DNA from: Caldicellulosiruptor kronotskyensis 2002
Lineage (GTDB): Bacteria > Bacillota > Thermoanaerobacteria > Caldicellulosiruptorales > Caldicellulosiruptoraceae
DNA length: 64,000 nt
Direction: 5' to 3'
NCBI RefSeq assembly: GCF_000166775.1
Contig: NC_014720.1
Span: forward strand, 1,544,501-1,608,500
Below the pieces are notes generated by a model. It was not told where the DNA came from and made no database searches. It saw only the letters and a program-made list of their open reading frames with translations. The translations under genes and the position numbers were made by a program. Positions 1 through 64,000 of the stretch are shown in pieces; positions within the stretch are counted from its first letter, which is position 1; each line of letters opens with the position of its first letter.

Positions 1-48
1 TTCATTTTGAATTATTTCTAAAATCTTCTGTTGTCTCTCAGATTTCAT
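1..48 (-). CDS. argR: Arginine repressor ArgR/AhrC, N-terminal fragment (cut by window edge)
   Basis: Only the first 16 codons are inside the window. They read MKSERQQKILEIIQNE, which matches the opening of the winged-helix DNA-binding domain of ArgR/AhrC arginine repressors. A GAGGTG Shine-Dalgarno sequence lies about 10 nt before the ATG. The gene follows nadK by 28 nt on the same strand, and nadK-argR is a common Firmicute order (often followed by recN). The family senses arginine and controls arginine metabolism; this role is inferred from the short N-terminus and context only. Confidence 0.75.
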   Translation of the reverse strand, partial: MKSERQQKILEIIQNE

Positions 49-76
49 AGCAAAATTTCACCTCTATCCTTCTATA

Positions 77-862
77 TTACTCTTTTATTTTTTCTCTAAG
101 AATTTCATAAAAGTTCCTTTGCTTAAGCCTTATAAGTTTTAAATTGTGTTGAGAAATCTTACATTCAACAAATTCTTCTGGCGCAAGCTCATCTACAAAT
201 CTGCCATCTACTACTACCTGAACATTTTCAGAAGATGAATTTTCCACTTTTATAGTTCTTGCGCTGCCAAGTACAAGACTTCTTGAACTCAAAGAATGAG
301 GACAAATAGGGGTGACTAAAATCACCCCCAGCTGTGGCTCAACTATAGGTCCACCTGCCGAAAGTGAATATGCAGTCGACCCAGTAGCTGTTGCAACTAT
401 AATACCGTCACTTCTATACTCCTGGGCAAACACACCGTCAATATAAAGACACAGGTCCACTATGTTAAAAGTATTTCTGACAATACAAACATCGTTCAAA
501 GCAAAGAAAACCTTCTCTTTTACCTTTGCTTCAACAATGTGTCTCTCTTCAATAAAATACTCTTTTTTTAACAGATTGAAAATTGCCTTTTCAATATCAT
601 CTCCTACCTCTTCAGTAAGATACCCCAGCCTTCCACAGTTAATGGCAAGAACTGGTGTTGCTTCTTTCGAGGCCTTTTCAACCACATTCAGAAGTGTGCC
701 ATCTCCTCCTATTGTGATAAGGAGGTCAAAATTTTTGGTTTTTTTGTTCTCTTCATTTACCAGTAGCCAATTAACGCCGTTCTGGTTAAAAATGGATACA
801 ATATTTTTTAAGATCTCACTGCTGCGTTCTTTTTGAAAATTTACAAAAATTCCAACTTCCAT
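77..862 (-). CDS. nadK: NAD kinase
   Basis: This enzyme phosphorylates NAD to NADP in the cytosol. The protein (about 261 aa) has the family signature GGDGTLL near residue 55 and the conserved GSTAYSLSAGGPIVEP segment near 165-180. The length is typical of short bacterial NAD kinases. The start is uncertain. An ATG at 874 sits only 1 nt after the AAAGGAG Shine-Dalgarno sequence, a TTG at 868 has ideal spacing (6 nt), and the ATG at 862 gives the family-like start MEVGIFVNF; the last is chosen here. It lies between the HIT gene and argR on the same strand, probably cotranscribed. Confidence 0.95.
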   Translation of the reverse strand: MEVGIFVNFQKERSSEILKNIVSIFNQNGVNWLLVNEENKKTKNFDLLITIGGDGTLLNVVEKASKEATPVLAINCGRLGYLTEEVGDDIEKAIFNLLKKEYFIEERHIVEAKVKEKVFFALNDVCIVRNTFNIVDLCLYIDGVFAQEYRSDGIIVATATGSTAYSLSAGGPIVEPQLGVILVTPICPHSLSSRSLVLGSARTIKVENSSSENVQVVVDGRFVDELAPEEFVECKISQHNLKLIRLKQRNFYEILREKIKE

Positions 863-907
863 TTGCAAAACCATACTCCTTTATTATTGCCCAAACAAAT
901 TGTTTAT

Positions 908-1252
908 TTAACCAGCTGGCCAGGAAAATTTTCTGCCGCCAAGTAAGTGAAAATGCAAATGGTCAATAGTCTGGCCACCATCAGCTCCACAGTTTACCAC
1001 AATTCTATATCCTTTTTCATCAATTTCAAACTTTTTTGCCAATTCTTTTGCTACAACAAATACATGACCTATAAGTTCTTTGTGGTGCTGCTGTACATCA
1101 TTTAAATTTTCTATATGTGTCTTAGGAACAATAAGGATGTGCACGGGTGCAGTGGGATTTATGTCTTTAAAAGCACAAATAAGCTCGTCTTCATACACAA
1201 TCTCAGATTGAATTTCTTTATTTAGGATTTTACAAAAGATACATTCACTCAT
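908..1252 (-). CDS. HIT family protein (HinT-like nucleotide hydrolase)
   Basis: A 114-aa histidine triad protein of the HinT/PKCI branch, which hydrolyses nucleoside phosphoramidates and aminoacyl-adenylates. The zinc-type N-terminus CIFCKI and the catalytic triad HLHFHLLGG near residue 98 are both visible. Its start overlaps the last codon of alaS by 4 nt, so the two are translationally coupled. Being beside an aminoacyl-tRNA synthetase fits the known action of HinT on aminoacyl-AMP, but a direct functional link here is only inferred. Confidence 0.93.
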   Translation of the reverse strand: MSECIFCKILNKEIQSEIVYEDELICAFKDINPTAPVHILIVPKTHIENLNDVQQHHKELIGHVFVVAKELAKKFEIDEKGYRIVVNCGADGGQTIDHLHFHLLGGRKFSWPAG

Positions 1253-3900
1253 TTTTGAGCACTCCCCTTTAATATATCTTTCAAAATATTCTCAGCTGTC
1301 TGTAATGCCATATCTATCTTCGATATATCATTTCCACCGCCTTGGGCAAAATCTGGTCTTCCACCGCCTTTTCCACCAAGTACTGAGCATATTTCTTTTA
1401 CCACTTTTCCACAATCAACTCCCTTTTTAACTGCCTCTTTTGAACATGACATGAGTACAGTGACCTTACTACTCTGCTCTAAGATATTGAGCACAATTGC
1501 TTTTGAATCTCTTTCTTTAATCTTGTCAGTAAGAAGTTTTACATAATCCATATCGTCAGTCTTTTTTCTGTTTACAATCAACTTGAACTCACCATAATCA
1601 ACCGCTTTACCAAAAAGGGATGAAAGTTCATTTTCAACAACCAAAAGTTTATATTTCTCTATCTCGACTTCAAGGTTCTTTATTTTGTTCTCAAGCTGTT
1701 CTATCTTCGATATTATCTCAGAATCAGTGCTGGCTTTCACTTTGCTTCTTAACTGTTTTAACGTCTGCTGAGTATTTAGAATAAACCCATAGACCTTGTT
1801 TCCAGTAATTGCCTCAATTCTTCTAACCCCTGCAGCTACACTCGACTCAGATATTATCTTAAACATTCCTATCTGACCCGTGTTATCCACATGTGTTCCA
1901 CCGCACAGTTCCATACTAAAATCGCCTATTTTTATAACCCTTACCACATTTGAATACTTCTCGTCAAACAAAGCAGTTGCACCCATCCTCAAAGCACTGT
2001 CCAAATCTGTTACAATCTTTTCAACAGGGATAGCCTGTTGAATAATGTTATTGATCATCTTTTCAATTTCAATTAGCTGCTCCTCGGACAGTGGCTCATA
2101 ATGAGCAAAGTCAAATCTGAGTCTGTCAGGGGTAACCTGTGAACCACTTTGTTGTGCGTGTTGTCCCAATATTTTCCTTAGTGCACTGTGCAAAAGATGT
2201 GTTGCTGTATGATTCTTCATCGTAGCAAGTCTTAGCTCTTCGTCTACTTTAGCAACCACACTTGACAAAACAGTTATCTCACCTTTTAAAACTTTTACCT
2301 TATGAAGAATTGTTCCCCTTGGTCCTTTCTTGACATCTAAAACCTCTGCTAAAACTCCTTCACCTTCTAAAATGCCCTTATCTGCAACTTGTCCACCACT
2401 TTCTGCATAAAAAGGAGTTTTGTCTAAGATAACAAAACACACATCTTCCTCTTTTGCATATGCTGTTTCTTCATTGTCCAGAAAAATCTTTAGTATCTTT
2501 GCCTCTTGTTTTAAAGTATCATAACCAACAAAAATTGTTTCAATATCCTCATCAATGACAATGTTTATATCCTTCCACCCAGCATTTTCAAGTTCTTTTT
2601 GAGCAGCTCTTGCCCTTTCCTTTTGCTGCTGCATAAGTTCATCAAATCTCTCTTGGTCAATAATAATCCCCTTTTCTGCAGCTATCTCTTTTGTGAGGTC
2701 AAGAGGAAATCCGTAAGTGTCGTACATCTTAAATGCAATTTCACCATTTAAAACTGTTTCCTTGTTCTTTTTAAGCTTCTCAATCTCACTCTCAAGTATC
2801 TCAAGCCCAACATCAATTGTCTGATTGAACCTGCTCTCCTCGTTATAGAGCACTTTCTTTATATACTCAGCTTTTTGAACAAGTTCCGGATACGGATTTT
2901 TGTAAGACTCTACAACCGTGTCTACAATGAGGTGCAGGAACGCTTCTTTTTTATCAAGCATCCTACCGTGTCGTGCAGCACGCCTTATAAGCCTTCTCAA
3001 AACATACCCTCTTCCTTCGTTTGAAGGCAAAATACCATCACCAATCATGAACACTGTGCCGCGAATATGGTCTGTGATGACACGAACCGATACATCTTTT
3101 TCTGCATCTTTTCCGTAGTCATAGCCTGTGACTTCACATACCTTGTCACGAATAGCCTTCACTATATCAATGTCAAAAAGAGAGTCAACCTCTTGCATAA
3201 TTGCTGCAATTCTCTCAAGCCCCATACCTGTGTCAATATTTGGATTTTTTAACCTGTGGTATACACCATTTTCATCCTTATCAAACTGAGTAAAAACAAG
3301 ATTCCAGAACTCAACAAATCTGTCACAATCACATCCGATACCGCAAGTGGGCCTGCCACAACCCTTTTCCTCGCCTCTATCAAAGTATATCTCAGAACAT
3401 GGTCCGCAAGGTCCTGTTCCTATTTCCCAGAAGTTATCCTCTTTACCCATTCTTTTGATTCTATCTGGCTCTAAGCCTACCTCTTTGTGCCAAATTTCAA
3501 AAGCCTCATCGTCTTCCTCATATATTGTAACCCATAACCTCTCTCTTGGAAGTTTTAAAACCTCTGTAACAAACTCCCACGCCCAGATAATAGCTTCTCT
3601 CTTGAAATAATCACCAAACGAAAAATTACCCAGCATTTCAAAGAAAGTAGCATGTCTTGCAGTTTTACCTACTCTATCGATATCTGGTGTTCTTATGCAT
3701 TTTTGGCATGTGGTAATCCTTCGGCGAGGAGGTTCTTCAATTCCCAAAAAATATGGTTTTAATGGTGCCATTCCAGCGTTTATCAGAAGAAGACTTTTGT
3801 CGTTTTTGGGAATAAGTGAAAAACTTGGTAGCCTCAAATGTCCTTTTGATTCAAAAAACTGGAGAAACTTTTCTCTTATCTCGTCTGTAGACATGTACAT
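1249..3900 (-). CDS. alaS: Alanyl-tRNA synthetase
   Basis: This enzyme charges tRNA-Ala. At 883 aa it is the normal full length. The class II catalytic domain fills the first ~440 residues (GMAPLKPYFLG, CQKCIRTPDIDRVGKTARH). The editing domain carries the zinc motifs HTATHLLHSAL (about 563) and CGGTHVDNTGQIG (about 665). A coiled segment and the Gly-rich C-Ala domain (GGKGGGRPDFAQGGG) follow. Two nearby ATG codons (MYM) make the exact start ambiguous by two residues. A promoter at 3969-3997 precedes it, and there is no room for a T-box leader. It is the first gene of the alaS-HIT-nadK-argR run. Confidence 0.98.
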   Translation of the reverse strand: MYMSTDEIREKFLQFFESKGHLRLPSFSLIPKNDKSLLLINAGMAPLKPYFLGIEEPPRRRITTCQKCIRTPDIDRVGKTARHATFFEMLGNFSFGDYFKREAIIWAWEFVTEVLKLPRERLWVTIYEEDDEAFEIWHKEVGLEPDRIKRMGKEDNFWEIGTGPCGPCSEIYFDRGEEKGCGRPTCGIGCDCDRFVEFWNLVFTQFDKDENGVYHRLKNPNIDTGMGLERIAAIMQEVDSLFDIDIVKAIRDKVCEVTGYDYGKDAEKDVSVRVITDHIRGTVFMIGDGILPSNEGRGYVLRRLIRRAARHGRMLDKKEAFLHLIVDTVVESYKNPYPELVQKAEYIKKVLYNEESRFNQTIDVGLEILESEIEKLKKNKETVLNGEIAFKMYDTYGFPLDLTKEIAAEKGIIIDQERFDELMQQQKERARAAQKELENAGWKDINIVIDEDIETIFVGYDTLKQEAKILKIFLDNEETAYAKEEDVCFVILDKTPFYAESGGQVADKGILEGEGVLAEVLDVKKGPRGTILHKVKVLKGEITVLSSVVAKVDEELRLATMKNHTATHLLHSALRKILGQHAQQSGSQVTPDRLRFDFAHYEPLSEEQLIEIEKMINNIIQQAIPVEKIVTDLDSALRMGATALFDEKYSNVVRVIKIGDFSMELCGGTHVDNTGQIGMFKIISESSVAAGVRRIEAITGNKVYGFILNTQQTLKQLRSKVKASTDSEIISKIEQLENKIKNLEVEIEKYKLLVVENELSSLFGKAVDYGEFKLIVNRKKTDDMDYVKLLTDKIKERDSKAIVLNILEQSSKVTVLMSCSKEAVKKGVDCGKVVKEICSVLGGKGGGRPDFAQGGGNDISKIDMALQTAENILKDILKGSAQK

Positions 3901-3968
3901 CTTTCAATCAGCCTTTCCTTTTGATATTTTTTAGAAGGTAGTTTTTATAATTTTTCAATACAATCAAA

Positions 3969-3997
3969 ATTTTATTAAAGCCAAATTACAAAGTCAA
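3969..3997 (-). promoter_or_regulatory. Sigma-A type promoter for alaS
   Basis: Reading the minus strand, TTGACT (3992-3997) and TAAAAT (3969-3974) are separated by exactly 17 nt, placing transcription start about 60 nt before the alaS start. The boxes sit just after the stop codon of the upstream permease gene. Identification is by consensus match only. Confidence 0.65.
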
Positions 3998-4003
3998 CAA
4001 TAT

Positions 4004-5059
4004 TCACTCAATCTTCTCAGATTTTATCCTTTTCATGATATTAATAAATATAATTTTTATTACTGCAGCAATAGGAATGGCAAAGAACATTGCAACAAAC
4101 CCAAATATTTTGTTTGCTAAGATTATAACTATAATTATGGTAAGAGGATGAAGCCCGACTTTTGAACCAATAACTCGTGGGGATATGATAAAACTGTCAA
4201 CTTGCTGAAGTAGGACTAAAAAAATCACAACCAATATAGCCTTTATGTAGGAGTCAGAAAGTGCTATTATCACTGCTGGAATACTGCTAAATATTGGTCC
4301 AAAATAGGGAATCAAATTGCCAATACCAGTTATTACACCCAAAAGAGCTGCATATCTTACAGAAAGCAGAGAAAATCCTACAAAGCTGAGCAGTCCAACT
4401 ATAAAGGCATCAAGAAGCTGCCCTCGAATATACTGATGAAGAACCCTATTTATATCAACAAAGATATAAAGTCCTTCTTTTCTGTATTTCTCGGGTAATA
4501 ACCATTTTATCCACATGACTAACCTTTTCCAATCCCTCAGGATATAAAAAGATATAATAGGAATAAGAAGATAATACAAAATGTTAGAGGAAATACTCTT
4601 TACAATGTTTAAAAATATTGATAATGTTTGTTTGGAAATTCCTTCGATATTGATTGAATTAGCGTTTAGTATTTCTTTAATATCAATGTTTAGTTTATTC
4701 AAAAGTTTAGAATCAATCTCAAAAAACCATTTTTGAATTAGTATTATATAATCAGGAATGTTTTGGATAAGCTGCTTAGTTTCGCTAACAAATAAAGGAA
4801 TAAAATATACAAATACCATAATGGTGATACCAAAGATTATTGCAAACGAAATCAGGATTGAGATATCTCTTGACCGAATCTTTGTTTCTAAAAAATCTAC
4901 GCAAGGTTTTAAGAGATATGACAAAAATAGTGCAATCAAAAATGGAATCAGAATCGGCCAAAATGCCTTCATATTCGCAAAAAAATAAATAACGATTGCA
5001 ATTAGAGCTATGAACAATATATCTGTAAAATATCTTTTGACCAATTTTATTATATGCAC
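4004..5059 (-). CDS. AI-2E family transporter (PerM/YtvI-like permease)
   Basis: A 351-aa polytopic membrane protein. Several hydrophobic helices surround a central hydrophilic region, and the C-terminal half carries the family signature (VGLLSFVGFSLLSVRYAALLGVITGIGNLIPYFGPI near 220-255, then VDSFIISPRVIGSKVGLHPL near 290). Family members export autoinducer-2 or act as ion antiporters; the substrate here cannot be told. The start is GTG with a GAGGTG Shine-Dalgarno sequence 7 nt before it. It lies directly downstream of an intrinsic terminator (5103-5131), so it probably has its own promoter. Confidence 0.88.
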   Translation of the reverse strand: MHIIKLVKRYFTDILFIALIAIVIYFFANMKAFWPILIPFLIALFLSYLLKPCVDFLETKIRSRDISILISFAIIFGITIMVFVYFIPLFVSETKQLIQNIPDYIILIQKWFFEIDSKLLNKLNIDIKEILNANSINIEGISKQTLSIFLNIVKSISSNILYYLLIPIISFYILRDWKRLVMWIKWLLPEKYRKEGLYIFVDINRVLHQYIRGQLLDAFIVGLLSFVGFSLLSVRYAALLGVITGIGNLIPYFGPIFSSIPAVIIALSDSYIKAILVVIFLVLLQQVDSFIISPRVIGSKVGLHPLTIIIVIILANKIFGFVAMFFAIPIAAVIKIIFINIMKRIKSEKIE

Positions 5060-5102
5060 TTTTTAACACCTCAAATAGAATTATTCTTATCCCTTAAAAT
5101 AT

Positions 5103-5131
5103 TAAAAAAGTAGGGAAGAAAACCTTCCCTA
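5103..5131 (-). terminator. Intrinsic terminator after the PRC-barrel / small protein pair
   Basis: On the minus strand an 8-bp perfect stem (TAGGGAAG / CTTCCCTA, 5111-5131) with a 5-nt loop is followed by C and six T. The stop codon of the small gene lies inside the stem. It separates this pair from the downstream permease. Confidence 0.85.
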
Positions 5132-5290
5132 TCGCAAAAGCTTATTTAGCATAGCCATCAGCTTTTTAGTAATCATTCTTTTTAAAAGTTTATTTTTCAT
5201 TCTCCTTGGAGATGCCTGGGACAGCATGGCAGATATAATCCCGCCTACTATGCTTCCTATCAATACATGTTTTGCAGAAATTCTTTTCAA
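5129..5290 (-). CDS. Small basic hypothetical protein (53 aa, TTG start)
   Basis: A short reading frame of 53 codons starting at TTG (5288-5290), preceded by a GAGGTG Shine-Dalgarno sequence 7 nt upstream. The predicted product begins with a hydrophobic glycine-rich stretch (VLIGSIVGGIISAMLSQ) that could be a membrane or membrane-surface helix. The second half is very basic (RRMKNKLLKRMITKKLMAM). It ends within the terminator stem at 5111-5131 and starts 11 nt after the PRC-barrel gene stops, so the two form a unit. I do not recognise a family; YtxH-like membrane proteins are a loose comparison. Confidence 0.6.
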   Translation of the reverse strand: MKRISAKHVLIGSIVGGIISAMLSQASPRRMKNKLLKRMITKKLMAMLNKLLR

Positions 5291-5301
5291 GATTTCACAC
5301 C

Positions 5302-5748
5302 TCAGCTTAATATTTTATTTTCTCTTAATATTATTTCCTCAGGGCTCAATATTATTTTTTTATTTTTTATATAACTCCAAATACTCTCTGAAACCTGATA
5401 TTCTACAATTTTAAAGTTCTCTGCATTAAATATAATGTCAATTACAATCCCTATCAAAAACCCATTTTCGTCTATTACTTCTTTCAAAAAAATTTCTTGT
5501 GCTCTTAAAAATGGAAAGCTGTCAATGGAAGTATGAATGCTGCGGACAATCATAAGTTGATTGTTTATAGACTCAATGTCCTCTGTCGGCACATATGCGC
5601 ACGATGGTATTTTAAATGAGTTTTTGACTCGTACTTTAAACCCAATCACCTTGTCATCTCTGAGTAACATGTCTTCTACTTTTCCTGTTATCTTGTTATC
5701 CAAATTAAGGACGGGTTTGTTTTTCAAGATAGAAAATGAAATCCTCAT
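5302..5748 (-). CDS. PRC-barrel domain protein
   Basis: A 148-aa soluble protein with two tandem PRC-barrel-like repeats: residues 1-70 (PVLNLDNKITGKVEDMLLRDDKVIGF) and about 80-140 (EVIDENGFLIGIVIDIIFN). Such barrels are found in RimM, in photosynthetic reaction-centre H subunits and in stand-alone Firmicute proteins of unknown role (YlmC/YrrD type). It shares a short transcription unit with the 53-aa protein that follows. Start ATG has AAGAG upstream. Function unknown. Confidence 0.8.
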   Translation of the reverse strand: MRISFSILKNKPVLNLDNKITGKVEDMLLRDDKVIGFKVRVKNSFKIPSCAYVPTEDIESINNQLMIVRSIHTSIDSFPFLRAQEIFLKEVIDENGFLIGIVIDIIFNAENFKIVEYQVSESIWSYIKNKKIILSPEEIILRENKILS

Positions 5749-5769
5749 AGGCTCTTAAAAGATCAAATT

Positions 5770-7761
5770 TTATTGTTCTAACTTTATATTCTTCACAAAA
5801 TCAGCGAGTGTTATCACAAAGTCTTCATTATGCTCAGTATCTATGTTTTCTTCTTCGTGCAAATCTTTTAAAGACAACGCAATCCTTCGCTTTTCTTCAT
5901 CAATCTCTATAACCTTTGCTCTCAAGCTATCTCCAACTTTATACAGGTTATGTGGTCTTTGGTTGTATCCAAGTGGAATATTTGAAATGTGAACAAAACC
6001 ATCAACATCATGTTCTGTAATCCACACAACAAGTCCAAAAGGTAACACCTTTGTCACTTCACAGTCAACAAGCATTCCCAAATACAAGTTTTTAATCTTT
6101 TTTATCCACTCATCATCTTGAGTCTTTTTTATGCTAAGATAAATCTGTTTTTTATTCTTGTCTATATCAAGAATCTTCACCTTGACTTTTTCGCCAAGTT
6201 CAAATAATTTTTTAAATTCTGCACCTTTTTTCAAATATCCAACTTCACTTACAGGTACAAAACCTCGTAGTTTCTCAAAATTTACCACAATGCCTTTTTC
6301 TCTTATCTCAACTACAGTGCCCTCGTATTCTCTGGAAAAATCTAAAGAATTAATCTGTTTAATAAATCTCTCCTCTTCTCTTTGTTTTAACAAAGATTTT
6401 CGACTTCCAAAAGCGATCTTTTTTTCTTTGCTGACATCTGTGATTTCTATTTCAAATATCTTTCCTATATCAGAAATTTGAACATCTTCACCCCACTGAG
6501 AAATTGGCACATAAACATTTGTACCTCTAAAATCACAAACAATGCTTTTTTCTTTAATTGACTTAACAACTACTCTTACAGTTTCTTTATTTTCATATTT
6601 TGAAAGCAGCTCTTCAAACCCGTGGAGTACATCTGCCCGATACTTTGATAAAACCACATTTCCTTCTTCATCTGACTCTTTTATCACTACTGCTTCGATT
6701 ACCTCACCTATCTTAAATAGATCCTTCAAATTTACATTTCCATTCTTGATAACCTCGTCTTTGTAAATTATACCCTCTGCCTTGTAACCAATATCAACAA
6801 GTAGATAATCTTCCTCAACTTTTATTATCCTGCCTTTTACAACTTCACCTCTTTGCACTGTCAAAAAGCTTCTATCAATAAGTCTCTCAAAATCTTTCAG
6901 ATTCATCTCATTAAACTTTTCTTCCAGATGTTTTACCACCTCTTCAATCTGTTCAGGAGAAGTGGAAGCACCTGCTGTCACCCCAATGCTTTTTATATAG
7001 CTATCTAATTTTATTGAATCTAAATCTTCAACTTTTTCAATAAAAAATGTGGGTTTTATCTCCTTCAGAAGCTGATACAATTTGTTGGTATTAGAACTTT
7101 TCTTATCACCGACCACCAACATTATGTCCACATGCTTTGCAAGCTCTTGTGCTTCCTTTTGCCTGTTTATTGTTGCTTTGCATATGGTATCGAACACTTT
7201 ATAATTTGTATGAGACTCTAAAAATTCTCTTATTTCACTCCATTTTTTGCCGTCAAACGTGGTCTGACAGACAACTGCAGCTTTGCCTTCAATTTGATTA
7301 ATCGCTTCTTTTACTTTTTCAATACCATCTACCACAAAACATTTTCTATTATTTCCAACATGCCCAACAATTCCTTTTACTTCAGGATGGCTCATATCAC
7401 CAACAACAATTATGTCATACCCGTTTTCTGAGTGTTCCTTCACTATTTCGTGAATCTTTTTGACATATGGGCATGTAAAATCATAAACTTTCTCTGCTCT
7501 TTTCTCAATCTCGGCATACTCCTCCATTGAAACACCGTGAGAACGAATAAAAATTATATCTTCTTTCCCAATTTGCTCAATATCCTCTACAACTTTTACA
7601 CCTAAATCTTTCAATTTATCTATAACATAGCTATTATGTATTAACATACCATACACCTTTATAGATTTTCCCTTATTTGCTTTTGCCCACGCCAAAACGC
7701 CTTCTACTGCCCTTTGAACACCAAAACAAAATCCAGCACTTTGCGCAACCTTAATAATCAT
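5770..7761 (-). CDS. ispH: IspH-S1 fusion: HMB-PP reductase joined to four S1 RNA-binding domains
   Basis: Residues 1-280 are 4-hydroxy-3-methylbut-2-enyl diphosphate reductase, the last enzyme of the MEP isoprenoid pathway. The Fe-S cysteines are visible in AGFCFGVQRAV (C12), DFTCPYVKK and DTICKAT, plus the SHGVS and SHPEVKG motifs. Residues ~300-645 hold four S1 repeats beginning near VQRGEVVKGRII, ENKETVRVVV, FSREYEGTVV and LGMLVDCEV. The 663-aa length fits this known clostridial fusion rather than a frameshift. The S1 part may serve as ribosomal protein S1-like RNA binding. It follows plsC and cmk, as in many Clostridia. Confidence 0.95.
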   Translation of the reverse strand: MIIKVAQSAGFCFGVQRAVEGVLAWAKANKGKSIKVYGMLIHNSYVIDKLKDLGVKVVEDIEQIGKEDIIFIRSHGVSMEEYAEIEKRAEKVYDFTCPYVKKIHEIVKEHSENGYDIIVVGDMSHPEVKGIVGHVGNNRKCFVVDGIEKVKEAINQIEGKAAVVCQTTFDGKKWSEIREFLESHTNYKVFDTICKATINRQKEAQELAKHVDIMLVVGDKKSSNTNKLYQLLKEIKPTFFIEKVEDLDSIKLDSYIKSIGVTAGASTSPEQIEEVVKHLEEKFNEMNLKDFERLIDRSFLTVQRGEVVKGRIIKVEEDYLLVDIGYKAEGIIYKDEVIKNGNVNLKDLFKIGEVIEAVVIKESDEEGNVVLSKYRADVLHGFEELLSKYENKETVRVVVKSIKEKSIVCDFRGTNVYVPISQWGEDVQISDIGKIFEIEITDVSKEKKIAFGSRKSLLKQREEERFIKQINSLDFSREYEGTVVEIREKGIVVNFEKLRGFVPVSEVGYLKKGAEFKKLFELGEKVKVKILDIDKNKKQIYLSIKKTQDDEWIKKIKNLYLGMLVDCEVTKVLPFGLVVWITEHDVDGFVHISNIPLGYNQRPHNLYKVGDSLRAKVIEIDEEKRRIALSLKDLHEEENIDTEHNEDFVITLADFVKNIKLEQ

Positions 7762-7783
7762 TTTTTTTACTTCCCCTCTTCTG

Positions 7784-8359
7784 TTATTTCAGGATAAGTT
7801 CTTTAATTTCATTCATAATTTTATCCACAATCTCTTGATTATCCATAGTACTATTTCTAAATTCCATCGGCTTTCCGATTCTCACTCTTACCCTACAAAA
7901 AGGAACTATCTTACCAGAAATGCCAACTGGTAAAACTTTTGCGCCTGTTGCTTTAATTACAGTTGCAACTCCTTTTTCACCTTTTAAAATAATTTCTTTT
8001 GTCCTATTTCTCTTTCCCTCCGGGAAAATACCCAAAATATTGCCAGACCTTATAACCTCTATAGCTTTTTTTATTGCTCCAATATCGCTTTTGCCACGCT
8101 TGACAGGGAAAGCTCCAAAAGCTTTGATGATTGGTGCAAGCCACCATATTTTAAAAAGTTCACTTTTGGCCATAAAATATACTCGCCTGTCGAATATAAG
8201 TATAATCAAAACTGGATCAAGATAACTTCTGTGATTTGCGCAGATAATAAAAGGACCTTCTGGTATATTTTCTTTCCCTTCAACTCTTATGAAAAAGATA
8301 CACTTTAAAATGATAAAAGCAACCTTCCGAATAAGGTTGAGAAAAAAATTATACTTCAT
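7784..8359 (-). CDS. plsC: 1-acyl-sn-glycerol-3-phosphate acyltransferase
   Basis: A 191-aa PlsC-family enzyme that acylates lysophosphatidic acid at the membrane during phospholipid synthesis. Motif I NHRSYLDP (HX4D, residues ~42-49), motif III FPEGKRNRT near 115 and an N-terminal hydrophobic helix (VAFIILKCIFFI) are visible. Its start overlaps the end of cmk by 11 nt, and the cmk-plsC-ispH order is conserved in Clostridia. An AGGTGG Shine-Dalgarno sequence precedes the ATG. Confidence 0.93.
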   Translation of the reverse strand: MKYNFFLNLIRKVAFIILKCIFFIRVEGKENIPEGPFIICANHRSYLDPVLIILIFDRRVYFMAKSELFKIWWLAPIIKAFGAFPVKRGKSDIGAIKKAIEVIRSGNILGIFPEGKRNRTKEIILKGEKGVATVIKATGAKVLPVGISGKIVPFCRVRVRIGKPMEFRNSTMDNQEIVDKIMNEIKELILK

Positions 8360-9029
8360 TTTTGACCACCTTGTAAAAAAGCTCTAAAACCTTTTGCAAG
8401 ACCTCTTCAATTGAAAGAGAAGTCGAATCTATGACAATGGCATCCTCAGCTACTCTCAAAGGGGCAAACTCTCTTGTCATATCATTCTGGTCTCTTTTCT
8501 TTATTTCATCTAAAAGTTGATAGTAATCTACATCATAGCCTTTTTGTTTCAGTTCCAAAAACCTTCTCTTTGCTCTTTCCTCTGCCGTGGCTGTTAAAAA
8601 GATTTTTAGCTCAGCATTTGGTAGAACATGAGTTCCTATATCTCTTCCGTCCATTATAACCCCTTTTTGTCTTGCTAATTCTTGTTGCATCTTTACAAGT
8701 CTTTCTCGTACTTCTCTTATTTTTGACACGTCAGATGCATACATTGAAACCTCGGGCTGGCGAATTTTTTCTGTGACATCTTCACCATCTAAAAAGACAA
8801 GCTGCCTGCCATCCACAAGTTTTATTTGTATATCAGTTGAGTTTAAAATCTCAACAATTTTTTTTCTGTCATGCGGTGAGATATTGTTCTTTAATACTTT
8901 GAGCCCCACAGCTCTGTACATTGCCCCTGTATCAATATGAATATATCCAAGCTGGCTTGCTAAAAGCTTTGAAATTGTACTTTTTCCTGCTCCTGCAGGA
9001 CCATCAATTGCAATGTTAATCTTCTTCAT
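8349..9029 (-). CDS. cmk: Cytidylate kinase
   Basis: Cytosolic (d)CMP kinase, 226 aa. The P-loop DGPAGAGKSTISK is at residues 9-21, IDTGAMYRAVGL near 32-43, and the nucleotide-binding MDGRDIGTHVLPNAELK near 130. These are hallmark Cmk sequences and the length is typical. It overlaps the end of aroH by 4 nt and the start of plsC, so the run is tightly coupled. Confidence 0.96.
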   Translation of the reverse strand: MKKINIAIDGPAGAGKSTISKLLASQLGYIHIDTGAMYRAVGLKVLKNNISPHDRKKIVEILNSTDIQIKLVDGRQLVFLDGEDVTEKIRQPEVSMYASDVSKIREVRERLVKMQQELARQKGVIMDGRDIGTHVLPNAELKIFLTATAEERAKRRFLELKQKGYDVDYYQLLDEIKKRDQNDMTREFAPLRVAEDAIVIDSTSLSIEEVLQKVLELFYKVVKNEV

Positions 9030-9400
9030 AAATCTTCACCTTTCTCGCAAGTTAAGTCTTCCCTGAGTTTTGTTGCTTCTTTCAAATAAACATGTTTAGG
9101 AGTAAAGCTATTATCTCTTTGGACAAGCATAAGAAGCCTAATACATCTACTTAGCGCTCCTTCAATGTCAAGCTCTTGAGCACATATAAGAGGAATATCC
9201 ACAAATCCCATGAGTCTTGCTGCATATGCTGGAAAAGCCGATTTTAGGTCTTTGGTCATTGTAAACAAAATAAAAACAATCTCTTCTTTTTTAAGATTGT
9301 TTCTAAGTATAATTTCATTCAAAAGTTCTTGAGTACATTTGACAATCTCCTCTTTGCAATCATTCTCAACAGTTGTAGCACCTCTTATTGCAAAAACCAA
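9026..9400 (-). CDS. aroH: Chorismate mutase, AroH type
   Basis: Monofunctional AroH-class chorismate mutase (trimeric pseudo-barrel fold), converting chorismate to prephenate for Phe and Tyr synthesis. The core RGATTVENDCKEEI opens the protein, with IRLLMLVQRD and KHVYLKEATKLR near the C-terminus. I place the start at the TTG at 9398-9400. It has AGGGGG 7 nt upstream and gives MVFAIRGATT, matching the usual family start. An ATG at 9448 overlapping the hutP-like stop (ATGA) would add 16 residues and is the alternative. It lies between hutP-like and cmk. Confidence 0.9.
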   Translation of the reverse strand: MVFAIRGATTVENDCKEEIVKCTQELLNEIILRNNLKKEEIVFILFTMTKDLKSAFPAYAARLMGFVDIPLICAQELDIEGALSRCIRLLMLVQRDNSFTPKHVYLKEATKLREDLTCEKGEDL

Positions 9401-9444
9401 GATTATTCCCCCTACTAATTCTTTCATCTTTTGCACAAAAACTT

Positions 9445-9867
9445 TCATATAACTCTATGACCTAGTCCTATTGCCACCTCATTTAAATGTAAAAGTCCTA
9501 TCCCAAAAAATATGGCAACTGCAACATGCTCTTCAAACCTTGCAATGCCAATCTTTCCACCCACATTAAGGCCAATTGCTTTTTGCATAATTTGAGATAT
9601 TGCTTCTCTTGTTGCTCCTGCAACAGCTCCTTCCTCTTGATGTACCTCGTTTATAACGCCTTCTCTCTTGGCAGCAACAACTGCTCTTTCAACAATTTTC
9701 ATAACAGAGGTTATAAATTCTCCACCAAAATCTACTGCTGCACATCTTATTCCTATTTTAGAAAAATCTTCTTGAATCTTCTTTTCTTCTTGTCTATTCT
9801 GGCTCAAGGCCATCAAAATAGCTGCTCTTGAAACATCCTTGCTACCAAACTCTTTTTTTTCCACCAC
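9445..9867 (-). CDS. HutP family protein (histidine-responsive RNA-binding antiterminator homologue)
   Basis: A 140-aa protein resembling Bacillus HutP, which binds L-histidine and Mg2+ and then an mRNA terminator region to allow read-through of hut genes. The C-terminal stretch IGIARFEEHVAVAIFFGIGLLHLNEVAIGLGHR closely follows the HutP core, including His residues of the metal and ligand site (EEH and GLGH). GTG start. No histidine-utilisation gene is nearby, so the target is unknown. It lies in the run phosphatase-hutP-aroH-cmk. Confidence 0.85.
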   Translation of the reverse strand: MVEKKEFGSKDVSRAAILMALSQNRQEEKKIQEDFSKIGIRCAAVDFGGEFITSVMKIVERAVVAAKREGVINEVHQEEGAVAGATREAISQIMQKAIGLNVGGKIGIARFEEHVAVAIFFGIGLLHLNEVAIGLGHRVI

Positions 9868-9888
9868 TTTATATACCCCACTTTTTAT

Positions 9889-10518
9889 TTAAATTATTGG
9901 ACGAACGTGTTCTGATGTTAAATGAGACATATCATTAAGAAGACTTAACATTGTCCTTTCTCCTTTTATATCAACAATACTCAAACTTGCATTCCCAATC
10001 CAGCACTTTTTGTAAAAATCAAGAGGAAGGTTCAAAAGATGTATGATTGAAAGTTTTACTATCCCACCGTGAGTAACAACTACAATATTTCTGTAATCCC
10101 TTTGCAAAACATCATCATAAAAACTTTTAACTCTTTTCATAACAACATCCAGATTACCTTCACCTGGGAAAATGGCTTTATCGGGATTGTCTTTCCACAT
10201 CAAGTATGTCTGAGAGTATTTCTTTTCAAGTTCATCAAAGCTTAACCCTTCCCACTCGCCAAAATTTATCTCATTGAGTTTTTCAGAAGTTTCAAATAAA
10301 GTTTGGGGATGATAAGATTTTATATAACTTGCCGTAGTATAAGCCCTTTTTAATGTACTTGAAAATATTATATCAATCTTCTTATTTTTAAGCCTCTCAG
10401 CAATCTTTTTTGCCTGTTCAATACCAGTTGAATTGAGCTCTGTGTCAATTGAACCTTGAACAAGGTTGAGCTTATTCCAGTCAGTCTCACCATGTCTTAC
10501 CAAATAAATTCTTTTCAA
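9889..10518 (-). CDS. Histidine phosphatase family protein (phosphoglycerate mutase-like / CobC-like)
   Basis: A 209-aa member of the histidine phosphatase superfamily. The catalytic motif LVRHGETDWN is at residues 6-15 and the second histidine is in VVTHGGIVKL near 150. Other marks are SSTLKRAYTTA and EINFGEWEGLSFDEL. This set is typical of cofactor-dependent phosphatases such as alpha-ribazole phosphatase CobC or PhoE rather than glycolytic mutase; the substrate cannot be decided here because no cobalamin genes are near. The start is TTG after GGTGATG. Confidence 0.88.
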   Translation of the reverse strand: MKRIYLVRHGETDWNKLNLVQGSIDTELNSTGIEQAKKIAERLKNKKIDIIFSSTLKRAYTTASYIKSYHPQTLFETSEKLNEINFGEWEGLSFDELEKKYSQTYLMWKDNPDKAIFPGEGNLDVVMKRVKSFYDDVLQRDYRNIVVVTHGGIVKLSIIHLLNLPLDFYKKCWIGNASLSIVDIKGERTMLSLLNDMSHLTSEHVRPII

Positions 10519-10524
10519 GCTGCA

Positions 10525-11388
10525 TCACCTGTTTTCCTTTTCATATACCTGAAACTCGTCCCATATTTCTTCAAGTTTTTCAAGTGTCTTTGCAACCTCT
10601 TCTTTTTTCCTAAGACCTGTTGCGACAATTAATGCGTTTATTACACTCAGCGGTGCTACCAGCGAATCAGCAAACGACACCATATCACTTCTGCAAATAA
10701 GAACATAGTCACTGTACTTGCATAGAGGTGATATTTTGCTATCTGTAAGTGAAACTATCTTAGCACCCTGTTTTTTTGCATACTGCAAAACCTTTAAAGT
10801 GCGCTTTGAATACCTCGGAAAACTAATACCAATTATTAAATCATCACTTGTAATTCTAAATACCTGTTCGAAAATATCACTGATGCCACTTGTTGTGATA
10901 ACCTTGACATTGTCCAAAATCATATTTAAATAAAAACCTAAAAAATCAGCCAATGCTGCTGAACTTCTAATTCCAATAATGTATATCTTTTTTGCATTTA
11001 CTATCTCATCCACAACATGGTTGAAAACATTTTCGTCTATCTGTTCTAATGTCTGCTTTATCTTGTCCATGTCAGAAAGGAGAACACTTTTTAAAACCTC
11101 TTTTTCATTTATTCTACTTGCAGAAAGTTCTACCCTTTGCACTGACGTAAGCTTGCTTTTCATAAGCTCTTGTAAAGCTCGCTGGAACTCAGGGTAACCT
11201 TCAAAACCAAGCCTCTCAGCAAATCTTACAACAGTGGATTCACTTACACCAACTGAATTGCCAAGCGCAAGTGCTGTCATATATGCTGCTTTTTCTCCAT
11301 GTTCTAAAATAAACTGAGCAATTTTTTTCTGCCCTTTACTAAACTCTGGCATAAGCTCAATTATCCTTGCTTCTAAATCATAAGTCAT
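10525..11388 (-). CDS. MurR/RpiR family transcriptional regulator
   Basis: A 287-aa regulator. The N-terminal RpiR helix-turn-helix domain spans residues 1-77 (ALGNSVGVSESTVVRFAERLGFEGYPEFQ), and a SIS sugar-phosphate-binding domain spans about 120-255 (KKIYIIGIRSSAALADF, DLIIGISFPRYSKRT). Such proteins sense phosphosugars. AGGAG lies upstream of the ATG. It follows the YpmA-like gene by 13 nt. The target genes are not apparent. Confidence 0.93.
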   Translation of the reverse strand: MTYDLEARIIELMPEFSKGQKKIAQFILEHGEKAAYMTALALGNSVGVSESTVVRFAERLGFEGYPEFQRALQELMKSKLTSVQRVELSASRINEKEVLKSVLLSDMDKIKQTLEQIDENVFNHVVDEIVNAKKIYIIGIRSSAALADFLGFYLNMILDNVKVITTSGISDIFEQVFRITSDDLIIGISFPRYSKRTLKVLQYAKKQGAKIVSLTDSKISPLCKYSDYVLICRSDMVSFADSLVAPLSVINALIVATGLRKKEEVAKTLEKLEEIWDEFQVYEKENR

Positions 11389-11401
11389 TTTGCATTTCTC
11401 C

Positions 11402-11566
11402 TTATGTTTGGTATATACTTATAACAATCTTATTGTGGTTTCTTGAAAGCCCCACAATAATATTTTTGTCTTTCAAACTTTTATTAAGAAAATCTATTAT
11501 TTTATAGATTGGAACGTTTTCTTCAAATTCCATTGAAGAGATAAGTTCAAGCTTTTCGTTTTCCAT
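11402..11566 (-). CDS. YpmA-like small protein (DUF4264)
   Basis: A 54-aa frame starting at ATG 11566 and ending 13 nt before the RpiR regulator. The product begins MENEKLELISSMEFEENV, with YKIIDFLNKSLKDKNIIVGL in the middle and ending VISIYQT. This matches my memory of Bacillus YpmA / DUF4264, short conserved proteins of unknown function (KIVDxLNKxLKDKNLxFGL pattern). A clear -10 box lies upstream at 11613-11618. Function unknown. Confidence 0.8.
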   Translation of the reverse strand: MENEKLELISSMEFEENVPIYKIIDFLNKSLKDKNIIVGLSRNHNKIVISIYQT

Positions 11567-11612
11567 TTTTAAATCCCACATCCTATTCGTTTTTTGTTAT
11601 TCTTCTTAATTA

Positions 11613-11618
11613 ATTATA
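11613..11618 (-). promoter_or_regulatory. Probable -10 box (TATAAT) for the YpmA-RpiR unit
   Basis: A perfect TATAAT on the minus strand lies 46 nt upstream of the YpmA-like ATG and just downstream of the preceding terminator. The -35 region is weak (TTATAA at 17-nt spacing). It is the logical promoter for the ypmA-rpiR-phosphatase-hutP-aroH-cmk-plsC-ispH run. Confidence 0.45.
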
Positions 11619-11655
11619 TCACAATGCTTATATTCTTATAAGAGCATTTTATAAA

Positions 11656-11691
11656 GAAAAAAAGGAAGAACACTATTTTATGTCCTTCCTT
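11656..11691 (-). terminator. Intrinsic terminator after the carboxyltransferase module
   Basis: On the minus strand an 11-bp stem (AAGGAAGGACA / TGTTCTTCCTT, one G-T pair, 11662-11691) with an 8-nt loop runs into a T-rich tract. The stop codon of the carboxyltransferase gene lies 4 nt before it. Confidence 0.88.
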
Positions 11692-11694
11692 ATT

Positions 11695-13086
11695 TTACAC
11701 AGGATACACTTTGTTACCCTGAACAAGATCAGCGTCAACCTTGTATTTTTTTGCGAACCTTAATTTGAAAAAATTTTCTGCAAGTTGAGGGAATAAACAG
11801 TAAGTTACCACATCAGTATCATTTTCAATATACTCCTTAATTTTTTCTTTTGCATTCTCAAGCTCTGGAGAAATTAAATCTGCAGGTCTGCAGGTTATCT
11901 CTTTTTCGTCTTTCAAGATTTTTCTTTTTACCTCTTCATTCACAGGAGCTGGAGGTTTCCCATACTCACCTTTAAAATATGCTTTTGTTTCTTTTGTGAC
12001 AAGTTTGTATCTCTCACCTGCTATAACATTCAAAACAGCTTGTGTTCCCACAATTTGACTCGTAGGAGTTACAAGTGGCGGATATCCAAAATCTTTTCGA
12101 ACCTCAGGTACCTCTTTTAAAACCTCATCTAACTTGTCTTCCTGCCCTTGTTCTTTTAGCTGAGAAATAAGATTTGATAGCATTCCACCAGGTATTTGAT
12201 AATGAAGAGCGTTTATATCAACACTTAATACTTTCGGGTCAAGAAGCCCTTTTCTTATATATTCTTCTCTGAGTACTTTAAAATATTCGCTTGCCTCGTT
12301 GATCTTTTCTAAATCAAGTTTTGGAGCATATTCTGTATTTTCAAGTGCATATACAATTGTTTCGGTTGGAGGCTGGGATGTGCCCAGTGCAAGCGGAGAT
12401 AAAGCCGTGTCAATACCATCCACACCTGCTTCGACAGCTTTCAAATATGTCATTGATCCAAATCCTGTGGTGTAGTGTGTATGAAGATGAATAGGAAGTT
12501 TTACCTGCTCTTTTAACGCTTTTACAAGTTTATAAGCATCAAATGGAGAGAGAAGCCCAGCCATGTCTTTTATACAAATTGAGTCTGCCCCAAGCTCTTC
12601 TATTTGTTTTGCCAAATTTACATAGTTTTCAATAGTATGATAAGGTGAGACAGTGTATGATATGGCAACCTGGGCATGTCCTTTTTCTTTTTTTGTTATT
12701 TTTAGAGCCATTTCAATATTCCGGATGTCATTAAGTGCATCAAATATTCTTATAATATCAATGCCATAGTATATGGCCTTTTTTACAAACTCTTCAACAA
12801 CATCATCAGAATAATGTCTATACCCAACAAGATTTTGTCCTCGAAGAAGCATCTGGAGCTTTGTCTTTTTAAAAGCAGTTCTCAGTCTTTTTAATCTTTC
12901 CCATGGGTCTTCATTGAAAAACCTCAGACACGCATCAAATGTAGCACCGCCCCAGCACTCAACCGAATAATAACCAACTTGGTCAAGCACAGGAGCAATC
13001 TCAAGCATCTGTTCAGTTGTCATGCGGGTTGCAATGAGTGACTGATGAGCATCTCTGAGTATTGTTTCTGTTATTTTTACCCCCAT
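11695..13086 (-). CDS. oadA: Pyruvate/oxaloacetate carboxyltransferase (OadA / transcarboxylase 5S-like)
   Basis: A 463-aa biotin-dependent carboxyltransferase that exchanges carboxyl between oxaloacetate/pyruvate and carboxybiotin. The HMGL-like TIM barrel begins ITETILRDAHQSLIATR. The catalytic lysine and metal ligands lie in IKDMAGLL and HLHTHYTTG near 200-210. The conserved carboxylase C-terminal domain covers about 290-450 (SVDINALHYQIPGGMLSNL). It has no attached biotinyl domain; that is the separate gene 13114-13497. It is the last gene of a four-gene unit ending at a terminator. Confidence 0.95.
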   Translation of the reverse strand: MGVKITETILRDAHQSLIATRMTTEQMLEIAPVLDQVGYYSVECWGGATFDACLRFFNEDPWERLKRLRTAFKKTKLQMLLRGQNLVGYRHYSDDVVEEFVKKAIYYGIDIIRIFDALNDIRNIEMALKITKKEKGHAQVAISYTVSPYHTIENYVNLAKQIEELGADSICIKDMAGLLSPFDAYKLVKALKEQVKLPIHLHTHYTTGFGSMTYLKAVEAGVDGIDTALSPLALGTSQPPTETIVYALENTEYAPKLDLEKINEASEYFKVLREEYIRKGLLDPKVLSVDINALHYQIPGGMLSNLISQLKEQGQEDKLDEVLKEVPEVRKDFGYPPLVTPTSQIVGTQAVLNVIAGERYKLVTKETKAYFKGEYGKPPAPVNEEVKRKILKDEKEITCRPADLISPELENAKEKIKEYIENDTDVVTYCLFPQLAENFFKLRFAKKYKVDADLVQGNKVYPV

Positions 13087-13113
13087 TATTTTTAAACCTC
13101 CAGAAAATTTTTC

Positions 13114-13497
13114 TTACTCTATTTCAAATAGCAAATCTCCTTTTGCTACCTTCTGCCCTTCCTTTACATGTATTCTTTTAATTTTTCCTTTGACAGGTGC
13201 AGTTATTTCATTTTCCATTTTCATGGCTTCAAGAATTAAAACAGGTTCATTTGCATCCACAACATCGCCTTCACTTTTCAGCAACCTTACAATAGTACCC
13301 GGAAGCTGGGCAACAACCGAATTTTTATCAGAAGAAAGTACAGGGCTTTGTTTTGTTTTATCCTCATGTTTTTCCTGTTTTGGCTCAAAATGGCCAATCT
13401 TAGGCCTTGACACAACAGTAGTAGCATTTTCAACTCCTATTTCTTCCACTTCTACAACAAATTCTTGACTATTGATCTTCACCTTGAACTTTCTCAT
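13114..13497 (-). CDS. Biotin carboxyl carrier protein (transcarboxylase 1.3S-like / decarboxylase gamma)
   Basis: A biotinyl-domain protein of about 127 aa. The biotin-accepting lysine is in the motif EAMKMENEI near the C-terminus. A Lys/Pro-rich linker (about residues 25-60) precedes the lipoyl-like domain, and the N-terminus (MRKFKVKINSQEFVVEVEE) is typical of decarboxylase or transcarboxylase carriers. The start is taken at ATG 13497 (a GTG at 13500 is equally good) because the upstream ATG at 13515 overlaps the Shine-Dalgarno sequence GGAGG itself. It carries CO2 between the two carboxyltransferase subunits on either side. Confidence 0.93.
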   Translation of the reverse strand: MRKFKVKINSQEFVVEVEEIGVENATTVVSRPKIGHFEPKQEKHEDKTKQSPVLSSDKNSVVAQLPGTIVRLLKSEGDVVDANEPVLILEAMKMENEITAPVKGKIKRIHVKEGQKVAKGDLLFEIE

Positions 13498-13505
13498 CAC
13501 AAGCT

Positions 13506-13697
13506 TTACCTCCATCTATAAAACATCTGTGACTGATTGAGTATCATCTCTCTCGCACCTTTGACCCACTTGTTTTGCTGTTTTGTAATATTGGTAATTT
13601 TATAATTCTCTTTACCCATCACAATGTGCAAGCAAGCACAAATACAAGCAAGTTCTTCTTTTGTAATGGTTGAAATAGTACTGACCTGAGCATACAT
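13506..13697 (-). CDS. Small OadG-like protein lacking the membrane helix
   Basis: A 63-aa product encoded between the 12S-like and biotin-carrier genes. The pattern EELACICACLHIVMGK followed by WVKGAREMILNQSQ resembles the cytosolic C-terminal part of OadG/MmdC-type decarboxylase gamma/delta subunits. The usual N-terminal transmembrane helix is missing. A good AGGAG Shine-Dalgarno sequence precedes the ATG, and the stop overlaps the Shine-Dalgarno sequence of the next gene. It probably helps assemble the soluble carboxyltransferase complex. The similarity is weak but its position supports it. Confidence 0.65.
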   Translation of the reverse strand: MYAQVSTISTITKEELACICACLHIVMGKENYKITNITKQQNKWVKGAREMILNQSQMFYRWR

Positions 13698-13733
13698 TTT
13701 TAAAACACTCTCCTTTTTTTACAAAAATACATT

Positions 13734-15278
13734 TTATAATGGAATATTGCCATGTTTTTTGGGAGGCCTTTGCTCTCTTTTTGTAATGGAAATTTTGAGC
13801 GCCTCAATGATTTTGTTACGGGTAAGCTGTGGCTCAATCACATCGTCAACATACCCACGGGCAGCTGCAATGTATGGATTTGCAAATTTTTGAGTATACT
13901 CTTCTATCCTTCTTTTTCTTTCCTCTTCGGGATTTTGAGCGCTTTGTATCTCTTTTCTAAATATAATATTTGCTGCGCCATCTGGTCCCATAACAGCTAT
14001 CTCGGCAGTTGGCCATGCAAACACAAAGTCTGCACCAATGTGTTTGCTGCTCATTGCAATGTAAGCCCCACCATATGCTTTTCTCAAAATTACATTTATC
14101 TTTGGAACTGTTGCCTCTGAGTATGCATACAAAACCTTAGCCCCATGACGTATTATTCCATTGTGCTCTTGGTTAACACCTGGCAAAAATCCAGGCACGT
14201 CTGTAAATGTTATTATGGGAATATTAAAAGCATCACAAAATCTTACAAATCGTGCTATCTTGTCAGACGAATCATAATCAAGCACTCCAGCGTTCACTTT
14301 GGGCTGATTTGCTACAATTCCTACGCTAAAGCCCCCTATTCTACCAAATCCTACAACAGCATTTTGAGCAAAATAAGGTTGTACTTCTAAAAATTCTTGG
14401 TTGTCTACTACTTTATAAATTATTTCTTTTACATCATAAGCTTTGTTTGGCTCTTGCGGAATTATATTTTCGAGCTCGGGAACAAATCTTTTTTCTGAAT
14501 CAGATGACATTATAAAAGGTGGGTCTTCCATGTTATTTGAAGGTATAAACGACAATAAATACTTTATCATATCAAGTAGGTGATACTCATCCTCTGCAAT
14601 AAAATGAGCAACTCCACTCTTTGAGCTGTGAGTGTAAGCGCCACCAAGCTCTTCAAAGGATATCTCCTCTCCAGTCACAGCTTTTATAACCTGAGGTCCT
14701 GTAACAAACATTTGGCTGGTTTTGTCCACCATAAAAATAAAATCCATAATAGCAGGAGAGTATACAGCTCCACCTGCACAAGGTCCCATTATAGCTGCAA
14801 TTTGTGGAATTACACCTGATGCCATGGTATTTCTATAGAAGATTTCACCATACCCTGCTAATGCATCAACACCTTCTTGAATTCTTGCACCACCAGAATC
14901 ATTTATACCTATCACTGGACAACCATATTTTAATGCTAAGTCCAAAACTTTACAAATCTTTTTTGCATGCATCTCGCCAAGAGAACCGCCTATTGAAGTA
15001 AAATCTTGAGCATAAACAAAAACTTTTCTGCCGTTGATTGTTCCATAACCCGTTACAACACCATCACAGGGGACAAATGTATCTTTCATATCAAATTCTT
15101 GACATCTGTGTTCAACAAACATATCTATTTCATTGAAGCTTCCAGGGTCAAGTAAATATTCTATTCTCTCTCTACAAGTAAGTTTTTTGCTATCATGCTG
15201 TTTTTTTATTTTATCTTCTCCACCAAGCTTTAGTATTCTTTCTCTCTTTTGCTTGAGCTCTCTGAGCTTGTTTGTCAT
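13734..15278 (-). CDS. mmdA: Acyl-CoA carboxyltransferase (MmdA / transcarboxylase 12S-like)
   Basis: A 514-aa member of the propionyl-CoA carboxylase beta / methylmalonyl-CoA decarboxylase alpha family. Two crotonase-like halves are seen. Oxyanion-hole segments are visible in GPCAGGAVYSPA near 165 and in YGGAYIAMSSKHIGAD near 405, and the carboxylbiotin region in NDSGGARIQEGVDALAGYGEI near 127. A strong AGGAGG precedes the ATG. It is the first gene of the unit 12S-like, OadG-like, biotin carrier, 5S-like. No biotin carboxylase is present in the unit. Confidence 0.94.
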   Translation of the reverse strand: MTNKLRELKQKRERILKLGGEDKIKKQHDSKKLTCRERIEYLLDPGSFNEIDMFVEHRCQEFDMKDTFVPCDGVVTGYGTINGRKVFVYAQDFTSIGGSLGEMHAKKICKVLDLALKYGCPVIGINDSGGARIQEGVDALAGYGEIFYRNTMASGVIPQIAAIMGPCAGGAVYSPAIMDFIFMVDKTSQMFVTGPQVIKAVTGEEISFEELGGAYTHSSKSGVAHFIAEDEYHLLDMIKYLLSFIPSNNMEDPPFIMSSDSEKRFVPELENIIPQEPNKAYDVKEIIYKVVDNQEFLEVQPYFAQNAVVGFGRIGGFSVGIVANQPKVNAGVLDYDSSDKIARFVRFCDAFNIPIITFTDVPGFLPGVNQEHNGIIRHGAKVLYAYSEATVPKINVILRKAYGGAYIAMSSKHIGADFVFAWPTAEIAVMGPDGAANIIFRKEIQSAQNPEEERKRRIEEYTQKFANPYIAAARGYVDDVIEPQLTRNKIIEALKISITKREQRPPKKHGNIPL

Positions 15279-15384
15279 TAAAAATCCTCCTCAAAGGTGA
15301 TTTATCATGTAGTATTAATATCTGGTATTAATATATTATGCTAATTTCTATTTTATAACATCCAAATATTTTTAGCAAGAAAAA

Positions 15385-15449
15385 ATTGAAAAAACAAAAT
15401 GAGGGTGTGGACTTTGAAAAAGTACTATTTTATAAGTGGTCCACACCCT
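15385..15449 (-). terminator. Probable intrinsic terminator after speB
   Basis: On the minus strand a perfect 11-bp inverted repeat (AGGGTGTGGAC / GTCCACACCCT; arms 15439-15449 and 15402-15412) encloses a 26-nt loop and is followed by CATTTTGTTTTTT. The large loop is unusual, but the GC-rich stem and T tract after the speB stop fit termination. Confidence 0.7.
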
Positions 15450-15478
15450 GTTATTTTTTAATGCATAATTTATACTTT

Positions 15479-16336
15479 TTATTCAATCATTAATATCAGC
15501 TCTCTTACTATCTTTGCAGCAAGTAGTGCTGTTCTATCAGAAATATCATAATATGGAGCAACCTCTACTATGTCTGCTCCTATTATGTTAAGGTCTTTTA
15601 ATTTAAGTAAAATCTCAAAAAAGTCTGAAGATAGAATTCCGCCTGGTTCTGGTGTTCCTGTACCAGGGGCAAAAGCCGGATCAAACACGTCTATATCTAT
15701 CGAGAGATATACCTTCTTACCATTCAAATCTTTAATAACATTATTAATATCATTCCACTTGTTGATAAAATAAAGATTGCTATCTCTTCTTGCAAATTCA
15801 ATCTCTTCTTTAGACCCCGACCTTATACCAAACTGGTATATATTCTTAAAACCTATTACCTCACCCACTCTTCTCATAACAGTTGCATGCGAAAACTTTT
15901 CGCCAAGATACTCCTCTCTCATATCAGCATGAGCATCAAAGTGAAGAACATAAAACTCTTTACCATTTGAATTTGCCGCCGCTTTTATGAGAGGAAAGCT
16001 GATCAGATGTTCACCGCCTAAGAAAATAGGAACTTTATTATCTTCAAACAGCTTACAAGCAAATTGGTATATTGTCTCAATACTTTTTTCGATATTTCCA
16101 AAAGGAAGCTCTAAATCTCCCATATCACAAAAGGTCTTATCATACAGGCTTTTGTCTTGATAGATAGAATACTCTTCCAGCTCTATTGACACTTCTCTTA
16201 TTTTTGCAGGAGCAAAACGCGAGCCAGGTTTAAAGCTTACTGTGAAATCCATAGGAATTCCTGCTAAAACTATGAGACTATCTTCGTACTTCTCTGAAGC
16301 ACATAGGAAAAAGGGTTTGTAGAGATTAAAACTCAT
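15479..16336 (-). CDS. speB: Agmatinase / ureohydrolase
   Basis: A 285-aa ureohydrolase. The binuclear Mn site is in GGEHLISFPLI (about 105), HFDAHADMREE (about 130) and SIDIDVFDPAFAPGTGTPEPGG (about 205-226). The family cleaves guanidino groups to release urea. It follows speE by 17 nt. In several thermophiles the equivalent enzyme acts on N1-aminopropylagmatine rather than agmatine, and the speE-speB pairing would allow this. Substrate is not decided by sequence. AGGGG lies upstream of the ATG. Confidence 0.93.
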   Translation of the reverse strand: MSFNLYKPFFLCASEKYEDSLIVLAGIPMDFTVSFKPGSRFAPAKIREVSIELEEYSIYQDKSLYDKTFCDMGDLELPFGNIEKSIETIYQFACKLFEDNKVPIFLGGEHLISFPLIKAAANSNGKEFYVLHFDAHADMREEYLGEKFSHATVMRRVGEVIGFKNIYQFGIRSGSKEEIEFARRDSNLYFINKWNDINNVIKDLNGKKVYLSIDIDVFDPAFAPGTGTPEPGGILSSDFFEILLKLKDLNIIGADIVEVAPYYDISDRTALLAAKIVRELILMIE

Positions 16337-16353
16337 TCATTTTAACCCCTTTT

Positions 16354-17190
16354 TTACTTTATAATTTCTTGAACAAAAGTTGGCAGTGCAAATAGAGCTT
16401 TATGCAACTCTGGATTGTAATACTTTGTATCAATCCTTTTTATCCTTGAAATATCTACCTCAAGTGGGTCATACTTTTTAGAACCAAGAGTAAAACTCCA
16501 AAGTCCGCTCGGATACGTTGGAATAAATCCAAGATAAAGTCTTGTTATTGGGAAAATGGACTTCACAGCGTGAAATACATTTTTTATCAGGTCCTGATCA
16601 TAAAAAGGCGACTCGGTCTGTGCAACAAAAAGCCCATCTTCTTTTAAGCATTCAAACACTGCCTTATAAAAACTATCTTGGAAAAGTCCCACTGCAGGAC
16701 CAACAGGGTCTGTTGAATCCACAATTATAACATCAAACATATTTTTGTTCTCGGATACAAATTTTATTCCATCGGTTATAATGACCTCTGCCCTTTCATC
16801 ATCAAGTGCACAACTTATCTCAGGAAGGTATTTCTTGCTTGCTTCTATAACTTCTCTATCAATCTCTATTAAATATGCCTTTTCAACCTCGTCATGTTTG
16901 AGAATTTCTCTGATAACTCCTCCGTCTCCCCCACCTATGACAGCAACCTTTTTGGGATTTGGATGGGTGAATAACGGAACATGAGAAATTAACTCATGGT
17001 AACAAAATTCATCTGCAATTGTTGTCTGAACAGCACCGTCCAGTACAAGCATCCTGCCAAACTGTTTTGTTTCAAGTATTGCCAAGTCTTGGTATTGAGT
17101 CTTTGCTGTATAGATGGTTTTTGTTATCTTGCATGTAAATCCCAAGTCAGGAGTCTGTTGCTCGGTAAACCAAAGTTCCATTTCAGCCAA
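16354..17190 (-). CDS. speE: Spermidine synthase (polyamine aminopropyltransferase)
   Basis: A 278-aa aminopropyltransferase that uses decarboxylated S-adenosylmethionine. The Rossmann motif [18 protein letters not shown] is near 83-100. The active-site aspartate is in [14 protein letters not shown] near 155, and QTESPFY follows. The start is TTG (17188-17190) with AAGGAGGT 9 nt upstream; an internal ATG three codons later is too far from the Shine-Dalgarno sequence. It heads a two-gene polyamine unit with speB and has its own promoter at 17234-17262. Confidence 0.95.
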
Positions 17191-17233
17191 TTTCTATTTA
17201 CCTCCTTGCCGAAAACTTTAAACAACAGTGAAT

Positions 17234-17262
17234 ATATTACAATATCCGAAAAATAAATTCAA
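17234..17262 (-). promoter_or_regulatory. Sigma-A type promoter for speE-speB
   Basis: On the minus strand TTGAAT (17257-17262) and TAATAT (17234-17239) are 17 nt apart and lie about 44 nt before the speE start, immediately after the stop of the glycosyltransferase gene. Consensus match only. Confidence 0.55.
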
Positions 17263-17266
17263 GTTA

Positions 17267-18097
17267 TTAATTTTTTCGCCCTAACATATCTATAAAATTT
17301 AAAAGTGTATTTTTTTCAATAACCTTTGAAAACGAGATGTGTTCAGATAAAACATTGAGTCCGAAAACAACTACAAACGCAGCCCATATCAAAGGCGAAT
17401 TGTAAGTTTTTGAATAGCTATTTGTCAAAAACAGAAAGAACAGATACCCTATCGCGTTAGAGCCGGCATCTCCAAGCATATAAAATTCTCTCAAATCACC
17501 TATGAAAAACGGAATAGTTAAAGCCAAAAGCACAACTGCCGTACTGTCAAAATGCATAAAAAAACTCAACAACATAACAAATATCCATAACACTTTTATG
17601 CATCTGCCAGGTCGAAGGTCAAACAGGTTAAAGAGATTAACACACAGTGAACCGAAAATAGCATAAAACACTGATTCGTCTATTTCTTTTTGCAAAATGA
17701 CGCTTGACATAAAAATTACAACTGGCACTGACACCATTTTTAATAGTCCAGTTGAAAATTCACCATCTTTTATAAATCTTATAACATGTCCTTTAAAACC
17801 TTTGCTTTTATTGTCACCAAAAATGTCGTCCAACAAACCTATAAAGGATATGAACCACATCGAAATAGCTAAAACTAACCATTTTGCATTTGAATTATGA
17901 AAAAATATCTGTAATAAATATATAACCCAGCTCAGCGACAAAATAATCCCCATACAACACGGGATTTTCTTACCTCTAAAATTTTCTTTCAACAAAAGAT
18001 TGTATTTTTTAAGATAAAAAGTGGAAAGAATTAGCATCGCTATTTCGAAACCACAAAAAATTAAATAATCCTTTACCAGATTTTTCACGCCCTCCAT
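17267..18097 (-). CDS. MraY/WecA-like membrane glycosyltransferase (GT4-type)
   Basis: A 276-aa polytopic membrane protein of the polyprenyl-phosphate sugar-phosphotransferase superfamily. It shows the metal-binding GLLDDIFGDN near 90, NLFDLRPGRC near 155 and FYMLGDAGSNAIGYLFF near 208. It is shorter than MraY (about 320 aa) and lacks the typical first helices. It is the last gene of the shape/division run and overlaps the GT2 gene by 13 nt, so the two may build a shared lipid-linked glycan. The sugar and acceptor are unknown. Confidence 0.75.
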   Translation of the reverse strand: MEGVKNLVKDYLIFCGFEIAMLILSTFYLKKYNLLLKENFRGKKIPCCMGIILSLSWVIYLLQIFFHNSNAKWLVLAISMWFISFIGLLDDIFGDNKSKGFKGHVIRFIKDGEFSTGLLKMVSVPVVIFMSSVILQKEIDESVFYAIFGSLCVNLFNLFDLRPGRCIKVLWIFVMLLSFFMHFDSTAVVLLALTIPFFIGDLREFYMLGDAGSNAIGYLFFLFLTNSYSKTYNSPLIWAAFVVVFGLNVLSEHISFSKVIEKNTLLNFIDMLGRKN

Positions 18098-18753
18098 TTA
18101 GTAATAAAAACCCAAAATATATCCTTCATCTGTCGAATTTTATGTAATAAATCTTTCAAACTTTTTCCCTTTTCGTCGTGTGAAAAATCAAACTCAACCT
18201 CTTTTATCTCATAACCCATCTTAATAAAATCAATTAACATTGAAATATCTACTCCATATCTGTTAGGAATATATTTAATATCTTTTAAAGCAGAAAATGG
18301 AATTATCCTCTGACCACTGAGACAATGATCAACCTCTTTTCTGGTATAAATTCTCACTACAAACTTAGCAAACTTTTTGACAACTCCAAATCCCTTTTTT
18401 CTCACTTTTACAGGATAACCAATTACCACTTGTTTATCATTTAGAATAAATACGTTCTCGCAAAATGCTTGCAGATCTTCTTTATTTACTTTTATGTCTC
18501 CATCTAAAAGTATTATTTTATCAAAATTCTTGTTTTTGAGATATTCAAATGCTGTTTTAAGAGCCGCACCTTTGCCTTTGTTTTTATCATGTTTTAGTAT
18601 AGTACACTCATCACACTTTAGTAAATTTTTTTTCTCAGAACCATCATCAATAACAAGTATATTTTTTATAAACTTTATGTTAGATAAGTCCAGAAGAAGC
18701 TTTTCAAGAGATTGTGGAGGATTATATACAGGAATTACCACAACTATATTCAA
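18085..18753 (-). CDS. Family 2 glycosyltransferase
   Basis: About 222 aa with a GT-A fold. The N-terminus reads NIVVVIPVYNPPQSLE, the nucleotide-binding aspartates are in LVIDDGSE and ILLDGDIKV (DGD/DxD near 85), and KHDKNKGKGAALKTAF lies between. The start is TTG at 18751-18753 with AGAGGAAG 7 nt upstream. A longer frame from 18837 would overlap steB by 44 nt and add an unrelated N-terminus. It resembles dolichyl-phosphate or undecaprenyl-phosphate sugar transferases. It lies between steB and the GT4-type gene. Confidence 0.88.
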   Translation of the reverse strand: MNIVVVIPVYNPPQSLEKLLLDLSNIKFIKNILVIDDGSEKKNLLKCDECTILKHDKNKGKGAALKTAFEYLKNKNFDKIILLDGDIKVNKEDLQAFCENVFILNDKQVVIGYPVKVRKKGFGVVKKFAKFVVRIYTRKEVDHCLSGQRIIPFSALKDIKYIPNRYGVDISMLIDFIKMGYEIKEVEFDFSHDEKGKSLKDLLHKIRQMKDIFWVFITKWRA

Positions 18754-18793
18754 TTGTTTTCTTCCTCTCGTAAGAAGTTTGCAAACACTAACT

Positions 18794-19738
18794 CTATTGA
18801 ATAATATTTGCAGACTGTAAACTTTGATATTGTTCAATCAAACTTTCTCTTCTTTTTTTCAATGAATTTTCAGAAACATCAATACTTGTAAAAGTATTAG
18901 GCATCAGAAGGTTTGCTTCTTTTTTAATACCATAATTGCCATTTCCGCCTCTTATAAGCTCAATAAGTGAAACTTTTCCAGTCAGTTCATCAACGTTATC
19001 AACTGTATCTAAGCCCATGCTTTTGTACTTTTCACAATAGTTTATCTCACTGTATGATTGCTCAACCCCAATAATGTTGAGATCATTTATATTTCTCAAC
19101 TTTTCAATAAATCTTCTATCAATTGCGTTAAAAGTATCGTTCTGAATGGTATTTCCACCTGCTATTAAAATTGTATCGGCAATTTCTCCTGATAGTCTAT
19201 TTATTTCTATATATCTTTTTTCTGTAAGTTTTGATAAAAGTTCACCCTTCATATCAAATACCGCATACAATATTAGAGTATTTATCGCATCTTCCGGAAG
19301 TTTGTATTCCGGAAAATCGTTTGTCTTGTTATTCAAAACGTCCACAAACGTCCGTTTTATTTTAACAATTCTTGCTAACTTTATTTGGTTTTTTCTCAAA
19401 AAATCTATTAGGTCGTTGTATGAATAATCTGTTGATGTTAAAATGAGACTCACAACTGCATTACTTTTGCATGTTTTAAGATATGCATTTACAAGAGTGT
19501 TATTTATTTTTCCCAGTTGATTTATTTGTGTTTTGTACTCATCGATCTCTTTTAAAAGCCTGTCATTTTCTTTTTTTAACTCAACTAAATTCTTATCTAT
19601 AAGGCTTAACTGCTGCTGAAACTGTTTTTGAACAAATTTTTCACTATTTACAGAAAATCCAATAAGAATCCCAACTCCAAGAGCAACAAAGATAGAAGCA
19701 ATAGTAATAACGAAATACTTTATACTCACACCATTCAT
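18794..19738 (-). CDS. SteB/MctB-like membrane-anchored coiled-coil protein (annotated as copper transporter in some genomes)
   Basis: A 314-aa protein with one N-terminal transmembrane helix (YFVITIASIFVALGVGILIGFSV, about 8-30), a coiled coil (about 35-80, KNLVELKKENDRLLKEIDEYKTQINQL) and an extracytoplasmic globular domain. This is the MctB/DUF3186 architecture. In mycobacteria MctB was linked to copper; in Corynebacterium the SteA-SteB pair acts in cell separation. Being directly after steA in a cell-shape operon favours the second role. That role is inferred. Confidence 0.8.
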   Translation of the reverse strand: MNGVSIKYFVITIASIFVALGVGILIGFSVNSEKFVQKQFQQQLSLIDKNLVELKKENDRLLKEIDEYKTQINQLGKINNTLVNAYLKTCKSNAVVSLILTSTDYSYNDLIDFLRKNQIKLARIVKIKRTFVDVLNNKTNDFPEYKLPEDAINTLILYAVFDMKGELLSKLTEKRYIEINRLSGEIADTILIAGGNTIQNDTFNAIDRRFIEKLRNINDLNIIGVEQSYSEINYCEKYKSMGLDTVDNVDELTGKVSLIELIRGGNGNYGIKKEANLLMPNTFTSIDVSENSLKKRRESLIEQYQSLQSANIIQ

Positions 19739-19744
19739 TCTTTC

Positions 19745-20863
19745 CTACCTCAAGATTACTCTCAGTTTTAGTTGAATTAAATAGAAAAAGTATTGAAAAG
19801 GCGGAGTTACCATCAGGATTGCAAGTATAGGAATAAGTGCAGAAAACAACAAAACCCCAATATACTTGAAACTTACCTTTTCAGTATAAAGCTTGGATAC
19901 ACCTCTTGCATCCACAAGCTTTGAACCTATTTTTAGCCTGACCAGAAAAGTGCTTGACATTCCTTTTCGACCTTTCTCTAAAAAATCAAGCATACTGCTG
20001 TGAGAACCAACCGAAACTATAAGTTCTGCCCCCTTTTCATAAGCCAAAAGCAAAGCAACATCTTCACTCGTACCAGGGCATGCTATTGTTTTTGCCTTAA
20101 GTCCTAAAGCCTGTATTTTTCTTAGCCCTGGTGCATATCCATTTGGATATGAATGAACAATTATCTCGTCACATTTGTAAAGACTTTCTTCAGATACACT
20201 ATCCATATCCCCAATTATAATGTTTGGTCTTATCTTTTCCTCAAGCAATGCATCAGCAGCGCCATCAACTGCAATCACAACTGGTTTTACCTCTGTAATA
20301 TAACCTTTTATTGCTTTTATATCTTTTTTAAAACTGCTTCCTCTTGTCACAACAAGTACATGTCTGCCAGCAATTTTGGTTGAAATATCAGGCATTTCAA
20401 ATTGTCCTAAGATAAATCCTTTTTCTTTTTTTGCATACTCCAATGTATTTTCTATAAAATCTTCCAAAAGATTTTCCATCTCTTTGAAACTCTTTTGATA
20501 AAATGATTCAAATTCTTCTTTAGTAAGATATTTTGCAATGCATAGATAATTACCGTTTAAAAATATCTTATCATCTTCGATTTCTACAACGTCCCCTTCT
20601 CTTATTCGATTAAATACATCTTCCCCTAAATTATCAATTATGATCACATCATGTGCAAGAAGAATCTTTGCACCAACTGCTGGAAATTTCCCAGTAAAAG
20701 ACTTAGCACAGTTGATTACTACCTTTACTTTTTTTTCTAAGAGAGAATATGCAGCTACCTCATCAATATCCTCGTGCAATATAACAGGTATTTCACCTGG
20801 TCTTAGTCTTCTTACCAAGTTTTTGGTTTTTCTATCAACTCTAACCTTCCCTTTTATCATCAC
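19745..20863 (-). CDS. SteA-like cytokinetic protein (thiamine pyrophosphokinase-like fold)
   Basis: A 372-aa protein. A SteA N-terminal region (about 1-170, [25 protein letters not shown]) precedes a TPK-like domain (about 190-310, [28 protein letters not shown]). A C-terminal transmembrane helix (about 333-362, [19 protein letters not shown]) follows. Thiamine pyrophosphokinase itself is soluble and shorter, so a thiamine role is unlikely. Its start overlaps the mgsA stop (GTGA) and it is followed by steB, which is the pairing known from actinobacterial division proteins. Confidence 0.85.
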
Positions 20864-21285
20864 TTATCACTCTTGTTTTTTTGCAATTTTGGATTTACAA
20901 TTTCACGCCATGATAAGTCTCCTCTATCAAGAGCTTTTATCAAAAGTTCGGCTGTTGCAATGTTTGTTGCAAGAGGAATATTATGGACATCACAAAGACG
21001 CAAAAGTGCATTTACATCTGGCTCATGAGGCTGAGCTGTAAGTGGGTCTCTCAAAAATATCACCATGTCAATCTGATTGTATGCAATCAACGACCCTATC
21101 TGTTGGTCCCCTCCGAGCGGACCCGGAAGAAATCTATGAACTTCAAGTCCTGTTGCTTCCTGAATTAATCTTCCAGTGGTTCCTGTTGCATATAATGTAT
21201 GTTTTGACAGTATAAACTTATAAGCTATTGCAAACTGAACCATGAGTTCTTTTTTCTTGTCGTGGGCAATAAGTGCTATATTCAT
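20860..21285 (-). CDS. mgsA: Methylglyoxal synthase
   Basis: A cytosolic enzyme converting dihydroxyacetone phosphate to methylglyoxal, a bypass that relieves phosphosugar build-up. At about 141 aa it has the conserved [47 protein letters not shown] and [13 protein letters not shown] segments. The ATG at 21285 is chosen because GAGGTGAAG lies just upstream; the longer GTG start at 21294 overlaps that Shine-Dalgarno sequence. It sits between rodA and steA, a clostridial arrangement of unclear meaning. Confidence 0.96.
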
Positions 21286-21295
21286 TCTCTTCACC

Positions 21296-22405
21296 TCAAA
21301 ACATAGTTTTTATATTTTCCTTATAAATGCTTTGCACTATTCCAAGTGATGCCATGGAAGTAAGCATCGAACTTCCACCATAGCTTACAAAGGGCAAAGG
21401 AATTCCAGTCACTGGCATTATCCCAAGAGTCATTGCAATATTGACAAACATCTGAAAACCAAACATTCCTGCAACTCCAGCAACAATATAAGAACCAAGT
21501 TTATCTTTACAAGTGGATGCTATTTTAATAAGACTCAATATAAGCAGTGCATATATCACTATTATAATTATACATCCTACAAATCCAAGTTCTTCACCTG
21601 CTACGCCAAATATAAAATCAGATTCTTTAACTGGAAGATAATCAAGTCTGTTGATTGTTCCCATAAACAAGCCTTTTCCAAATACTCTTCCTGACCCTAT
21701 AGCTATCTGAGAGTATATTACCTGCCATCCTTTTCCCATCGGGTCAAGCTGGGGATTCAAAAATATTCTTATTCTATCTTTTTGATATTCATGAAGAACA
21801 AATTCCCATGCAATAGGAATAAAAATCAATAGTGCCCCAATTGCTGCATAGAAATATCTCAAGTCCAGCCCTGCAACAAATAAAATTGTAGCAATTATGG
21901 CGATGAACACAGAAGCTGTTCCCAAGTCAGGTTGTTTTAAAACAAGAACTATAGGAATTGCAGTGAAAATTAATACTTTTACCAATGTTTTGAATTTATT
22001 AATATTTTCCTGCATTGTAACAACTTTTGCAAAAAATATTACCATGAGCAATTTAGAAATCTCAGACGGTTGAAACGAAAATGGTCCAATTTTTATCCAT
22101 CTCTGACCACCAAGCACATTTATACCTTTTATGTCTACATACAAAAGCAGACTAACCATTATCATATAAATAATAACATAAAAGTTTGCAAATATTCTAT
22201 AGTCAATTAACGAAAAAATGAAGTACAAGCTCAGTCCCAAACAAAACCAGATGACTTGCGAAATGACCAATTTATATTTTCCTGTCTCCAGAACATTAGT
22301 TGCACTTGCAATTAGAATAAAACCAGTAAGACAAAGAATTATCACTAAAATGGTTAAAAAAGCATTGAACCTTTTTTTTATCGTTTGTTCGTTTTTGACC
22401 ATCAT
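21296..22405 (-). CDS. rodA: SEDS family peptidoglycan glycosyltransferase (RodA-type)
   Basis: A 369-aa membrane protein of the FtsW/RodA/SpoVE family that polymerises lipid II. About ten hydrophobic helices are seen. Signature segments include [22 protein letters not shown] (about 100), [10 protein letters not shown] (about 158) and [21 protein letters not shown] near the C-terminus. Because it shares the operon with mreBCD and the class B PBP mrdA, RodA is the better assignment than FtsW. Confidence 0.93.
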
Positions 22406-22406
22406 T

Positions 22407-22709
22407 TTAGTCGTCAGCCTCGTTGTTTAAAATCTCAGTTTTCTTTACAGATTTTATAGGAATGTTGGCAATAAGTGCAGGAACAAATTCGCCTTTCTGC
22501 TCAGACGGTGTTCTGGTTATTTGAATTTCCAAGAGCTTGTCGTCAATCACTATGTATTTTTGTATAGCTTTTAAGATTTCATTTTTTATCAACTCTAAAA
22601 GTTCTGGAGACACGTTTGCCCTGTCGTGAATAATAACAAGTTTTAGCCTCTCCTTTGCAATGTCTTTTGAAGCCTGTTTGTTAAAAAACTTGTTAAAAAA
22701 TTCAAACAT
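22407..22709 (-). CDS. minE: Cell division topological specificity factor MinE
   Basis: A 100-aa MinE. The N-terminal membrane and MinD-contact part includes ERLKLVIIHDRANVSPELLELIKNEIL, and the C-terminal half is the topological specificity domain with KYIVIDDKLLEIQI. Strong AGGAGG before the ATG. With MinC and MinD it would position the division site by the oscillating system, as in some Clostridia, instead of DivIVA recruitment. Confidence 0.95.
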   Translation of the reverse strand: MFEFFNKFFNKQASKDIAKERLKLVIIHDRANVSPELLELIKNEILKAIQKYIVIDDKLLEIQITRTPSEQKGEFVPALIANIPIKSVKKTEILNNEADD

Positions 22710-22720
22710 TCTTATTCCTC

Positions 22721-23521
22721 CTAAGAATTATTTAACCCAAAAAGCTTTTTTAGCCTGCTCAAAAATCCTAAATTTTCTTCTTCATTCACAATAGGAATAT
22801 TCTCTCCCAAGATTCTTCTTGCTATATTCCTATACTCTTGTCCTGCTCTTGATTTTTCATCCATTACAACAGGTTCTCCTTTGTTAGTAGATATTATAAT
22901 CTTTTCATCGTCAGGTATTATTCCAAGAAGTTCTATCGAAAGAATTTCAAGAATATCATCAATATCCATCATATCTCCACGTTTGACCATATCAAATCTT
23001 ATCCTGTTTATAATAAGCTTAGGATTGTGCAGCTCATATGCTTCTAAAAGGCCAATAATCCTGTCGGCGTCACGTACAGCAGATACCTCCGGGGTTGTTA
23101 CCACAATTGCTTTTTGTGCACCTGCAATTGCATTTTTAAAGCCTTGCTCAATTCCTGCAGGACAGTCAATCAAGATAAAATCAAAATCGTCCTTCAACTG
23201 TTCGCACAAAGCTTTCATTTGCTCAGGCGAAACAGCAGTTTTGTCCTTTGACTGGGCAGCAGGAAGTAAGTAAAGTCCATCAAACCTTTTATCCTTAATT
23301 AAAGCCTGTTTTGGTTTGCATCTTCCTTCTACAACATCTACAATGTCAAATACAATTCTGTTCTCAAGCCCCATAACAACATCTAAATTCCTAAGACCTA
23401 TGTCAGCATCAATCAAAAGAACCCTTTTCCCCAAAACGCTTAAATATGTTCCTACATTTGCAGTAGTTGTTGTCTTACCAACTCCACCTTTGCCAGATGT
23501 AATTACATAAACCTCTCCCAT
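22721..23521 (-). CDS. minD: Septum site-determining ATPase MinD
   Basis: A 266-aa ParA/MinD ATPase. The deviant Walker A motif SGKGGVGKTTTTAN is at 9-22, the switch region LLIDADIGLRNLD near 35-47 and DFILIDCPAGIE near 115. A C-terminal amphipathic membrane-targeting helix (LGFLSRLKKLFGL) is clear. It activates MinC at the membrane and is stimulated by MinE. It follows minC and precedes minE closely. Confidence 0.97.
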   Translation of the reverse strand: MGEVYVITSGKGGVGKTTTTANVGTYLSVLGKRVLLIDADIGLRNLDVVMGLENRIVFDIVDVVEGRCKPKQALIKDKRFDGLYLLPAAQSKDKTAVSPEQMKALCEQLKDDFDFILIDCPAGIEQGFKNAIAGAQKAIVVTTPEVSAVRDADRIIGLLEAYELHNPKLIINRIRFDMVKRGDMMDIDDILEILSIELLGIIPDDEKIIISTNKGEPVVMDEKSRAGQEYRNIARRILGENIPIVNEEENLGFLSRLKKLFGLNNS

Positions 23522-23549
23522 CTTCTAAAACTCTCCTTTTTTGGTTATT

Positions 23550-24197
23550 TTAAAATTGTGAAACAGGCTTAACGACTATCACATCATTTTCTATATAAGC
23601 TATCTCAGCAATTGACTTTTCACGTTTATTTTCTTCATCAGGTGATCTTGCAATTATATTGGCAATCCTAATTTGAACAGGGTCCATCTCAAGCGCAAAA
23701 ACAACAGCATTTTTGTTCCCTGAAATGCCCGCATGTGCAATTCCTCTGAGAGCTCCCAGGACAATAATGTTATTTTTAGATATAACCTCAGCTCCTGGAT
23801 TAACATCCCCTATAATTATTAGATCAGACTCTGAGGTTATAACTTGTCCTGAACGCAGAGTACCTTTATGCACCTTTGCATTGAGCTTTTCTTCTTTTAT
23901 ATCTTCAACTCGTTCCTCTGAAGTTGAAATAAGATTATGAAAACTGATCTCATCCCATGGGAATATTATATCATGCACCCCTCCAAATGTCTTCATTATT
24001 TCTATTAGTTTTTGTAACTCATAACTATTAAGTCTTCTCCCAATAAACTGAATAGGAATTTCATATCCCGAAAAGAAATTTTTTCCGTTTATAACTTTTT
24101 GCTTAAAATAGTCACAGATTATATCAAAATCACAACTGCTGTCTAAAATCACAGCTATTCCTTTCCCAAACCCTTTCAAAACAACAGGTTCGTTCAA
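23550..24197 (-). CDS. minC: Septum site-determining protein MinC
   Basis: An FtsZ assembly inhibitor of about 215 aa. The N-terminal domain (VVLKGFGKGIAVILDSSCDF) joins the C-terminal beta-helix domain (HKGTLRSGQVITSESDLIIIGDVNPGAEVISKNNIIVLGALRGIAHAG). The start is TTG at 24195-24197 with GGGGGAGG 7 nt upstream. A longer frame from 24260 would overlap mrdA by 47 nt and add a non-homologous lead. It is part of minC-minD-minE. Confidence 0.94.
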   Translation of the reverse strand: MNEPVVLKGFGKGIAVILDSSCDFDIICDYFKQKVINGKNFFSGYEIPIQFIGRRLNSYELQKLIEIMKTFGGVHDIIFPWDEISFHNLISTSEERVEDIKEEKLNAKVHKGTLRSGQVITSESDLIIIGDVNPGAEVISKNNIIVLGALRGIAHAGISGNKNAVVFALEMDPVQIRIANIIARSPDEENKREKSIAEIAYIENDVIVVKPVSQF

Positions 24198-24213
24198 AAT
24201 AAATCCTCCCCCT

Positions 24214-26319
24214 TTATTGCAACTTTTTCTCTTGTTGCTGAGGTAAATCAAAATAGGCATCTATTATATCCCTCGCAACATATGCTGCATATGAACCATG
24301 TCCACCGTTTTCCAAAATAATAGCAAAAGCAATCTGGGGGTCATCATAAGGTGCAAAACCAACAAACCAAGCATGTGCAGCCGATGAGTTTGAATACTGT
24401 GATGTTCCTGTTTTCCCTGCCACTGTAAACGGCAAATCCTTGAATGCTTGTCTTGCAGTTCCACCCTCTTCACTTGTAACACTTTTCATTCCTTCAAAAA
24501 CAGCCTTTTTTGTTGATTCATACATCTTCACCTTGCTTAGTACTTTTGGTGCAGACTTATAGATGATTTTCCCATTGGCATCCACAATCTTGTCTATGAG
24601 GTTCACCTGATATCTTGTCCCTCCATTTGCTACAGTTGCAATAAAACTCGCCATTTGAATTGGTGTAAATGCATTTATAGACTGACCAATAGCTGCTAAA
24701 ACAGTATCACCTGGATACCAAGGTTGATTAAATATTTTCTTTTTATTTTCTTCATTTGCAAGTATACCGTTTGACTCACCATCAAGCTGGATGCCAGTTT
24801 TGCCACCAAGTCCAAACAGTGTAGCGTATTTATCGATTCTTTCTATTCCAAGTCTTCTACCTGTCTCGTAAAAAAACACATTACAAGAGACCTTTAATGC
24901 ATCTTCGACGTTCACCCATCCATGGGTCGTGTGGTATCTATTCCATATCCAGCAGGCAGGTGTAAATCCTGATTTTGCATAGTACAAATACCTACCTGTA
25001 TCCAATATTTTTTCATCCGGCTTGATGACACCTTCCTGAAGACCTGCAATTGCTGTCAGTATCTTAAAAGTTGAACCAGGAGGATATACCCCGGCAATTG
25101 CTCTGTTAAACATTGGCCTTGTAGGATCATTAATCAGCTTATACCATTCGCTTGCAGTGATGCCTTTTATAAATACATTAGGATTATATGAAGGATAACT
25201 TGTGAGAGCAAGAACATTACCTGTTTTGACATCAATTACTACCGCTGCACCACTGTTTGCTTTTGGAAATTTTTCACCATAATCACCGTTTCTTATCTTT
25301 TGTAAAACTTTTCTGAGCGATTCATAAGCAACTTTTTGAAGTTTAGAATCTACGGTCAGATAGACATTTGCACCCTTTGTTGGCTGTTTTTCTATCTTGA
25401 CATCATTTATCCTTCCAAACTTGTCAACCTCGATGAGCTGAAGTCCATCTTTACCACGTAAATAATCTTCGCACCTTTTTTCTATTCCCTCAACACCAAT
25501 TAAACTATCCTGGGAGTATCCTTTGTCTTTTAGCTTTTCGTATTGTTCTTGAGTTATTTTACCTATCCTTCCTACCACAAACGCATTGTATATTGCATCC
25601 TTATAAACTCTTACTGCCTTTGCTTCTATGTTTACAAATGAAAACTCTCTACGTCTTTCTTCAATCTCAGCAATTGTCTTCATGGAAATATCAACTGCAA
25701 TTGTAACAGGTTGATACATTTGATAATAGTTATAAAATAGCATATCCTCAATAGCCATGACCTGAAGAGTTGTTTGTAGGTCAAGATTTTCTGGAATATA
25801 AAATTTCTTTCTCAAAAATTCAAAAGCTTGCTGTGCAGAAAAATTCAAGGGAATGTCTCTGTCTTTTTTCCATTGTATTTCTACTTTTTTTGCAAGTTTC
25901 TTGTCTGTAATACTAAAGTTAAATCTGATTGGATTTATGTCAATTTTAAATTGATTTATAATTTTGTCTCCATTTTTATTTAAAATGTTCACAATTTCTA
26001 TTATCTTTTTTGTGAAGTCTCTTTTTTGATTTTTTGTTCTAAGCTGCTGAGTTTTCATAATCTGGAGAACATAAGCAGGTCTGTTATCAGCAAGTGGTCT
26101 GCCATTTCTATCATAGATAATACCCCTTGGCGCTTCCAAGCTTGCTTTTTGCATTAATTTCTTTTCTGAAAGCTCATAGTAATAATCTCCCTTTATAATC
26201 TGCAAATAACTCAATCGCACAACCAAAATTAACACAAGACATATAAAAAGTATGTATAAAAAAGTCCACCTGCTAAATACATTTTTATCTCTTAACTTTT
26301 CTATAAATAACATCTTCAT
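24214..26319 (-). CDS. mrdA: Penicillin-binding protein 2 (class B, elongation-type transpeptidase)
   Basis: A 701-aa membrane-anchored transpeptidase. One N-terminal helix (about 20-42), a PBP dimer domain and a transpeptidase domain follow. Active-site motifs are SXXK in YPPGSTFKILTA (about 418), SxN in KVSCNVFFY (about 478) and KTG in VAGKTGTSQYS (about 635). It cross-links peptidoglycan with RodA and MreBCD in cell elongation. It overlaps mreD by 4 nt. Confidence 0.96.
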   Translation of the reverse strand: MKMLFIEKLRDKNVFSRWTFLYILFICLVLILVVRLSYLQIIKGDYYYELSEKKLMQKASLEAPRGIIYDRNGRPLADNRPAYVLQIMKTQQLRTKNQKRDFTKKIIEIVNILNKNGDKIINQFKIDINPIRFNFSITDKKLAKKVEIQWKKDRDIPLNFSAQQAFEFLRKKFYIPENLDLQTTLQVMAIEDMLFYNYYQMYQPVTIAVDISMKTIAEIEERRREFSFVNIEAKAVRVYKDAIYNAFVVGRIGKITQEQYEKLKDKGYSQDSLIGVEGIEKRCEDYLRGKDGLQLIEVDKFGRINDVKIEKQPTKGANVYLTVDSKLQKVAYESLRKVLQKIRNGDYGEKFPKANSGAAVVIDVKTGNVLALTSYPSYNPNVFIKGITASEWYKLINDPTRPMFNRAIAGVYPPGSTFKILTAIAGLQEGVIKPDEKILDTGRYLYYAKSGFTPACWIWNRYHTTHGWVNVEDALKVSCNVFFYETGRRLGIERIDKYATLFGLGGKTGIQLDGESNGILANEENKKKIFNQPWYPGDTVLAAIGQSINAFTPIQMASFIATVANGGTRYQVNLIDKIVDANGKIIYKSAPKVLSKVKMYESTKKAVFEGMKSVTSEEGGTARQAFKDLPFTVAGKTGTSQYSNSSAAHAWFVGFAPYDDPQIAFAIILENGGHGSYAAYVARDIIDAYFDLPQQQEKKLQ

Positions 26320-26852
26320 TCTTCTTTCAAATTTCTCCCCTTTTTGAGTTTCAGTAAGTATTTACTCTCTCTCGACACAGTAAAGTAAATGAATATTCCA
26401 AATATTGAATTTAGTATAAATTGAATTATAGAATTACTCAATAATACTGAAAGAACTGGTATTTCATTGAAGGCAATACCTATTGCAGTATATTGCAATA
26501 AATTTAGAGAAAAGATGTAGATTAAAAGAAATAAGAGAAATATCTCAACTCTTTGCAGATAAATCTTCTCCTTTAGTCTATTTGAGATAATTACAAGTAA
26601 AACTATTAAAAAGAGGTTTAAGAAAAAATTGTTTGTAAATAAAAAACAAAAAACAAAAATGATAAACAGATTAGCTATTATTGCATCTAAAAAATCAAAA
26701 AATACAGCGTTACTAACAATGAGTGGCAAAAAAAGTAATACAGTGTTTCCTTTTATTTGAATAACCTCTTGCAATAGTGTTTGAAAAATAATGGCAATAA
26801 CAATATTTATTCCATGTAAAATAAACTTATTCTTGAGCAATTTACTTAACAC
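26316..26852 (-). CDS. mreD: Rod shape-determining protein MreD
   Basis: A 178-aa, very hydrophobic protein with about five or six transmembrane segments. Sequence conservation in this family is low; the identification rests on size, hydrophobicity and its position between mreC and mrdA with overlaps at both ends (GTG start inside the mreC stop region). It links MreB/MreC with the cell-wall elongation enzymes in the membrane. Confidence 0.88.
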   Translation of the reverse strand: MLSKLLKNKFILHGINIVIAIIFQTLLQEVIQIKGNTVLLFLPLIVSNAVFFDFLDAIIANLFIIFVFCFLFTNNFFLNLFLIVLLVIISNRLKEKIYLQRVEIFLLFLLIYIFSLNLLQYTAIGIAFNEIPVLSVLLSNSIIQFILNSIFGIFIYFTVSRESKYLLKLKKGRNLKEE

Positions 26853-27693
26853 CTACCGATAAATTTATATCTTTTACCTGTTTTATTACCATCACATATT
26901 CTACGTTTTCGATGTCAGCTAAAGGTTCTATTAAAATGTTTTTAGTAAGCTCAAACCTGTCGTTTTTTATCTGCACAACCCTGCCAATTGCAATTCCTTT
27001 TGGAAATATCTCTCCCATCCCAGAGGTTATAACGATATCATTAATTTTAATCTTTGAATCTTTCGAGATATACCTCAACTCACATAATCTCTTTGATAAA
27101 AGATTGACACTACCTCTTACAACACCAATTTCCCGTGTACGAACAACCATAGCAGATGCTGAAAAGTCAGGGTCAAGCAGTGTCACTACTTTTGCCCAGT
27201 TCGTTCCCGTATCCACAATATATCCTATCAGTCCCTGATTGTTGATAACGACCATGTTTTTCTTTACACCATCTTTTTCTCCTTTATCTATGATAAAAAA
27301 ACTAAGCCATGCTTCTTGAGCCCTTTGAACAACCCTGGCAATCTCAAAACTTGCAGCCACCCCAATTTGTTCTTTGAGCCCTAAAAGTTCCTTTAATTTT
27401 ATATTTTCACTTTTTATCTCTTCAATAGTAATTTTATCAGTCTTTAGTTTATTCAGCTCTTCTTTTAATCGCTTGTTCTCAGCGATGATTTGGTTGAGAT
27501 GAAGTATCCCGGTTATATATTCTCTTATATCTCTTATAACCTTAACTACTTGGGAATTTGCAGGAATATATCCCTCTTTCAATTTTCTCGAGACAATATT
27601 TGAATCATAGTTTTTGAGGGATACTACAGTTGCAGCTATACTAAATAAAAATGCAAACAAAACAACAATAGTTAATAAAATATTTTTTTTCAA
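26842..27693 (-). CDS. mreC: Rod shape-determining protein MreC
   Basis: A 283-aa protein with one N-terminal transmembrane helix (ILLTIVVLFAFLFSIAATVV), a coiled coil (about 65-105) and an extracytoplasmic double beta-barrel (VVQRAQEAWLSFFIIDKGEKDGV, then ITSGMGEIFPKGIAIGRV). The start is TTG after GGAGGATG. It scaffolds the elongation complex between MreB and PBP2. Confidence 0.94.
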   Translation of the reverse strand: MKKNILLTIVVLFAFLFSIAATVVSLKNYDSNIVSRKLKEGYIPANSQVVKVIRDIREYITGILHLNQIIAENKRLKEELNKLKTDKITIEEIKSENIKLKELLGLKEQIGVAASFEIARVVQRAQEAWLSFFIIDKGEKDGVKKNMVVINNQGLIGYIVDTGTNWAKVVTLLDPDFSASAMVVRTREIGVVRGSVNLLSKRLCELRYISKDSKIKINDIVITSGMGEIFPKGIAIGRVVQIKNDRFELTKNILIEPLADIENVEYVMVIKQVKDINLSVGVK

Positions 27694-27709
27694 TATATTT
27701 CATCCTCCA

Positions 27710-28744
27710 CTACCTTGAGCTCCTGTTAATCATTACCTTTTGCAAGGTTTCAATTTCTTCCAATGCTTTTCCAGCACCTAATGCAACACAATCAAGAGGT
27801 CTTTCAGCTATATGAACAGGAAGACCAGTCTCTTTACTTATAAGTTTGTCAAGCCCTTTTAAAAGCGCACCACCACCTGTTAGCATAATCCCTCTTTCCA
27901 TAATGTCTGCTGCAAGCTCTGGTGGAGTTTTTTCAAGAGTTTGTTTTATCGCATCAACAATTGCCATAACAGGTTCTTTTAAAGCATCTCTTATTTCTGT
28001 GGATGAGACCTTTATAATCTTTGGAAGGCCTGTTATAAGGTCTCTTCCTTTTATTTCGTACCATTCTTCCTTTTCAAGAGGATATGCAGAACCAATGTTT
28101 ATTTTTATCTCCTCTGCAGTTCTGTCGCCTATCATTAAGTTGTATTCCTTCTTTATATAGTTTGAAATTGCTTCATCAAACTCATCTCCAGCAATTCTGA
28201 GGGATTTACTGGTGACAATTCCACCTAAGGATATCACAGCAACCTCTGAAGTGCCACCACCAATATCTACCACCATGCTACCAGACGGCTCATCAACAGG
28301 AAGTCCTGCACCAATAGCCGCTGCCATGGGTTCTTCCATTATATAAACCTCTTTTGCTCCTGCCTTGTAAGCCGATTCTTCCACAGCCCTTCTCTCAACT
28401 TCTGTTACACCTGATGGAACACATATTACAACTCTTGGTCTTAAACCAAGAAACGATTTTTTGTACGCTTTTTCCATAAAATACTTTAACATAACCTGAG
28501 TTGTATAAAAATCAGCAATAACTCCATCTTTCAACGGTCTTATTGCTACAATGTTGCCAGGTGTTCGGCCAATCATCTCTTTTGCTTCATTTCCAACCGC
28601 TAAAATCTTTCCAGTGTCTTTTTGAACAGCCACAACAGACGGTTCATTCACAACAATGCCTTTTCCACGTAAATGTACAAGAGTGTTTGCAGTGCCCAAA
28701 TCAATTCCCAAATCTCTGTAGAATGATTTTATAAGTCCCATCAC
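27710..28744 (-). CDS. mreB: Actin-like rod shape protein MreB
   Basis: A 344-aa bacterial actin. Phosphate-1 motif [11 protein letters not shown] near 15, connect and phosphate-2 motif [18 protein letters not shown] near 163, and adenosine motif [15 protein letters not shown] near 290. It forms membrane-associated filaments that guide wall synthesis. The first two codons are GTG-ATG, either of which could start. Overlaps maf by 4 nt. Confidence 0.97.
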
Positions 28745-29340
28745 AACTCTCCTTTCATTAAGTCATATCCAAGTTTTCGTAGCATGGTGTTTAGTCTGTA
28801 TAATGGAAGACCAACTACATTGTAAAAACAGCCATCTATCCTTTCAACAATTAAGCTTCCAAAACCTTGGATTGCATACGCCCCCGCTTTATCAAAAGGT
28901 TCTTTTGTTGAGATATATCTTAATATCTCCTCATCGGACATATGCTTTATATAAACATTACTTTTTTCGTATTCCACCAAAATTCTCTCCCTTGGTCCAT
29001 CAATTATACATACACCGGTGTAAACACTATGCCACTTACCACTTATTTTTCTGAGCATCCAGAAAGCTTCATCTTCATTTGAGGGCTTCCCAAGAATAAC
29101 TCCTTCAACAAACACCACAGTATCAGCTGCAATAACCAAAAAATGTTTATTGTCTTCCCTAAGTTTATTAAAAACCTCTTGTGCTTTCTTTTTAGCAAGC
29201 TGCATTACATTTTCTTCAACCGAAAGACTTTGATCTATACTTTCATCAATGTTTGATGGAATTATTTCATACTCAATACCAAACTGCTTTAAAAGCTCTA
29301 TTCTTCTGGGTGATGAGGATGCAAGAATTAATCTTTTCAA
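28741..29340 (-). CDS. maf: Maf family nucleotide pyrophosphatase
   Basis: A 199-aa Maf protein that hydrolyses non-canonical nucleoside triphosphates (dTTP/UTP subfamily most likely). Motifs [14 protein letters not shown] (6-19), [11 protein letters not shown] (about 68) and [15 protein letters not shown] (about 150) are present. TTG start. It is the first gene of the mre-min cluster and precedes mreB, a conserved clostridial and Bacillus arrangement; a -10 box lies about 70 nt upstream. Confidence 0.95.
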
Positions 29341-29412
29341 TTTTGCTAAATCTAACCCCTTTCCTCTATAGTAGTGAATTTTGTGCAGTCTTTCTTGGCT
29401 CTCTGATATTCT

Positions 29413-29418
29413 ATTATA
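29413..29418 (-). promoter_or_regulatory. Probable -10 box (TATAAT) for the maf-mre-min cluster
   Basis: A perfect minus-strand TATAAT between the hydA terminator and maf, in the only intergenic gap at the head of a roughly 12-kb run of closely packed genes. The -35 region is poor (T-rich), so this is a tentative call. Confidence 0.45.
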
Positions 29419-29451
29419 TCATTAATATGTTACAAAAAAAATAACTTTTGA

Positions 29452-29490
29452 TAAAAAAAGAAGCTGGCAAATCAGTATTACCAGCTTCTT
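29452..29490 (-). terminator. Intrinsic terminator after hydA
   Basis: Minus strand: a 10-bp perfect stem (AAGAAGCTGG / CCAGCTTCTT, 29458-29490) followed by a T tract (29452-29459). It closes the hydrogenase operon and isolates it from maf. Confidence 0.9.
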
Positions 29491-29513
29491 TTTTCTTAAG
29501 GTTTAAATTAAGA

Positions 29514-31253
29514 TCAGTATAGTGGTCTTTTTTTATAGTGTGTATGCAGAATATGATGAGCTTTTTCACTATTTGGATGGTCTAAAAACTCTTCATATAA
29601 TCTTTTTACAGCAGGGTTTTCATGAGACTTTCTTATTGGCAGGGACCTATCTTCGTCGTATATTGCTCTTGCTCTTAGCTTTGCAACATCTACTTTTTCT
29701 TTTACCTTTGCAGGAACAATTGGCTGTCCACCACCCATTATGCAGCCACCGGGACATGCCATAATTTCTATAAAATGATACTCTTTTTCTCCGTTTTTGA
29801 CCATTTCAAGAAGTTTTTTAGCGTTTGCAAGACCATGTGCAACAGCTGCTTTAATCTTCATAGTGCCAACATCAATCTCAGCCTCTCTTATTCCTTCAAG
29901 GCCACGAACTTGAGTAATTTCGACATTTTCAAGTGTTTTTCCTGTTAGCACTTCATATACAGTTCGCAGTGCTGCTTCCATTACACCACCTGTTGTTCCA
30001 AAGATGACACCTGCACCTGTTGCATCTCCCATTGGATCGTCAAAGTGGCTATCTGGCAAGTTCACAAAGTCAATTCCCGCTTCTTTTATCATTCTTGCGA
30101 GCTCTCTTGTCGTCAATACTGCATCAACATCTGGATATCCACTTGCAGCAAGTTCTTCTCTTTGAGCTTCAAATTTCTTAGCGGTACATGGCATGACAGA
30201 TACAACAAACATGTTTGCAGGGTCAATTCCCATTTTCTGTGCAAAGTATGTCTTTAAAATAGCCCCAAACATCTCATGTGGTGATTTGCAGGTTGATAAG
30301 TTGTCTAAAAATTCTGGAAAGTAGTGCTCACAGAACTTTATCCAGCCTGGTGAACATGAGGTTATTAGCGGTAACTTACCACCGCTTTTAATTCGGTTAA
30401 TAAGCTCTGTACCTTCTTCCATAATGGTAAGGTCTGCGCCTGTGTCTGTATCAAATACTTTGTCAAATCCAAGCATCTTAAGAGCAGTTACCATCTTGCC
30501 GGTAACTCTTGTACCAATTGGAAGTCCAAACTCTTCACCAAGCGCAACTCTCACAGCTGGGGCCGCTTGAACAACAACATATTTGTTCTTGTCTGCTAAA
30601 GCCTTCCACACAATGTCTGTTGAGTCTTTTTCTCTTAAAGCTCCAACTGGGCAAGCCTGAATACATTGACCGCACATTGTACATGCAACATCATTCAAAC
30701 TTCTGTCAAATGCGGTGGATATAATTGTTCTGAAACCTCTGTAATTTGCATTAATAACTCCAACCTCTTGAACATTCCTACAAACATTTATACATCTTTT
30801 GCAAAGTATACATTTATTTGGATCTCTTACAACAGAAGGTGAAAAATCATCGAGAGGTCTTCTTATATTTTCACCTTCATATCTAATCTGCTTAACATTT
30901 AAATCTTCTGCGAGTTTTTGAAGTTCACAGTTTCCACTTCTGACACATGTCAAGCAGCTCCTGTCATGATTTGAAAGAATAAGTTCAAGATTAACCTTTC
31001 TTGCTCTTCTTACCCTTTCACTGTTTGTGATGACCTCCATGCCTTCTGACACAGGATAAACACAAGCAGCCTGCAAACTTCTTGCCCCTTTTACTTCAAC
31101 AACGCACATTCTGCAAGCACCAATTTCATTTATACCTTTGAGATAACACAGAGTTGGAATCTCAACTCCTGCTTCGCGTGCTGCTTGAAGCACTGTATAA
31201 TCTTTTGGTACCTGAATCTTCTTGCCATCTATTATTATATTTACCATTTCCAT
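29514..31253 (-). CDS. hydA: [FeFe] hydrogenase catalytic subunit HydA (NADH-linked, HndD-like)
   Basis: A 579-aa subunit that reduces protons to H2. Order of domains: [2Fe-2S] ferredoxin (CYLKGINEIGACRMC, about 36-50), His-Cys3 [4Fe-4S] site (HDRSCLTCVRSGNC, about 95), two [4Fe-4S] (CILCKRCINVC and CTMCGQCIQACP), then the H-cluster domain with L1 TSCSPGW, L2 MPCTAKKFE and L3 EIMACPGGCIMGGGQP, and the small-subunit-like C-terminus. L1 has Ser where many hydrogenases have the second Cys. With hydB and hydC it should form the trimeric NADH/ferredoxin-dependent enzyme. Confidence 0.96.
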   Translation of the reverse strand: MEMVNIIIDGKKIQVPKDYTVLQAAREAGVEIPTLCYLKGINEIGACRMCVVEVKGARSLQAACVYPVSEGMEVITNSERVRRARKVNLELILSNHDRSCLTCVRSGNCELQKLAEDLNVKQIRYEGENIRRPLDDFSPSVVRDPNKCILCKRCINVCRNVQEVGVINANYRGFRTIISTAFDRSLNDVACTMCGQCIQACPVGALREKDSTDIVWKALADKNKYVVVQAAPAVRVALGEEFGLPIGTRVTGKMVTALKMLGFDKVFDTDTGADLTIMEEGTELINRIKSGGKLPLITSCSPGWIKFCEHYFPEFLDNLSTCKSPHEMFGAILKTYFAQKMGIDPANMFVVSVMPCTAKKFEAQREELAASGYPDVDAVLTTRELARMIKEAGIDFVNLPDSHFDDPMGDATGAGVIFGTTGGVMEAALRTVYEVLTGKTLENVEITQVRGLEGIREAEIDVGTMKIKAAVAHGLANAKKLLEMVKNGEKEYHFIEIMACPGGCIMGGGQPIVPAKVKEKVDVAKLRARAIYDEDRSLPIRKSHENPAVKRLYEEFLDHPNSEKAHHILHTHYKKRPLY

Positions 31254-31272
31254 TTGTCATACCCTCCCTTGA

Positions 31273-33069
31273 TTATGCCTTCTTGGAGATTGCTTTAAAC
31301 GGACACTTCTCTATGCAAACACCGCATTTGATACATTTGCTCTGATCAATCTCAAAAGGCTTTTTAATCTGTCCTGTGATAGCATTTGCAGGACAATTCT
31401 TAGCACATATGCCACAACCTTTGCAAAGGTCTTTATCTATCACAATCCTGAGCAGTGCCTTGCAAGCACCTGCTGGACATCTTTTTTCTTTTACATGTGC
31501 TTCATATTCATCTCTGAAATATCTCAGCGTGCTTAAAACAGGGTTTGGTGCAGTCTGACCAAGTCCACAAAGAGCACTGTCTTTTATTGAGTATGCAAGT
31601 TCTTCTAACTTTTCTAAATCCTCTTCTGTGCCATTTCCGCTTGTTATCTTCTGCAAAATTTCAAGCATTCTTCTTGTCCCTATTCTACATGGTGGACATT
31701 TTCCGCATGACTCGTCAACTGTAAATTCTAAAAAGAATTTTGCTATATCAACCATACAGGTGTCTTCATCCATTACAATCATACCGCCAGATCCCATCAT
31801 TGTACCAAGTGCAGTCAAAGAATCAAAGTCAATTGGTGTGTCCATAAGCGATGCTGGAATACATCCACCTGATGGTCCACCTGTTTGAACTGCCTTAAAT
31901 TTCTTGCCGCCAGGAATTCCACCACCAATATCCTCAACTATCTCTCTTACAGTTGTTCCCATTGGCACCTCAATGAGACCTGTATTGTTAACCTTTCCAA
32001 CAAGTGCAAAAACTTTTGTCCCTTTACTCTTCTCTGTTCCAATTGATGCAAACCACTCTGGTCCCTTTAGAATTATCACTGGAATGTTTGCGTATGTCTC
32101 AACGTTATTAAGTAAAGTAGGTTTTCCCCACAAACCTTTTACAGCTGGGAATGGTGGTCTTGGTCTTGGTTCTCCTCTGTGCCCTTCAATTGATGTCATC
32201 AGCGCTGTCTCCTCACCGCAGACAAATGCACCAGCACCAAGCCTTATCTCGATATCAAATTCAAATCCTGTGCCGAGTATATTCTTACCCAAAAGTCCAT
32301 ACTGTCTTGCTTGTTCAATAGCAATTTCTAATCTCTTTACTGCCAATGGATACTCTGCTCTGACATAAACGTAACCTTGCTTTGAGCCAATCGCATATCC
32401 AGCGATAGCCATTGCTTCAATTACAGAATGCGGGTCACCTTCTAAGATGCTTCTGTCCATGTACGCTCCTGGGTCACCTTCGTCTGCGTTGCAAACAACA
32501 TACTTAACATCACCTGGAGCTTTTGCTGCAAACTCCCATTTGAGTCCTGTTGGAAATCCACCGCCACCTCTTCCTCTAAGACCTGACCTTTTTACCCAGT
32601 CAATCACCTGTTCAGGTGTCATTTCTGTAAGAACCTTTGCCAAAGCCTTGTATCCATCATATGCAATATATTCTTCAATATTTTCTGGATTTATAACACC
32701 GCAGTTTCTAAGAGCAATTCGCATCTGTTTTTTATAGAATTTAACCTCATTTAATGATTTTATCTGACCTTCTTCTATGGATTCTTTATACAAAAGCCTC
32801 TTTACTATTCTTCCTTTTAAAAGATGCTCTTCCACAATCTCTTTTACATCAGAGTCTGCAACTTTGCTGTAAAATGCTCCTTCAGGATAAACAATTACAA
32901 TTGGACCTTCCGCACAAAGACCAAAACATCCAGTGCGAATTACCTGAACTTCATCTTTTAGGTTTTGTTCTTCTATTTCTTTAATGAAAGCATCATAAAT
33001 TTTATCTGACCCACCTGATGTACAACCTGTCCCACCACATACAAGAACATGCGATCTGTACAATGGCAT
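31273..33069 (-). CDS. hydB: NuoF-like hydrogenase subunit HydB (NADH/FMN binding)
   Basis: A 598-aa flavoprotein. An N-terminal thioredoxin-like [2Fe-2S] domain ([19 protein letters not shown]) precedes the NADH/FMN domain ([16 protein letters not shown] about 170, [13 protein letters not shown] about 195). A [4Fe-4S] site [12 protein letters not shown] is near 455, and two C-terminal ferredoxin clusters ([24 protein letters not shown]) end it. This is the electron input/bifurcating subunit of HydABC enzymes. It precedes hydA by 19 nt. Confidence 0.96.
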
Positions 33070-33086
33070 GTTAGCCTTCCCTCCTT

Positions 33087-33476
33087 TTAGTTATTTGCTT
33101 CTTTATTTTCTTCATAACCAATTGTATACTCATAAACCGGCTTTCCATTTACCAAATGCTCTGCAACAACCCTTGTGACCTTCTCAGGCGTCATCTTGAC
33201 ATATGTGACCTTTTCTTTATTTGGTTCATAAACCTCTACAATTGGCTCATACTTGCAAAGTCCAATACAACCAGTTTGAACAACTGTAACGTTTTTTAAA
33301 TTTCTTTTTTGAATCTCTTCAATAAATTTTAGCATAACAGGTCTTGCACCTGCTGCTATTCCACATGTTGCCATACCAACAACAACTCTTATACCTTCGC
33401 CCTGCTGTTTTCTGAACTCAAGCTCTTCTAACGCTTTTTTCCTTATTTCTTCAAGCTCTTGAATAGATTTAATCAT
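33087..33476 (-). CDS. [2Fe-2S] thioredoxin-like ferredoxin subunit (HndB-like)
   Basis: A 129-aa protein with the thioredoxin-like ferredoxin cysteine pattern: C at [11 protein letters not shown] (about 38) and in [14 protein letters not shown] (about 69-73). The first pair has one visible Cys before the usual spacing ([11 protein letters not shown]), so the ligand set looks like CX11-C degenerate at one position and should be checked. Its position between HATPase and hydB is as in NADP/NAD-reducing hydrogenase hnd operons. It probably transfers electrons within the complex. Confidence 0.85.
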
Positions 33477-34030
33477 TTATTATTTGCACCTCCGGTTAAA
33501 TTTGATAAACCTCTTTCTAACTGACCACGTATAAAGTCAAGAATGCTCAGAGTATTCAAAGGAACATCATTGCCCAAAATCTCTCGAATGCTTTTCGTAT
33601 CAAAAATAAATTCACTTTGATTGTTTCTGTAACAAAATGTAAAATCTACATTTGGTGCTCCACTTATAAGTGCAAGTAGGGTCTCTGTAATATTTCCAAG
33701 AGGAGGTCTGTCTATATGAGAATGTTTCAGTTTTAGCACTATTTTAGTGCCTCTTTCGAGCCTTTCAATTTCAAAGCTTCCTTCACAGTCCATTGCAACT
33801 TGTTTTGCTAAAGAAAGACCAAGTCCTACTTTTCGCGTTTTTCTTGTAGTGTAAAAAGGGTCTGTTACTTTATCAATAACATCCTTGGGAATACCTCTGC
33901 CGTTATCCTCTATTGTAATGGTAAAAAGGTCCTCTTTCAAATCTTCGACAATTTCAATCTTAACTAAACTTGCACCTGCTTCTATCGAATTTTGAACAAG
34001 GTCAAGGATATAAAGCGAAATCTCGTTCAA
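33473..34030 (-). CDS. Stand-alone HATPase domain protein in the hydrogenase operon
   Basis: A 185-aa protein with a GHKL ATPase fold and no HisKA dimerisation/phosphoacceptor domain. N box NSIEAGASLVKIEI (about 14), G1 DNGRGIP (about 43), F box DPFYTTRKTRKVGLG and G2 GLGLSLAKQ are intact. The C-terminal third (from about 110) carries no recognisable domain. TTG start; the end overlaps the next gene by 4 nt. Related proteins sit in hydrogenase operons of Clostridia and are presumed regulatory; partner unknown. Confidence 0.85.
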   Translation of the reverse strand: MNEISLYILDLVQNSIEAGASLVKIEIVEDLKEDLFTITIEDNGRGIPKDVIDKVTDPFYTTRKTRKVGLGLSLAKQVAMDCEGSFEIERLERGTKIVLKLKHSHIDRPPLGNITETLLALISGAPNVDFTFCYRNNQSEFIFDTKSIREILGNDVPLNTLSILDFIRGQLERGLSNLTGGANNK

Positions 34031-34072
34031 TTATATCACCTTATATTTTCTTACCATTGTCAATTTGTTAAG

Positions 34073-34555
34073 TTAATATCTTGACAAAATATCTTTAACA
34101 TCATCCACACTCAATTTCCCGTAAACAGTATTGTCAATCACAACAACTGGAGCAAGTCCGCAAGCTCCTAAGCATCTTGTCGCTTCAATCGAAAATTTTC
34201 CATCTTCTGTTGTTTCACCTACATCAATCTTTAAAAGTTCTTTTAACTTATCCAAAATTTTATCTGCACCTTTAACATAACAAGCTGTACCCATGCATAC
34301 ACTTATCTTATGGTCACCTGTCGGCTTTAACGTAAAGCGCGTATAAAATGTTGCAACACCGTAAACCTCCGCCATGGGTATATTGAGTCCTTCTGCTATT
34401 CTTTTTTGAACTTCATAGGGCAAATATCCAAAAAGCTCCTGTGCCTCATGTAAAACTGGAATTAAAGCCCCTCTTCTTGATTTATTTTTTTCAATAATCT
34501 CATCAAGTTTTTTGAAATTCTCTTCTGTCAGATTCTTACCCTGGCAACAAGACAT
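34073..34555 (-). CDS. hydC: NuoE-like hydrogenase subunit HydC
   Basis: A [2Fe-2S] thioredoxin-like subunit of about 160 aa. Cysteines lie in SVCMGTACYVKGAD (about 88-93) and TRCLGACGLAPVVV (about 128-132), and the N-terminal helical bundle includes RRGALIPVLHEAQELFGYLP. The start is placed at ATG 34555, 10 nt after GAAGGGGG, giving MSCCQGKNLTEENFKK; the upstream extension is not homologous. It passes electrons between HydB and HydA. Confidence 0.94.
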   Translation of the reverse strand: MSCCQGKNLTEENFKKLDEIIEKNKSRRGALIPVLHEAQELFGYLPYEVQKRIAEGLNIPMAEVYGVATFYTRFTLKPTGDHKISVCMGTACYVKGADKILDKLKELLKIDVGETTEDGKFSIEATRCLGACGLAPVVVIDNTVYGKLSVDDVKDILSRY

Positions 34556-34616
34556 AAATCTGCATCCCCCTTCTATTGTTAGAAATTTAACATATGGAGT
34601 TAAAGCTACTGTTAAT

Positions 34617-34645
34617 ATTGTAACATACAATGGGTTATAAATGAA
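34617..34645 (-). promoter_or_regulatory. Possible promoter upstream of hydC
   Basis: Minus strand TTCATT (34640-34645) and TACAAT (34617-34622) are 17 nt apart, in the only gap over 100 nt within the sensor-hydrogenase run. The -35 box is weak. If real, the catalytic hydrogenase genes can be transcribed separately from the sensor genes. Confidence 0.35.
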
Positions 34646-34663
34646 GTATAAATTTTGGAGAAT

Positions 34664-35365
34664 TTAATTGAAAAATATTGTATACAGTATATCACTTTCA
34701 ATAAAAAATTCCCTTTCATTTATCTCCCACAGATGATGGGCATCTGAGGAATGGAGAAAAATATAATCTTTGTTTTGAGGGAGAAACTTGGTAAATTCTA
34801 TTTCATTGGTGCCAGATAACTCTAAAAAGGTCAAATTAGTTAGCTCTTCAGGCAAAAAACCAAGCCTTCCAATTACACCAAAAGATTGTCTGTCTATATG
34901 AGCAGGGATAAAAACCATGTTGTAGAATTTGGAAACCTCATAAACCTGTTTTAAGTTTAGAGTAAGTGGTTGGAGAAGAAGTTTTTCATAGCTTCCAATT
35001 ATATTGTCCTGTGTATCAACAATGTATTGATTACCATAAATATCTTCTCTGAGCTTAACAAAAGGTAAATGTTTGTCAATAATGCCCTGAAATTCTCTGA
35101 TAATTGAAACATCTTTGTGCTTAAAATACAGCAGAACATGAATCTCCTCTTCTGTTTCAATCTCAATTCCAGGTATAAATAAAATGTCAAGTAAACTTGC
35201 TACTTCCAAAAAATTTTCAAGGTTTAATGTGGAGTTATGGTCTGTAACAGATATAACATCTAATCCCTTTAACTTTGCCATATTTATTATATTATGTGGT
35301 GTCATATCATTGTCTGCACACGGAGAAAGCAACGAATGAATATGAAGGTCATAATAAAGCTTCAT
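34664..35365 (-). CDS. PHP domain phosphoesterase-like protein
   Basis: A 233-aa PHP-fold protein. The metal-binding motifs are YYDLHIHSLLSPCADNDM (residues 4-21), SVTDHNS (about 40), an internal EIE/His region and a C-terminal HSSDAHHLWEI (about 210-220). It may be a phosphoesterase acting on a nucleotide or phosphoprotein. It overlaps the preceding DRTGG gene by 17 nt, so it belongs with the sensor cluster. The substrate is unknown. Confidence 0.88.
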   Translation of the reverse strand: MKLYYDLHIHSLLSPCADNDMTPHNIINMAKLKGLDVISVTDHNSTLNLENFLEVASLLDILFIPGIEIETEEEIHVLLYFKHKDVSIIREFQGIIDKHLPFVKLREDIYGNQYIVDTQDNIIGSYEKLLLQPLTLNLKQVYEVSKFYNMVFIPAHIDRQSFGVIGRLGFLPEELTNLTFLELSGTNEIEFTKFLPQNKDYIFLHSSDAHHLWEINEREFFIESDILYTIFFN

Positions 35366-35699
35366 TTTTATCTCCCTTTTCTTTAAGAATCAGCAACCTT
35401 GCTGTTTCAAAATGTGAAAGTTCTGTTGTAAAAATTGGAATTTGCTGCTCTATTGATTTTTGAAGCATATCAGCGTCGGGCTTTACTCCTTCTGTCAAGA
35501 TTATTGCTTTTACTTCTCTGAGAGTTGCTATAGCAACCACATTTACATTGTTTTGAATGGTAATCCATATACTATTGTCCTTAATATGCGATATTGCAAA
35601 ACTTAAAACATCTCCAATATATACATTTTCATACTGTTCATCCTTTACAATCCCATTTGCCAATTCAAAATACCTGCATAAATCTAAAATGCTTGGCAC
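35349..35699 (-). CDS. DRTGG domain protein (copy 1)
   Basis: A 116-aa single-domain protein of the DRTGG family (as found next to CBS domains and in phosphotransacetylase N-termini). It has the pattern VYIGDVLSFAISHIKDNSIWITIQNNVNVVAIATLREVKAIILTEGVKPDADMLQKS. It may bind a nucleotide or small ligand. GTG start, overlapping the hydrogenase-like gene by one base. A second copy lies at 37488. Confidence 0.85.
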   Translation of the reverse strand: MPSILDLCRYFELANGIVKDEQYENVYIGDVLSFAISHIKDNSIWITIQNNVNVVAIATLREVKAIILTEGVKPDADMLQKSIEQQIPIFTTELSHFETARLLILKEKGDKNEALL

Positions 35700-37030
35700 T
35701 ACTCATCATTCCTTTCAAGTGATGGTGGTAGTTTATTCGAAAGCTCAACCATCTTGTTTGCAAGCTCTTTTATGTTTTCCCTAAGAATAAAAATACAATC
35801 TGTATCATTGGCAAAACCACGCACTATATCCTCGGCAAGAGTTTTGCATGTAGGTGAACCACAAGCACCACAGTCCAAACCCGGAAGTATACTTAGGATA
35901 TTATTTGCCTTTTCAAACTTTTCCATAGCTCTTTCAATGTCAGAGTCAAGTTCAAGCACAGGATTTGTCTCCAACTCTTTTTCAAAAAGAACATCCTCAA
36001 GCCTGAGAGAAAAACTATTAATAATTTCCGCTGTCCACGCTGAAAGACTCTCTTCTTTGTCTTTTAATTTGGAAGACAATCTTTTAATACGATTTTTGGC
36101 AACATACGGATTTTCTACTGCAAGAGGCCCTCCAACACACCCACCAGTGCAAGCAAGACCTTCAAAATATGTGATGTCTTTGAGCCTGCCATTTTCAATC
36201 TCTTCTAAAACTTTAACTACGTTGTGAATACCATCAACGTTTATATACTCTTCAATTTCCAACGCCAAGCTTTCGCCACCTGATGCTGCCCATCCAATAC
36301 CTTTGCCTGAGGTAATTGAAAGAGGCTTTATAACTTTTATTTCTCTTAGTTTACTTCTTACAAGTCCATAAATATCTTTTATCGCTATTACTCCATCCAC
36401 GTATGAACGCTCAAAACCAAGAGGATTATTTATATATGTCATCTTTGCTGCACATGGAGATATAAAAAAAGCGCCTATTTTGTCTTCATCAATTCCTTTT
36501 TCTTTATGTATCTTTTTCTTAGCAATATATGCAGCAACTTCCATAGGTGAAGCAATTGGCAGAATATTCTCGATTAAGTCCGGAAATTTTGTTTGAATAA
36601 GCCTTACAACTGCTGGGCATGCAGAGGAAATTACTGGTTTTTTGTTTTTCTCAGAAAGAATAAACTGCTTTGTAAAGTGGGTTACTATCTCAGCTGCTTT
36701 TGCTACCTCAAATATATCATCAAACCCAAGGTTAAGCAAAGCATACAGAAGCTTATTCACATCATCAACCTCAAACTGAGCGTAAAACGAAGGGGCTGGC
36801 AGTGCAACTTTATATTGAAATTTATTGATTTCCTCTAAACTGTCAGTAATGGCATATTTCGCATGGTACGGGCATGTCCTTATGCACTCTCCGCAGTCTA
36901 TGCACCTTTGGTCAATAATCCTTGCTTTTGAGTTTCGAACTCTAATGGCTTCAGTTGGACATCTTTTAATACAGTTTGTACATCCTTTACATTTTTCTTT
37001 GTCAAGCATTATAGAATGTAAATTTTTCAT
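35699..37030 (-). CDS. [FeFe] hydrogenase-like protein with sensory-type H-cluster motifs
   Basis: A 443-aa protein. Two [4Fe-4S] clusters (CKGCTNCIKRCP at 14-25, CIDCGECIRTCP about 44-55) open it. The H-cluster domain follows with altered motifs: L1 SSACPAVV (Ala where the proton-transfer Cys of TSCCP sits), L2 SPCAAKMTY (Glu replaced) and L3 EGLACTGGCVGGP (Met replaced). A C-terminal four-Cys Fe-S domain (LDCGACGSPTC plus a later Cys) ends it. These changes recall putative sensory hydrogenases (HydS), not H2 producers. Neighbours with HATPase, DRTGG and PHP domains support signalling. Confidence 0.88.
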   Translation of the reverse strand: MKNLHSIMLDKEKCKGCTNCIKRCPTEAIRVRNSKARIIDQRCIDCGECIRTCPYHAKYAITDSLEEINKFQYKVALPAPSFYAQFEVDDVNKLLYALLNLGFDDIFEVAKAAEIVTHFTKQFILSEKNKKPVISSACPAVVRLIQTKFPDLIENILPIASPMEVAAYIAKKKIHKEKGIDEDKIGAFFISPCAAKMTYINNPLGFERSYVDGVIAIKDIYGLVRSKLREIKVIKPLSITSGKGIGWAASGGESLALEIEEYINVDGIHNVVKVLEEIENGRLKDITYFEGLACTGGCVGGPLAVENPYVAKNRIKRLSSKLKDKEESLSAWTAEIINSFSLRLEDVLFEKELETNPVLELDSDIERAMEKFEKANNILSILPGLDCGACGSPTCKTLAEDIVRGFANDTDCIFILRENIKELANKMVELSNKLPPSLERNDE

Positions 37031-37062
37031 TTATTATTCACTTCCCTAAATATTAAAGATAG

Positions 37063-37482
37063 TCATTTATTGTAAATAACCATATATACCCTTGTACCTT
37101 TTCCTTTTTGTGATTCAATCTCAAAATAATCTGAATACTTCTTCATGTTTGGAAGACCCATACCTGCTCCAAATCCCAAGTTTCTTATCTCTTCTGGAGC
37201 GGTGGAATATCCTTCTTTCATAGCAAGCTCAATATCTTCAATGCCAGGTCCATCATCTTGAGCTACTATTTCAATCTTATCTTTTGAAATTACGGCTTTT
37301 AAAATCCCACCAAAAGAATGTATAACAATATTCATCTCTGCTTCATAAGAGACAATTGCAACTTTTTTAAGTATCTCTGGTTTTACACCAAGTTTCTTTA
37401 GAGTCTCCTTAATCTTAGAAGAAGCTTCCCCTGCTAATATAAAATTACCTGGCTCAATCTCAAATTCCAGCTCAAGCAGCAT
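37063..37482 (-). CDS. Anti-sigma-factor-type HATPase (RsbT/SpoIIAB-like)
   Basis: A GHKL ATPase of about 139 aa of the small serine-kinase type. N box YEAEMNIVIHSFGGIL (about 50), G1 AQDDGPGIEDIELAM (about 78) and G2 LGFGAGMGLPNMKKYSD (about 105) are visible. Such proteins phosphorylate partner proteins (anti-anti-sigma type) or act alone. Start at ATG 37482 just after the DRTGG stop; a GTG at 37497 overlapping that gene is the alternative. No STAS-domain partner is seen nearby. Confidence 0.85.
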   Translation of the reverse strand: MLLELEFEIEPGNFILAGEASSKIKETLKKLGVKPEILKKVAIVSYEAEMNIVIHSFGGILKAVISKDKIEIVAQDDGPGIEDIELAMKEGYSTAPEEIRNLGFGAGMGLPNMKKYSDYFEIESQKGKGTRVYMVIYNK

Positions 37483-37487
37483 CTTTC

Positions 37488-37841
37488 TCAGCAGCACCTT
37501 TCTTTCCCAAGTCCGTTTTCATAAAGTATTCCACATGCTTGAAACATTGGATAGTCAGTTCCAAGAAGAGCTATACACTTTTCTTTTGCAAGTTTTAACA
37601 TTTCTTCAGATGGTTGTTTTCCTCGAACAATTATCACAGCTTTTATATCCATCATCTCTGCAGTCCTTACCACTTGAGGATTTACAAGACCTGTCAATAA
37701 AATCACCTTTTCTTTTACAAATGCCAAAACGTCACTCATAAGGTCAGAGCCACATGCATTTAAAAATTCTTCGTTACATAGATCTTCAGGCTCGAAATAA
37801 ACCCTGCAATTTAAAAGTTCCTTAATCTTTGTTAATTTCAT
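37488..37841 (-). CDS. DRTGG domain protein (copy 2)
   Basis: A 117-aa single-domain protein resembling the DRTGG protein at 35349 (both contain V...MSDVLAFVKEKVILLTGLVNPQVVRTAEMMDIKAVIIVRGKQPSEEMLKLA-type layout). A clear GGAGG precedes its ATG. It starts 20 nt after tlyA, which joins the sensor cluster to the dxs-tlyA genes. Ligand unknown. Confidence 0.85.
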   Translation of the reverse strand: MKLTKIKELLNCRVYFEPEDLCNEEFLNACGSDLMSDVLAFVKEKVILLTGLVNPQVVRTAEMMDIKAVIIVRGKQPSEEMLKLAKEKCIALLGTDYPMFQACGILYENGLGKERCC

Positions 37842-37861
37842 AACAAATAACCTCCAAATTT

Positions 37862-38671
37862 TTACTTTTTCTGACCGAATGTTTCAAAGGCTTGGTTGAC
37901 AATTTCTTCTATCGTAATGTCAACTATGTTATTTTCGGTCTCATCTTCCATTTTAATATAGAGAAGATACTCTATATTCCCCTCTGGCCCTGTGATTGGC
38001 GAATATGTCAGACCCTTGATTGAGATTCCGAGAGAAAAATAGTGATCAATTACCTTTTTGATCACATTTTTATGAGTTTCCTTAGACTTTACAACTCCTC
38101 TTTTTCCAACCTCCTTTCTTCCTGCTTCAAACTGGGGTTTTATTAGCAAAATACCTTCTGTGCTATTCTCCATGAACTCTTTTACCTTCTCTGCAATTAG
38201 GTTCAAAGAAATAAAGGAGACATCGCATACTATAATATCAATTTTATCCTGAATACTTTTTCTGTCAAAGTACCTAAAATTAGTCTTTTCAAAATTTACT
38301 ACTCTCGGGTCCTCTCTTAACTTCCATGCAAGCTGACCATATCCAACATCAACACAGTAAACCTTTTTAGCGCCATGTTGGAGCAAACAGTCTGTAAATC
38401 CTCCTGTTGAAGCACCAATGTCAAGGGCTATTTTGCCTTCAACCGAAATTTTAAAAAAATCTAAAGCCTTTTCAAGTTTAAGACCGCCTCTGCTGACATA
38501 TTTTAGTGGCTCTTTAATTATTATCTGGCTCCTTTCATCTATCATTTCCCCTGCTTTTTCTATTTTTTGATTATTCACATATACGTTACCACTCAAAATT
38601 AATGCTCTTGCCTTTTCACGTGATTCTACCAGACCTTTTTCAACAAGAAGTAAATCAGCCCTCTTTTTCAA
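37862..38671 (-). CDS. tlyA: TlyA family rRNA 2'-O-methyltransferase
   Basis: A 269-aa protein with an N-terminal S4 RNA-binding domain (KRADLLLVEKGLVESREKARALILSG, 2-28) and an FtsJ-like SAM methyltransferase domain (ALDIGASTGGFTDCLLQHGA, about 83-102; ILLIKPQFEAGRKEVGK about 180). Family members methylate 16S/23S rRNA ribose; some act as hemolysins. TTG start overlapping the dxs stop by 4 nt. dxs-tlyA is a common Firmicute pair. Confidence 0.94.
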   Translation of the reverse strand: MKKRADLLLVEKGLVESREKARALILSGNVYVNNQKIEKAGEMIDERSQIIIKEPLKYVSRGGLKLEKALDFFKISVEGKIALDIGASTGGFTDCLLQHGAKKVYCVDVGYGQLAWKLREDPRVVNFEKTNFRYFDRKSIQDKIDIIVCDVSFISLNLIAEKVKEFMENSTEGILLIKPQFEAGRKEVGKRGVVKSKETHKNVIKKVIDHYFSLGISIKGLTYSPITGPEGNIEYLLYIKMEDETENNIVDITIEEIVNQAFETFGQKK

Positions 38672-40518
38672 CTCTCTATCAGCTCCATAACAATTTTTGT
38701 TAAGTTCTCTCTGTCCATCCCGAGCATAGAATAAAGCTGAAAAATTGAACCATGAGGAATAAATCTATCAGGTATAGCTATGTGCTTAATCTCTACTGAT
38801 TTTTCTTCAGCTATAATACTTTTTATTTTTTCACCAAGTCCACCGATAATACTGTTGTCCTCTACAATTAAAATTTTTTTATGTGTATTTACTATTCTTT
38901 TTATAATTTTAGTATTCAAAGGTTTTATAAATCTCACATTTACCAGTGTTACATCCAACTTGTTTTTGCTAATAATATCATACAATATTGAAACATGTCT
39001 TCCAATAGAAAATATAGCCAGATTCTCTCCTTGTTTTAATATCTCTGGTTCAGAAAGTTTAATTTCATCGTAAAGACCAACTTGCTTACAGCTCCCGCGT
39101 GGATACCTTATTGCAATAGGACCGTCCTGGTAGAAAGCTGCAAATTCCAACATCATTTCAAATTCTTTTGTATCCTTTGGCACCATCAATGTCAAGTTTG
39201 GAATTAGGCTCAAATACGATATATCAAAACTTCCATGGTGTGTTTCTCCATCCTCGCCTACAAGACCTGCTCGGTCTACACAGAAGACCACATTCAAATT
39301 TTGAAGACACACATCATGAATAATCTGGTCAAAAGCTCTTTGCAGGAAGGTTGAATATATAGCCACAAACGGTTTAAATCCCTCTTTAGCAAGAGCACCT
39401 GCAAAAGTGACCGCATGTTCCTCTGCTATTCCAACATCAAAAAATCTTTGAGGATACATTATTGCAAACTTGCTAAGACCAGTACCATCAGGCATTGCAG
39501 CGGTAATTGCTAATATCTTTGGATTGCGCTTGGCAAGCTCGCAAAGCTTATCACCTAAAACCTCAGAAAATGTCTTTGAAGTATTGTCAGATAAGTGATT
39601 TCCTGTTTCTATGTCAAATGGTGGAACACCATGGAATTTTTCTGGAAATCTTTCAGCATGTTCATATCCTTTACCTTTTTGTGTAACAACATGAACCAAA
39701 ACAGGTCTTTCAAAATCTTTAACACTTTTGAATACCTCACAAAGTCTTTCTATATCATGACCGTCAATAGGTCCATAATATTCAAATCCAAGAGCTTCAA
39801 ACAAAGTCCCAGGAAAGAAAAAATATTTTAAACTTCCTTTTACTTTTCTCACAAACTTGCTTAAGTTTTTCCCAACAATCGGAATTCCTTCTACCAAACT
39901 ATCAGTAGCCTTTTTCAATTTAAAATAACGTGGTTTTGTTCGTACCTTTGATAGATATTTTGCAATCGCACCAACATTTTTGGAGATTGACATGTCATTG
40001 TCATTCAAAATAACAAGAAGTTTACCATTATATCTGCCTGCATTATTGAGCCCTTCATATGCAAGTCCTCCAGTTAAAGCTCCATCTCCTATTACCGCAA
40101 TCACATCGTAGTCTTCGTTTTTAAGATCACGTGCAACTGCAAATCCCAATGCAACAGAAATAGAAGTAGAACTGTGTCCAGTATCAAACGAGTCATAAAT
40201 GCTTTCTTTTGATTTTGGAAAACCGCTCAAACCACCAAATTTCCTTAAAGTGTTAAATTTTTGCTTTCGTCCTGTCAAAATCTTATAAACATAACATTGA
40301 TGTCCTACATCCCACACAATTTTATCTTTTGGTGGATCAAATACTTTTAACAGAGCAAGAGTTAGCTCAACAACTCCCAAATTTGCCGCCAAGTGTCCAC
40401 CTGTATTGGCGATGTTATACAACAGAAATTCTCTTATTTCTTCAGCAAGTTCATAAAGTTCAGATATACTCAATCTTTTTATATCTTCAGGATAGTTTAC
40501 TTTTTCTAATATACCCAA
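38668..40518 (-). CDS. dxs: 1-deoxy-D-xylulose-5-phosphate synthase
   Basis: First enzyme of the MEP isoprenoid pathway, condensing pyruvate and glyceraldehyde 3-phosphate. At 616 aa it has the thiamine-diphosphate motif GDGALTGGLAYEGLNNAG (about 145-162) with NDNDMSIS, the transketolase core GLVGEDGETHHGSFDISYL (about 415), and a C-terminal domain with IVEDNSIIGGLG. TTG start. The pathway's last gene (ispH) is elsewhere in the window. It follows oapA by 18 nt. Confidence 0.97.
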   Translation of the reverse strand: MGILEKVNYPEDIKRLSISELYELAEEIREFLLYNIANTGGHLAANLGVVELTLALLKVFDPPKDKIVWDVGHQCYVYKILTGRKQKFNTLRKFGGLSGFPKSKESIYDSFDTGHSSTSISVALGFAVARDLKNEDYDVIAVIGDGALTGGLAYEGLNNAGRYNGKLLVILNDNDMSISKNVGAIAKYLSKVRTKPRYFKLKKATDSLVEGIPIVGKNLSKFVRKVKGSLKYFFFPGTLFEALGFEYYGPIDGHDIERLCEVFKSVKDFERPVLVHVVTQKGKGYEHAERFPEKFHGVPPFDIETGNHLSDNTSKTFSEVLGDKLCELAKRNPKILAITAAMPDGTGLSKFAIMYPQRFFDVGIAEEHAVTFAGALAKEGFKPFVAIYSTFLQRAFDQIIHDVCLQNLNVVFCVDRAGLVGEDGETHHGSFDISYLSLIPNLTLMVPKDTKEFEMMLEFAAFYQDGPIAIRYPRGSCKQVGLYDEIKLSEPEILKQGENLAIFSIGRHVSILYDIISKNKLDVTLVNVRFIKPLNTKIIKRIVNTHKKILIVEDNSIIGGLGEKIKSIIAEEKSVEIKHIAIPDRFIPHGSIFQLYSMLGMDRENLTKIVMELIES

Positions 40519-40536
40519 TACCTCTCACTTCCCAAG

Positions 40537-41088
40537 TTACATTTTTAAAAATATTCCAAGTACTTTCCCACATATTTTTACAATCTCATTGCTCTTTTGG
40601 ATTGCAAAATATTTTCCGATTGACTTGCCAGATATTGTTATACCAGCAACTATTGCAGTCAGAAGTATAGAAAGAAGAATGGGATTGGCTTTGCTATTTT
40701 TTGCCATATAAAATACAATACTTGCAGAAAGTGCTCCACTCAATATTCCGCATATATCTCCTATAACATCGTTGCAAATAGAAGACACTTTGCTTGCATT
40801 TTTTATGAGCCATACACTCACCTTTGCCCCTTTTACTTTCTTTGCAGCCATCGCGTGAAAAGGAACCTCATCAGCTGCGGTTGTAGCAATCCCAATTATG
40901 TCAAAGATTATTCCTAATAAAATTATACAAAATAAAAGTATAAATGAAATTATTACAGGTAATCTTTCTGATACATAGCTTGAAATGTAGTTTAGAGTAG
41001 CCGACAATAAAAACGATAAAATAAACAATATTAATGTCCATTTGAAATATTCTCGTTTTCTATTCTGAATTTTCTTCTTATTTTTCAT
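40537..41088 (-). CDS. oapA: OLE RNA-associated membrane protein OapA
   Basis: A 183-aa protein with four hydrophobic segments (about 15-35, 42-68, 105-130, 138-158) and a conserved cytosolic stretch TTAADEVPFHAMAAKKVKGAKVSVWLIKNASKVSSICNDVIGD between them. The family is loosely related to DUF21/CorB membrane domains. It starts 46 nt downstream of the large structured RNA at 41135-41746 and precedes dxs, exactly the arrangement known for OLE RNA and OapA, which binds the RNA and anchors it to the membrane. AGGAGATG is upstream of the ATG. The assignment rests mostly on context plus topology. Confidence 0.88.
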   Translation of the reverse strand: MKNKKKIQNRKREYFKWTLILFILSFLLSATLNYISSYVSERLPVIISFILLFCIILLGIIFDIIGIATTAADEVPFHAMAAKKVKGAKVSVWLIKNASKVSSICNDVIGDICGILSGALSASIVFYMAKNSKANPILLSILLTAIVAGITISGKSIGKYFAIQKSNEIVKICGKVLGIFLKM

Positions 41089-41134
41089 TTTTCATCTCCT
41101 AAGACATACTATTTGAAAAATACATAAATTTATT

Positions 41135-41746
41135 GGGATAGGGTGATTTTACGAAGGGTAAATTTTGCGGCTTAAGGTCTGGTAGGATTTCCCCCAAACT
41201 TACCTCCCGTCGCCAGGAGGCGGTTTCCCTTTAAAAGTTTGGGTGTGCGGTTGCCCAACACACAACCAGATCGCCACTTAGTCCGCACTTTAATCCCCTT
41301 CGTAAAGCCAATACATGGCACAGCCTAGGAGCTTTCCTCGACAGAGGGCATGCTTTCTAGCCTCTTTTGCGAAATAGATTTCAGGCCCCAAGACCTTCCT
41401 AAAAACGGGCCCTATTTTTAGGAAGGCCGGAAATTCGGCCATCCGTCTATTCCGCTCAAGGCAGGCTACACTACCCCAAGCACATCCTTTTTTAAAAGGA
41501 CGCACCTGGCGGTAGGTTTTACTAACGCACAAAAAGCTTCTTTCTTTTTGTGCGTTAGCCTCCACGGGAAAAGGGTTGCATCCTGCATGCCATTGCAGGA
41601 CTCCCTTAACCCTTACTCCCAGCTCCAACCCCTGACTGGGCGTCAGAAGCCGGAACCAGGAACTTCATCGGTGTGCCCTTTGGCGGATTTTTAGGCCCGC
41701 CTTCGAAAGCAGCCACTCTGACTAGGATACTGCATCACCCTATCCC
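41135..41746 (-). ncRNA. ole: OLE RNA (ornate, large, extremophilic)
   Basis: A 612-nt region of much higher GC than its surroundings with no credible gene. Its two ends are a perfect 13-bp inverted repeat (GGGATAGGGTGAT at 41734-41746 and its complement at 41135-41147), closing a single large RNA. Inside are long hairpins: a 15-bp stem at 41522-41558 (loop 7) and a 12-bp stem at 41394-41426. Size near 610 nt, placement just before an OapA-like gene and isoprenoid genes, and a thermophilic anaerobic host all match OLE RNA, which forms a membrane ribonucleoprotein needed for stress adaptation. A promoter precedes it. Confidence 0.93.
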
Positions 41747-41783
41747 ATTTAACATTCTTGGATTATTCAGTTTTCAGAATATT

Positions 41784-41812
41784 ATTATATCACAGCTTTT
41801 GTTTTGCTTCAA
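41784..41812 (-). promoter_or_regulatory. Strong promoter for OLE RNA
   Basis: Minus strand TTGAAG (41807-41812) and TATAAT (41784-41789) with exactly 17 nt between. Predicted start is about 30 nt before the OLE terminal stem. The -35 box overlaps the stop codon of the upstream DUF212 gene, so this RNA has its own control point. Confidence 0.75.
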
Positions 41813-42255
41813 ATCATTATTGTGGCAATTAATATTCCAACTATAGCTCCTGCAAAGACTTCTGTAGGTTTGTGACCTATGAGCTCTTTTAGTTTATATT
41901 GAGGCTTGTAATGTGGTGAAAGATACATCTCAATTATTTCATTTAAAGTCTGTGCCTGTTTCCCAGCCTCTCTTCTTACTCCTGCTGCATCGTACATTAC
42001 AATTAAAGTGAATGTTAATGAAATAGCAAAATTGGTTGAACTAAATCCATCTATAAGTCCTACAGCAGTTGAAAGACCACATGCAAACGCTGAATGAGAA
42101 CTTGGCATTCCTCCAGAGCTTATAAACCATTTAAGATTAACTTTTCGTGTCATGATAAATGCTATCACAATCTTTAAAAACTGTGCAACAAACCAGCTAA
42201 CAACGCCAACCTCAAGCGCCTTATTCTTTAAAATCTCTAACACAACCTCTTTCAT
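41809..42255 (-). CDS. DUF212 / YuiD-like divergent PAP2 membrane protein
   Basis: A membrane protein of about 148 aa related to PAP2 phosphatases. The motif GGMPSSHSAFACGLSTAVG (about 50) and DAAGVRREAGKQAQTLNEI (about 90), HKPTEVFAGAIVG near the end, are typical of DUF212. The start is placed at ATG 42255, 7 nt after the pcrA stop; an upstream ATG at 42288 overlaps pcrA. Function is unknown; a lipid phosphatase has been suggested for the family. Confidence 0.88.
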   Translation of the reverse strand: MKEVVLEILKNKALEVGVVSWFVAQFLKIVIAFIMTRKVNLKWFISSGGMPSSHSAFACGLSTAVGLIDGFSSTNFAISLTFTLIVMYDAAGVRREAGKQAQTLNEIIEMYLSPHYKPQYKLKELIGHKPTEVFAGAIVGILIATIMI

Positions 42256-42262
42256 CTTTCCA

Positions 42263-44407
42263 TCAACCAATCCTCTTGAGATTTGCATATGACAGAAGTA
42301 GTCTTTTCTGACCTATCTTTTCAAAATCTACTACTACCTCTCTCATATCATCTGAAAGCCAGATAACTTTTCCAACTCCAAACTTTCCATGCTGTACCTT
42401 GTTTCCAACCTGTAAATTGCTAACAGAAAAATCTTCAGATTGATCAATCTTGACAGAAAATGTTTGGTGAGTTTTAGTAATAGGACTATAGACAACTTGA
42501 ATGTATCTTTGAGGAATCTCCTCAATAAAACAAGACCTTTGTCGTGAAGAAAACCTGCCAAATACTCTTCGATTGTTAGCATATGTCAGAACAAGAAGCT
42601 TTTTTGCTCTGGTAATTGCAACATAACACAGTCTTCTTTCTTCTTCAAGTTCCTTTTCAGCATCAATGGGTTCTTCTGCCCTAACAAGCGGAAACAATCC
42701 TTCTTCAAGCCCTGTGAGAAAGACAACTTCAAATTCCAATCCTTTTGCAGCATGAACTGTCATAAGTGAAACTTTCTCTTCTTTTTGAGTATCTTCATCT
42801 TCAGAACTCAAAGTAATAGAGTTCAAAAAATTTTGCAAGGTTGGCTCTTCATTTTCTTCTTCAAAAATAGCTGCAGTGCTTATAAGCTGTTCAATATTTT
42901 TAGCTCTTTGAAACTCCTCTTCACTTTTGCTACTGAGCAAACTTTCTAAATACCCTGTCTTTTCAAGCACAAGTTTAATAGCTGCAGATACAGATAAATT
43001 TTCTGCCTCAGCTTTCAAATCTTCTATCAGAGATATAAAGCCATTCAGCCTTTCATATGTCTTTTTGTCAAAATTAAACTTTGCTCGCTCAAGTAAAATG
43101 GTATATGCAGAAACATTATACTCTTCACTTAAAACTTTTACTTTCTCTATGGTACTGTTTCCTATACCCCTTCTGGGTACATTGATAATCCTAAATAGGC
43201 TCAAATCGTCATGCGGATTTGTAATGAGTCTCAAATAAGCAATTATATCTTTTATTTCTTTTCTTTCATAAAATCGCAAAGCACCTACAACTTTATAGGG
43301 TACAGAATAAGCTGAAAGTGCATTCTCAAAGTTTACAGATTGAGCATTTGTTCGGTAGAGCACTCCTATTTCTGAGGGTGAAATCCCGCTTTCAATAAGA
43401 TTTTTCACACTCGATGCAACAAACTCCGCTTCATTTACTTCGTCAAAAGCTGAGTACAGAAAAATCTTTTCGCCATCAATGTTATCTGTCCACAATTTTT
43501 TAAATTTTCTGTAATTATTGTTTTTTATAACCTCATTTGCAGCTGATAGTATTGTCTTTGTAGACCTATAGTTTTTTTCTAATTTTATTACCTTGGCATC
43601 GCTAAAAACCTTTTCAAATTCCAAAATATTTTTTATATTTGCTCCTCTGAAACTGTATATACTCTGGTCGTCATCACCAACAACACAGATATTTCTGTGT
43701 TTTTGTGAAAGTAAATAAACAAAGTAAAACTGAGCATGATTTGTGTCCTGATACTCATCTACCAAGATGTATTTAAACTTATTCTGATACTTTTCCAGAA
43801 TGTCAGGGTTTGTTTCAAAAAGAACTACAGTGTAATACAGAAGGTCATCAAAGTCAAACGCATTGTATTCTTTTAAAAGTTTATTGTAAAGTTTATACAC
43901 TTCAACAACACGACCATCGACCTCACCGTATCTGTATACATCAGAAGGTCCAATTAACTGATTTTTGAGATTGCTAATATGCCTTGATACATATCTAATA
44001 TCAAGTTTTTCGGGGTCAATGTTTAATTTGTCAAAACACTCTTTCAAAAGCTGGTTTCTATCCTGTGTATCAAATATTACAAAGTTGTTTGAAAATCCTA
44101 TATTATGAGCTTCCATTCTCAAAATCCTTGCACACGCAGCATGAAAAGTAGACACCCACATCTCTGAAAATGATTGGGTGCTAACAAGCCTTTTTATTCT
44201 TTCTTTCATCTCATCAGCAGCTTTGTTTGTAAACGTAATTGCAAGAATATTGCCAGGATCTGCTAATCCCATATTCAATATATATGCTATTCTATATGTT
44301 ATGACACGAGTTTTCCCTGAACCTGCACCAGCCAATACTAAAAGCGGCCCTTCTGTTGAAAGAACCGCCTCTTTTTGCTGCTCATTTAATTCTTTTAGCC
44401 ATTCCAT
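42263..44407 (-). CDS. pcrA: ATP-dependent DNA helicase PcrA/UvrD
   Basis: A 714-aa superfamily 1A helicase for repair and replication. Q motif NEQQKEAV, Walker A LAGAGSGKTRV (about 28), motif II VDEYQDTN (about 217), VGDDDQSIYSFRGA, LEKNYRST, and motif V/VI SLMTVHAAKGLEFEVVFL and YVAITRAKK are all seen. A C-terminal tail (about 650-714) resembles the RNA-polymerase-binding PcrA tail (VGNKVQHGKFGVGKVIWLSD). Starts 6 nt after the pheT stop. Confidence 0.97.
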   Translation of the reverse strand: MEWLKELNEQQKEAVLSTEGPLLVLAGAGSGKTRVITYRIAYILNMGLADPGNILAITFTNKAADEMKERIKRLVSTQSFSEMWVSTFHAACARILRMEAHNIGFSNNFVIFDTQDRNQLLKECFDKLNIDPEKLDIRYVSRHISNLKNQLIGPSDVYRYGEVDGRVVEVYKLYNKLLKEYNAFDFDDLLYYTVVLFETNPDILEKYQNKFKYILVDEYQDTNHAQFYFVYLLSQKHRNICVVGDDDQSIYSFRGANIKNILEFEKVFSDAKVIKLEKNYRSTKTILSAANEVIKNNNYRKFKKLWTDNIDGEKIFLYSAFDEVNEAEFVASSVKNLIESGISPSEIGVLYRTNAQSVNFENALSAYSVPYKVVGALRFYERKEIKDIIAYLRLITNPHDDLSLFRIINVPRRGIGNSTIEKVKVLSEEYNVSAYTILLERAKFNFDKKTYERLNGFISLIEDLKAEAENLSVSAAIKLVLEKTGYLESLLSSKSEEEFQRAKNIEQLISTAAIFEEENEEPTLQNFLNSITLSSEDEDTQKEEKVSLMTVHAAKGLEFEVVFLTGLEEGLFPLVRAEEPIDAEKELEEERRLCYVAITRAKKLLVLTYANNRRVFGRFSSRQRSCFIEEIPQRYIQVVYSPITKTHQTFSVKIDQSEDFSVSNLQVGNKVQHGKFGVGKVIWLSDDMREVVVDFEKIGQKRLLLSYANLKRIG

Positions 44408-44413
44408 ATCTTT

Positions 44414-46789
44414 CTACTCCCGCAAACTTATATTGTAGTTTTTAAGCTCATCTAAAATCTTCTCTTGAATCTGGTTAATATCACTATCTGAAAGTGTTTT
44501 TGATTTTGACCTGAAAATTGCTCTATAGGCATAGCTTTTGAAACCTTGCTTTATTTGTTGTCCCTTGTAAACATCAAACAGACGAAACTCTTCTAAAATG
44601 TCAGAGCTATATTTTTTGAAGATTTCTTCAATAACCCTGCTTTCTACATCATCTGGTACAACAAATGCATAGTCTCTCTCAATAGCTGGATATTTCGGAA
44701 GTTGAACATACCTCTTTTCTTCCTTCTCAGCCTCAAGCAGCTCATCTATAAAAAGTTCTGCATATACAACTCTTACAGGTATGTCAAATCTTTCTAATAT
44801 ATCCGGATGGACTTCTCCAATGTAGCCTATAAGAAAACTTTCATCGGTATAAATCTTTGCTGAACGTGTAGGATGCAAATTTGGATTTTGATGTTGCGAT
44901 GAAAACTTAACATCTTTTATTCTAAGCATGTCAAAAAGATTTTCAAGTACACCCTTTAGAGAATAAAAATCCTGAGCCGAACTTCCTATTGCTAAAACAA
45001 GTTTTTCATGCGGAAGTTTTTCATTAGATTTTTTAAATACTGTAGATAGCTCAAATACTTTTACGTCTTTTATATTTCGGGATATATTGAGATAAACTGT
45101 TTTTAATACAGAAGACATAAGCTGCATTCGCATGATAGAAAAATCTTCACCGAGTGGATTTAAAATCTTGACAGCATCATCCAAGTTATACCCTTTTAAA
45201 ATCTCATAAACTTTTGGCGATTCAAATGAATATGAATAAATTTCATAATAACCACTGTTGGCAAGAAAAATTTTTATATTGTTTACTATTTTTTGCTTTT
45301 GGGTGAGACCAGACGAAATAGCACTTCCCATGAAAACCCTTGAAGGTAGTTTATCATACCCATATATTCTTATAACTTCTTCAGAAATGTCAGCCATATC
45401 TTCAATGTCAGTCCTAAAAGGTGGTACTATAAATACATCTTTTACTTCGTCATATTTTATTTCAAGTCTGCTAAGAATATTCACCACTTCATCTTTTTCA
45501 ATTCTAAGACCAAGAAGTTTTTCTATATATGAAAAATCAGCTTTTACTTCTACTTGCTGCCATGGGTCAACATAGGTATCTACAGCTCCTTTTACAATCT
45601 CGCCTGCTCCAATTTGTTCAATCAAAGCGCACGCTCTTTGAATTGCGAGTTCTGCAAAGTATGGGCTCAAACCTTTTTCAAACCTGTTTGAAGCCTCTGT
45701 TCTAAGTCCTAAATATCGTGCTGTCCTTCTTACCATTGCGGGATTAAAAGTTGCAGACTCTAAAAGTACAACTTTTGTACTCTCATCAACTTCAGTATCT
45801 AATCCTCCCATCACACCTGCAACTGCTATGGCTCTGTTTTCATCTGCAATAACAATGTCAGATGACCGCAAAACCCTCTCTACACCATCAAGAGTTATAA
45901 TCTTTTCACCATCACTTGCAAGTCTTACAAAAACATTTCTGCCACAAATCTTGTTGAGGTCAAATGCATGAAGAGGCTGACCCATCTCGAGCATTACATA
46001 ATTTGTTACATCAACAATATTATTTATTGGTCTTATACCGCAAGCCACAAGTCTTCTTCTTAGCCACAGAGGTGACTGTTCAATCTTTACGTTTTTTATA
46101 ACTCTTCCGATATACCTTCTGCAAATCTTTTTATCTTGAATTTCAATATTATCTATATAATTTTTTATCAATTCATCTGTCTCTTTGAAACTTACATTTG
46201 GAAACTTCAGAGGTTTGTTTAAAATAGCAGCTATCTCTCTTGCAATACCCACAATGCTCAAACAGTCGGGCCTGTTTGAGGTTATCTCAAAATCAATTAT
46301 CACATCATCTATTCCAAGTGCAATCTTTATGTCATTCCCTATCATGCTGTCATCCATACCTTCAAGTATAAATATCCCATTCTCGTCAGCATATGGAAAC
46401 TCTCCGCGGGTAAGTCCAAGCTCTTCCAGCGAACATAGCATTCCTTCCGATAATATTCCCTTGAACTCAAGAACATCAATTGTTTTACCATTTTCTAAGA
46501 CAGCACCTGGTTTTGCTACAGGAACATATAAACCTTCTTTTACATTCTTTGCTGCAGTTATTATTGTAAGTATTTTATCTTTTATATCTACTTTACAAAC
46601 AAAAAGATTCTGGTTATGAGGGTGCAAAGAAATTTCTAAAATCTTACCCACTACAACATTTTTAATATTCTCAAGTCTCTTCTCATATCCCTCAACCTTT
46701 GTTCCGCTCATAGTAAGTTTATCAACAAGCTCATCTACCGAACAATCTATATCAACATAACTTTTCAACCATTCTAATGAAACCTTCAA
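44414..46789 (-). CDS. pheT: Phenylalanyl-tRNA synthetase beta subunit
   Basis: The 791-aa subunit carries, in order, the N-terminal tRNA-binding EMAP-like domain, the B3/B4 editing domain (GQPLHAFDLNKICGRNVFVR about 250), B5 domain (RTARYLGLRTEASNRFEKGL about 340), the catalytic-like domain and the anticodon-binding FDX-ACB end (YRAIFRSKSKTLSDSDINQIQ). TTG start after AAGGAG. It follows pheS by 27 nt. Confidence 0.97.
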   Translation of the reverse strand: MKVSLEWLKSYVDIDCSVDELVDKLTMSGTKVEGYEKRLENIKNVVVGKILEISLHPHNQNLFVCKVDIKDKILTIITAAKNVKEGLYVPVAKPGAVLENGKTIDVLEFKGILSEGMLCSLEELGLTRGEFPYADENGIFILEGMDDSMIGNDIKIALGIDDVIIDFEITSNRPDCLSIVGIAREIAAILNKPLKFPNVSFKETDELIKNYIDNIEIQDKKICRRYIGRVIKNVKIEQSPLWLRRRLVACGIRPINNIVDVTNYVMLEMGQPLHAFDLNKICGRNVFVRLASDGEKIITLDGVERVLRSSDIVIADENRAIAVAGVMGGLDTEVDESTKVVLLESATFNPAMVRRTARYLGLRTEASNRFEKGLSPYFAELAIQRACALIEQIGAGEIVKGAVDTYVDPWQQVEVKADFSYIEKLLGLRIEKDEVVNILSRLEIKYDEVKDVFIVPPFRTDIEDMADISEEVIRIYGYDKLPSRVFMGSAISSGLTQKQKIVNNIKIFLANSGYYEIYSYSFESPKVYEILKGYNLDDAVKILNPLGEDFSIMRMQLMSSVLKTVYLNISRNIKDVKVFELSTVFKKSNEKLPHEKLVLAIGSSAQDFYSLKGVLENLFDMLRIKDVKFSSQHQNPNLHPTRSAKIYTDESFLIGYIGEVHPDILERFDIPVRVVYAELFIDELLEAEKEEKRYVQLPKYPAIERDYAFVVPDDVESRVIEEIFKKYSSDILEEFRLFDVYKGQQIKQGFKSYAYRAIFRSKSKTLSDSDINQIQEKILDELKNYNISLRE

Positions 46790-46816
46790 TATTCTTCACT
46801 CCTTCTGTATAAAGTT

Positions 46817-47839
46817 TTATCTGAATTGTTTCAAAAATCTCAAATCATTTTCGTAAAAGAGCCTAATGTCCTCAATCTCATATCTCAAAAGTGCTATTCT
46901 TTCAACACCCATACCAAATGCAAAACCAGTATATATATCTGGATCAATCCCACAGTTCAAAAGAACCTTTCTGTGAACCATTCCTGCACCAAGTATTTCT
47001 ATCCAACCTTCACCCTTACATGTTCTACATCCTTTCCCACCACAGAAGATACATGAAATATCAACCTCGGCCGAAGGTTCAGTAAACGGAAAATGATGTG
47101 GTCTGAACCTAACCTTGGTCTGTTCACCAAAAAATCTCTTTGCAAACACTTCAAGTGTCCCTTTTAAATCAGCCATTGTAACACCTTTGTCAACAAATAG
47201 TCCTTCTATTTGATGAAAAATAGGAGAGTGTGTGCTATCCACCTCGTCTGACCTGTACACCCTTCCAGGAGAAATTATTTTAATTGGAGGCTTTTTACTT
47301 TTCATAACCCTGATTTGAACAGGGGAGGTATGCGTTCTCAAAAGTACGTCTTCAGAAATATAAAAAGTATCTTGTGTATCTCGTGCAGGATGGTCAGCTG
47401 GGATATTCAATGCTTCAAAGTTATAATAATCAAGCTCTACTTCTGGTCCCTCCGCAATTTCATACCCCATATTTAAAAAGATTTCTGCTATTTCATTTTG
47501 AACCTGAGAAAGAATATGAATGGCTCCTATTTCCACTCTTTTGCCAGGTATAGTCACATCAATGCGTTCACTTTGTATCCTCTTTTGCTTCTCTTCCTCT
47601 AAAAACCTTTTTCGCTGGATAGCAATGCTTTCCTCAAGGTACTCTCTCAGACTATTTAATTCTTTTCCCACTTGAGCACGAATTGCTGGTTCAAGCTTTG
47701 ATAGTTCTTTTAACTTACTTTTCAAAATGCCTTTTTTACCTAAATATTTGACCTGAAAATCTTCAAGTTCCTGCAAACTTTTGATTCTTGATAGTTCTTC
47801 TATGCATTGGTTTTTTAAATTTGCTATGTCAGTGTTCAA
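46817..47839 (-). CDS. pheS: Phenylalanyl-tRNA synthetase alpha subunit
   Basis: The 340-aa class II catalytic subunit: N-terminal coiled-coil (about 1-95), then motifs such as GYEIAEGPEVELDYYNFEALN, HPARDTQDTF, RTHTSPVQIR, and HQIEGLFVDKG, ending GMGVERIALLRYEIEDIR. It charges tRNA-Phe with PheT. TTG start. A T-box was looked for upstream but there are only 26 nt before mtaB. Confidence 0.97.
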   Translation of the reverse strand: MNTDIANLKNQCIEELSRIKSLQELEDFQVKYLGKKGILKSKLKELSKLEPAIRAQVGKELNSLREYLEESIAIQRKRFLEEEKQKRIQSERIDVTIPGKRVEIGAIHILSQVQNEIAEIFLNMGYEIAEGPEVELDYYNFEALNIPADHPARDTQDTFYISEDVLLRTHTSPVQIRVMKSKKPPIKIISPGRVYRSDEVDSTHSPIFHQIEGLFVDKGVTMADLKGTLEVFAKRFFGEQTKVRFRPHHFPFTEPSAEVDISCIFCGGKGCRTCKGEGWIEILGAGMVHRKVLLNCGIDPDIYTGFAFGMGVERIALLRYEIEDIRLFYENDLRFLKQFR

Positions 47840-47865
47840 TCCTACACACCACCTTTTTGTATTTT

Positions 47866-49170
47866 TTATTGAATTATTTCTCCTTTAACATATTGTCTAT
47901 AAGCCTGTGTAATCTTAACTTTGTAAATTTCCCCATGTACTATCATATGACTTTTCCTTATTAGAGTACGGATATAATTTCCTGAATACCCTTCATAATA
48001 TCCGTCAAAATCAGAATCCTGTTCAATCAAAACTTCTAACGTCTTCCCAACAAACTTACTATGAAATTGATATGAAAGGCTCGCTGCCACTTCTTTCATT
48101 ATCTTGCTTCGTCTTTCTTTTTCTTTGCTATCTACTTGGTTTGGCATCTCATATGCTTTAGTACCCTTCTTTGGAGAAAACCTGAACACGTGAATCCTTG
48201 AAAAACCTATTTTCTGAACAAAATCTAAAGTAGCGTTGAAATCTTCTTCTGTTTCGCCCGGAAAACCCACTATAATATCGGTTGTAAATGCTACATCATC
48301 CCATTTTTCTCTTATTCTATCTACTATACTTTGATACTGTGCTGTAGTGTAATGTCTGTTCATAAGTTTCAATATTTTATCACTGCCACTTTGAAGGGAA
48401 AGATGCAAATGATGGCACAGTTTGTCAAAACTAAGTAACCTCTCTATAAATTCACCATTCATTATAACCGGTTCTAAAGAACTCAGTCTGATTCTTTTAA
48501 CACCTTCAATCTTATTTACCCTCTCAATAACATCTATAAGTGTAACCTTCCCATCCAAATCCTTCCCATAAGATGAGATGTTAATTCCTGTAATAACAAA
48601 TTCTTTGTATCCCTTCTGAACAAGCCTTATAACCTCTTCTTCTATACTTTTTAAACTTCTGCTTCTAACTGCTCCCCTTGCATACGGGATTATACAATAA
48701 GAACAAAACTGGTCACAACCTTCTTCTATCTTTATGAAAGCACGGCTACGCTCATTAAATTCTGATATCTTAAGCTCTTCAAATGCTTCTCTTTTATAAT
48801 CTTCATTTATTGCTACAATTTTCTTTTTGTCCTCCAAATATTGTCTAACATAATCAACAATCTTTTGTCTATCTTTTGTTCCAATTATGATATCTACATC
48901 TTCTATCTTTTCAACCTCTTGGGGATACACTTGCGGGTAACATCCCATTACAACTACGATACTTTGCGGAGAAAGTTTTTTAGCCTTTTTTATTGCGTGT
49001 CGTGATTTTCTATCGCTTATGTTGGTAACTGTACAGGTATTTATCACGTACACGTCTGCTTTGCTGTCAAAGTCGACAATCTCAAACCCGCTTTCTTTAA
49101 AAAGTTCAGCTACTGCCTGGGTTTCATACTGATTGACCTTACATCCAAGTGTATAAAAGGCAATCTTCAA
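47866..49170 (-). CDS. mtaB: tRNA (N6-threonylcarbamoyladenosine) methylthiotransferase MtaB
   Basis: A 434-aa radical-SAM enzyme adding a methylthio group to t6A37. N-terminal UPF0004 cysteines (GCKVNQYET, NTCTVTN, MGCYPQV), the radical SAM CX3CX2C (EGCDQFCSYCIIPYARG, about 147) and a C-terminal TRAM domain are visible. TTG start with GGAGGTG upstream. Promoter at 49202-49230. It heads the mtaB-pheS-pheT-pcrA run. Confidence 0.95.
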   Translation of the reverse strand: MKIAFYTLGCKVNQYETQAVAELFKESGFEIVDFDSKADVYVINTCTVTNISDRKSRHAIKKAKKLSPQSIVVVMGCYPQVYPQEVEKIEDVDIIIGTKDRQKIVDYVRQYLEDKKKIVAINEDYKREAFEELKISEFNERSRAFIKIEEGCDQFCSYCIIPYARGAVRSRSLKSIEEEVIRLVQKGYKEFVITGINISSYGKDLDGKVTLIDVIERVNKIEGVKRIRLSSLEPVIMNGEFIERLLSFDKLCHHLHLSLQSGSDKILKLMNRHYTTAQYQSIVDRIREKWDDVAFTTDIIVGFPGETEEDFNATLDFVQKIGFSRIHVFRFSPKKGTKAYEMPNQVDSKEKERRSKIMKEVAASLSYQFHSKFVGKTLEVLIEQDSDFDGYYEGYSGNYIRTLIRKSHMIVHGEIYKVKITQAYRQYVKGEIIQ

Positions 49171-49201
49171 TTTAATTTGTTCACCTCCACATTTAAGTTA
49201 T

Positions 49202-49230
49202 ATTATAATATTTAGCAGCCAATTAGTGAA
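49202..49230 (-). promoter_or_regulatory. Sigma-A type promoter for mtaB-pheST-pcrA
   Basis: Minus strand TTCACT (49225-49230) and a perfect TATAAT (49202-49207) are 17 nt apart and lie 32 nt before the TTG start of mtaB. Consensus match only. Confidence 0.65.
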
Positions 49231-49300
49231 GAGCTAAAAATATATCTTTAATTGTTATTTTTCTATGAAAAAAGGGTATAGAAAATGTGTAAGGAGTTAA

Positions 49301-49330
49301 TTGATTTAAAGCTCATAAACATGATATGAT
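49301..49330 (+). promoter_or_regulatory. Sigma-A type promoter for the HPr-like gene
   Basis: Plus strand TTGATT (49301-49306) and TATGAT (49325-49330), 18 nt apart, 42 nt before the ATG at 49373. It is divergent from the mtaB promoter. Confidence 0.55.
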
Positions 49331-49372
49331 AAATAATGAGTATTATTTTTGTTGTGAAGGGAGGAATTTAAA

Positions 49373-49603
49373 ATGAAAACAGTAACAGTAAAGCTGAACA
49401 CAATTGATGCTGTCAAGAACTTTGTCAACATTGTTAGCAAGTACCCATTTGATATTGACCTTACATCAGGAAGGTATGTTGTTGACGCAAAATCTATCAT
49501 GGGTATATTTAGTTTGGACCTTAGCAAACCAATTAAGGTAGAAATTCATTCAGACAACTGCGATGAACTGCTCAAAGAGCTTGAACCGTTTATGGAAAAA
49601 TAA
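49373..49603 (+). CDS. HPr-like protein lacking the phosphorylatable histidine
   Basis: A 76-aa HPr-fold protein. Aligned to Bacillus HPr through SKY and KSIMG, His15 falls on Thr10 and Arg17 on Asp12, so it cannot carry phosphate from enzyme I. The HPr kinase site Ser46 is kept as Ser41 (DAKSIMGIFS). This makes it Crh-like, perhaps only a regulator partner of CcpA. Strong GGGAGG before the ATG, own promoter, and a bidirectional terminator after it. One of two plus-strand genes in the window. Confidence 0.85.
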   Translation: MKTVTVKLNTIDAVKNFVNIVSKYPFDIDLTSGRYVVDAKSIMGIFSLDLSKPIKVEIHSDNCDELLKELEPFMEK

Positions 49604-49610
49604 GAAAAAA

Positions 49611-49647
49611 TAAATTTAGCGTGGATTTTTCGTCCACGCTAAATTTA
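49611..49647. terminator. Bidirectional terminator between the HPr-like and carboxypeptidase genes
   Basis: A perfect 15-bp stem (49611-49625 with 49633-49647) and 7-nt loop. On the plus strand it is followed by TTTTTG; on the minus strand by a T-rich tract (A run at 49602-49610). The convergent minus-strand gene ends inside the stem. Confidence 0.9.
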
Positions 49648-50769
49648 TTTTTGTCTAATTCTATTTTCAAACAATTTTTCTTTTATTCTGTCCCATAAAG
49701 ACTTTCTTGGACATTCTTGTAATGCAACAAGTGGGAGGCTCTGTTTTTCATTTTTAAGATACACATTCAACCTACCAATCACCTTGTTTTTTTCAATAGG
49801 CGCTTCTGCTACCTGCAAAATTACATCTAATTTTGGCAAACAACTTGATTCCACTACCCAATAACATTTATATGTTGTTCCAACTTTTACCCAATCACTT
49901 TTTCCGTTTTTAACTTTTACATAACCCATTTCATCAGGTAGAAGTTTTACCACTTTAAAGTTGTTATAACAATAGTTGAGAATCTTTTGCGTATCATTCC
50001 ACATATCCGGAGCATTCAAAACCACACATATGACTCTAAAATCATCTCTGCAAACAGAAGTGACAAGACACCTACCCGCCTTTTTTGTAAATCCAGTTTT
50101 TACACCATCAGCACCAGGATATAATCTTAACATCTTGTTTTTGTTTCTTAGAATTCTATTGTAAGGTCTTGTAGTCCATGGTACTTCTATATCTTTGGTT
50201 TTTACTATCTGTCGAAATATTGGATTTCTCATAGCGTATGCGGTAAGTTTTGCAAGGTCGTGAGCTGTTGTATAATGCTGACCTTGTTCCAAGCCATGTG
50301 GAGATGAAAATACAGTGTTTGAAAGGCCAAGATCTTTTGCTTTCTTGTTCATAAGTTTAACGAATCTTTTTACATCACCAGCTGTTGCTATTGCCAAGGC
50401 GACAGCAGCATCATTCCCAGAAGAAAGCATAAGTCCATATAAAAGGTCTATTATTTTCAGTTTTTCTCCTTTTTCGAGGTACATAGATGACCCTGGAACT
50501 CCCACAGCCTGTGGCGGAATTTCAATTTCTTTATTTACATCACAGTTTTCTAACACCAGGATTGCTGTCATTATTTTGGTTGTGCTTGCCATTGGAAGTT
50601 TTAAATCCTTGTTTTTTTCAAAGAGAATCTTCCCTGTTACCCATTCAATAGCTATTGCAGATTTAGAGCTCAGTTGTGGTAAATTCTTTTTTTCATTTGC
50701 ATAGCATATCTTACCAAATGCTGTAGTTATTATTAATGCAAATATAAGAACAAATACCCTTGCTTTCAT
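49645..50769 (-). CDS. D-alanyl-D-alanine carboxypeptidase (DacF-like, PBP5 family)
   Basis: An exported serine peptidase of about 374 aa trimming peptidoglycan pentapeptides. Signal peptide MKARVFVLIFALIITTAFGKICYA, catalytic SXXK in MASTTKIMTA (about 60), SGN in LSSGNDAAVAL (about 113), KTG in GADGVKTGFTKKAG (about 225), then a C-terminal beta domain (PBP5_C). The start at ATG 50769 gives a proper signal peptide; a longer frame from 50790 would run through the preceding terminator stem. The SD-like GGGGGTG lies in that hairpin. Confidence 0.93.
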   Translation of the reverse strand: MKARVFVLIFALIITTAFGKICYANEKKNLPQLSSKSAIAIEWVTGKILFEKNKDLKLPMASTTKIMTAILVLENCDVNKEIEIPPQAVGVPGSSMYLEKGEKLKIIDLLYGLMLSSGNDAAVALAIATAGDVKRFVKLMNKKAKDLGLSNTVFSSPHGLEQGQHYTTAHDLAKLTAYAMRNPIFRQIVKTKDIEVPWTTRPYNRILRNKNKMLRLYPGADGVKTGFTKKAGRCLVTSVCRDDFRVICVVLNAPDMWNDTQKILNYCYNNFKVVKLLPDEMGYVKVKNGKSDWVKVGTTYKCYWVVESSCLPKLDVILQVAEAPIEKNKVIGRLNVYLKNEKQSLPLVALQECPRKSLWDRIKEKLFENRIRQK

Positions 50770-50771
50770 TA

Positions 50772-50818
50772 CAAAAAAACACCCCCACATCTAATTAGTA
50801 TGCCCATGGATGTGAGGG
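50772..50818 (-). terminator. Intrinsic terminator after aroC, overlapping the dac start region
   Basis: Minus strand 10-bp stem (CCCTCACATC / GATGTGGGGG, arms 50809-50818 and 50782-50791, one T-G pair), 17-nt loop, then TGTTTTTTTG (50772-50781). The T tract ends 2 nt before the dac ATG. Confidence 0.85.
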
Positions 50819-50828
50819 TATATGTATT

Positions 50829-51980
50829 TTACCCTTTATTATAAATTCTTTTGAAAGTTTCTAACATAGTCTTAGCAGAATCTCCTCCTAACCTTTCTAT
50901 TAAAGCATTTGCCAGAACATACGCAATTGCCGCTCTCATGACAATACTTCCTGCCGGCACAGCACATATGTCAGACCTTTCTACTGCTGCCTCAGCAGGT
51001 TGAAATGTTCTTATATCTACACTTTTGAGGGGCTTATATAGAGTTGGAATTGGCTTGAAAGCAGCCCGAACAACAATATCCATGCCGTTTGAAATTCCGC
51101 CTTCTATACCACCTGCATTGTTTGTCTTTCGATAAAAACCTTTCTTATCATCATAATAAATTTCATCATGAACTTCAGAACCAAACCGCCTTGCCGCTTC
51201 AAATCCCATACCAATTTCAACACCTTTTACAGACTGAATACTCATTACAGAGTGAGCAATCTGGGCGTCAAGTTTTCTGTCCCAGTGAACATGGCTACCA
51301 ATACCATATGGAACATTTTTGCAAATTACCTCAGCAATCCCACCCACGCTATCACCTATTTGTTTTGCTATATCAATCTCCTCTTTCATCTTCATTTCAG
51401 CTTCCTTGTCAATACAAAACAGATCTGAAGAAGATAAAGCCTGTTCAAAAAGTTCTGTGTCATTAAATGAATACGATTTTGTAAGCCGTACCCTACCAAT
51501 CTCAACAACGTGGTTGTAAAGTTTAATGCCAAACATTTTCAAAAGTTCTTCACAAACAGCTCCAACTGCTACTCTTATAGCAGTTTCTCTTGCACTGGCT
51601 CTTTCCAATACATTTCTTGCATCATCAAACTCATATTTTAAACAACCAGCCAAATCTGCATGACCAGGCCGTGGAACTGTCACTTTTTTGGTATCTACAT
51701 CACACTGCGTTGCATCCATAAAACTTTTCCAGTTTTCGTAATCCCTATTTTCAATCATCAATGTAATAGGGGCTCCTGTGGTAAAAGAGTTTCTGACTCC
51801 TGATAAAATTTTTACTCTGTCCTTTTCTATTTCCATTCGCTTCCCTCTTCCATAACCCCTTTGACGTAGTTGTAAAAGATGGTTTATATTTTCTATATCT
51901 ATTTTTACATGTGCAGGAAATCCTTCTATTATGGCTATCAAAGCTTTTCCATGTGTTTCACCAGCATCTAAAAATCTCAT
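50829..51980 (-). CDS. aroC: Chorismate synthase
   Basis: The FMN-dependent last step of the shikimate pathway. 383 aa. Conserved GETHGKALIAIIEGFPAHV at the N-terminus, RQRGYGRGKRMEIEKD (about 38), RPGHADLAGCLKY (about 104), RASARETAIRVAVGAV (about 128), HWDRKLDAQIAHSVMSI and NNAGGIEGGISNGMDIVVRAAFKPIPT are visible. GAGGTG precedes the ATG. Single-gene unit bounded by a divergent gene and a terminator; chorismate feeds aroH in this window. Confidence 0.97.
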   Translation of the reverse strand: MRFLDAGETHGKALIAIIEGFPAHVKIDIENINHLLQLRQRGYGRGKRMEIEKDRVKILSGVRNSFTTGAPITLMIENRDYENWKSFMDATQCDVDTKKVTVPRPGHADLAGCLKYEFDDARNVLERASARETAIRVAVGAVCEELLKMFGIKLYNHVVEIGRVRLTKSYSFNDTELFEQALSSSDLFCIDKEAEMKMKEEIDIAKQIGDSVGGIAEVICKNVPYGIGSHVHWDRKLDAQIAHSVMSIQSVKGVEIGMGFEAARRFGSEVHDEIYYDDKKGFYRKTNNAGGIEGGISNGMDIVVRAAFKPIPTLYKPLKSVDIRTFQPAEAAVERSDICAVPAGSIVMRAAIAYVLANALIERLGGDSAKTMLETFKRIYNKG

Positions 51981-52041
51981 TGTTTCACCTCAGTTTCTTT
52001 TGTTTTTTTGTATCAAACAAATTACCCTTCTTAAATATAAT

Positions 52042-52062
52042 GATAATGTACTAAACATTATC
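52042..52062. promoter_or_regulatory. Inverted repeat between divergent aroC and the hypothetical gene
   Basis: A 7-bp dyad GATAATG-N7-CATTATC lies in the 104-bp gap between the divergent starts, next to a plus-strand TATAAT (52036-52041). Such a position suits an operator (Fur/PerR-like half sites come to mind) but the match is not strong. Confidence 0.35.
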
Positions 52063-52084
52063 GTTTTGTTAGTAGAAAGAAAAG

Positions 52085-52600
52085 ATGAAAAGAAGATTTA
52101 TTCGTATACTCTACACATTATGTGCGGTTTATATAATCTTGAGCATATTTATTATTAAAAATTCGGATAAACATATATACGTTTACCATGAGCCTTCTAA
52201 TTTATCAATCCGCTACGGAGAATCACAATACTCAGTGATCGTACAGAATACAAAAGTTAGCCTTGAAAAAGTGACAAAGGAAAAATTTTATATCACATAC
52301 TCACAGGTTACCGGAAATCAGAGTTATTTTGGTTTAACTCTTATAATAGAAAACTTAGAAAAAAAGAGGATTAATAAAGCTGCTTTTGAATATATTTACA
52401 TTGAAGATGCAGCCACAAAACAAAAATATTATCCAATTCCTTATTTTGAAATAGAAAATTTTCCTCAAGACCAACCTATGTTGTATAAAGCAAAATTCTA
52501 TGCTAAATTTCATCTATTACCATATAATATTTTTGCAATAAATATCTACTTTAAATTTGAAGATAAACTGTTTATTCTTAAAAATGTTGATATAAGATAA
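52085..52600 (+). CDS. Hypothetical membrane-anchored extracytoplasmic protein
   Basis: A 171-aa protein I do not recognise. Residues 1-6 are basic, about 7-24 form a transmembrane or uncleaved signal helix (ILYTLCAVYIILSIFII), and the remainder looks like a beta-rich extracytoplasmic domain (SYFGLTLIIENLEKK, FYAKFHLLPYNIFAINIYFKF). No Cys pair or catalytic motif is visible. Divergent from aroC and convergent with the beta-CASP gene, whose stop is 6 nt beyond its own. It has no clear Shine-Dalgarno sequence beyond GAAAGAAAAG. Confidence 0.75.
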   Translation: MKRRFIRILYTLCAVYIILSIFIIKNSDKHIYVYHEPSNLSIRYGESQYSVIVQNTKVSLEKVTKEKFYITYSQVTGNQSYFGLTLIIENLEKKRINKAAFEYIYIEDAATKQKYYPIPYFEIENFPQDQPMLYKAKFYAKFHLLPYNIFAINIYFKFEDKLFILKNVDIR

Positions 52601-52606
52601 ACATTT

Positions 52607-54229
52607 TCAATAATCATTCAACGCAAGACTGAGAAGGTATCTCAGTTCTTCTAAATTCGAATTGAGTGTAGATAGCCTTTCTGGAGAAATAGCAGAGTTT
52701 TTTATACCTTCCTTTAGTCTATTCAGTTCATATTCAATCTCTTCAATCTGAGCAAGTACTGAAAGATTGACAAATGAAGGAAGTTCCGAGAATAACCTTT
52801 CACTTTGTGTAACGTATTCAGGTGCAATTTCATACACCTCGCCACGCATAGGAACAATGACATCTGTTTTAAACCGGTTTTGTAATTCTTTTGCAAATTC
52901 GAACTGAACTTCCTTCTCGCCATGGACCACAAAAATCTTCTTTGGTTTTTGATTCATCTGTTCAATCCACGAAAAAAGCCCACTTTTATCTGCATGACCA
53001 GAATATGCCTCGATATACTCTATCTTTGCTCTTACTTCTACCTCTTCACCAAATATCTTTACCTTCTTCTGTCCATCCAAAAGCTTTCTTCCGAGAGTGT
53101 TTGGTGCCTGATAACCGACAAAGAGCACAGTGTTTTTCTCATTCCATAAATTATGTTTAAGATGATGCTTTATTCTTCCTGCCTCACACATCCCACTTGA
53201 AGAAATTATTATACAACTTTTGTCATACTCATTTAACCATTTTGACTCATCCACAGATTTTATAAACCTCAAATTAGGTGGCTCAAGAGGATATATACCA
53301 TTTTTTATAAACATAGCTGCCTCTGTATCAAAATAATCTATATGTTTTTTGTAGATGGCAGTTGCAGAAGTTGCAAGTGGGCTGTCAACAAAAATCTCTA
53401 CATTTCTTATAATTTTAGCCTCTTCAGAATCAGTGCTAATTTCTTTTGCAATCTCATATAATATTTCCTGTGTTCTCCCAACTGCAAAAGATGGAATTAT
53501 AACCTTTCCACCATTTGAAATAGTTGTACTTATTATATTTATAAGTTTTTTAGATTTGTTTTCAACGTCTACATGAAGCCTATTGCCGTAAGTGCTTTCA
53601 ATGAACAGATAATCGCAATCATCTATTATTGTAGGGTCTTTCAAAATAGGAACATTTCTGTTCCCTAAATCACCAGAAAAAACAAGTTTGTACTCCTTAC
53701 CATTTTCTTTCACATAGAGCTCAACTATAGCTGAACCAAGCATATGTCCAGCATCCTTAAAAACAAAACTCAAATTTTTGTCTATTTGAATTCTCTGACC
53801 ATATTTTACGCCTCTAAAATGTTTTAAGACATTTTCTGCGTCTTCTAAGGTATAAAGCGGTAGCAGTAGTTTTTTCCCTTCTCTTTTCCTTTTTCTATTC
53901 TTCCATTCAATCTCGCTTTCCTGAATATGAGCGCTGTCTGGCAACATAATACTACACAAGTCCATTGTCGCATCTGTTGTACAAATTATTCCTCTAAATC
54001 CATCCTTATAGAGTTTTGGAATTCTTCCGCTATGGTCAATATGAGCGTGAGAAAGAATGACAAATTCAATTTCTGACGGATTAAAAGGAAATGATTCATA
54101 GTTGAGCAGTTCTTCAGTCAAACCACCTTGAAACATACCACAATCTACCAGAAATTTTTTGCCTTCAAGATCAAAAAGGTAGCATGAACCTGTCACACTT
54201 TGAGCTCCACCTATGAAAGTTATCTTCAA
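52607..54229 (-). CDS. Metallo-beta-lactamase / beta-CASP RNA-metabolising nuclease
   Basis: A 540-aa CPSF73-like hydrolase. The zinc motif SHAHIDHSGRIPKL (about 59), SGDLGNR (about 187), the beta-CASP region with FAVGRTQEIL, and SSGMCEAGRIKHHL plus YSGHADKSGL (about 420) are present. These proteins cleave RNA (or process its ends) in the cytosol. A C-terminal helical tail of about 60 residues follows. TTG start after GAGAGGAGAG. Confidence 0.93.
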   Translation of the reverse strand: MKITFIGGAQSVTGSCYLFDLEGKKFLVDCGMFQGGLTEELLNYESFPFNPSEIEFVILSHAHIDHSGRIPKLYKDGFRGIICTTDATMDLCSIMLPDSAHIQESEIEWKNRKRKREGKKLLLPLYTLEDAENVLKHFRGVKYGQRIQIDKNLSFVFKDAGHMLGSAIVELYVKENGKEYKLVFSGDLGNRNVPILKDPTIIDDCDYLFIESTYGNRLHVDVENKSKKLINIISTTISNGGKVIIPSFAVGRTQEILYEIAKEISTDSEEAKIIRNVEIFVDSPLATSATAIYKKHIDYFDTEAAMFIKNGIYPLEPPNLRFIKSVDESKWLNEYDKSCIIISSSGMCEAGRIKHHLKHNLWNEKNTVLFVGYQAPNTLGRKLLDGQKKVKIFGEEVEVRAKIEYIEAYSGHADKSGLFSWIEQMNQKPKKIFVVHGEKEVQFEFAKELQNRFKTDVIVPMRGEVYEIAPEYVTQSERLFSELPSFVNLSVLAQIEEIEYELNRLKEGIKNSAISPERLSTLNSNLEELRYLLSLALNDY

Positions 54230-54244
54230 ATTTTCTCTCTCCTC

Positions 54245-55309
54245 TCATTCAAACTTAACCTTACCATACTGCGGTACAATCTCAAACCATGTGTTCCCTT
54301 TTAAAAGCTTAATCTCTTGCCCATTTTCATCTTTTAATATAAATGAATTTTTCATATTAAATTCATAAGTTATTGGAATAGTTTTTCCCATTTGCAGAAC
54401 ATACCCTTTTCCTTTTGAAAAATCCACTTCCTGTCTACCTCTGTCATCGTTTTTTATTGTGTCATAGTGAGCAAAAATTATTACTAAGTTTTTTGCAGTC
54501 AGTACAGCACCTGTCTCTTTGTTAAGATGAGGTTTTTCTTTTATAAACCTTTTGTAAACTTTTTTCTGTTCATCATATTCATATCTTACATAATACCATC
54601 CTGAAAAAGTAATTTTTATTTTGGTGTTTTCTGAATTCCATTTATTCACTACTTCATCTGTTAAAGGATATGTTTTGTAAGTTTTCTGCATTTTGTAACC
54701 CTTTTTATCAAAAAAAGCTGAAAGCTTCTCCATAGAAGAATAGAGATTATGCGGTGCTTTTCTATCTGAGGTCCTGAAGAAAATTCCGCCACCTGTGTAA
54801 ATAGCATCAATATGAGGTATAAAATTCTGTTTGAAAAGCCTGTAAGCTTGTGGGCTACCACCACAGTGTACAAAGTAAGCATTAAGTGACTTTGCTATCT
54901 GCATAAAATACGGTCTTGCACTTCTTATAGGACCTACTTTTTTAGGATATGTATGGTGATATATTGCCATAATTCGTGTTGCTCCACCCTCAATCAAAGC
55001 TTCATAAAGGTACTCAGCCTGATCTAACGAAGATTGAGGGATTGCACCAGGTTCATTATTAATCATAACTGCTATTATTTGATGTTCATCTTTTGGGTAA
55101 ATGACTTCTCCAGTAAATCTACAAAGATAGTTAAATTGCTGAGCTTGAGTATTGTCTTTTTCCTCATTTTTGATCGTTTGTAATGTTTTACTTGTTTTTA
55201 AGATTTCATTTTTGGTCTCTTTTTTACCACATGCTGACAAAGAAATAATTATAATTCCTATTATTAATGGTAAAATCTTTTTCAAATAAACTTCTTTTTT
55301 ATGTTTCAT
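54245..55309 (-). CDS. DUF3048 family lipoprotein (YerB-like)
   Basis: A 354-aa lipoprotein. Signal peptide with lipobox LSACGKK (Cys about 27), then the DUF3048 N-terminal domain (VMINNEPGAIPQSSLDQAEYLYEALIEGGATRIMAIYH, IGPIRSARPYF) and a C-terminal DUF3048_C domain (LVIIFAHYDTIKNDDRGRQEVD, KGKGYVLQMGKTIPITY). Function unknown; Bacillus YerB is a related lipoprotein. GAGGGACC precedes the ATG. Confidence 0.92.
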   Translation of the reverse strand: MKHKKEVYLKKILPLIIGIIIISLSACGKKETKNEILKTSKTLQTIKNEEKDNTQAQQFNYLCRFTGEVIYPKDEHQIIAVMINNEPGAIPQSSLDQAEYLYEALIEGGATRIMAIYHHTYPKKVGPIRSARPYFMQIAKSLNAYFVHCGGSPQAYRLFKQNFIPHIDAIYTGGGIFFRTSDRKAPHNLYSSMEKLSAFFDKKGYKMQKTYKTYPLTDEVVNKWNSENTKIKITFSGWYYVRYEYDEQKKVYKRFIKEKPHLNKETGAVLTAKNLVIIFAHYDTIKNDDRGRQEVDFSKGKGYVLQMGKTIPITYEFNMKNSFILKDENGQEIKLLKGNTWFEIVPQYGKVKFE

Positions 55310-55322
55310 AAAGGTCCCTCTT

Positions 55323-56021
55323 TCATTTTATCTTGAATATCAAAAGGGTTACAAGAACTCCAATAATGGCACCTACAACTGTCTCCCAAACTGTATGAAT
55401 CTTTGCTTCTATCCTACTCTCAAGTACCAATAGAGCCAAAAAAAGAGCAAGTGATACTATTATGAGGTTGTTTGTGAGCATTAAAATAGCAGTTGCCGCA
55501 GCAAAAGCTAAAGCAGTATGACCGCTTGGCATTCCGCCCTGCATAAACTTTGTTCTATTTGTAATAGCCTTAACAACTATTATGACCATTGCTACAATTA
55601 TAAGGGATAAAAACACTACATGAAAAGAAATACCTCTTATATGTTTAAGTGTTAATTCTATTGGTAGCTTTATTTTATCATAAAAAAGAAAATACCCTAT
55701 GGTTAATGACATCAAGGCAGACACCAACACAGCTCCTGCTGCTACGTCTTTTGCAATTTTTGCTTTCGGTTCAAACTCTTTTGCTATGAGGTCTATGGTA
55801 TTTTCTATTGCAGTGTTTATAAGTTCTGTTGCAATAACTAAACCAATACAAATTAGTACTAATACTGTTTCGATCTTATTAAGTTTAAAGACAATAGTTA
55901 AAAAGAGAATTGTAAAAGCTATTATAAAGTGAATCTTCATATTTCTTTGAGTCTTAAAAGAAATTATTATTCCATTTATTGCATTGTCAAAACTCTCCAG
56001 CAAGGTTCTTCTTTTGTTCAT
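55323..56021 (-). CDS. dgkA: DgkA-PAP2 fusion: undecaprenol/diacylglycerol kinase with lipid phosphatase
   Basis: A 232-aa membrane protein. Residues 1-115 are a DgkA-type kinase (KTQRNMKIHFIIAF, VIATELINTAIENTIDLIAKEF, AKDVAAGAVLVSAL). Residues about 125-232 are a PAP2 phosphatase-like unit (GGMPSGHTALAFAAATAI, SRIEAKIHTVWETVVGA). The reading frame is continuous, so this is a natural fusion that could phosphorylate and dephosphorylate lipid carriers. Overlaps ybeY by 4 nt. Confidence 0.93.
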   Translation of the reverse strand: MNKRRTLLESFDNAINGIIISFKTQRNMKIHFIIAFTILFLTIVFKLNKIETVLVLICIGLVIATELINTAIENTIDLIAKEFEPKAKIAKDVAAGAVLVSALMSLTIGYFLFYDKIKLPIELTLKHIRGISFHVVFLSLIIVAMVIIVVKAITNRTKFMQGGMPSGHTALAFAAATAILMLTNNLIIVSLALFLALLVLESRIEAKIHTVWETVVGAIIGVLVTLLIFKIK

Positions 56022-56494
56022 CTTGTCAACCCCATGCTCTGTAAAATTTGCTCTTCATACTCCCTCATTACTTTTCTATCATCCTCTTCTATGTGGTCAA
56101 AACCCAAAAGATGTAAAACAGAATGCACAGTTAAATATGCAATTTCTCTTTCCAATGAGTGACCAAATTCTTTCGCCTGCTGTGCTGCCTTTTCGATTGA
56201 AATTACAATGTCACCAAGAGGAATTTCATCTTCCATAATCACTATATCTTCTAAAAGCTTCCCATTTTTAAATTCGAATATAGGAAAAGATAGTACATCT
56301 GTTTCTTTATTGACATTTCTATAATTTCTATTGAGTTCCTTTATGAAGCTGTTATCAACTATGAATACACTTATTTCAAAGTTCTCTTCTTCCAAGAAAA
56401 CCTTAATGGTATTTACAATCGACTCTTCAATTATCTTTGAAATGTGTTGGTCAATATCAACTTTATCTTGCTGATTTTGAATGAATATTTTCAC
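56018..56494 (-). CDS. ybeY: Endoribonuclease YbeY (rRNA maturation)
   Basis: A 158-aa metalloprotein that matures 16S rRNA. The zinc site HSVLHLLGFDH (HX3HX5H, about 130-140) and NRNYRNVNKETDVLSFP (about 70) are clear. GTG start overlaps the pgpH end by 32 nt. It lies in the common phoH-pgpH-ybeY-dgkA order. Confidence 0.95.
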   Translation of the reverse strand: MKIFIQNQQDKVDIDQHISKIIEESIVNTIKVFLEEENFEISVFIVDNSFIKELNRNYRNVNKETDVLSFPIFEFKNGKLLEDIVIMEDEIPLGDIVISIEKAAQQAKEFGHSLEREIAYLTVHSVLHLLGFDHIEEDDRKVMREYEEQILQSMGLTR

Positions 56495-57974
56495 TTCTTA
56501 CCATCACCTCATCTGATTTGTTTGAAGAATCTTCAAATATATTATAACTAACCCTCTTGTGAAAAACACCAGTCAAAACCTTGATAAAACTTTCCAATAT
56601 AATTTCAAGTTCTTTAAATGTCAAATCGCTGTTATTTAGCTGCCCATCAAGAAGCTTTTCTTGAATTACATTTCTTATAGTAGCTTCAATCATCTGAGGC
56701 GTCGGAGAAGAAAGAGCCCTGACAGCTGCTTCAACAGAGTCAGCCAACATAACAATTGCAGCTTCTTTGCTCTGTGGAATTGGTCCATCATACCTAAACT
56801 TTTCCTCACTCACTTGCTGATTTTGACTTAGCGCTTTTCCATAAAAAAATGCCACCTTAGTAGTACCATGGTGCTGTTTTATAATGTCAAGAACCTGTCT
56901 TGGTAGCCTATATTCCTTCCCAATCTCCACACCATCTTTTGTATGTGAGATTATTATAAGAGCTGAAAGAGTAGGAGTTATCCTGTTGTGAGGGTCTTCT
57001 TCAATAATCTGATTTTCCTTAAAATAAAAAGGTCTTTTTAGCTTTCCTATGTCGTGATAATAAGCGCCTATGCGGGCAAGAAGATAATTTCCACCAACTG
57101 CTTCACATGCAATCTCGGCTAAATTCCCTACTATTAAACTGTGATGATAAGTACCTGGAGCTTCAAGTAAAAGTCTTTTAAGTAATGGATGGTTGGGATT
57201 AGAAAGTTCCATAAGTCTAATCGGGGTGGTAAAATCAAATAAGTACTCCCACACAGGTAAAGTTCCATACGCAATAATAAACGAAAGTGCCGTACCAATA
57301 AAAGAGTTTGCTGAAGTGGTCAACACCTCAGCTTCATTCATTTTAAATACTAATTCAGTTGACAAAACAAAAAGTGAGGATATTAAACTGGCCAAAAATC
57401 CGTGGGATATAAATTGAAGCCTATTGTTAATACTGTGCGATACAATTGCACACAAACTTCCTGTCACAAAAAGATGAAGAGCAAAACTAAGGTTATTCAT
57501 TCCCACAATTAGCAGGGTTACAATAGAAAGTATTACATTAAAAATTATCGAAACTCTTACATCAATCAAAAGCGAAATCAAAATAACTCCTACAAAAGCC
57601 GGCACAGCATATGTTGGTATGGGAAGAAGAAACTTTATTAAAAGAAGATTTAGAGCTATAATAGCACTTGTTGCTGCCATATCCCTGCAGTTGTCTATAA
57701 ATTTTCTTTCAAAAAGATATAAATACACTCCCATTATGAGAGAAAGTATCAAAATTAATAAAATTGCAGCTGATAAATCACCGTCTATTCTAAATTTAGA
57801 ATATTTTATTTCAGGATTAAAAAACCGAAAAATTTTATTCCAAATTATGGGTGTTTCTTTTCTTTTAGACAGTGCTATCAATAGCGACGAGGTCCCAAAA
57901 AAAGAGAAAAAAAGAATAAATCGATAATAATAAATCCTTTTTCTCTCATGCCATCGTTCAAAAATTTTTAACAT
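56463..57974 (-). CDS. PgpH/YqfF-type 7TM HD phosphohydrolase without the large extracytoplasmic domain
   Basis: A 503-aa membrane HD-domain protein. After a short N-terminal part with one helix, about seven helices follow (about 65-245), then the HD domain (HSLIVGNLAEIACEAVGG, GAYYHDIGKLKRPFYFKEN, IKQHHGTTKVAFFYGKAL). Bacillus/Listeria PgpH (about 700 aa) degrades c-di-AMP and carries a large extracytoplasmic HDED domain before the helices; here only about 45 residues fill that place. Starts 3 nt after phoH stops. Confidence 0.9.
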   Translation of the reverse strand: MLKIFERWHERKRIYYYRFILFFSFFGTSSLLIALSKRKETPIIWNKIFRFFNPEIKYSKFRIDGDLSAAILLILILSLIMGVYLYLFERKFIDNCRDMAATSAIIALNLLLIKFLLPIPTYAVPAFVGVILISLLIDVRVSIIFNVILSIVTLLIVGMNNLSFALHLFVTGSLCAIVSHSINNRLQFISHGFLASLISSLFVLSTELVFKMNEAEVLTTSANSFIGTALSFIIAYGTLPVWEYLFDFTTPIRLMELSNPNHPLLKRLLLEAPGTYHHSLIVGNLAEIACEAVGGNYLLARIGAYYHDIGKLKRPFYFKENQIIEEDPHNRITPTLSALIIISHTKDGVEIGKEYRLPRQVLDIIKQHHGTTKVAFFYGKALSQNQQVSEEKFRYDGPIPQSKEAAIVMLADSVEAAVRALSSPTPQMIEATIRNVIQEKLLDGQLNNSDLTFKELEIILESFIKVLTGVFHKRVSYNIFEDSSNKSDEVMVRSENIHSKSAR

Positions 57975-57977
57975 GGT

Positions 57978-58955
57978 CTATGCTTTTTGTTTCTCCTTTC
58001 GTTTTTCTTCATACCTATTGTAAGCATTAATAATCTTTTGAACAAGTTGATGACGAACAACGTCTTGATAAGTCAAAAAAACAAATTCTATTCCTTCAAT
58101 ATCCCTAAGTATCTTCGTTACCTGAACAAGTCCAGACTCAATCCCACTTGGTAAGTCAATCTGAGTAATATCACCAGTCACCACTGCCTTTGAGCCAAAA
58201 CCAAGTCTTGTCAAAAACATCTTCATTTGCTCTGAAGTAGTGTTTTGTGCCTCATCTAAAATTATAAAAGCATCATCTAAGGTCCTTCCACGCATGTATG
58301 CAAGCGGTGCAACCTCAATTACTCCTCTTTCCATATACCGTTGGTAGGTTTCTGTGCCAATTAAGTCATGAAGTGCATCATAAATTGGTCGCAAGTATGG
58401 GTCTACTTTTGTTTGCAAATCTCCAGGTAAAAATCCTAATTTTTCACCTGCTTCAACAGCCGGTCTTGTAAGAATAATTTTGCTTACCTCTTTCTTTTTG
58501 AGGTAATGAACAGCCATTGCCATAGCCAAGTAAGTCTTACCTGTACCTGCAGGTCCAATGCCAAATACAATTGTATTGTTCATAATTGCATTTATATATC
58601 GTTTTTGACCAAGAGTTTTAGGTTTTACCTGTTTGCCTCTGTGAGTTATAAAGATAACATCATTTTCTAAACTTCTTATTTCTTCATCTTCTAAAGTCTC
58701 TACTATATAACGTATAGTATGTTCATCAATATCTAATTTTTTCTTCTCCATGTCATGTAATATTTTTATCGTTTTTTCTGCTTTACTTATATTTTCTGGA
58801 TTATTGCCTATGATTTTTATACCATTGTCTCTAAACACAATATTTACATTCAAAAGCTCTTCTAAAGTCTTAACTTTAGAATCAAACTCACCAAATATGT
58901 TCCAAAGTTCTTGGGTGTCTTCAATGCTTAAAGTTGAAATGAGTCTTTCTTCCAA
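57978..58955 (-). CDS. phoH: PhoH-like ATPase
   Basis: A 325-aa protein: an N-terminal KH-like part (about 20-90) then the PhoH ATPase domain with Walker A GIGPAGTGKTYLAMAMAV (about 132), RPAVEAGEKLGFLPGD and Walker B FIILDEAQNTT (about 230). Predicted RNA-related ATPase. TTG start with AGGAGG. Usual partner of ybeY and yqfCD. Confidence 0.95.
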   Translation of the reverse strand: MEERLISTLSIEDTQELWNIFGEFDSKVKTLEELLNVNIVFRDNGIKIIGNNPENISKAEKTIKILHDMEKKKLDIDEHTIRYIVETLEDEEIRSLENDVIFITHRGKQVKPKTLGQKRYINAIMNNTIVFGIGPAGTGKTYLAMAMAVHYLKKKEVSKIILTRPAVEAGEKLGFLPGDLQTKVDPYLRPIYDALHDLIGTETYQRYMERGVIEVAPLAYMRGRTLDDAFIILDEAQNTTSEQMKMFLTRLGFGSKAVVTGDITQIDLPSGIESGLVQVTKILRDIEGIEFVFLTYQDVVRHQLVQKIINAYNRYEEKRKEKQKA

Positions 58956-58977
58956 ATATTTCTAACCTCCTAAGATT

Positions 58978-60123
58978 TTATTTTTTAACGCCAATCTCTT
59001 CTAAACATTCATAATTTCTTTGGCATTCAATTTTCCTTATCTCACCTTTTTGCTTTATCACTTTTATATATGTGCGAACTGACAAAACATTTAATATCTT
59101 CTTATTTTTTGTAAGTGACATAAACTTTTGGTCACATTCTCTTTTAGCCTTTTCCTTTATTTGATCAAACGTAGGCACAAATCTTTTTAGCTTGTATCTT
59201 TTGACTTCATACACTCCCACCCAAATAGCCAAAGGTGAAAGTTTATACTCTTTTATTTTAATTTTATCACAATTCTCGTTTTTAGTAACTATATTTTTAA
59301 GTTTGATTTCATAATTACCAACTTTTATGTATGGTACTGTTGCTTTTGAAATATATTCTTTTTGATATAAAGGAATAGTAAAATCTGCAGGGACGGTGTA
59401 AAATGTGATTGCTTCAATTTGGGCATTTGCATCTTCAAAATACTCAATTCCATCCTTGGAGAACACTTTATTATCTACAAGAAGCTGTCCATATACTACA
59501 GTATCACCTTCTTTGACAAGTAAATTCCCAGATTTTAAGATTATTCTTTTAATAATTCCGCTACTTGCTGCAAATATCCGTCCTTTCTTGTTTTCTATTT
59601 CTGCCATTTCTCTTTTTACATACTCCACAAACAGACGAACACCTTCTTTTTTCACATTTACCCACATTAAATCACCCAACTCAGTAAGAAGTTTTCTTTC
59701 AAGTATTTTTTCGTCAATTTTATTTTTCAGTATAAATGGCTTTATATTGTACTGGTAAAGTTTTTCTTTTATTTTTTCATTTAACAACATATCTGCAGAA
59801 CCATGGTTTAAAATAGCTATGTCAAAAATAAACTGATTAAAAACTATTAAAATAAAAATACATACTCCAACTGTAATTACTTTCCATAACGTTAGCTCCT
59901 TTAAATAAAAATACATTCCATTTTTCTCTAAAATGCTTATTTTGCACTTTGTTCTTTTTGCTATCTTTATTACTTTTTTAAAAATTTTGGTTGATATACC
60001 TATAATTATGGTATTATTCTGTTTAGAATACAGTTTAAGTAAAATCTTGTTGAAAATAAGCATATTTAAAAATTTGTTTAAATTCTCTCCTTCTACTTTT
60101 AAAACAAGTCTTCCACTGCACAT
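58978..60123 (-). CDS. yqfD: YqfD-like sporulation protein
   Basis: A 381-aa protein with a transmembrane segment (about 85-110, VITVGVCIFILIVFNQF) and a long extracytoplasmic domain (NVKKEGVRLFVEYVKREMAEIENKKGRIFAASSGIIKRIILKSG...GDTVVYGQLLV). This matches YqfD, made during sporulation in Bacillus. Caldicellulosiruptor-like hosts are usually described as non-sporing, so retention is notable. Follows yqfC by 3 nt. Confidence 0.92.
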   Translation of the reverse strand: MCSGRLVLKVEGENLNKFLNMLIFNKILLKLYSKQNNTIIIGISTKIFKKVIKIAKRTKCKISILEKNGMYFYLKELTLWKVITVGVCIFILIVFNQFIFDIAILNHGSADMLLNEKIKEKLYQYNIKPFILKNKIDEKILERKLLTELGDLMWVNVKKEGVRLFVEYVKREMAEIENKKGRIFAASSGIIKRIILKSGNLLVKEGDTVVYGQLLVDNKVFSKDGIEYFEDANAQIEAITFYTVPADFTIPLYQKEYISKATVPYIKVGNYEIKLKNIVTKNENCDKIKIKEYKLSPLAIWVGVYEVKRYKLKRFVPTFDQIKEKAKRECDQKFMSLTKNKKILNVLSVRTYIKVIKQKGEIRKIECQRNYECLEEIGVKK

Positions 60124-60126
60124 CTT

Positions 60127-60429
60127 TCAATCACTTCTCCCTTGTTCGGGATCAAAAAAATATTTTACATACTTTATTCTTCCGTTTATAATAATTGTTT
60201 CGCTGTCCATTCTTTCAATTACAAGTTTATCTCCTTCAATTGCAAGAGGAGATATATTTGTGTTTATTTTAACAAAAGTGTCTTCATAACAAATGAGTCC
60301 TTTATGGTTCTCAACAATAATTTCTTGGTCACCTATTAAAGTAATTCTTGGCTGGTCTGTTATAACTTCTTGGGGAAGCTGAGATAACAAAGCAAACTGT
60401 CTTAAATTTTTCTTTGATATCTTCGGCAT
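60127..60429 (-). CDS. yqfC: YqfC-like sporulation protein
   Basis: A 100-aa YabP/YqfC-family protein with the core QPRITLIGDQEIIVENHKGLICYEDTFVKIN and the C-terminal GRIKYVKYFFDPE. In Bacillus it belongs to the sigma-E regulon. AGGG precedes the ATG. First gene of yqfC-yqfD-phoH-pgpH-ybeY-dgkA. Confidence 0.92.
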   Translation of the reverse strand: MPKISKKNLRQFALLSQLPQEVITDQPRITLIGDQEIIVENHKGLICYEDTFVKINTNISPLAIEGDKLVIERMDSETIIINGRIKYVKYFFDPEQGRSD

Positions 60430-60500
60430 AAATGCCCTATTTAAAAATTAAGGTTCACCTCTATTTTATTTTCCCTCAAATTTTTTTATAACTTATCCAA

Positions 60501-60546
60501 AATAAAAAAGTGACCTTCTGCTTTTGCATCAAGAAGGCCACTTTTT
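60501..60546 (-). terminator. Intrinsic terminator after yqeY
   Basis: Minus strand stem of 15 positions (AAAAAGTGGCCTTCT with AGAAGGTCACTTTTT, one G-T pair; 60505-60519 and 60532-60546), 12-nt loop, and a T tract. It separates rpsU-yqeY from the yqfC cluster. Confidence 0.88.
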
Positions 60547-60564
60547 ATCTTTCGATTATTTTAT

Positions 60565-61014
60565 TTATTGTTGTAAATATTTTTTAATAATCTCACTTAC
60601 AACTTTTCCATCTGCTCTGCCACTTACCTTTTTCATAACCTCTTGCATTACTTTCCCCATATCTTTTATTCCATTAGGTTTTATAATTTCTATAGTTTCC
60701 TTTACAAGCTGCTCTATTTCTTCTTCGCTGAGCATGGGTGGAAGATAAGAAGTCAAAATTTCAATCTCTCTATTCAACTCATCAATCAAATCCTGTCTGC
60801 CACTTTTTATATATTCAGGTAAACTATCTTTTCTCTTCTTAATTTCCTTAGCAATGACACTCAGAACTCCACTATCGTCAAGAACCACCTTGTTGTCCTT
60901 TTCAAACTGCAATATTGCAGCTCTCACCATACCAACAACATTTTTTCTAACAACATCCTTTTCTTTCATAGCAGTTTTATAATCTTCAAGGAGCTTATCT
61001 TTGAGACTCAACAA
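60565..61014 (-). CDS. yqeY: GatB/YqeY domain protein
   Basis: A 149-aa helical protein with DYKTAMKEKDVVRKNVVGMVRAAI at the N-terminus and the GatB/YqeY tail (PNGIKDMGKVMQEVMKKVSGRADGKVVSEIIKKYL). The tail is related to the tRNA-binding end of GatB, so a tRNA role is suspected. Two TTG codons start the frame after GGAGG. Follows rpsU by 16 nt, a classic pair. Confidence 0.94.
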   Translation of the reverse strand: MLSLKDKLLEDYKTAMKEKDVVRKNVVGMVRAAILQFEKDNKVVLDDSGVLSVIAKEIKKRKDSLPEYIKSGRQDLIDELNREIEILTSYLPPMLSEEEIEQLVKETIEIIKPNGIKDMGKVMQEVMKKVSGRADGKVVSEIIKKYLQQ

Positions 61015-61030
61015 AAACGCCTCCTACTCC

Positions 61031-61207
61031 TTATCTGCGCTTTCTCCTACGTGCAGCTTCTGATTTTTTCTTTCTTCTAACGCTTGGGCTTTCATAGTGC
61101 TCTCTTTTTCTGAGTTCAGCTAAAACCCCAGCTTCTGCACATTTCTTTTTAAATCTTCTGAGGGCACTATCGAGTGATTCATTCTCACCCACTCTTACTT
61201 CTGACAT
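61031..61207 (-). CDS. rpsU: 30S ribosomal protein S21
   Basis: A 58-aa basic ribosomal protein ([47 protein letters not shown]). Start at ATG 61207 with GGGGAGGG upstream; a longer TTG frame (61225) overlaps that Shine-Dalgarno sequence. Promoter at 61263-61292. Confidence 0.96.
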
Positions 61208-61262
61208 CAATTTCCCTCCCCTCAAACCAGGCTCAAAAACACTACCTCAGGATTATGGTATT

Positions 61263-61292
61263 ATTATAACTCACTTAATTAAGATATGTCAA
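61263..61292 (-). promoter_or_regulatory. Promoter for rpsU-yqeY
   Basis: Minus strand perfect TTGACA (61287-61292) and perfect TATAAT (61263-61268), 18 nt apart, 55 nt before rpsU. Confidence 0.75.
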
Positions 61293-61305
61293 ACAGTTTT
61301 AAATA

Positions 61306-61725
61306 TTACAATTTGTCTTCAACCCACAGCTTTTCAAAATTCAAAAACAAATCCCTGTTTTTTTTCTGCAGATTTATTGGTTTAAAATTTTTATCAACAA
61401 AGGCATGTTCAGTAAAACCTGTTGCACACAAAACTCCATCCTTTTTGACTTGATAGTAAAATTTTATTCTTGTAGGTGTTAAATTATTAACCTTTGCACT
61501 CACCGTTATCTTATCTTCGTAAAAGCAAGCTCTCTTAAAATCGCAAGAACAGCTTATAAGTGGTAGGTACACTCCCAGCTCATTTTCAATCTGCGAATAG
61601 CATATACCAACCTTTTTTATAAGTTCTGTACGAGCTGCTTCGAACCACACAAAATAATTTGAGTGATGCACAATACCCATTCTATCTGTTTCTGCATACC
61701 TAACTACTAATTCTATTTCTATCAT
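61306..61725 (-). CDS. Acyl-CoA thioesterase (YbgC/FadM-like hotdog fold)
   Basis: A 139-aa 4HBT-family enzyme. Catalytic region VRYAETDRMGIVHHSNYFVWFEAARTEL (about 8-35) with the conserved Asp and the HHSNY motif. Family members hydrolyse acyl-CoA thioesters in the cytosol; the substrate is unknown. ATG start with GGGGTAAC upstream, 24 nt after pyk. Confidence 0.9.
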   Translation of the reverse strand: MIEIELVVRYAETDRMGIVHHSNYFVWFEAARTELIKKVGICYSQIENELGVYLPLISCSCDFKRACFYEDKITVSAKVNNLTPTRIKFYYQVKKDGVLCATGFTEHAFVDKNFKPINLQKKNRDLFLNFEKLWVEDKL

Positions 61726-61749
61726 TATTTGTTACCCCTATATAAACTT

Positions 61750-63507
61750 TTATTCTTCTATCTTCTGCTCTCCACTAAATACTATTCCTTTTTGAGTATC
61801 AATTGTAACTACAATCCCTGTTTTTAATATCTCCAATGCATTTTTAGCATCTGTTATTACAGGGATATCAAGTGCAGCACCTACAATTACTGCATGAGAG
61901 TTCTGTCCACCCTCTTCTGTGATAATTCCCGAAGCCCTTTTCATGTAAGGTATAAACTCATTATTTGTCTGGCTTGTAACTATTATATCTCCATCTTCAA
62001 AATTCTGCTTAAGTTCATTAATGTTTTTAACAACGCATACCCTGCTTGTTACCTTTCCGCTTCCCCAACCTCGCCCTTCAACCAAAACATGTCCAACGAC
62101 ATGAACTTTAAGTATATTTGTTGTTCCACTCACGCCAACAGGAACTCCAGCAGTAATGACGACTAAATCTCCGTTTTTTACAATCTTGGATTTTACAGCT
62201 ATCTCAACAGCATGGTCAAATATATCATCTGTTGAACTTTTGTATTCTGCCAAAAATGGATACACACCCCATGACAGATTCAGCTGTCTCCTAACCTTCT
62301 CACAAGGTGTGGTTGCAATAATCGGACAAGCAGGTCTGAATTTTGAAACCATTCTTGCAGTGTTACCTGACTTTGTTACAGTTATAATAGCTTTTGCACC
62401 AAGGTCATGTGCAGTTGTACAAGTTGCGTGCGAAATAGCATTTGTCACATTAACTGGCATATCAAATACCTGAGATTGAAATCTCTTGATATAATCAATC
62501 TGATTTTCCACTCTTTCGGCAATCTTTGCCATTGTAGCAACACTTTCAACAGGATATTTGCCCATTGCCGTCTCGCCAGAAAGCATTATTGCAGAAGTTC
62601 CATCAAATATGGCATTGGCAATATCGCTAACCTCTGCCCTGGTAGGTCTTGGATTTCGTATCATAGATTCAAGCATCTGGGTTGCTGTTATGACAGGCTT
62701 TCCTGCTTTGTAACACTTCTCAATCAGCATCTTTTGAACAAGGGGAACTTCCTCAAAAGGAAGTTCTACCCCTAAATCTCCTCTTGCAACCATAATTCCA
62801 TCTGCAACTCTTATTATTTCGTCGCAGTTGGCAACACCTTCTTGAGTTTCTATCTTGGCAATTATTAAAATGTCCTTTCCACCATTTTTGTTCAGAAACT
62901 CTCTAATTTCAACAACGTCACTTGCCTTTCTTATAAATGAGGCTGCAATAAAATCTACATCATTTTCTATCCCAAACAGAATATCCTCTTTATCCTTCTG
63001 GGTAAGTGCAGGAAGCCTAATGGGTATACCCGGTACGTTTACCCCTTTCTGGTTGGTTAAAACTCCTCCATTTTTTACCTTGCAGATTATGTTCTTTTCT
63101 GTCTTGTCCTCAACAATAAGCTCAATAAGTCCATCATCTATCAGAATTTTATCACCTGGTTTTATATCTTCAACAAGTTCTTTATAAGTTATACTAACAA
63201 TCTCTTCATTTCCTAAGATTTCTTCCACAGTCAGAACAAATTTCTGACCTTCTTTCAGTTCTACTTTGCCATCTTTAAAAAAACCTATTCTTATCTCTGG
63301 ACCCTTGGTGTCAAGCAAAATGGGAATAGGCTTGTCAAGTTCTTCTCTTATTGTTTTTACCATGTCAATCTTTTTCTTATGCTCTTCATGAGTACCATGA
63401 GAAAAATTTAACCTCACAACATCCATCCCATTTTCAACAAGTTTCCTTATTATCTCCTCTGAGTCGGTCGCTGGACCTAATGTACAAATTATTTTTGTTT
63501 TTCTCAA
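61750..63507 (-). CDS. pyk: Pyruvate kinase with C-terminal PEP-utilising domain
   Basis: The final glycolytic ATP-forming step. About 585 aa: the PK barrel and lid (NFSHGTHEEHK about 40, IIAKIETQEGV, MVARGDLGVELP, ATQMLESMIRNPRPTRAEVSDIANA about 275, LSGETAMGKYP about 310) followed by an extra PEP-utiliser-like domain (EEGGQNSHAVIVG about 535). The start is TTG 63505-63507 with GGAGGG upstream, giving the usual MRKTKIICTLGP; the ATG at 63522 overlaps the Shine-Dalgarno sequence. Paired with pfkA. Confidence 0.95.
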   Translation of the reverse strand: MRKTKIICTLGPATDSEEIIRKLVENGMDVVRLNFSHGTHEEHKKKIDMVKTIREELDKPIPILLDTKGPEIRIGFFKDGKVELKEGQKFVLTVEEILGNEEIVSITYKELVEDIKPGDKILIDDGLIELIVEDKTEKNIICKVKNGGVLTNQKGVNVPGIPIRLPALTQKDKEDILFGIENDVDFIAASFIRKASDVVEIREFLNKNGGKDILIIAKIETQEGVANCDEIIRVADGIMVARGDLGVELPFEEVPLVQKMLIEKCYKAGKPVITATQMLESMIRNPRPTRAEVSDIANAIFDGTSAIMLSGETAMGKYPVESVATMAKIAERVENQIDYIKRFQSQVFDMPVNVTNAISHATCTTAHDLGAKAIITVTKSGNTARMVSKFRPACPIIATTPCEKVRRQLNLSWGVYPFLAEYKSSTDDIFDHAVEIAVKSKIVKNGDLVVITAGVPVGVSGTTNILKVHVVGHVLVEGRGWGSGKVTSRVCVVKNINELKQNFEDGDIIVTSQTNNEFIPYMKRASGIITEEGGQNSHAVIVGAALDIPVITDAKNALEILKTGIVVTIDTQKGIVFSGEQKIEE

Positions 63508-63528
63508 ACTTAAACCCTCCATAAAAAG

Positions 63529-64000
63529 TTATAAAGAAAGGATTGTAGCTAAATTGTACATGTATTCATCAATTGTCTTTTGCATAGAAAGTGCTTCGTC
63601 AATATCATAATCAACAATCTTTCCATCCTTCATTGCAATTATCCTGTTCTGCTTCCCTTCTTTGATAACCTCAACAGCTTTTGCCCCCATCAAACTTGCA
63701 ACAACTCTGTCATACGCAGTAGGCGAGCCACCTCTCTGAATATACCCAAGGATGGTCGCTCTTGTCTCTATTCCAGTTGCTTCTTCAATCTCCTTTGCAA
63801 GCTCTGTTGCTCCACCAATTCCCTCAGCCAATATAATCAAGTTGTGAAGCTTTCCTTTGTTTTTTCCATCAATTATTCTTCTTATTATCTCATCCTTGTC
63901 AAGACCTTTTTCGGGAATTACGATCGACTCAGCACCGCCTGCAATGCCACTATAAAGAGCAATATATCCCGCATGACGTCCCATTACCTCAAGAATACTA
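63529..64000 (-). CDS. pfkA: 6-phosphofructokinase, C-terminal part (cut by window edge)
   Basis: The frame continues past the right edge; what is seen is about the last 157 residues of PfkA. It has EVMGRHAGYIALYSGIAGGAES (substrate site), EGIGGATELAKEI, GYIQRGGSPTAYDRVVASLMGAKAVE and KDGKIVDYDIDEALSM. The enzyme makes fructose 1,6-bisphosphate. It precedes pyk by 21 nt, the usual Firmicute pfkA-pyk pair, so glycolytic flux steps are coexpressed. Confidence 0.95.
   Translation of the reverse strand, partial: SILEVMGRHAGYIALYSGIAGGAESIVIPEKGLDKDEIIRRIIDGKNKGKLHNLIILAEGIGGATELAKEIEEATGIETRATILGYIQRGGSPTAYDRVVASLMGAKAVEVIKEGKQNRIIAMKDGKIVDYDIDEALSMQKTIDEYMYNLATILSL

Follow-up and report, generated by a model that had tools for sequence, protein, structure and literature searches.

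A group D [FeFe]-hydrogenase in a conserved gene cassette beside the NADH-dependent hydrogenase operon of Caldicellulosiruptor kronotskyensis

Caldicellulosiruptor is a genus used for H2 production, and the genome of C. kronotskyensis 2002 encodes only two [FeFe]-hydrogenases, the catalytic HydA and a second protein, HydS, whose active-site motifs depart from the ordinary ones. Both genes lie in the stretch of 64,000 nucleotides of contig NC_014720.1 analyzed here (the window; Table 1), and as HydG and HydF are also encoded in the genome, the H-cluster can be made. The locus raises the question of whether HydS is a sensor or a working hydrogenase and, if it senses H2 or redox state, through which partners it would signal; how sensory hydrogenases without a PAS domain do so is stated in the literature to be unresolved. 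The first-pass annotation, made from the sequence alone, had proposed an H2 or redox sensor instead of a catalyst, with an extra C-terminal four-cysteine cluster as a possible output path.

Table 1. Features of the hydS cassette and the adjoining Hyd operon (positions within the window).
Feature	Position	Strand	Basis
hydS, group D (M2e) [FeFe]-hydrogenase, 443 aa	35699..37030	-	Pfam, phylogeny, motif and proton-path alignment
N-terminal 2x[4Fe-4S] cysteines C14 C17 C20 C24 / C43 C46 C49 C53	36872..36991	-	Fer4 / Fer4_10 matches
L1 SSACP, residues 135-139; A137 replaces the proton-transfer Cys	36614..36628	-	motif alignment
L2 SPCAAKMTY, residues 191-199; S191 for Met353 (CpI numbering), Y199 for Glu	36434..36460	-	alignment
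L3 EGLACTGGC, residues 290-298; E290 = TamHydS E289; L292 for Met497	36137..36163	-	alignment
C-terminal Cx2Cx4Cx16C cluster domain (C387, C390, C395, C412), PF04060	35795..35872	-	Pfam
DRTGG-domain protein a, 117 aa, first cassette gene	37488..37841	-	Pfam 5.9e-5, just under cut-off
HATPase a, stand-alone, RsbW/SpoIIAB-like, adjoins hydS	37063..37497	-	Pfam
DRTGG-domain protein b, 116 aa, downstream neighbour of hydS	35349..35699	-	Pfam
PHP-family phosphoesterase	34664..35365	-	Pfam
hydC-type thioredoxin-like [2Fe-2S] subunit; start set at ATG 34555	34073..34555	-	Pfam
HATPase b, histidine-kinase-like ATPase without HisKA, 185 aa	33473..34030	-	Pfam
Small thioredoxin-like [2Fe-2S] ferredoxin	33087..33476	-	Pfam
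hydB, NuoF-like subunit of NADH-dependent hydrogenase	31273..33069	-	Pfam
hydA, catalytic group A6 [FeFe]-hydrogenase	29514..31253	-	NF040763, 954 bits, cut-off 765
Predicted Rex-like operator, ~39 bp before the hydC ATG	34576..34593	.	motif match

The hydS reading frame is intact and opens with ATG. Pfam matches comprise Fe_hyd_lg_C (residues 75-302, 9.5e-38), two Fer4 stretches and the C-terminal 'FeS' domain PF04060 (residues 382-414, 6.5e-12), while neither a PAS nor a small-subunit domain was matched in the window protein. When HydS was aligned with 69 homologues, of which about twelve belong to its own genus, the three motifs read exactly as first described, with the proton-transfer cysteine, the L2 glutamate and the L3 methionine lost; for comparison, the group A HydA of the window carries the ordinary letters MPC..K..E and EIMACPGGC. 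Position 137 is alanine in 52 and serine in 15 of the 70 aligned proteins, position 191 is serine or threonine in 69, and C20 and E290 are invariant (70/70 each). The four presumed H-cluster cysteines (138, 193, 294 and 298) are retained, as the first-pass annotation had it, and occur without exception in all 70 proteins. The extra C-terminal four-cysteine cluster is likewise present, in the PF04060 spacing listed in Table 1, with C387 and C412 found throughout the alignment. Since each of the 11 other genomes of the genus that were searched encodes an intact orthologue of 80-99% identity, these letters are due neither to chance nor to decay. Judged across the 70 aligned proteins, the 'altered' residues are the norm of the group D class, a point that the earlier reading had missed.

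In order to place HydS among the [FeFe]-hydrogenases, a maximum-likelihood tree was built of 44 proteins, 25 of them group D including the window protein, the group D side being anchored by similarity and the hallmark residues of TamHydS from Thermoanaerobacter mathranii, without HydDB reference sequences. Group D, with the window HydS inside, is split from the other proteins by a branch of 100/100 support and lies apart from the B-type rows as well, while group C-type proteins with extra output domains form a third group (98/94). Group A is a separate group, also at 100/100, which excludes placement of HydS there and settles the phylogenetic check proposed in the first-pass annotation. The domain and motif content agrees with this position: HydS combines two N-terminal [4Fe-4S] motifs and the H-domain with a C-terminal Cx2Cx4Cx16C FeS domain without PAS, and Cys299 is lost and Met353 exchanged for Ser/Thr (A137 and S191, respectively). 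The group A motifs TSCCP, MPCxxKxxE and MxCxGGC are absent, the protein scores 112 bits against TIGR02512 (cut-off 406), its score of 168 bits against TIGR04105 stays below the curated cut-off for group B (450), and the C-terminal PAS domain of group C (M2f) is missing. By sequence, HydS is thus an ordinary, intact member of the described group D (M2e) class. A scan of genome contigs returned one relative, Sedimentibacter. Among solved structures, group A-type hydrogenases and HydA2 of the HDCR complex rank highest, and none of the best 60 matches carries a group D or sensory name. An AlphaFold2 model computed from a two-sequence alignment had a mean pLDDT of 42.5, too low for interpretation.

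The window HydS is 57% identical to Thermoanaerobacter-type proteins bearing the TamHydS hallmark residues. In these homologues each of the numbered residues of TamHydS stands where it was published, and GGEAFGTF and DFFEGLAC, which the primers published for TamHydS imply, are both present. All of the TamHydS residues C20, R30, R32, R42, K35, K58, S249, E252, D265, E289, D378, C379, E392, D393, D403 and C404 are matched in the window protein, which on alignment is orthologous to TamHydS. An alternative proton path of group D and its mutants have been published for TamHydS (PMC10407848), and this path (E252, E289, S249, D265) is complete in HydS as E253, E290, S250 and D266. TamHydS turns over H2 reversibly but slowly by way of it (PMC8163306, PMC10407848), with an activity in vitro 200-fold below that of CrHydA1 (PMC6984386), is CO-tolerant and has been called putatively sensory (PMC8163306, PMC6984386). 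By analogy, HydS would bind the H-cluster and show a slow, reversible reaction with H2, in which the proton leaves by the four residues named and the electrons pass to an N-terminal [4Fe-4S] cluster. The sensory-type label of the first-pass annotation therefore holds as to class and as to a position outside group A, but 'instead of a catalyst' was an overstatement given the turnover of TamHydS.

To assess the genetic context, we compared 39 group D loci, most of them drawn from across the phylum. Conservation of the gene order extends well outside the genus: DRTGG a, HATPase a, HydS, DRTGG b, PHP, HydC, HATPase b, [2Fe-2S] ferredoxin, HydB, HydA. HATPase a lies beside HydS in 38 of the 39 loci and DRTGG b next to it in 35, while orthologues of DRTGG a upstream, a PHP gene nearby and hydB/hydA nearby are each found in 32. 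Among the deviating loci are L111, L113 and L137, which have no PHP or DRTGG genes near HydS, and L123 and L126, where the cassette stands without hydB/hydA within the stretch examined. Of 37 genomes of the class, the 33 with HydS, and no others, encode HATPase a; as the genes are linked, this co-occurrence may stem from the cassette having been lost as a unit. The ATP-binding boxes of both HATPases are intact and conserved, as are the metal ligands of the PHP protein; neither DRTGG protein has a recognizable DNA-binding or known phospho-acceptor domain, and Pfam detects no DNA-binding protein encoded anywhere in the cassette. An 'AraC family regulator' published as flanking TamHydS was considered and set aside: the Thermoanaerobacter-type locus L101 has a HATPase and a 111-aa DRTGG protein there, with no HTH match.

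Several of the cassette genes are naturally fused in other genomes. HydS is joined to DRTGG b in L090 and L094, the DRTGG part in L090 being recognized by where it lies, by visible similarity and by the locus having no DRTGG b gene of its own; DRTGG a is joined to HATPase a in L114 and L118, and PHP to HATPase b in L133 and L139. HATPase b is fused to the [2Fe-2S] protein in L102 and L103 (L102:9185-10102; window counterpart 33087-34030), which suggests that a further, redox-linked HATPase accompanies the HydS module. In L116 and L127, pairs of CBS domains are fused to HATPase a (L116:7304-8155; L127:9673-10581, minus strand), hinting at an adenine-nucleotide input to the same switch. Together, the conserved cassette and the natural fusions point to an output through protein partners of the HATPase and DRTGG type. 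Kinases near group D genes were already known (PMC3561251, PMC3608648, PMC8163306); we found no earlier mention of DRTGG or PHP genes as cassette members, or of the fusions, in the open-licence papers searched, among which a single one names both DRTGG and hydrogenase, once each.

The predicted Rex-like operator marks the start of a separate unit of hydC, HATPase b, ferredoxin, hydB and hydA. It lies at the same distance of 39 bp as the tested Rex site of Athe_1295 in C. bescii (PMC6391272) and recurs before hydC in 12 of 12 genomes of the genus and in one genome of a sister genus. With this operator of its own, the Hyd unit need not be under transcriptional control by HydS. Another Rex-like palindrome with one mismatch (37829-37846; 0.08 expected per 64 kb) overlaps the start codon of DRTGG a and is present in 7 of the 12 genomes of the genus. 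As it overlaps codons and is absent from the other 5, it is at most a weak candidate.

Taken together, we consider it reasonably probable that HydS is a slow H2 or redox sensor that is read by partner proteins and tied to the adjacent NADH-dependent HydABC. The H2- or redox-driven state of HydS would be passed by protein contact to partners encoded beside it, with DRTGG b and the RsbW-like HATPase a together with DRTGG a as candidate readers. A more specific version, in which HydS is the input of a signalling module of two DRTGG proteins, two stand-alone HATPases and the PHP protein, and a SpoIIAB/RsbW-like partner-switching kinase with DRTGG adaptors carries the signal, is put forward tentatively. 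The sensor reading is plausible, and that group D enzymes sense H2 is still a hypothesis in the literature, where we found no experiment that addresses sensing by any of them. Counting against it are the catalytic competence of TamHydS, the possible joint loss behind the co-occurrence of HydS and HATPase a, the lack of a recognizable DNA-binding or known phospho-acceptor domain in both DRTGG proteins, the loci without PHP or DRTGG genes near HydS, and the fact that transcription of the Hyd operon can be explained by its own Rex site without HydS. HydS might instead be a slow working hydrogenase, a redox safety valve that moves electrons between ferredoxin and H2 and senses nothing. The reversible interconversion of H+ and H2 by TamHydS (PMC8163306), the two predicted N-terminal [4Fe-4S] clusters and the conserved proton path, perhaps dispensable for a pure sensor without turnover, would all suit such a role, but the very low rates of TamHydS (PMC6984386) and the tight linkage of hydS to stand-alone HATPase, DRTGG and PHP genes without an obvious electron-transfer role make it improbable.

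Two further points concern how and on what a sensor would act. That the C-terminal [4Fe-4S] cluster serves as its redox output wire would be in keeping with the universal presence of the four-cysteine domain in the aligned group D proteins and with its position in group C-type and MCP-type proteins, where it directly precedes PAS, histidine-kinase or MCP output domains. However, 1 atm H2 fails to reduce the corresponding cluster of TamHydS at pH 6-8, and C379A disrupts it while leaving activity nearly unchanged (PMC13104023, 2026); all residues named in that study as tuning the cluster are conserved in the window HydS. The output path suggested in the first-pass annotation is for these reasons not supported, and we regard the wire as very unlikely. 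In the favoured sensor reading, for which the place of this domain ahead of output domains in those related proteins also speaks, it would be no electron exit but a structural or docking piece that connects the H-domain with its output partner. As to the target, the HydS, HATPase and DRTGG sensor could act post-translationally on the assembly or activity of HydABC and not on expression, a variant of the favoured sensor reading that differs in its target. The separate Rex-like operator, the cassette's lack of a recognizable DNA-binding protein and the frequent proximity of hydB/hydA argue for it, whereas the cassettes of L123 and L126 argue against it; we rate it as rather unlikely in itself, though as an equal alternative to transcriptional control by HydS.

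Other genomes hold related sensory-type proteins. In L017 (1477-3366), L018 (205-2085), L019 (199-2067) and L020 (175-2067), an [FeFe]-hydrogenase-like protein with a C-terminal FeS domain is fused to an MCP signalling domain, the domains being assigned by Pfam on L017; its L3 region reads ILNCHEGC. It occurs in other genomes of the genus, was not found in that of the window, and is a candidate for a soluble chemoreceptor-like H2 or redox sensor. At L115:13469-15772, a group C-type hydrogenase leads into sequence that, by eye, is PAS-like and histidine-kinase-like, and a cassette with a HydS-DRTGG fusion lies shortly downstream of it.

The cassette and its fusions are the only part of these results that goes beyond the routine: they name concrete partner candidates, DRTGG b and HATPase a, for a PAS-less sensory hydrogenase, and the signalling-module reading, if true, would answer how such enzymes signal. 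The assignment of HydS itself is a confirmation, since the class is known, an orthologue has been characterized and the genes of the genus stand in a published table. There, Athe_1292 of C. bescii and Csac_1857 of C. saccharolyticus are listed as sensory 'D M2e' beside Athe_1297-1299 and Csac_1862-1864 (Carere et al., 2012; PMC3561251); they occupy the same position upstream of the Hyd operon as the window hydS, from which we found no difference, and are effectively the same gene. The group C (M2f) HydS, for example of Thermotoga maritima, shares the two N-terminal [4Fe-4S] clusters and the C-terminal FeS domain (PMC8163306, PMC13104023), and its H-domain likewise has no proton-transfer cysteine, but it adds a PAS domain that the window protein does not have, and group C-type proteins fall outside the group D branch. 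TamHydS has the same domain order and C-terminal Cx2Cx4Cx16C as the window HydS, the same C299A and M353S substitutions and leucine at Met497, the window protein differing by eight more residues before the C-terminal domain; the TamHydS gene, like hydS, lies upstream of a trimeric group A hydrogenase.
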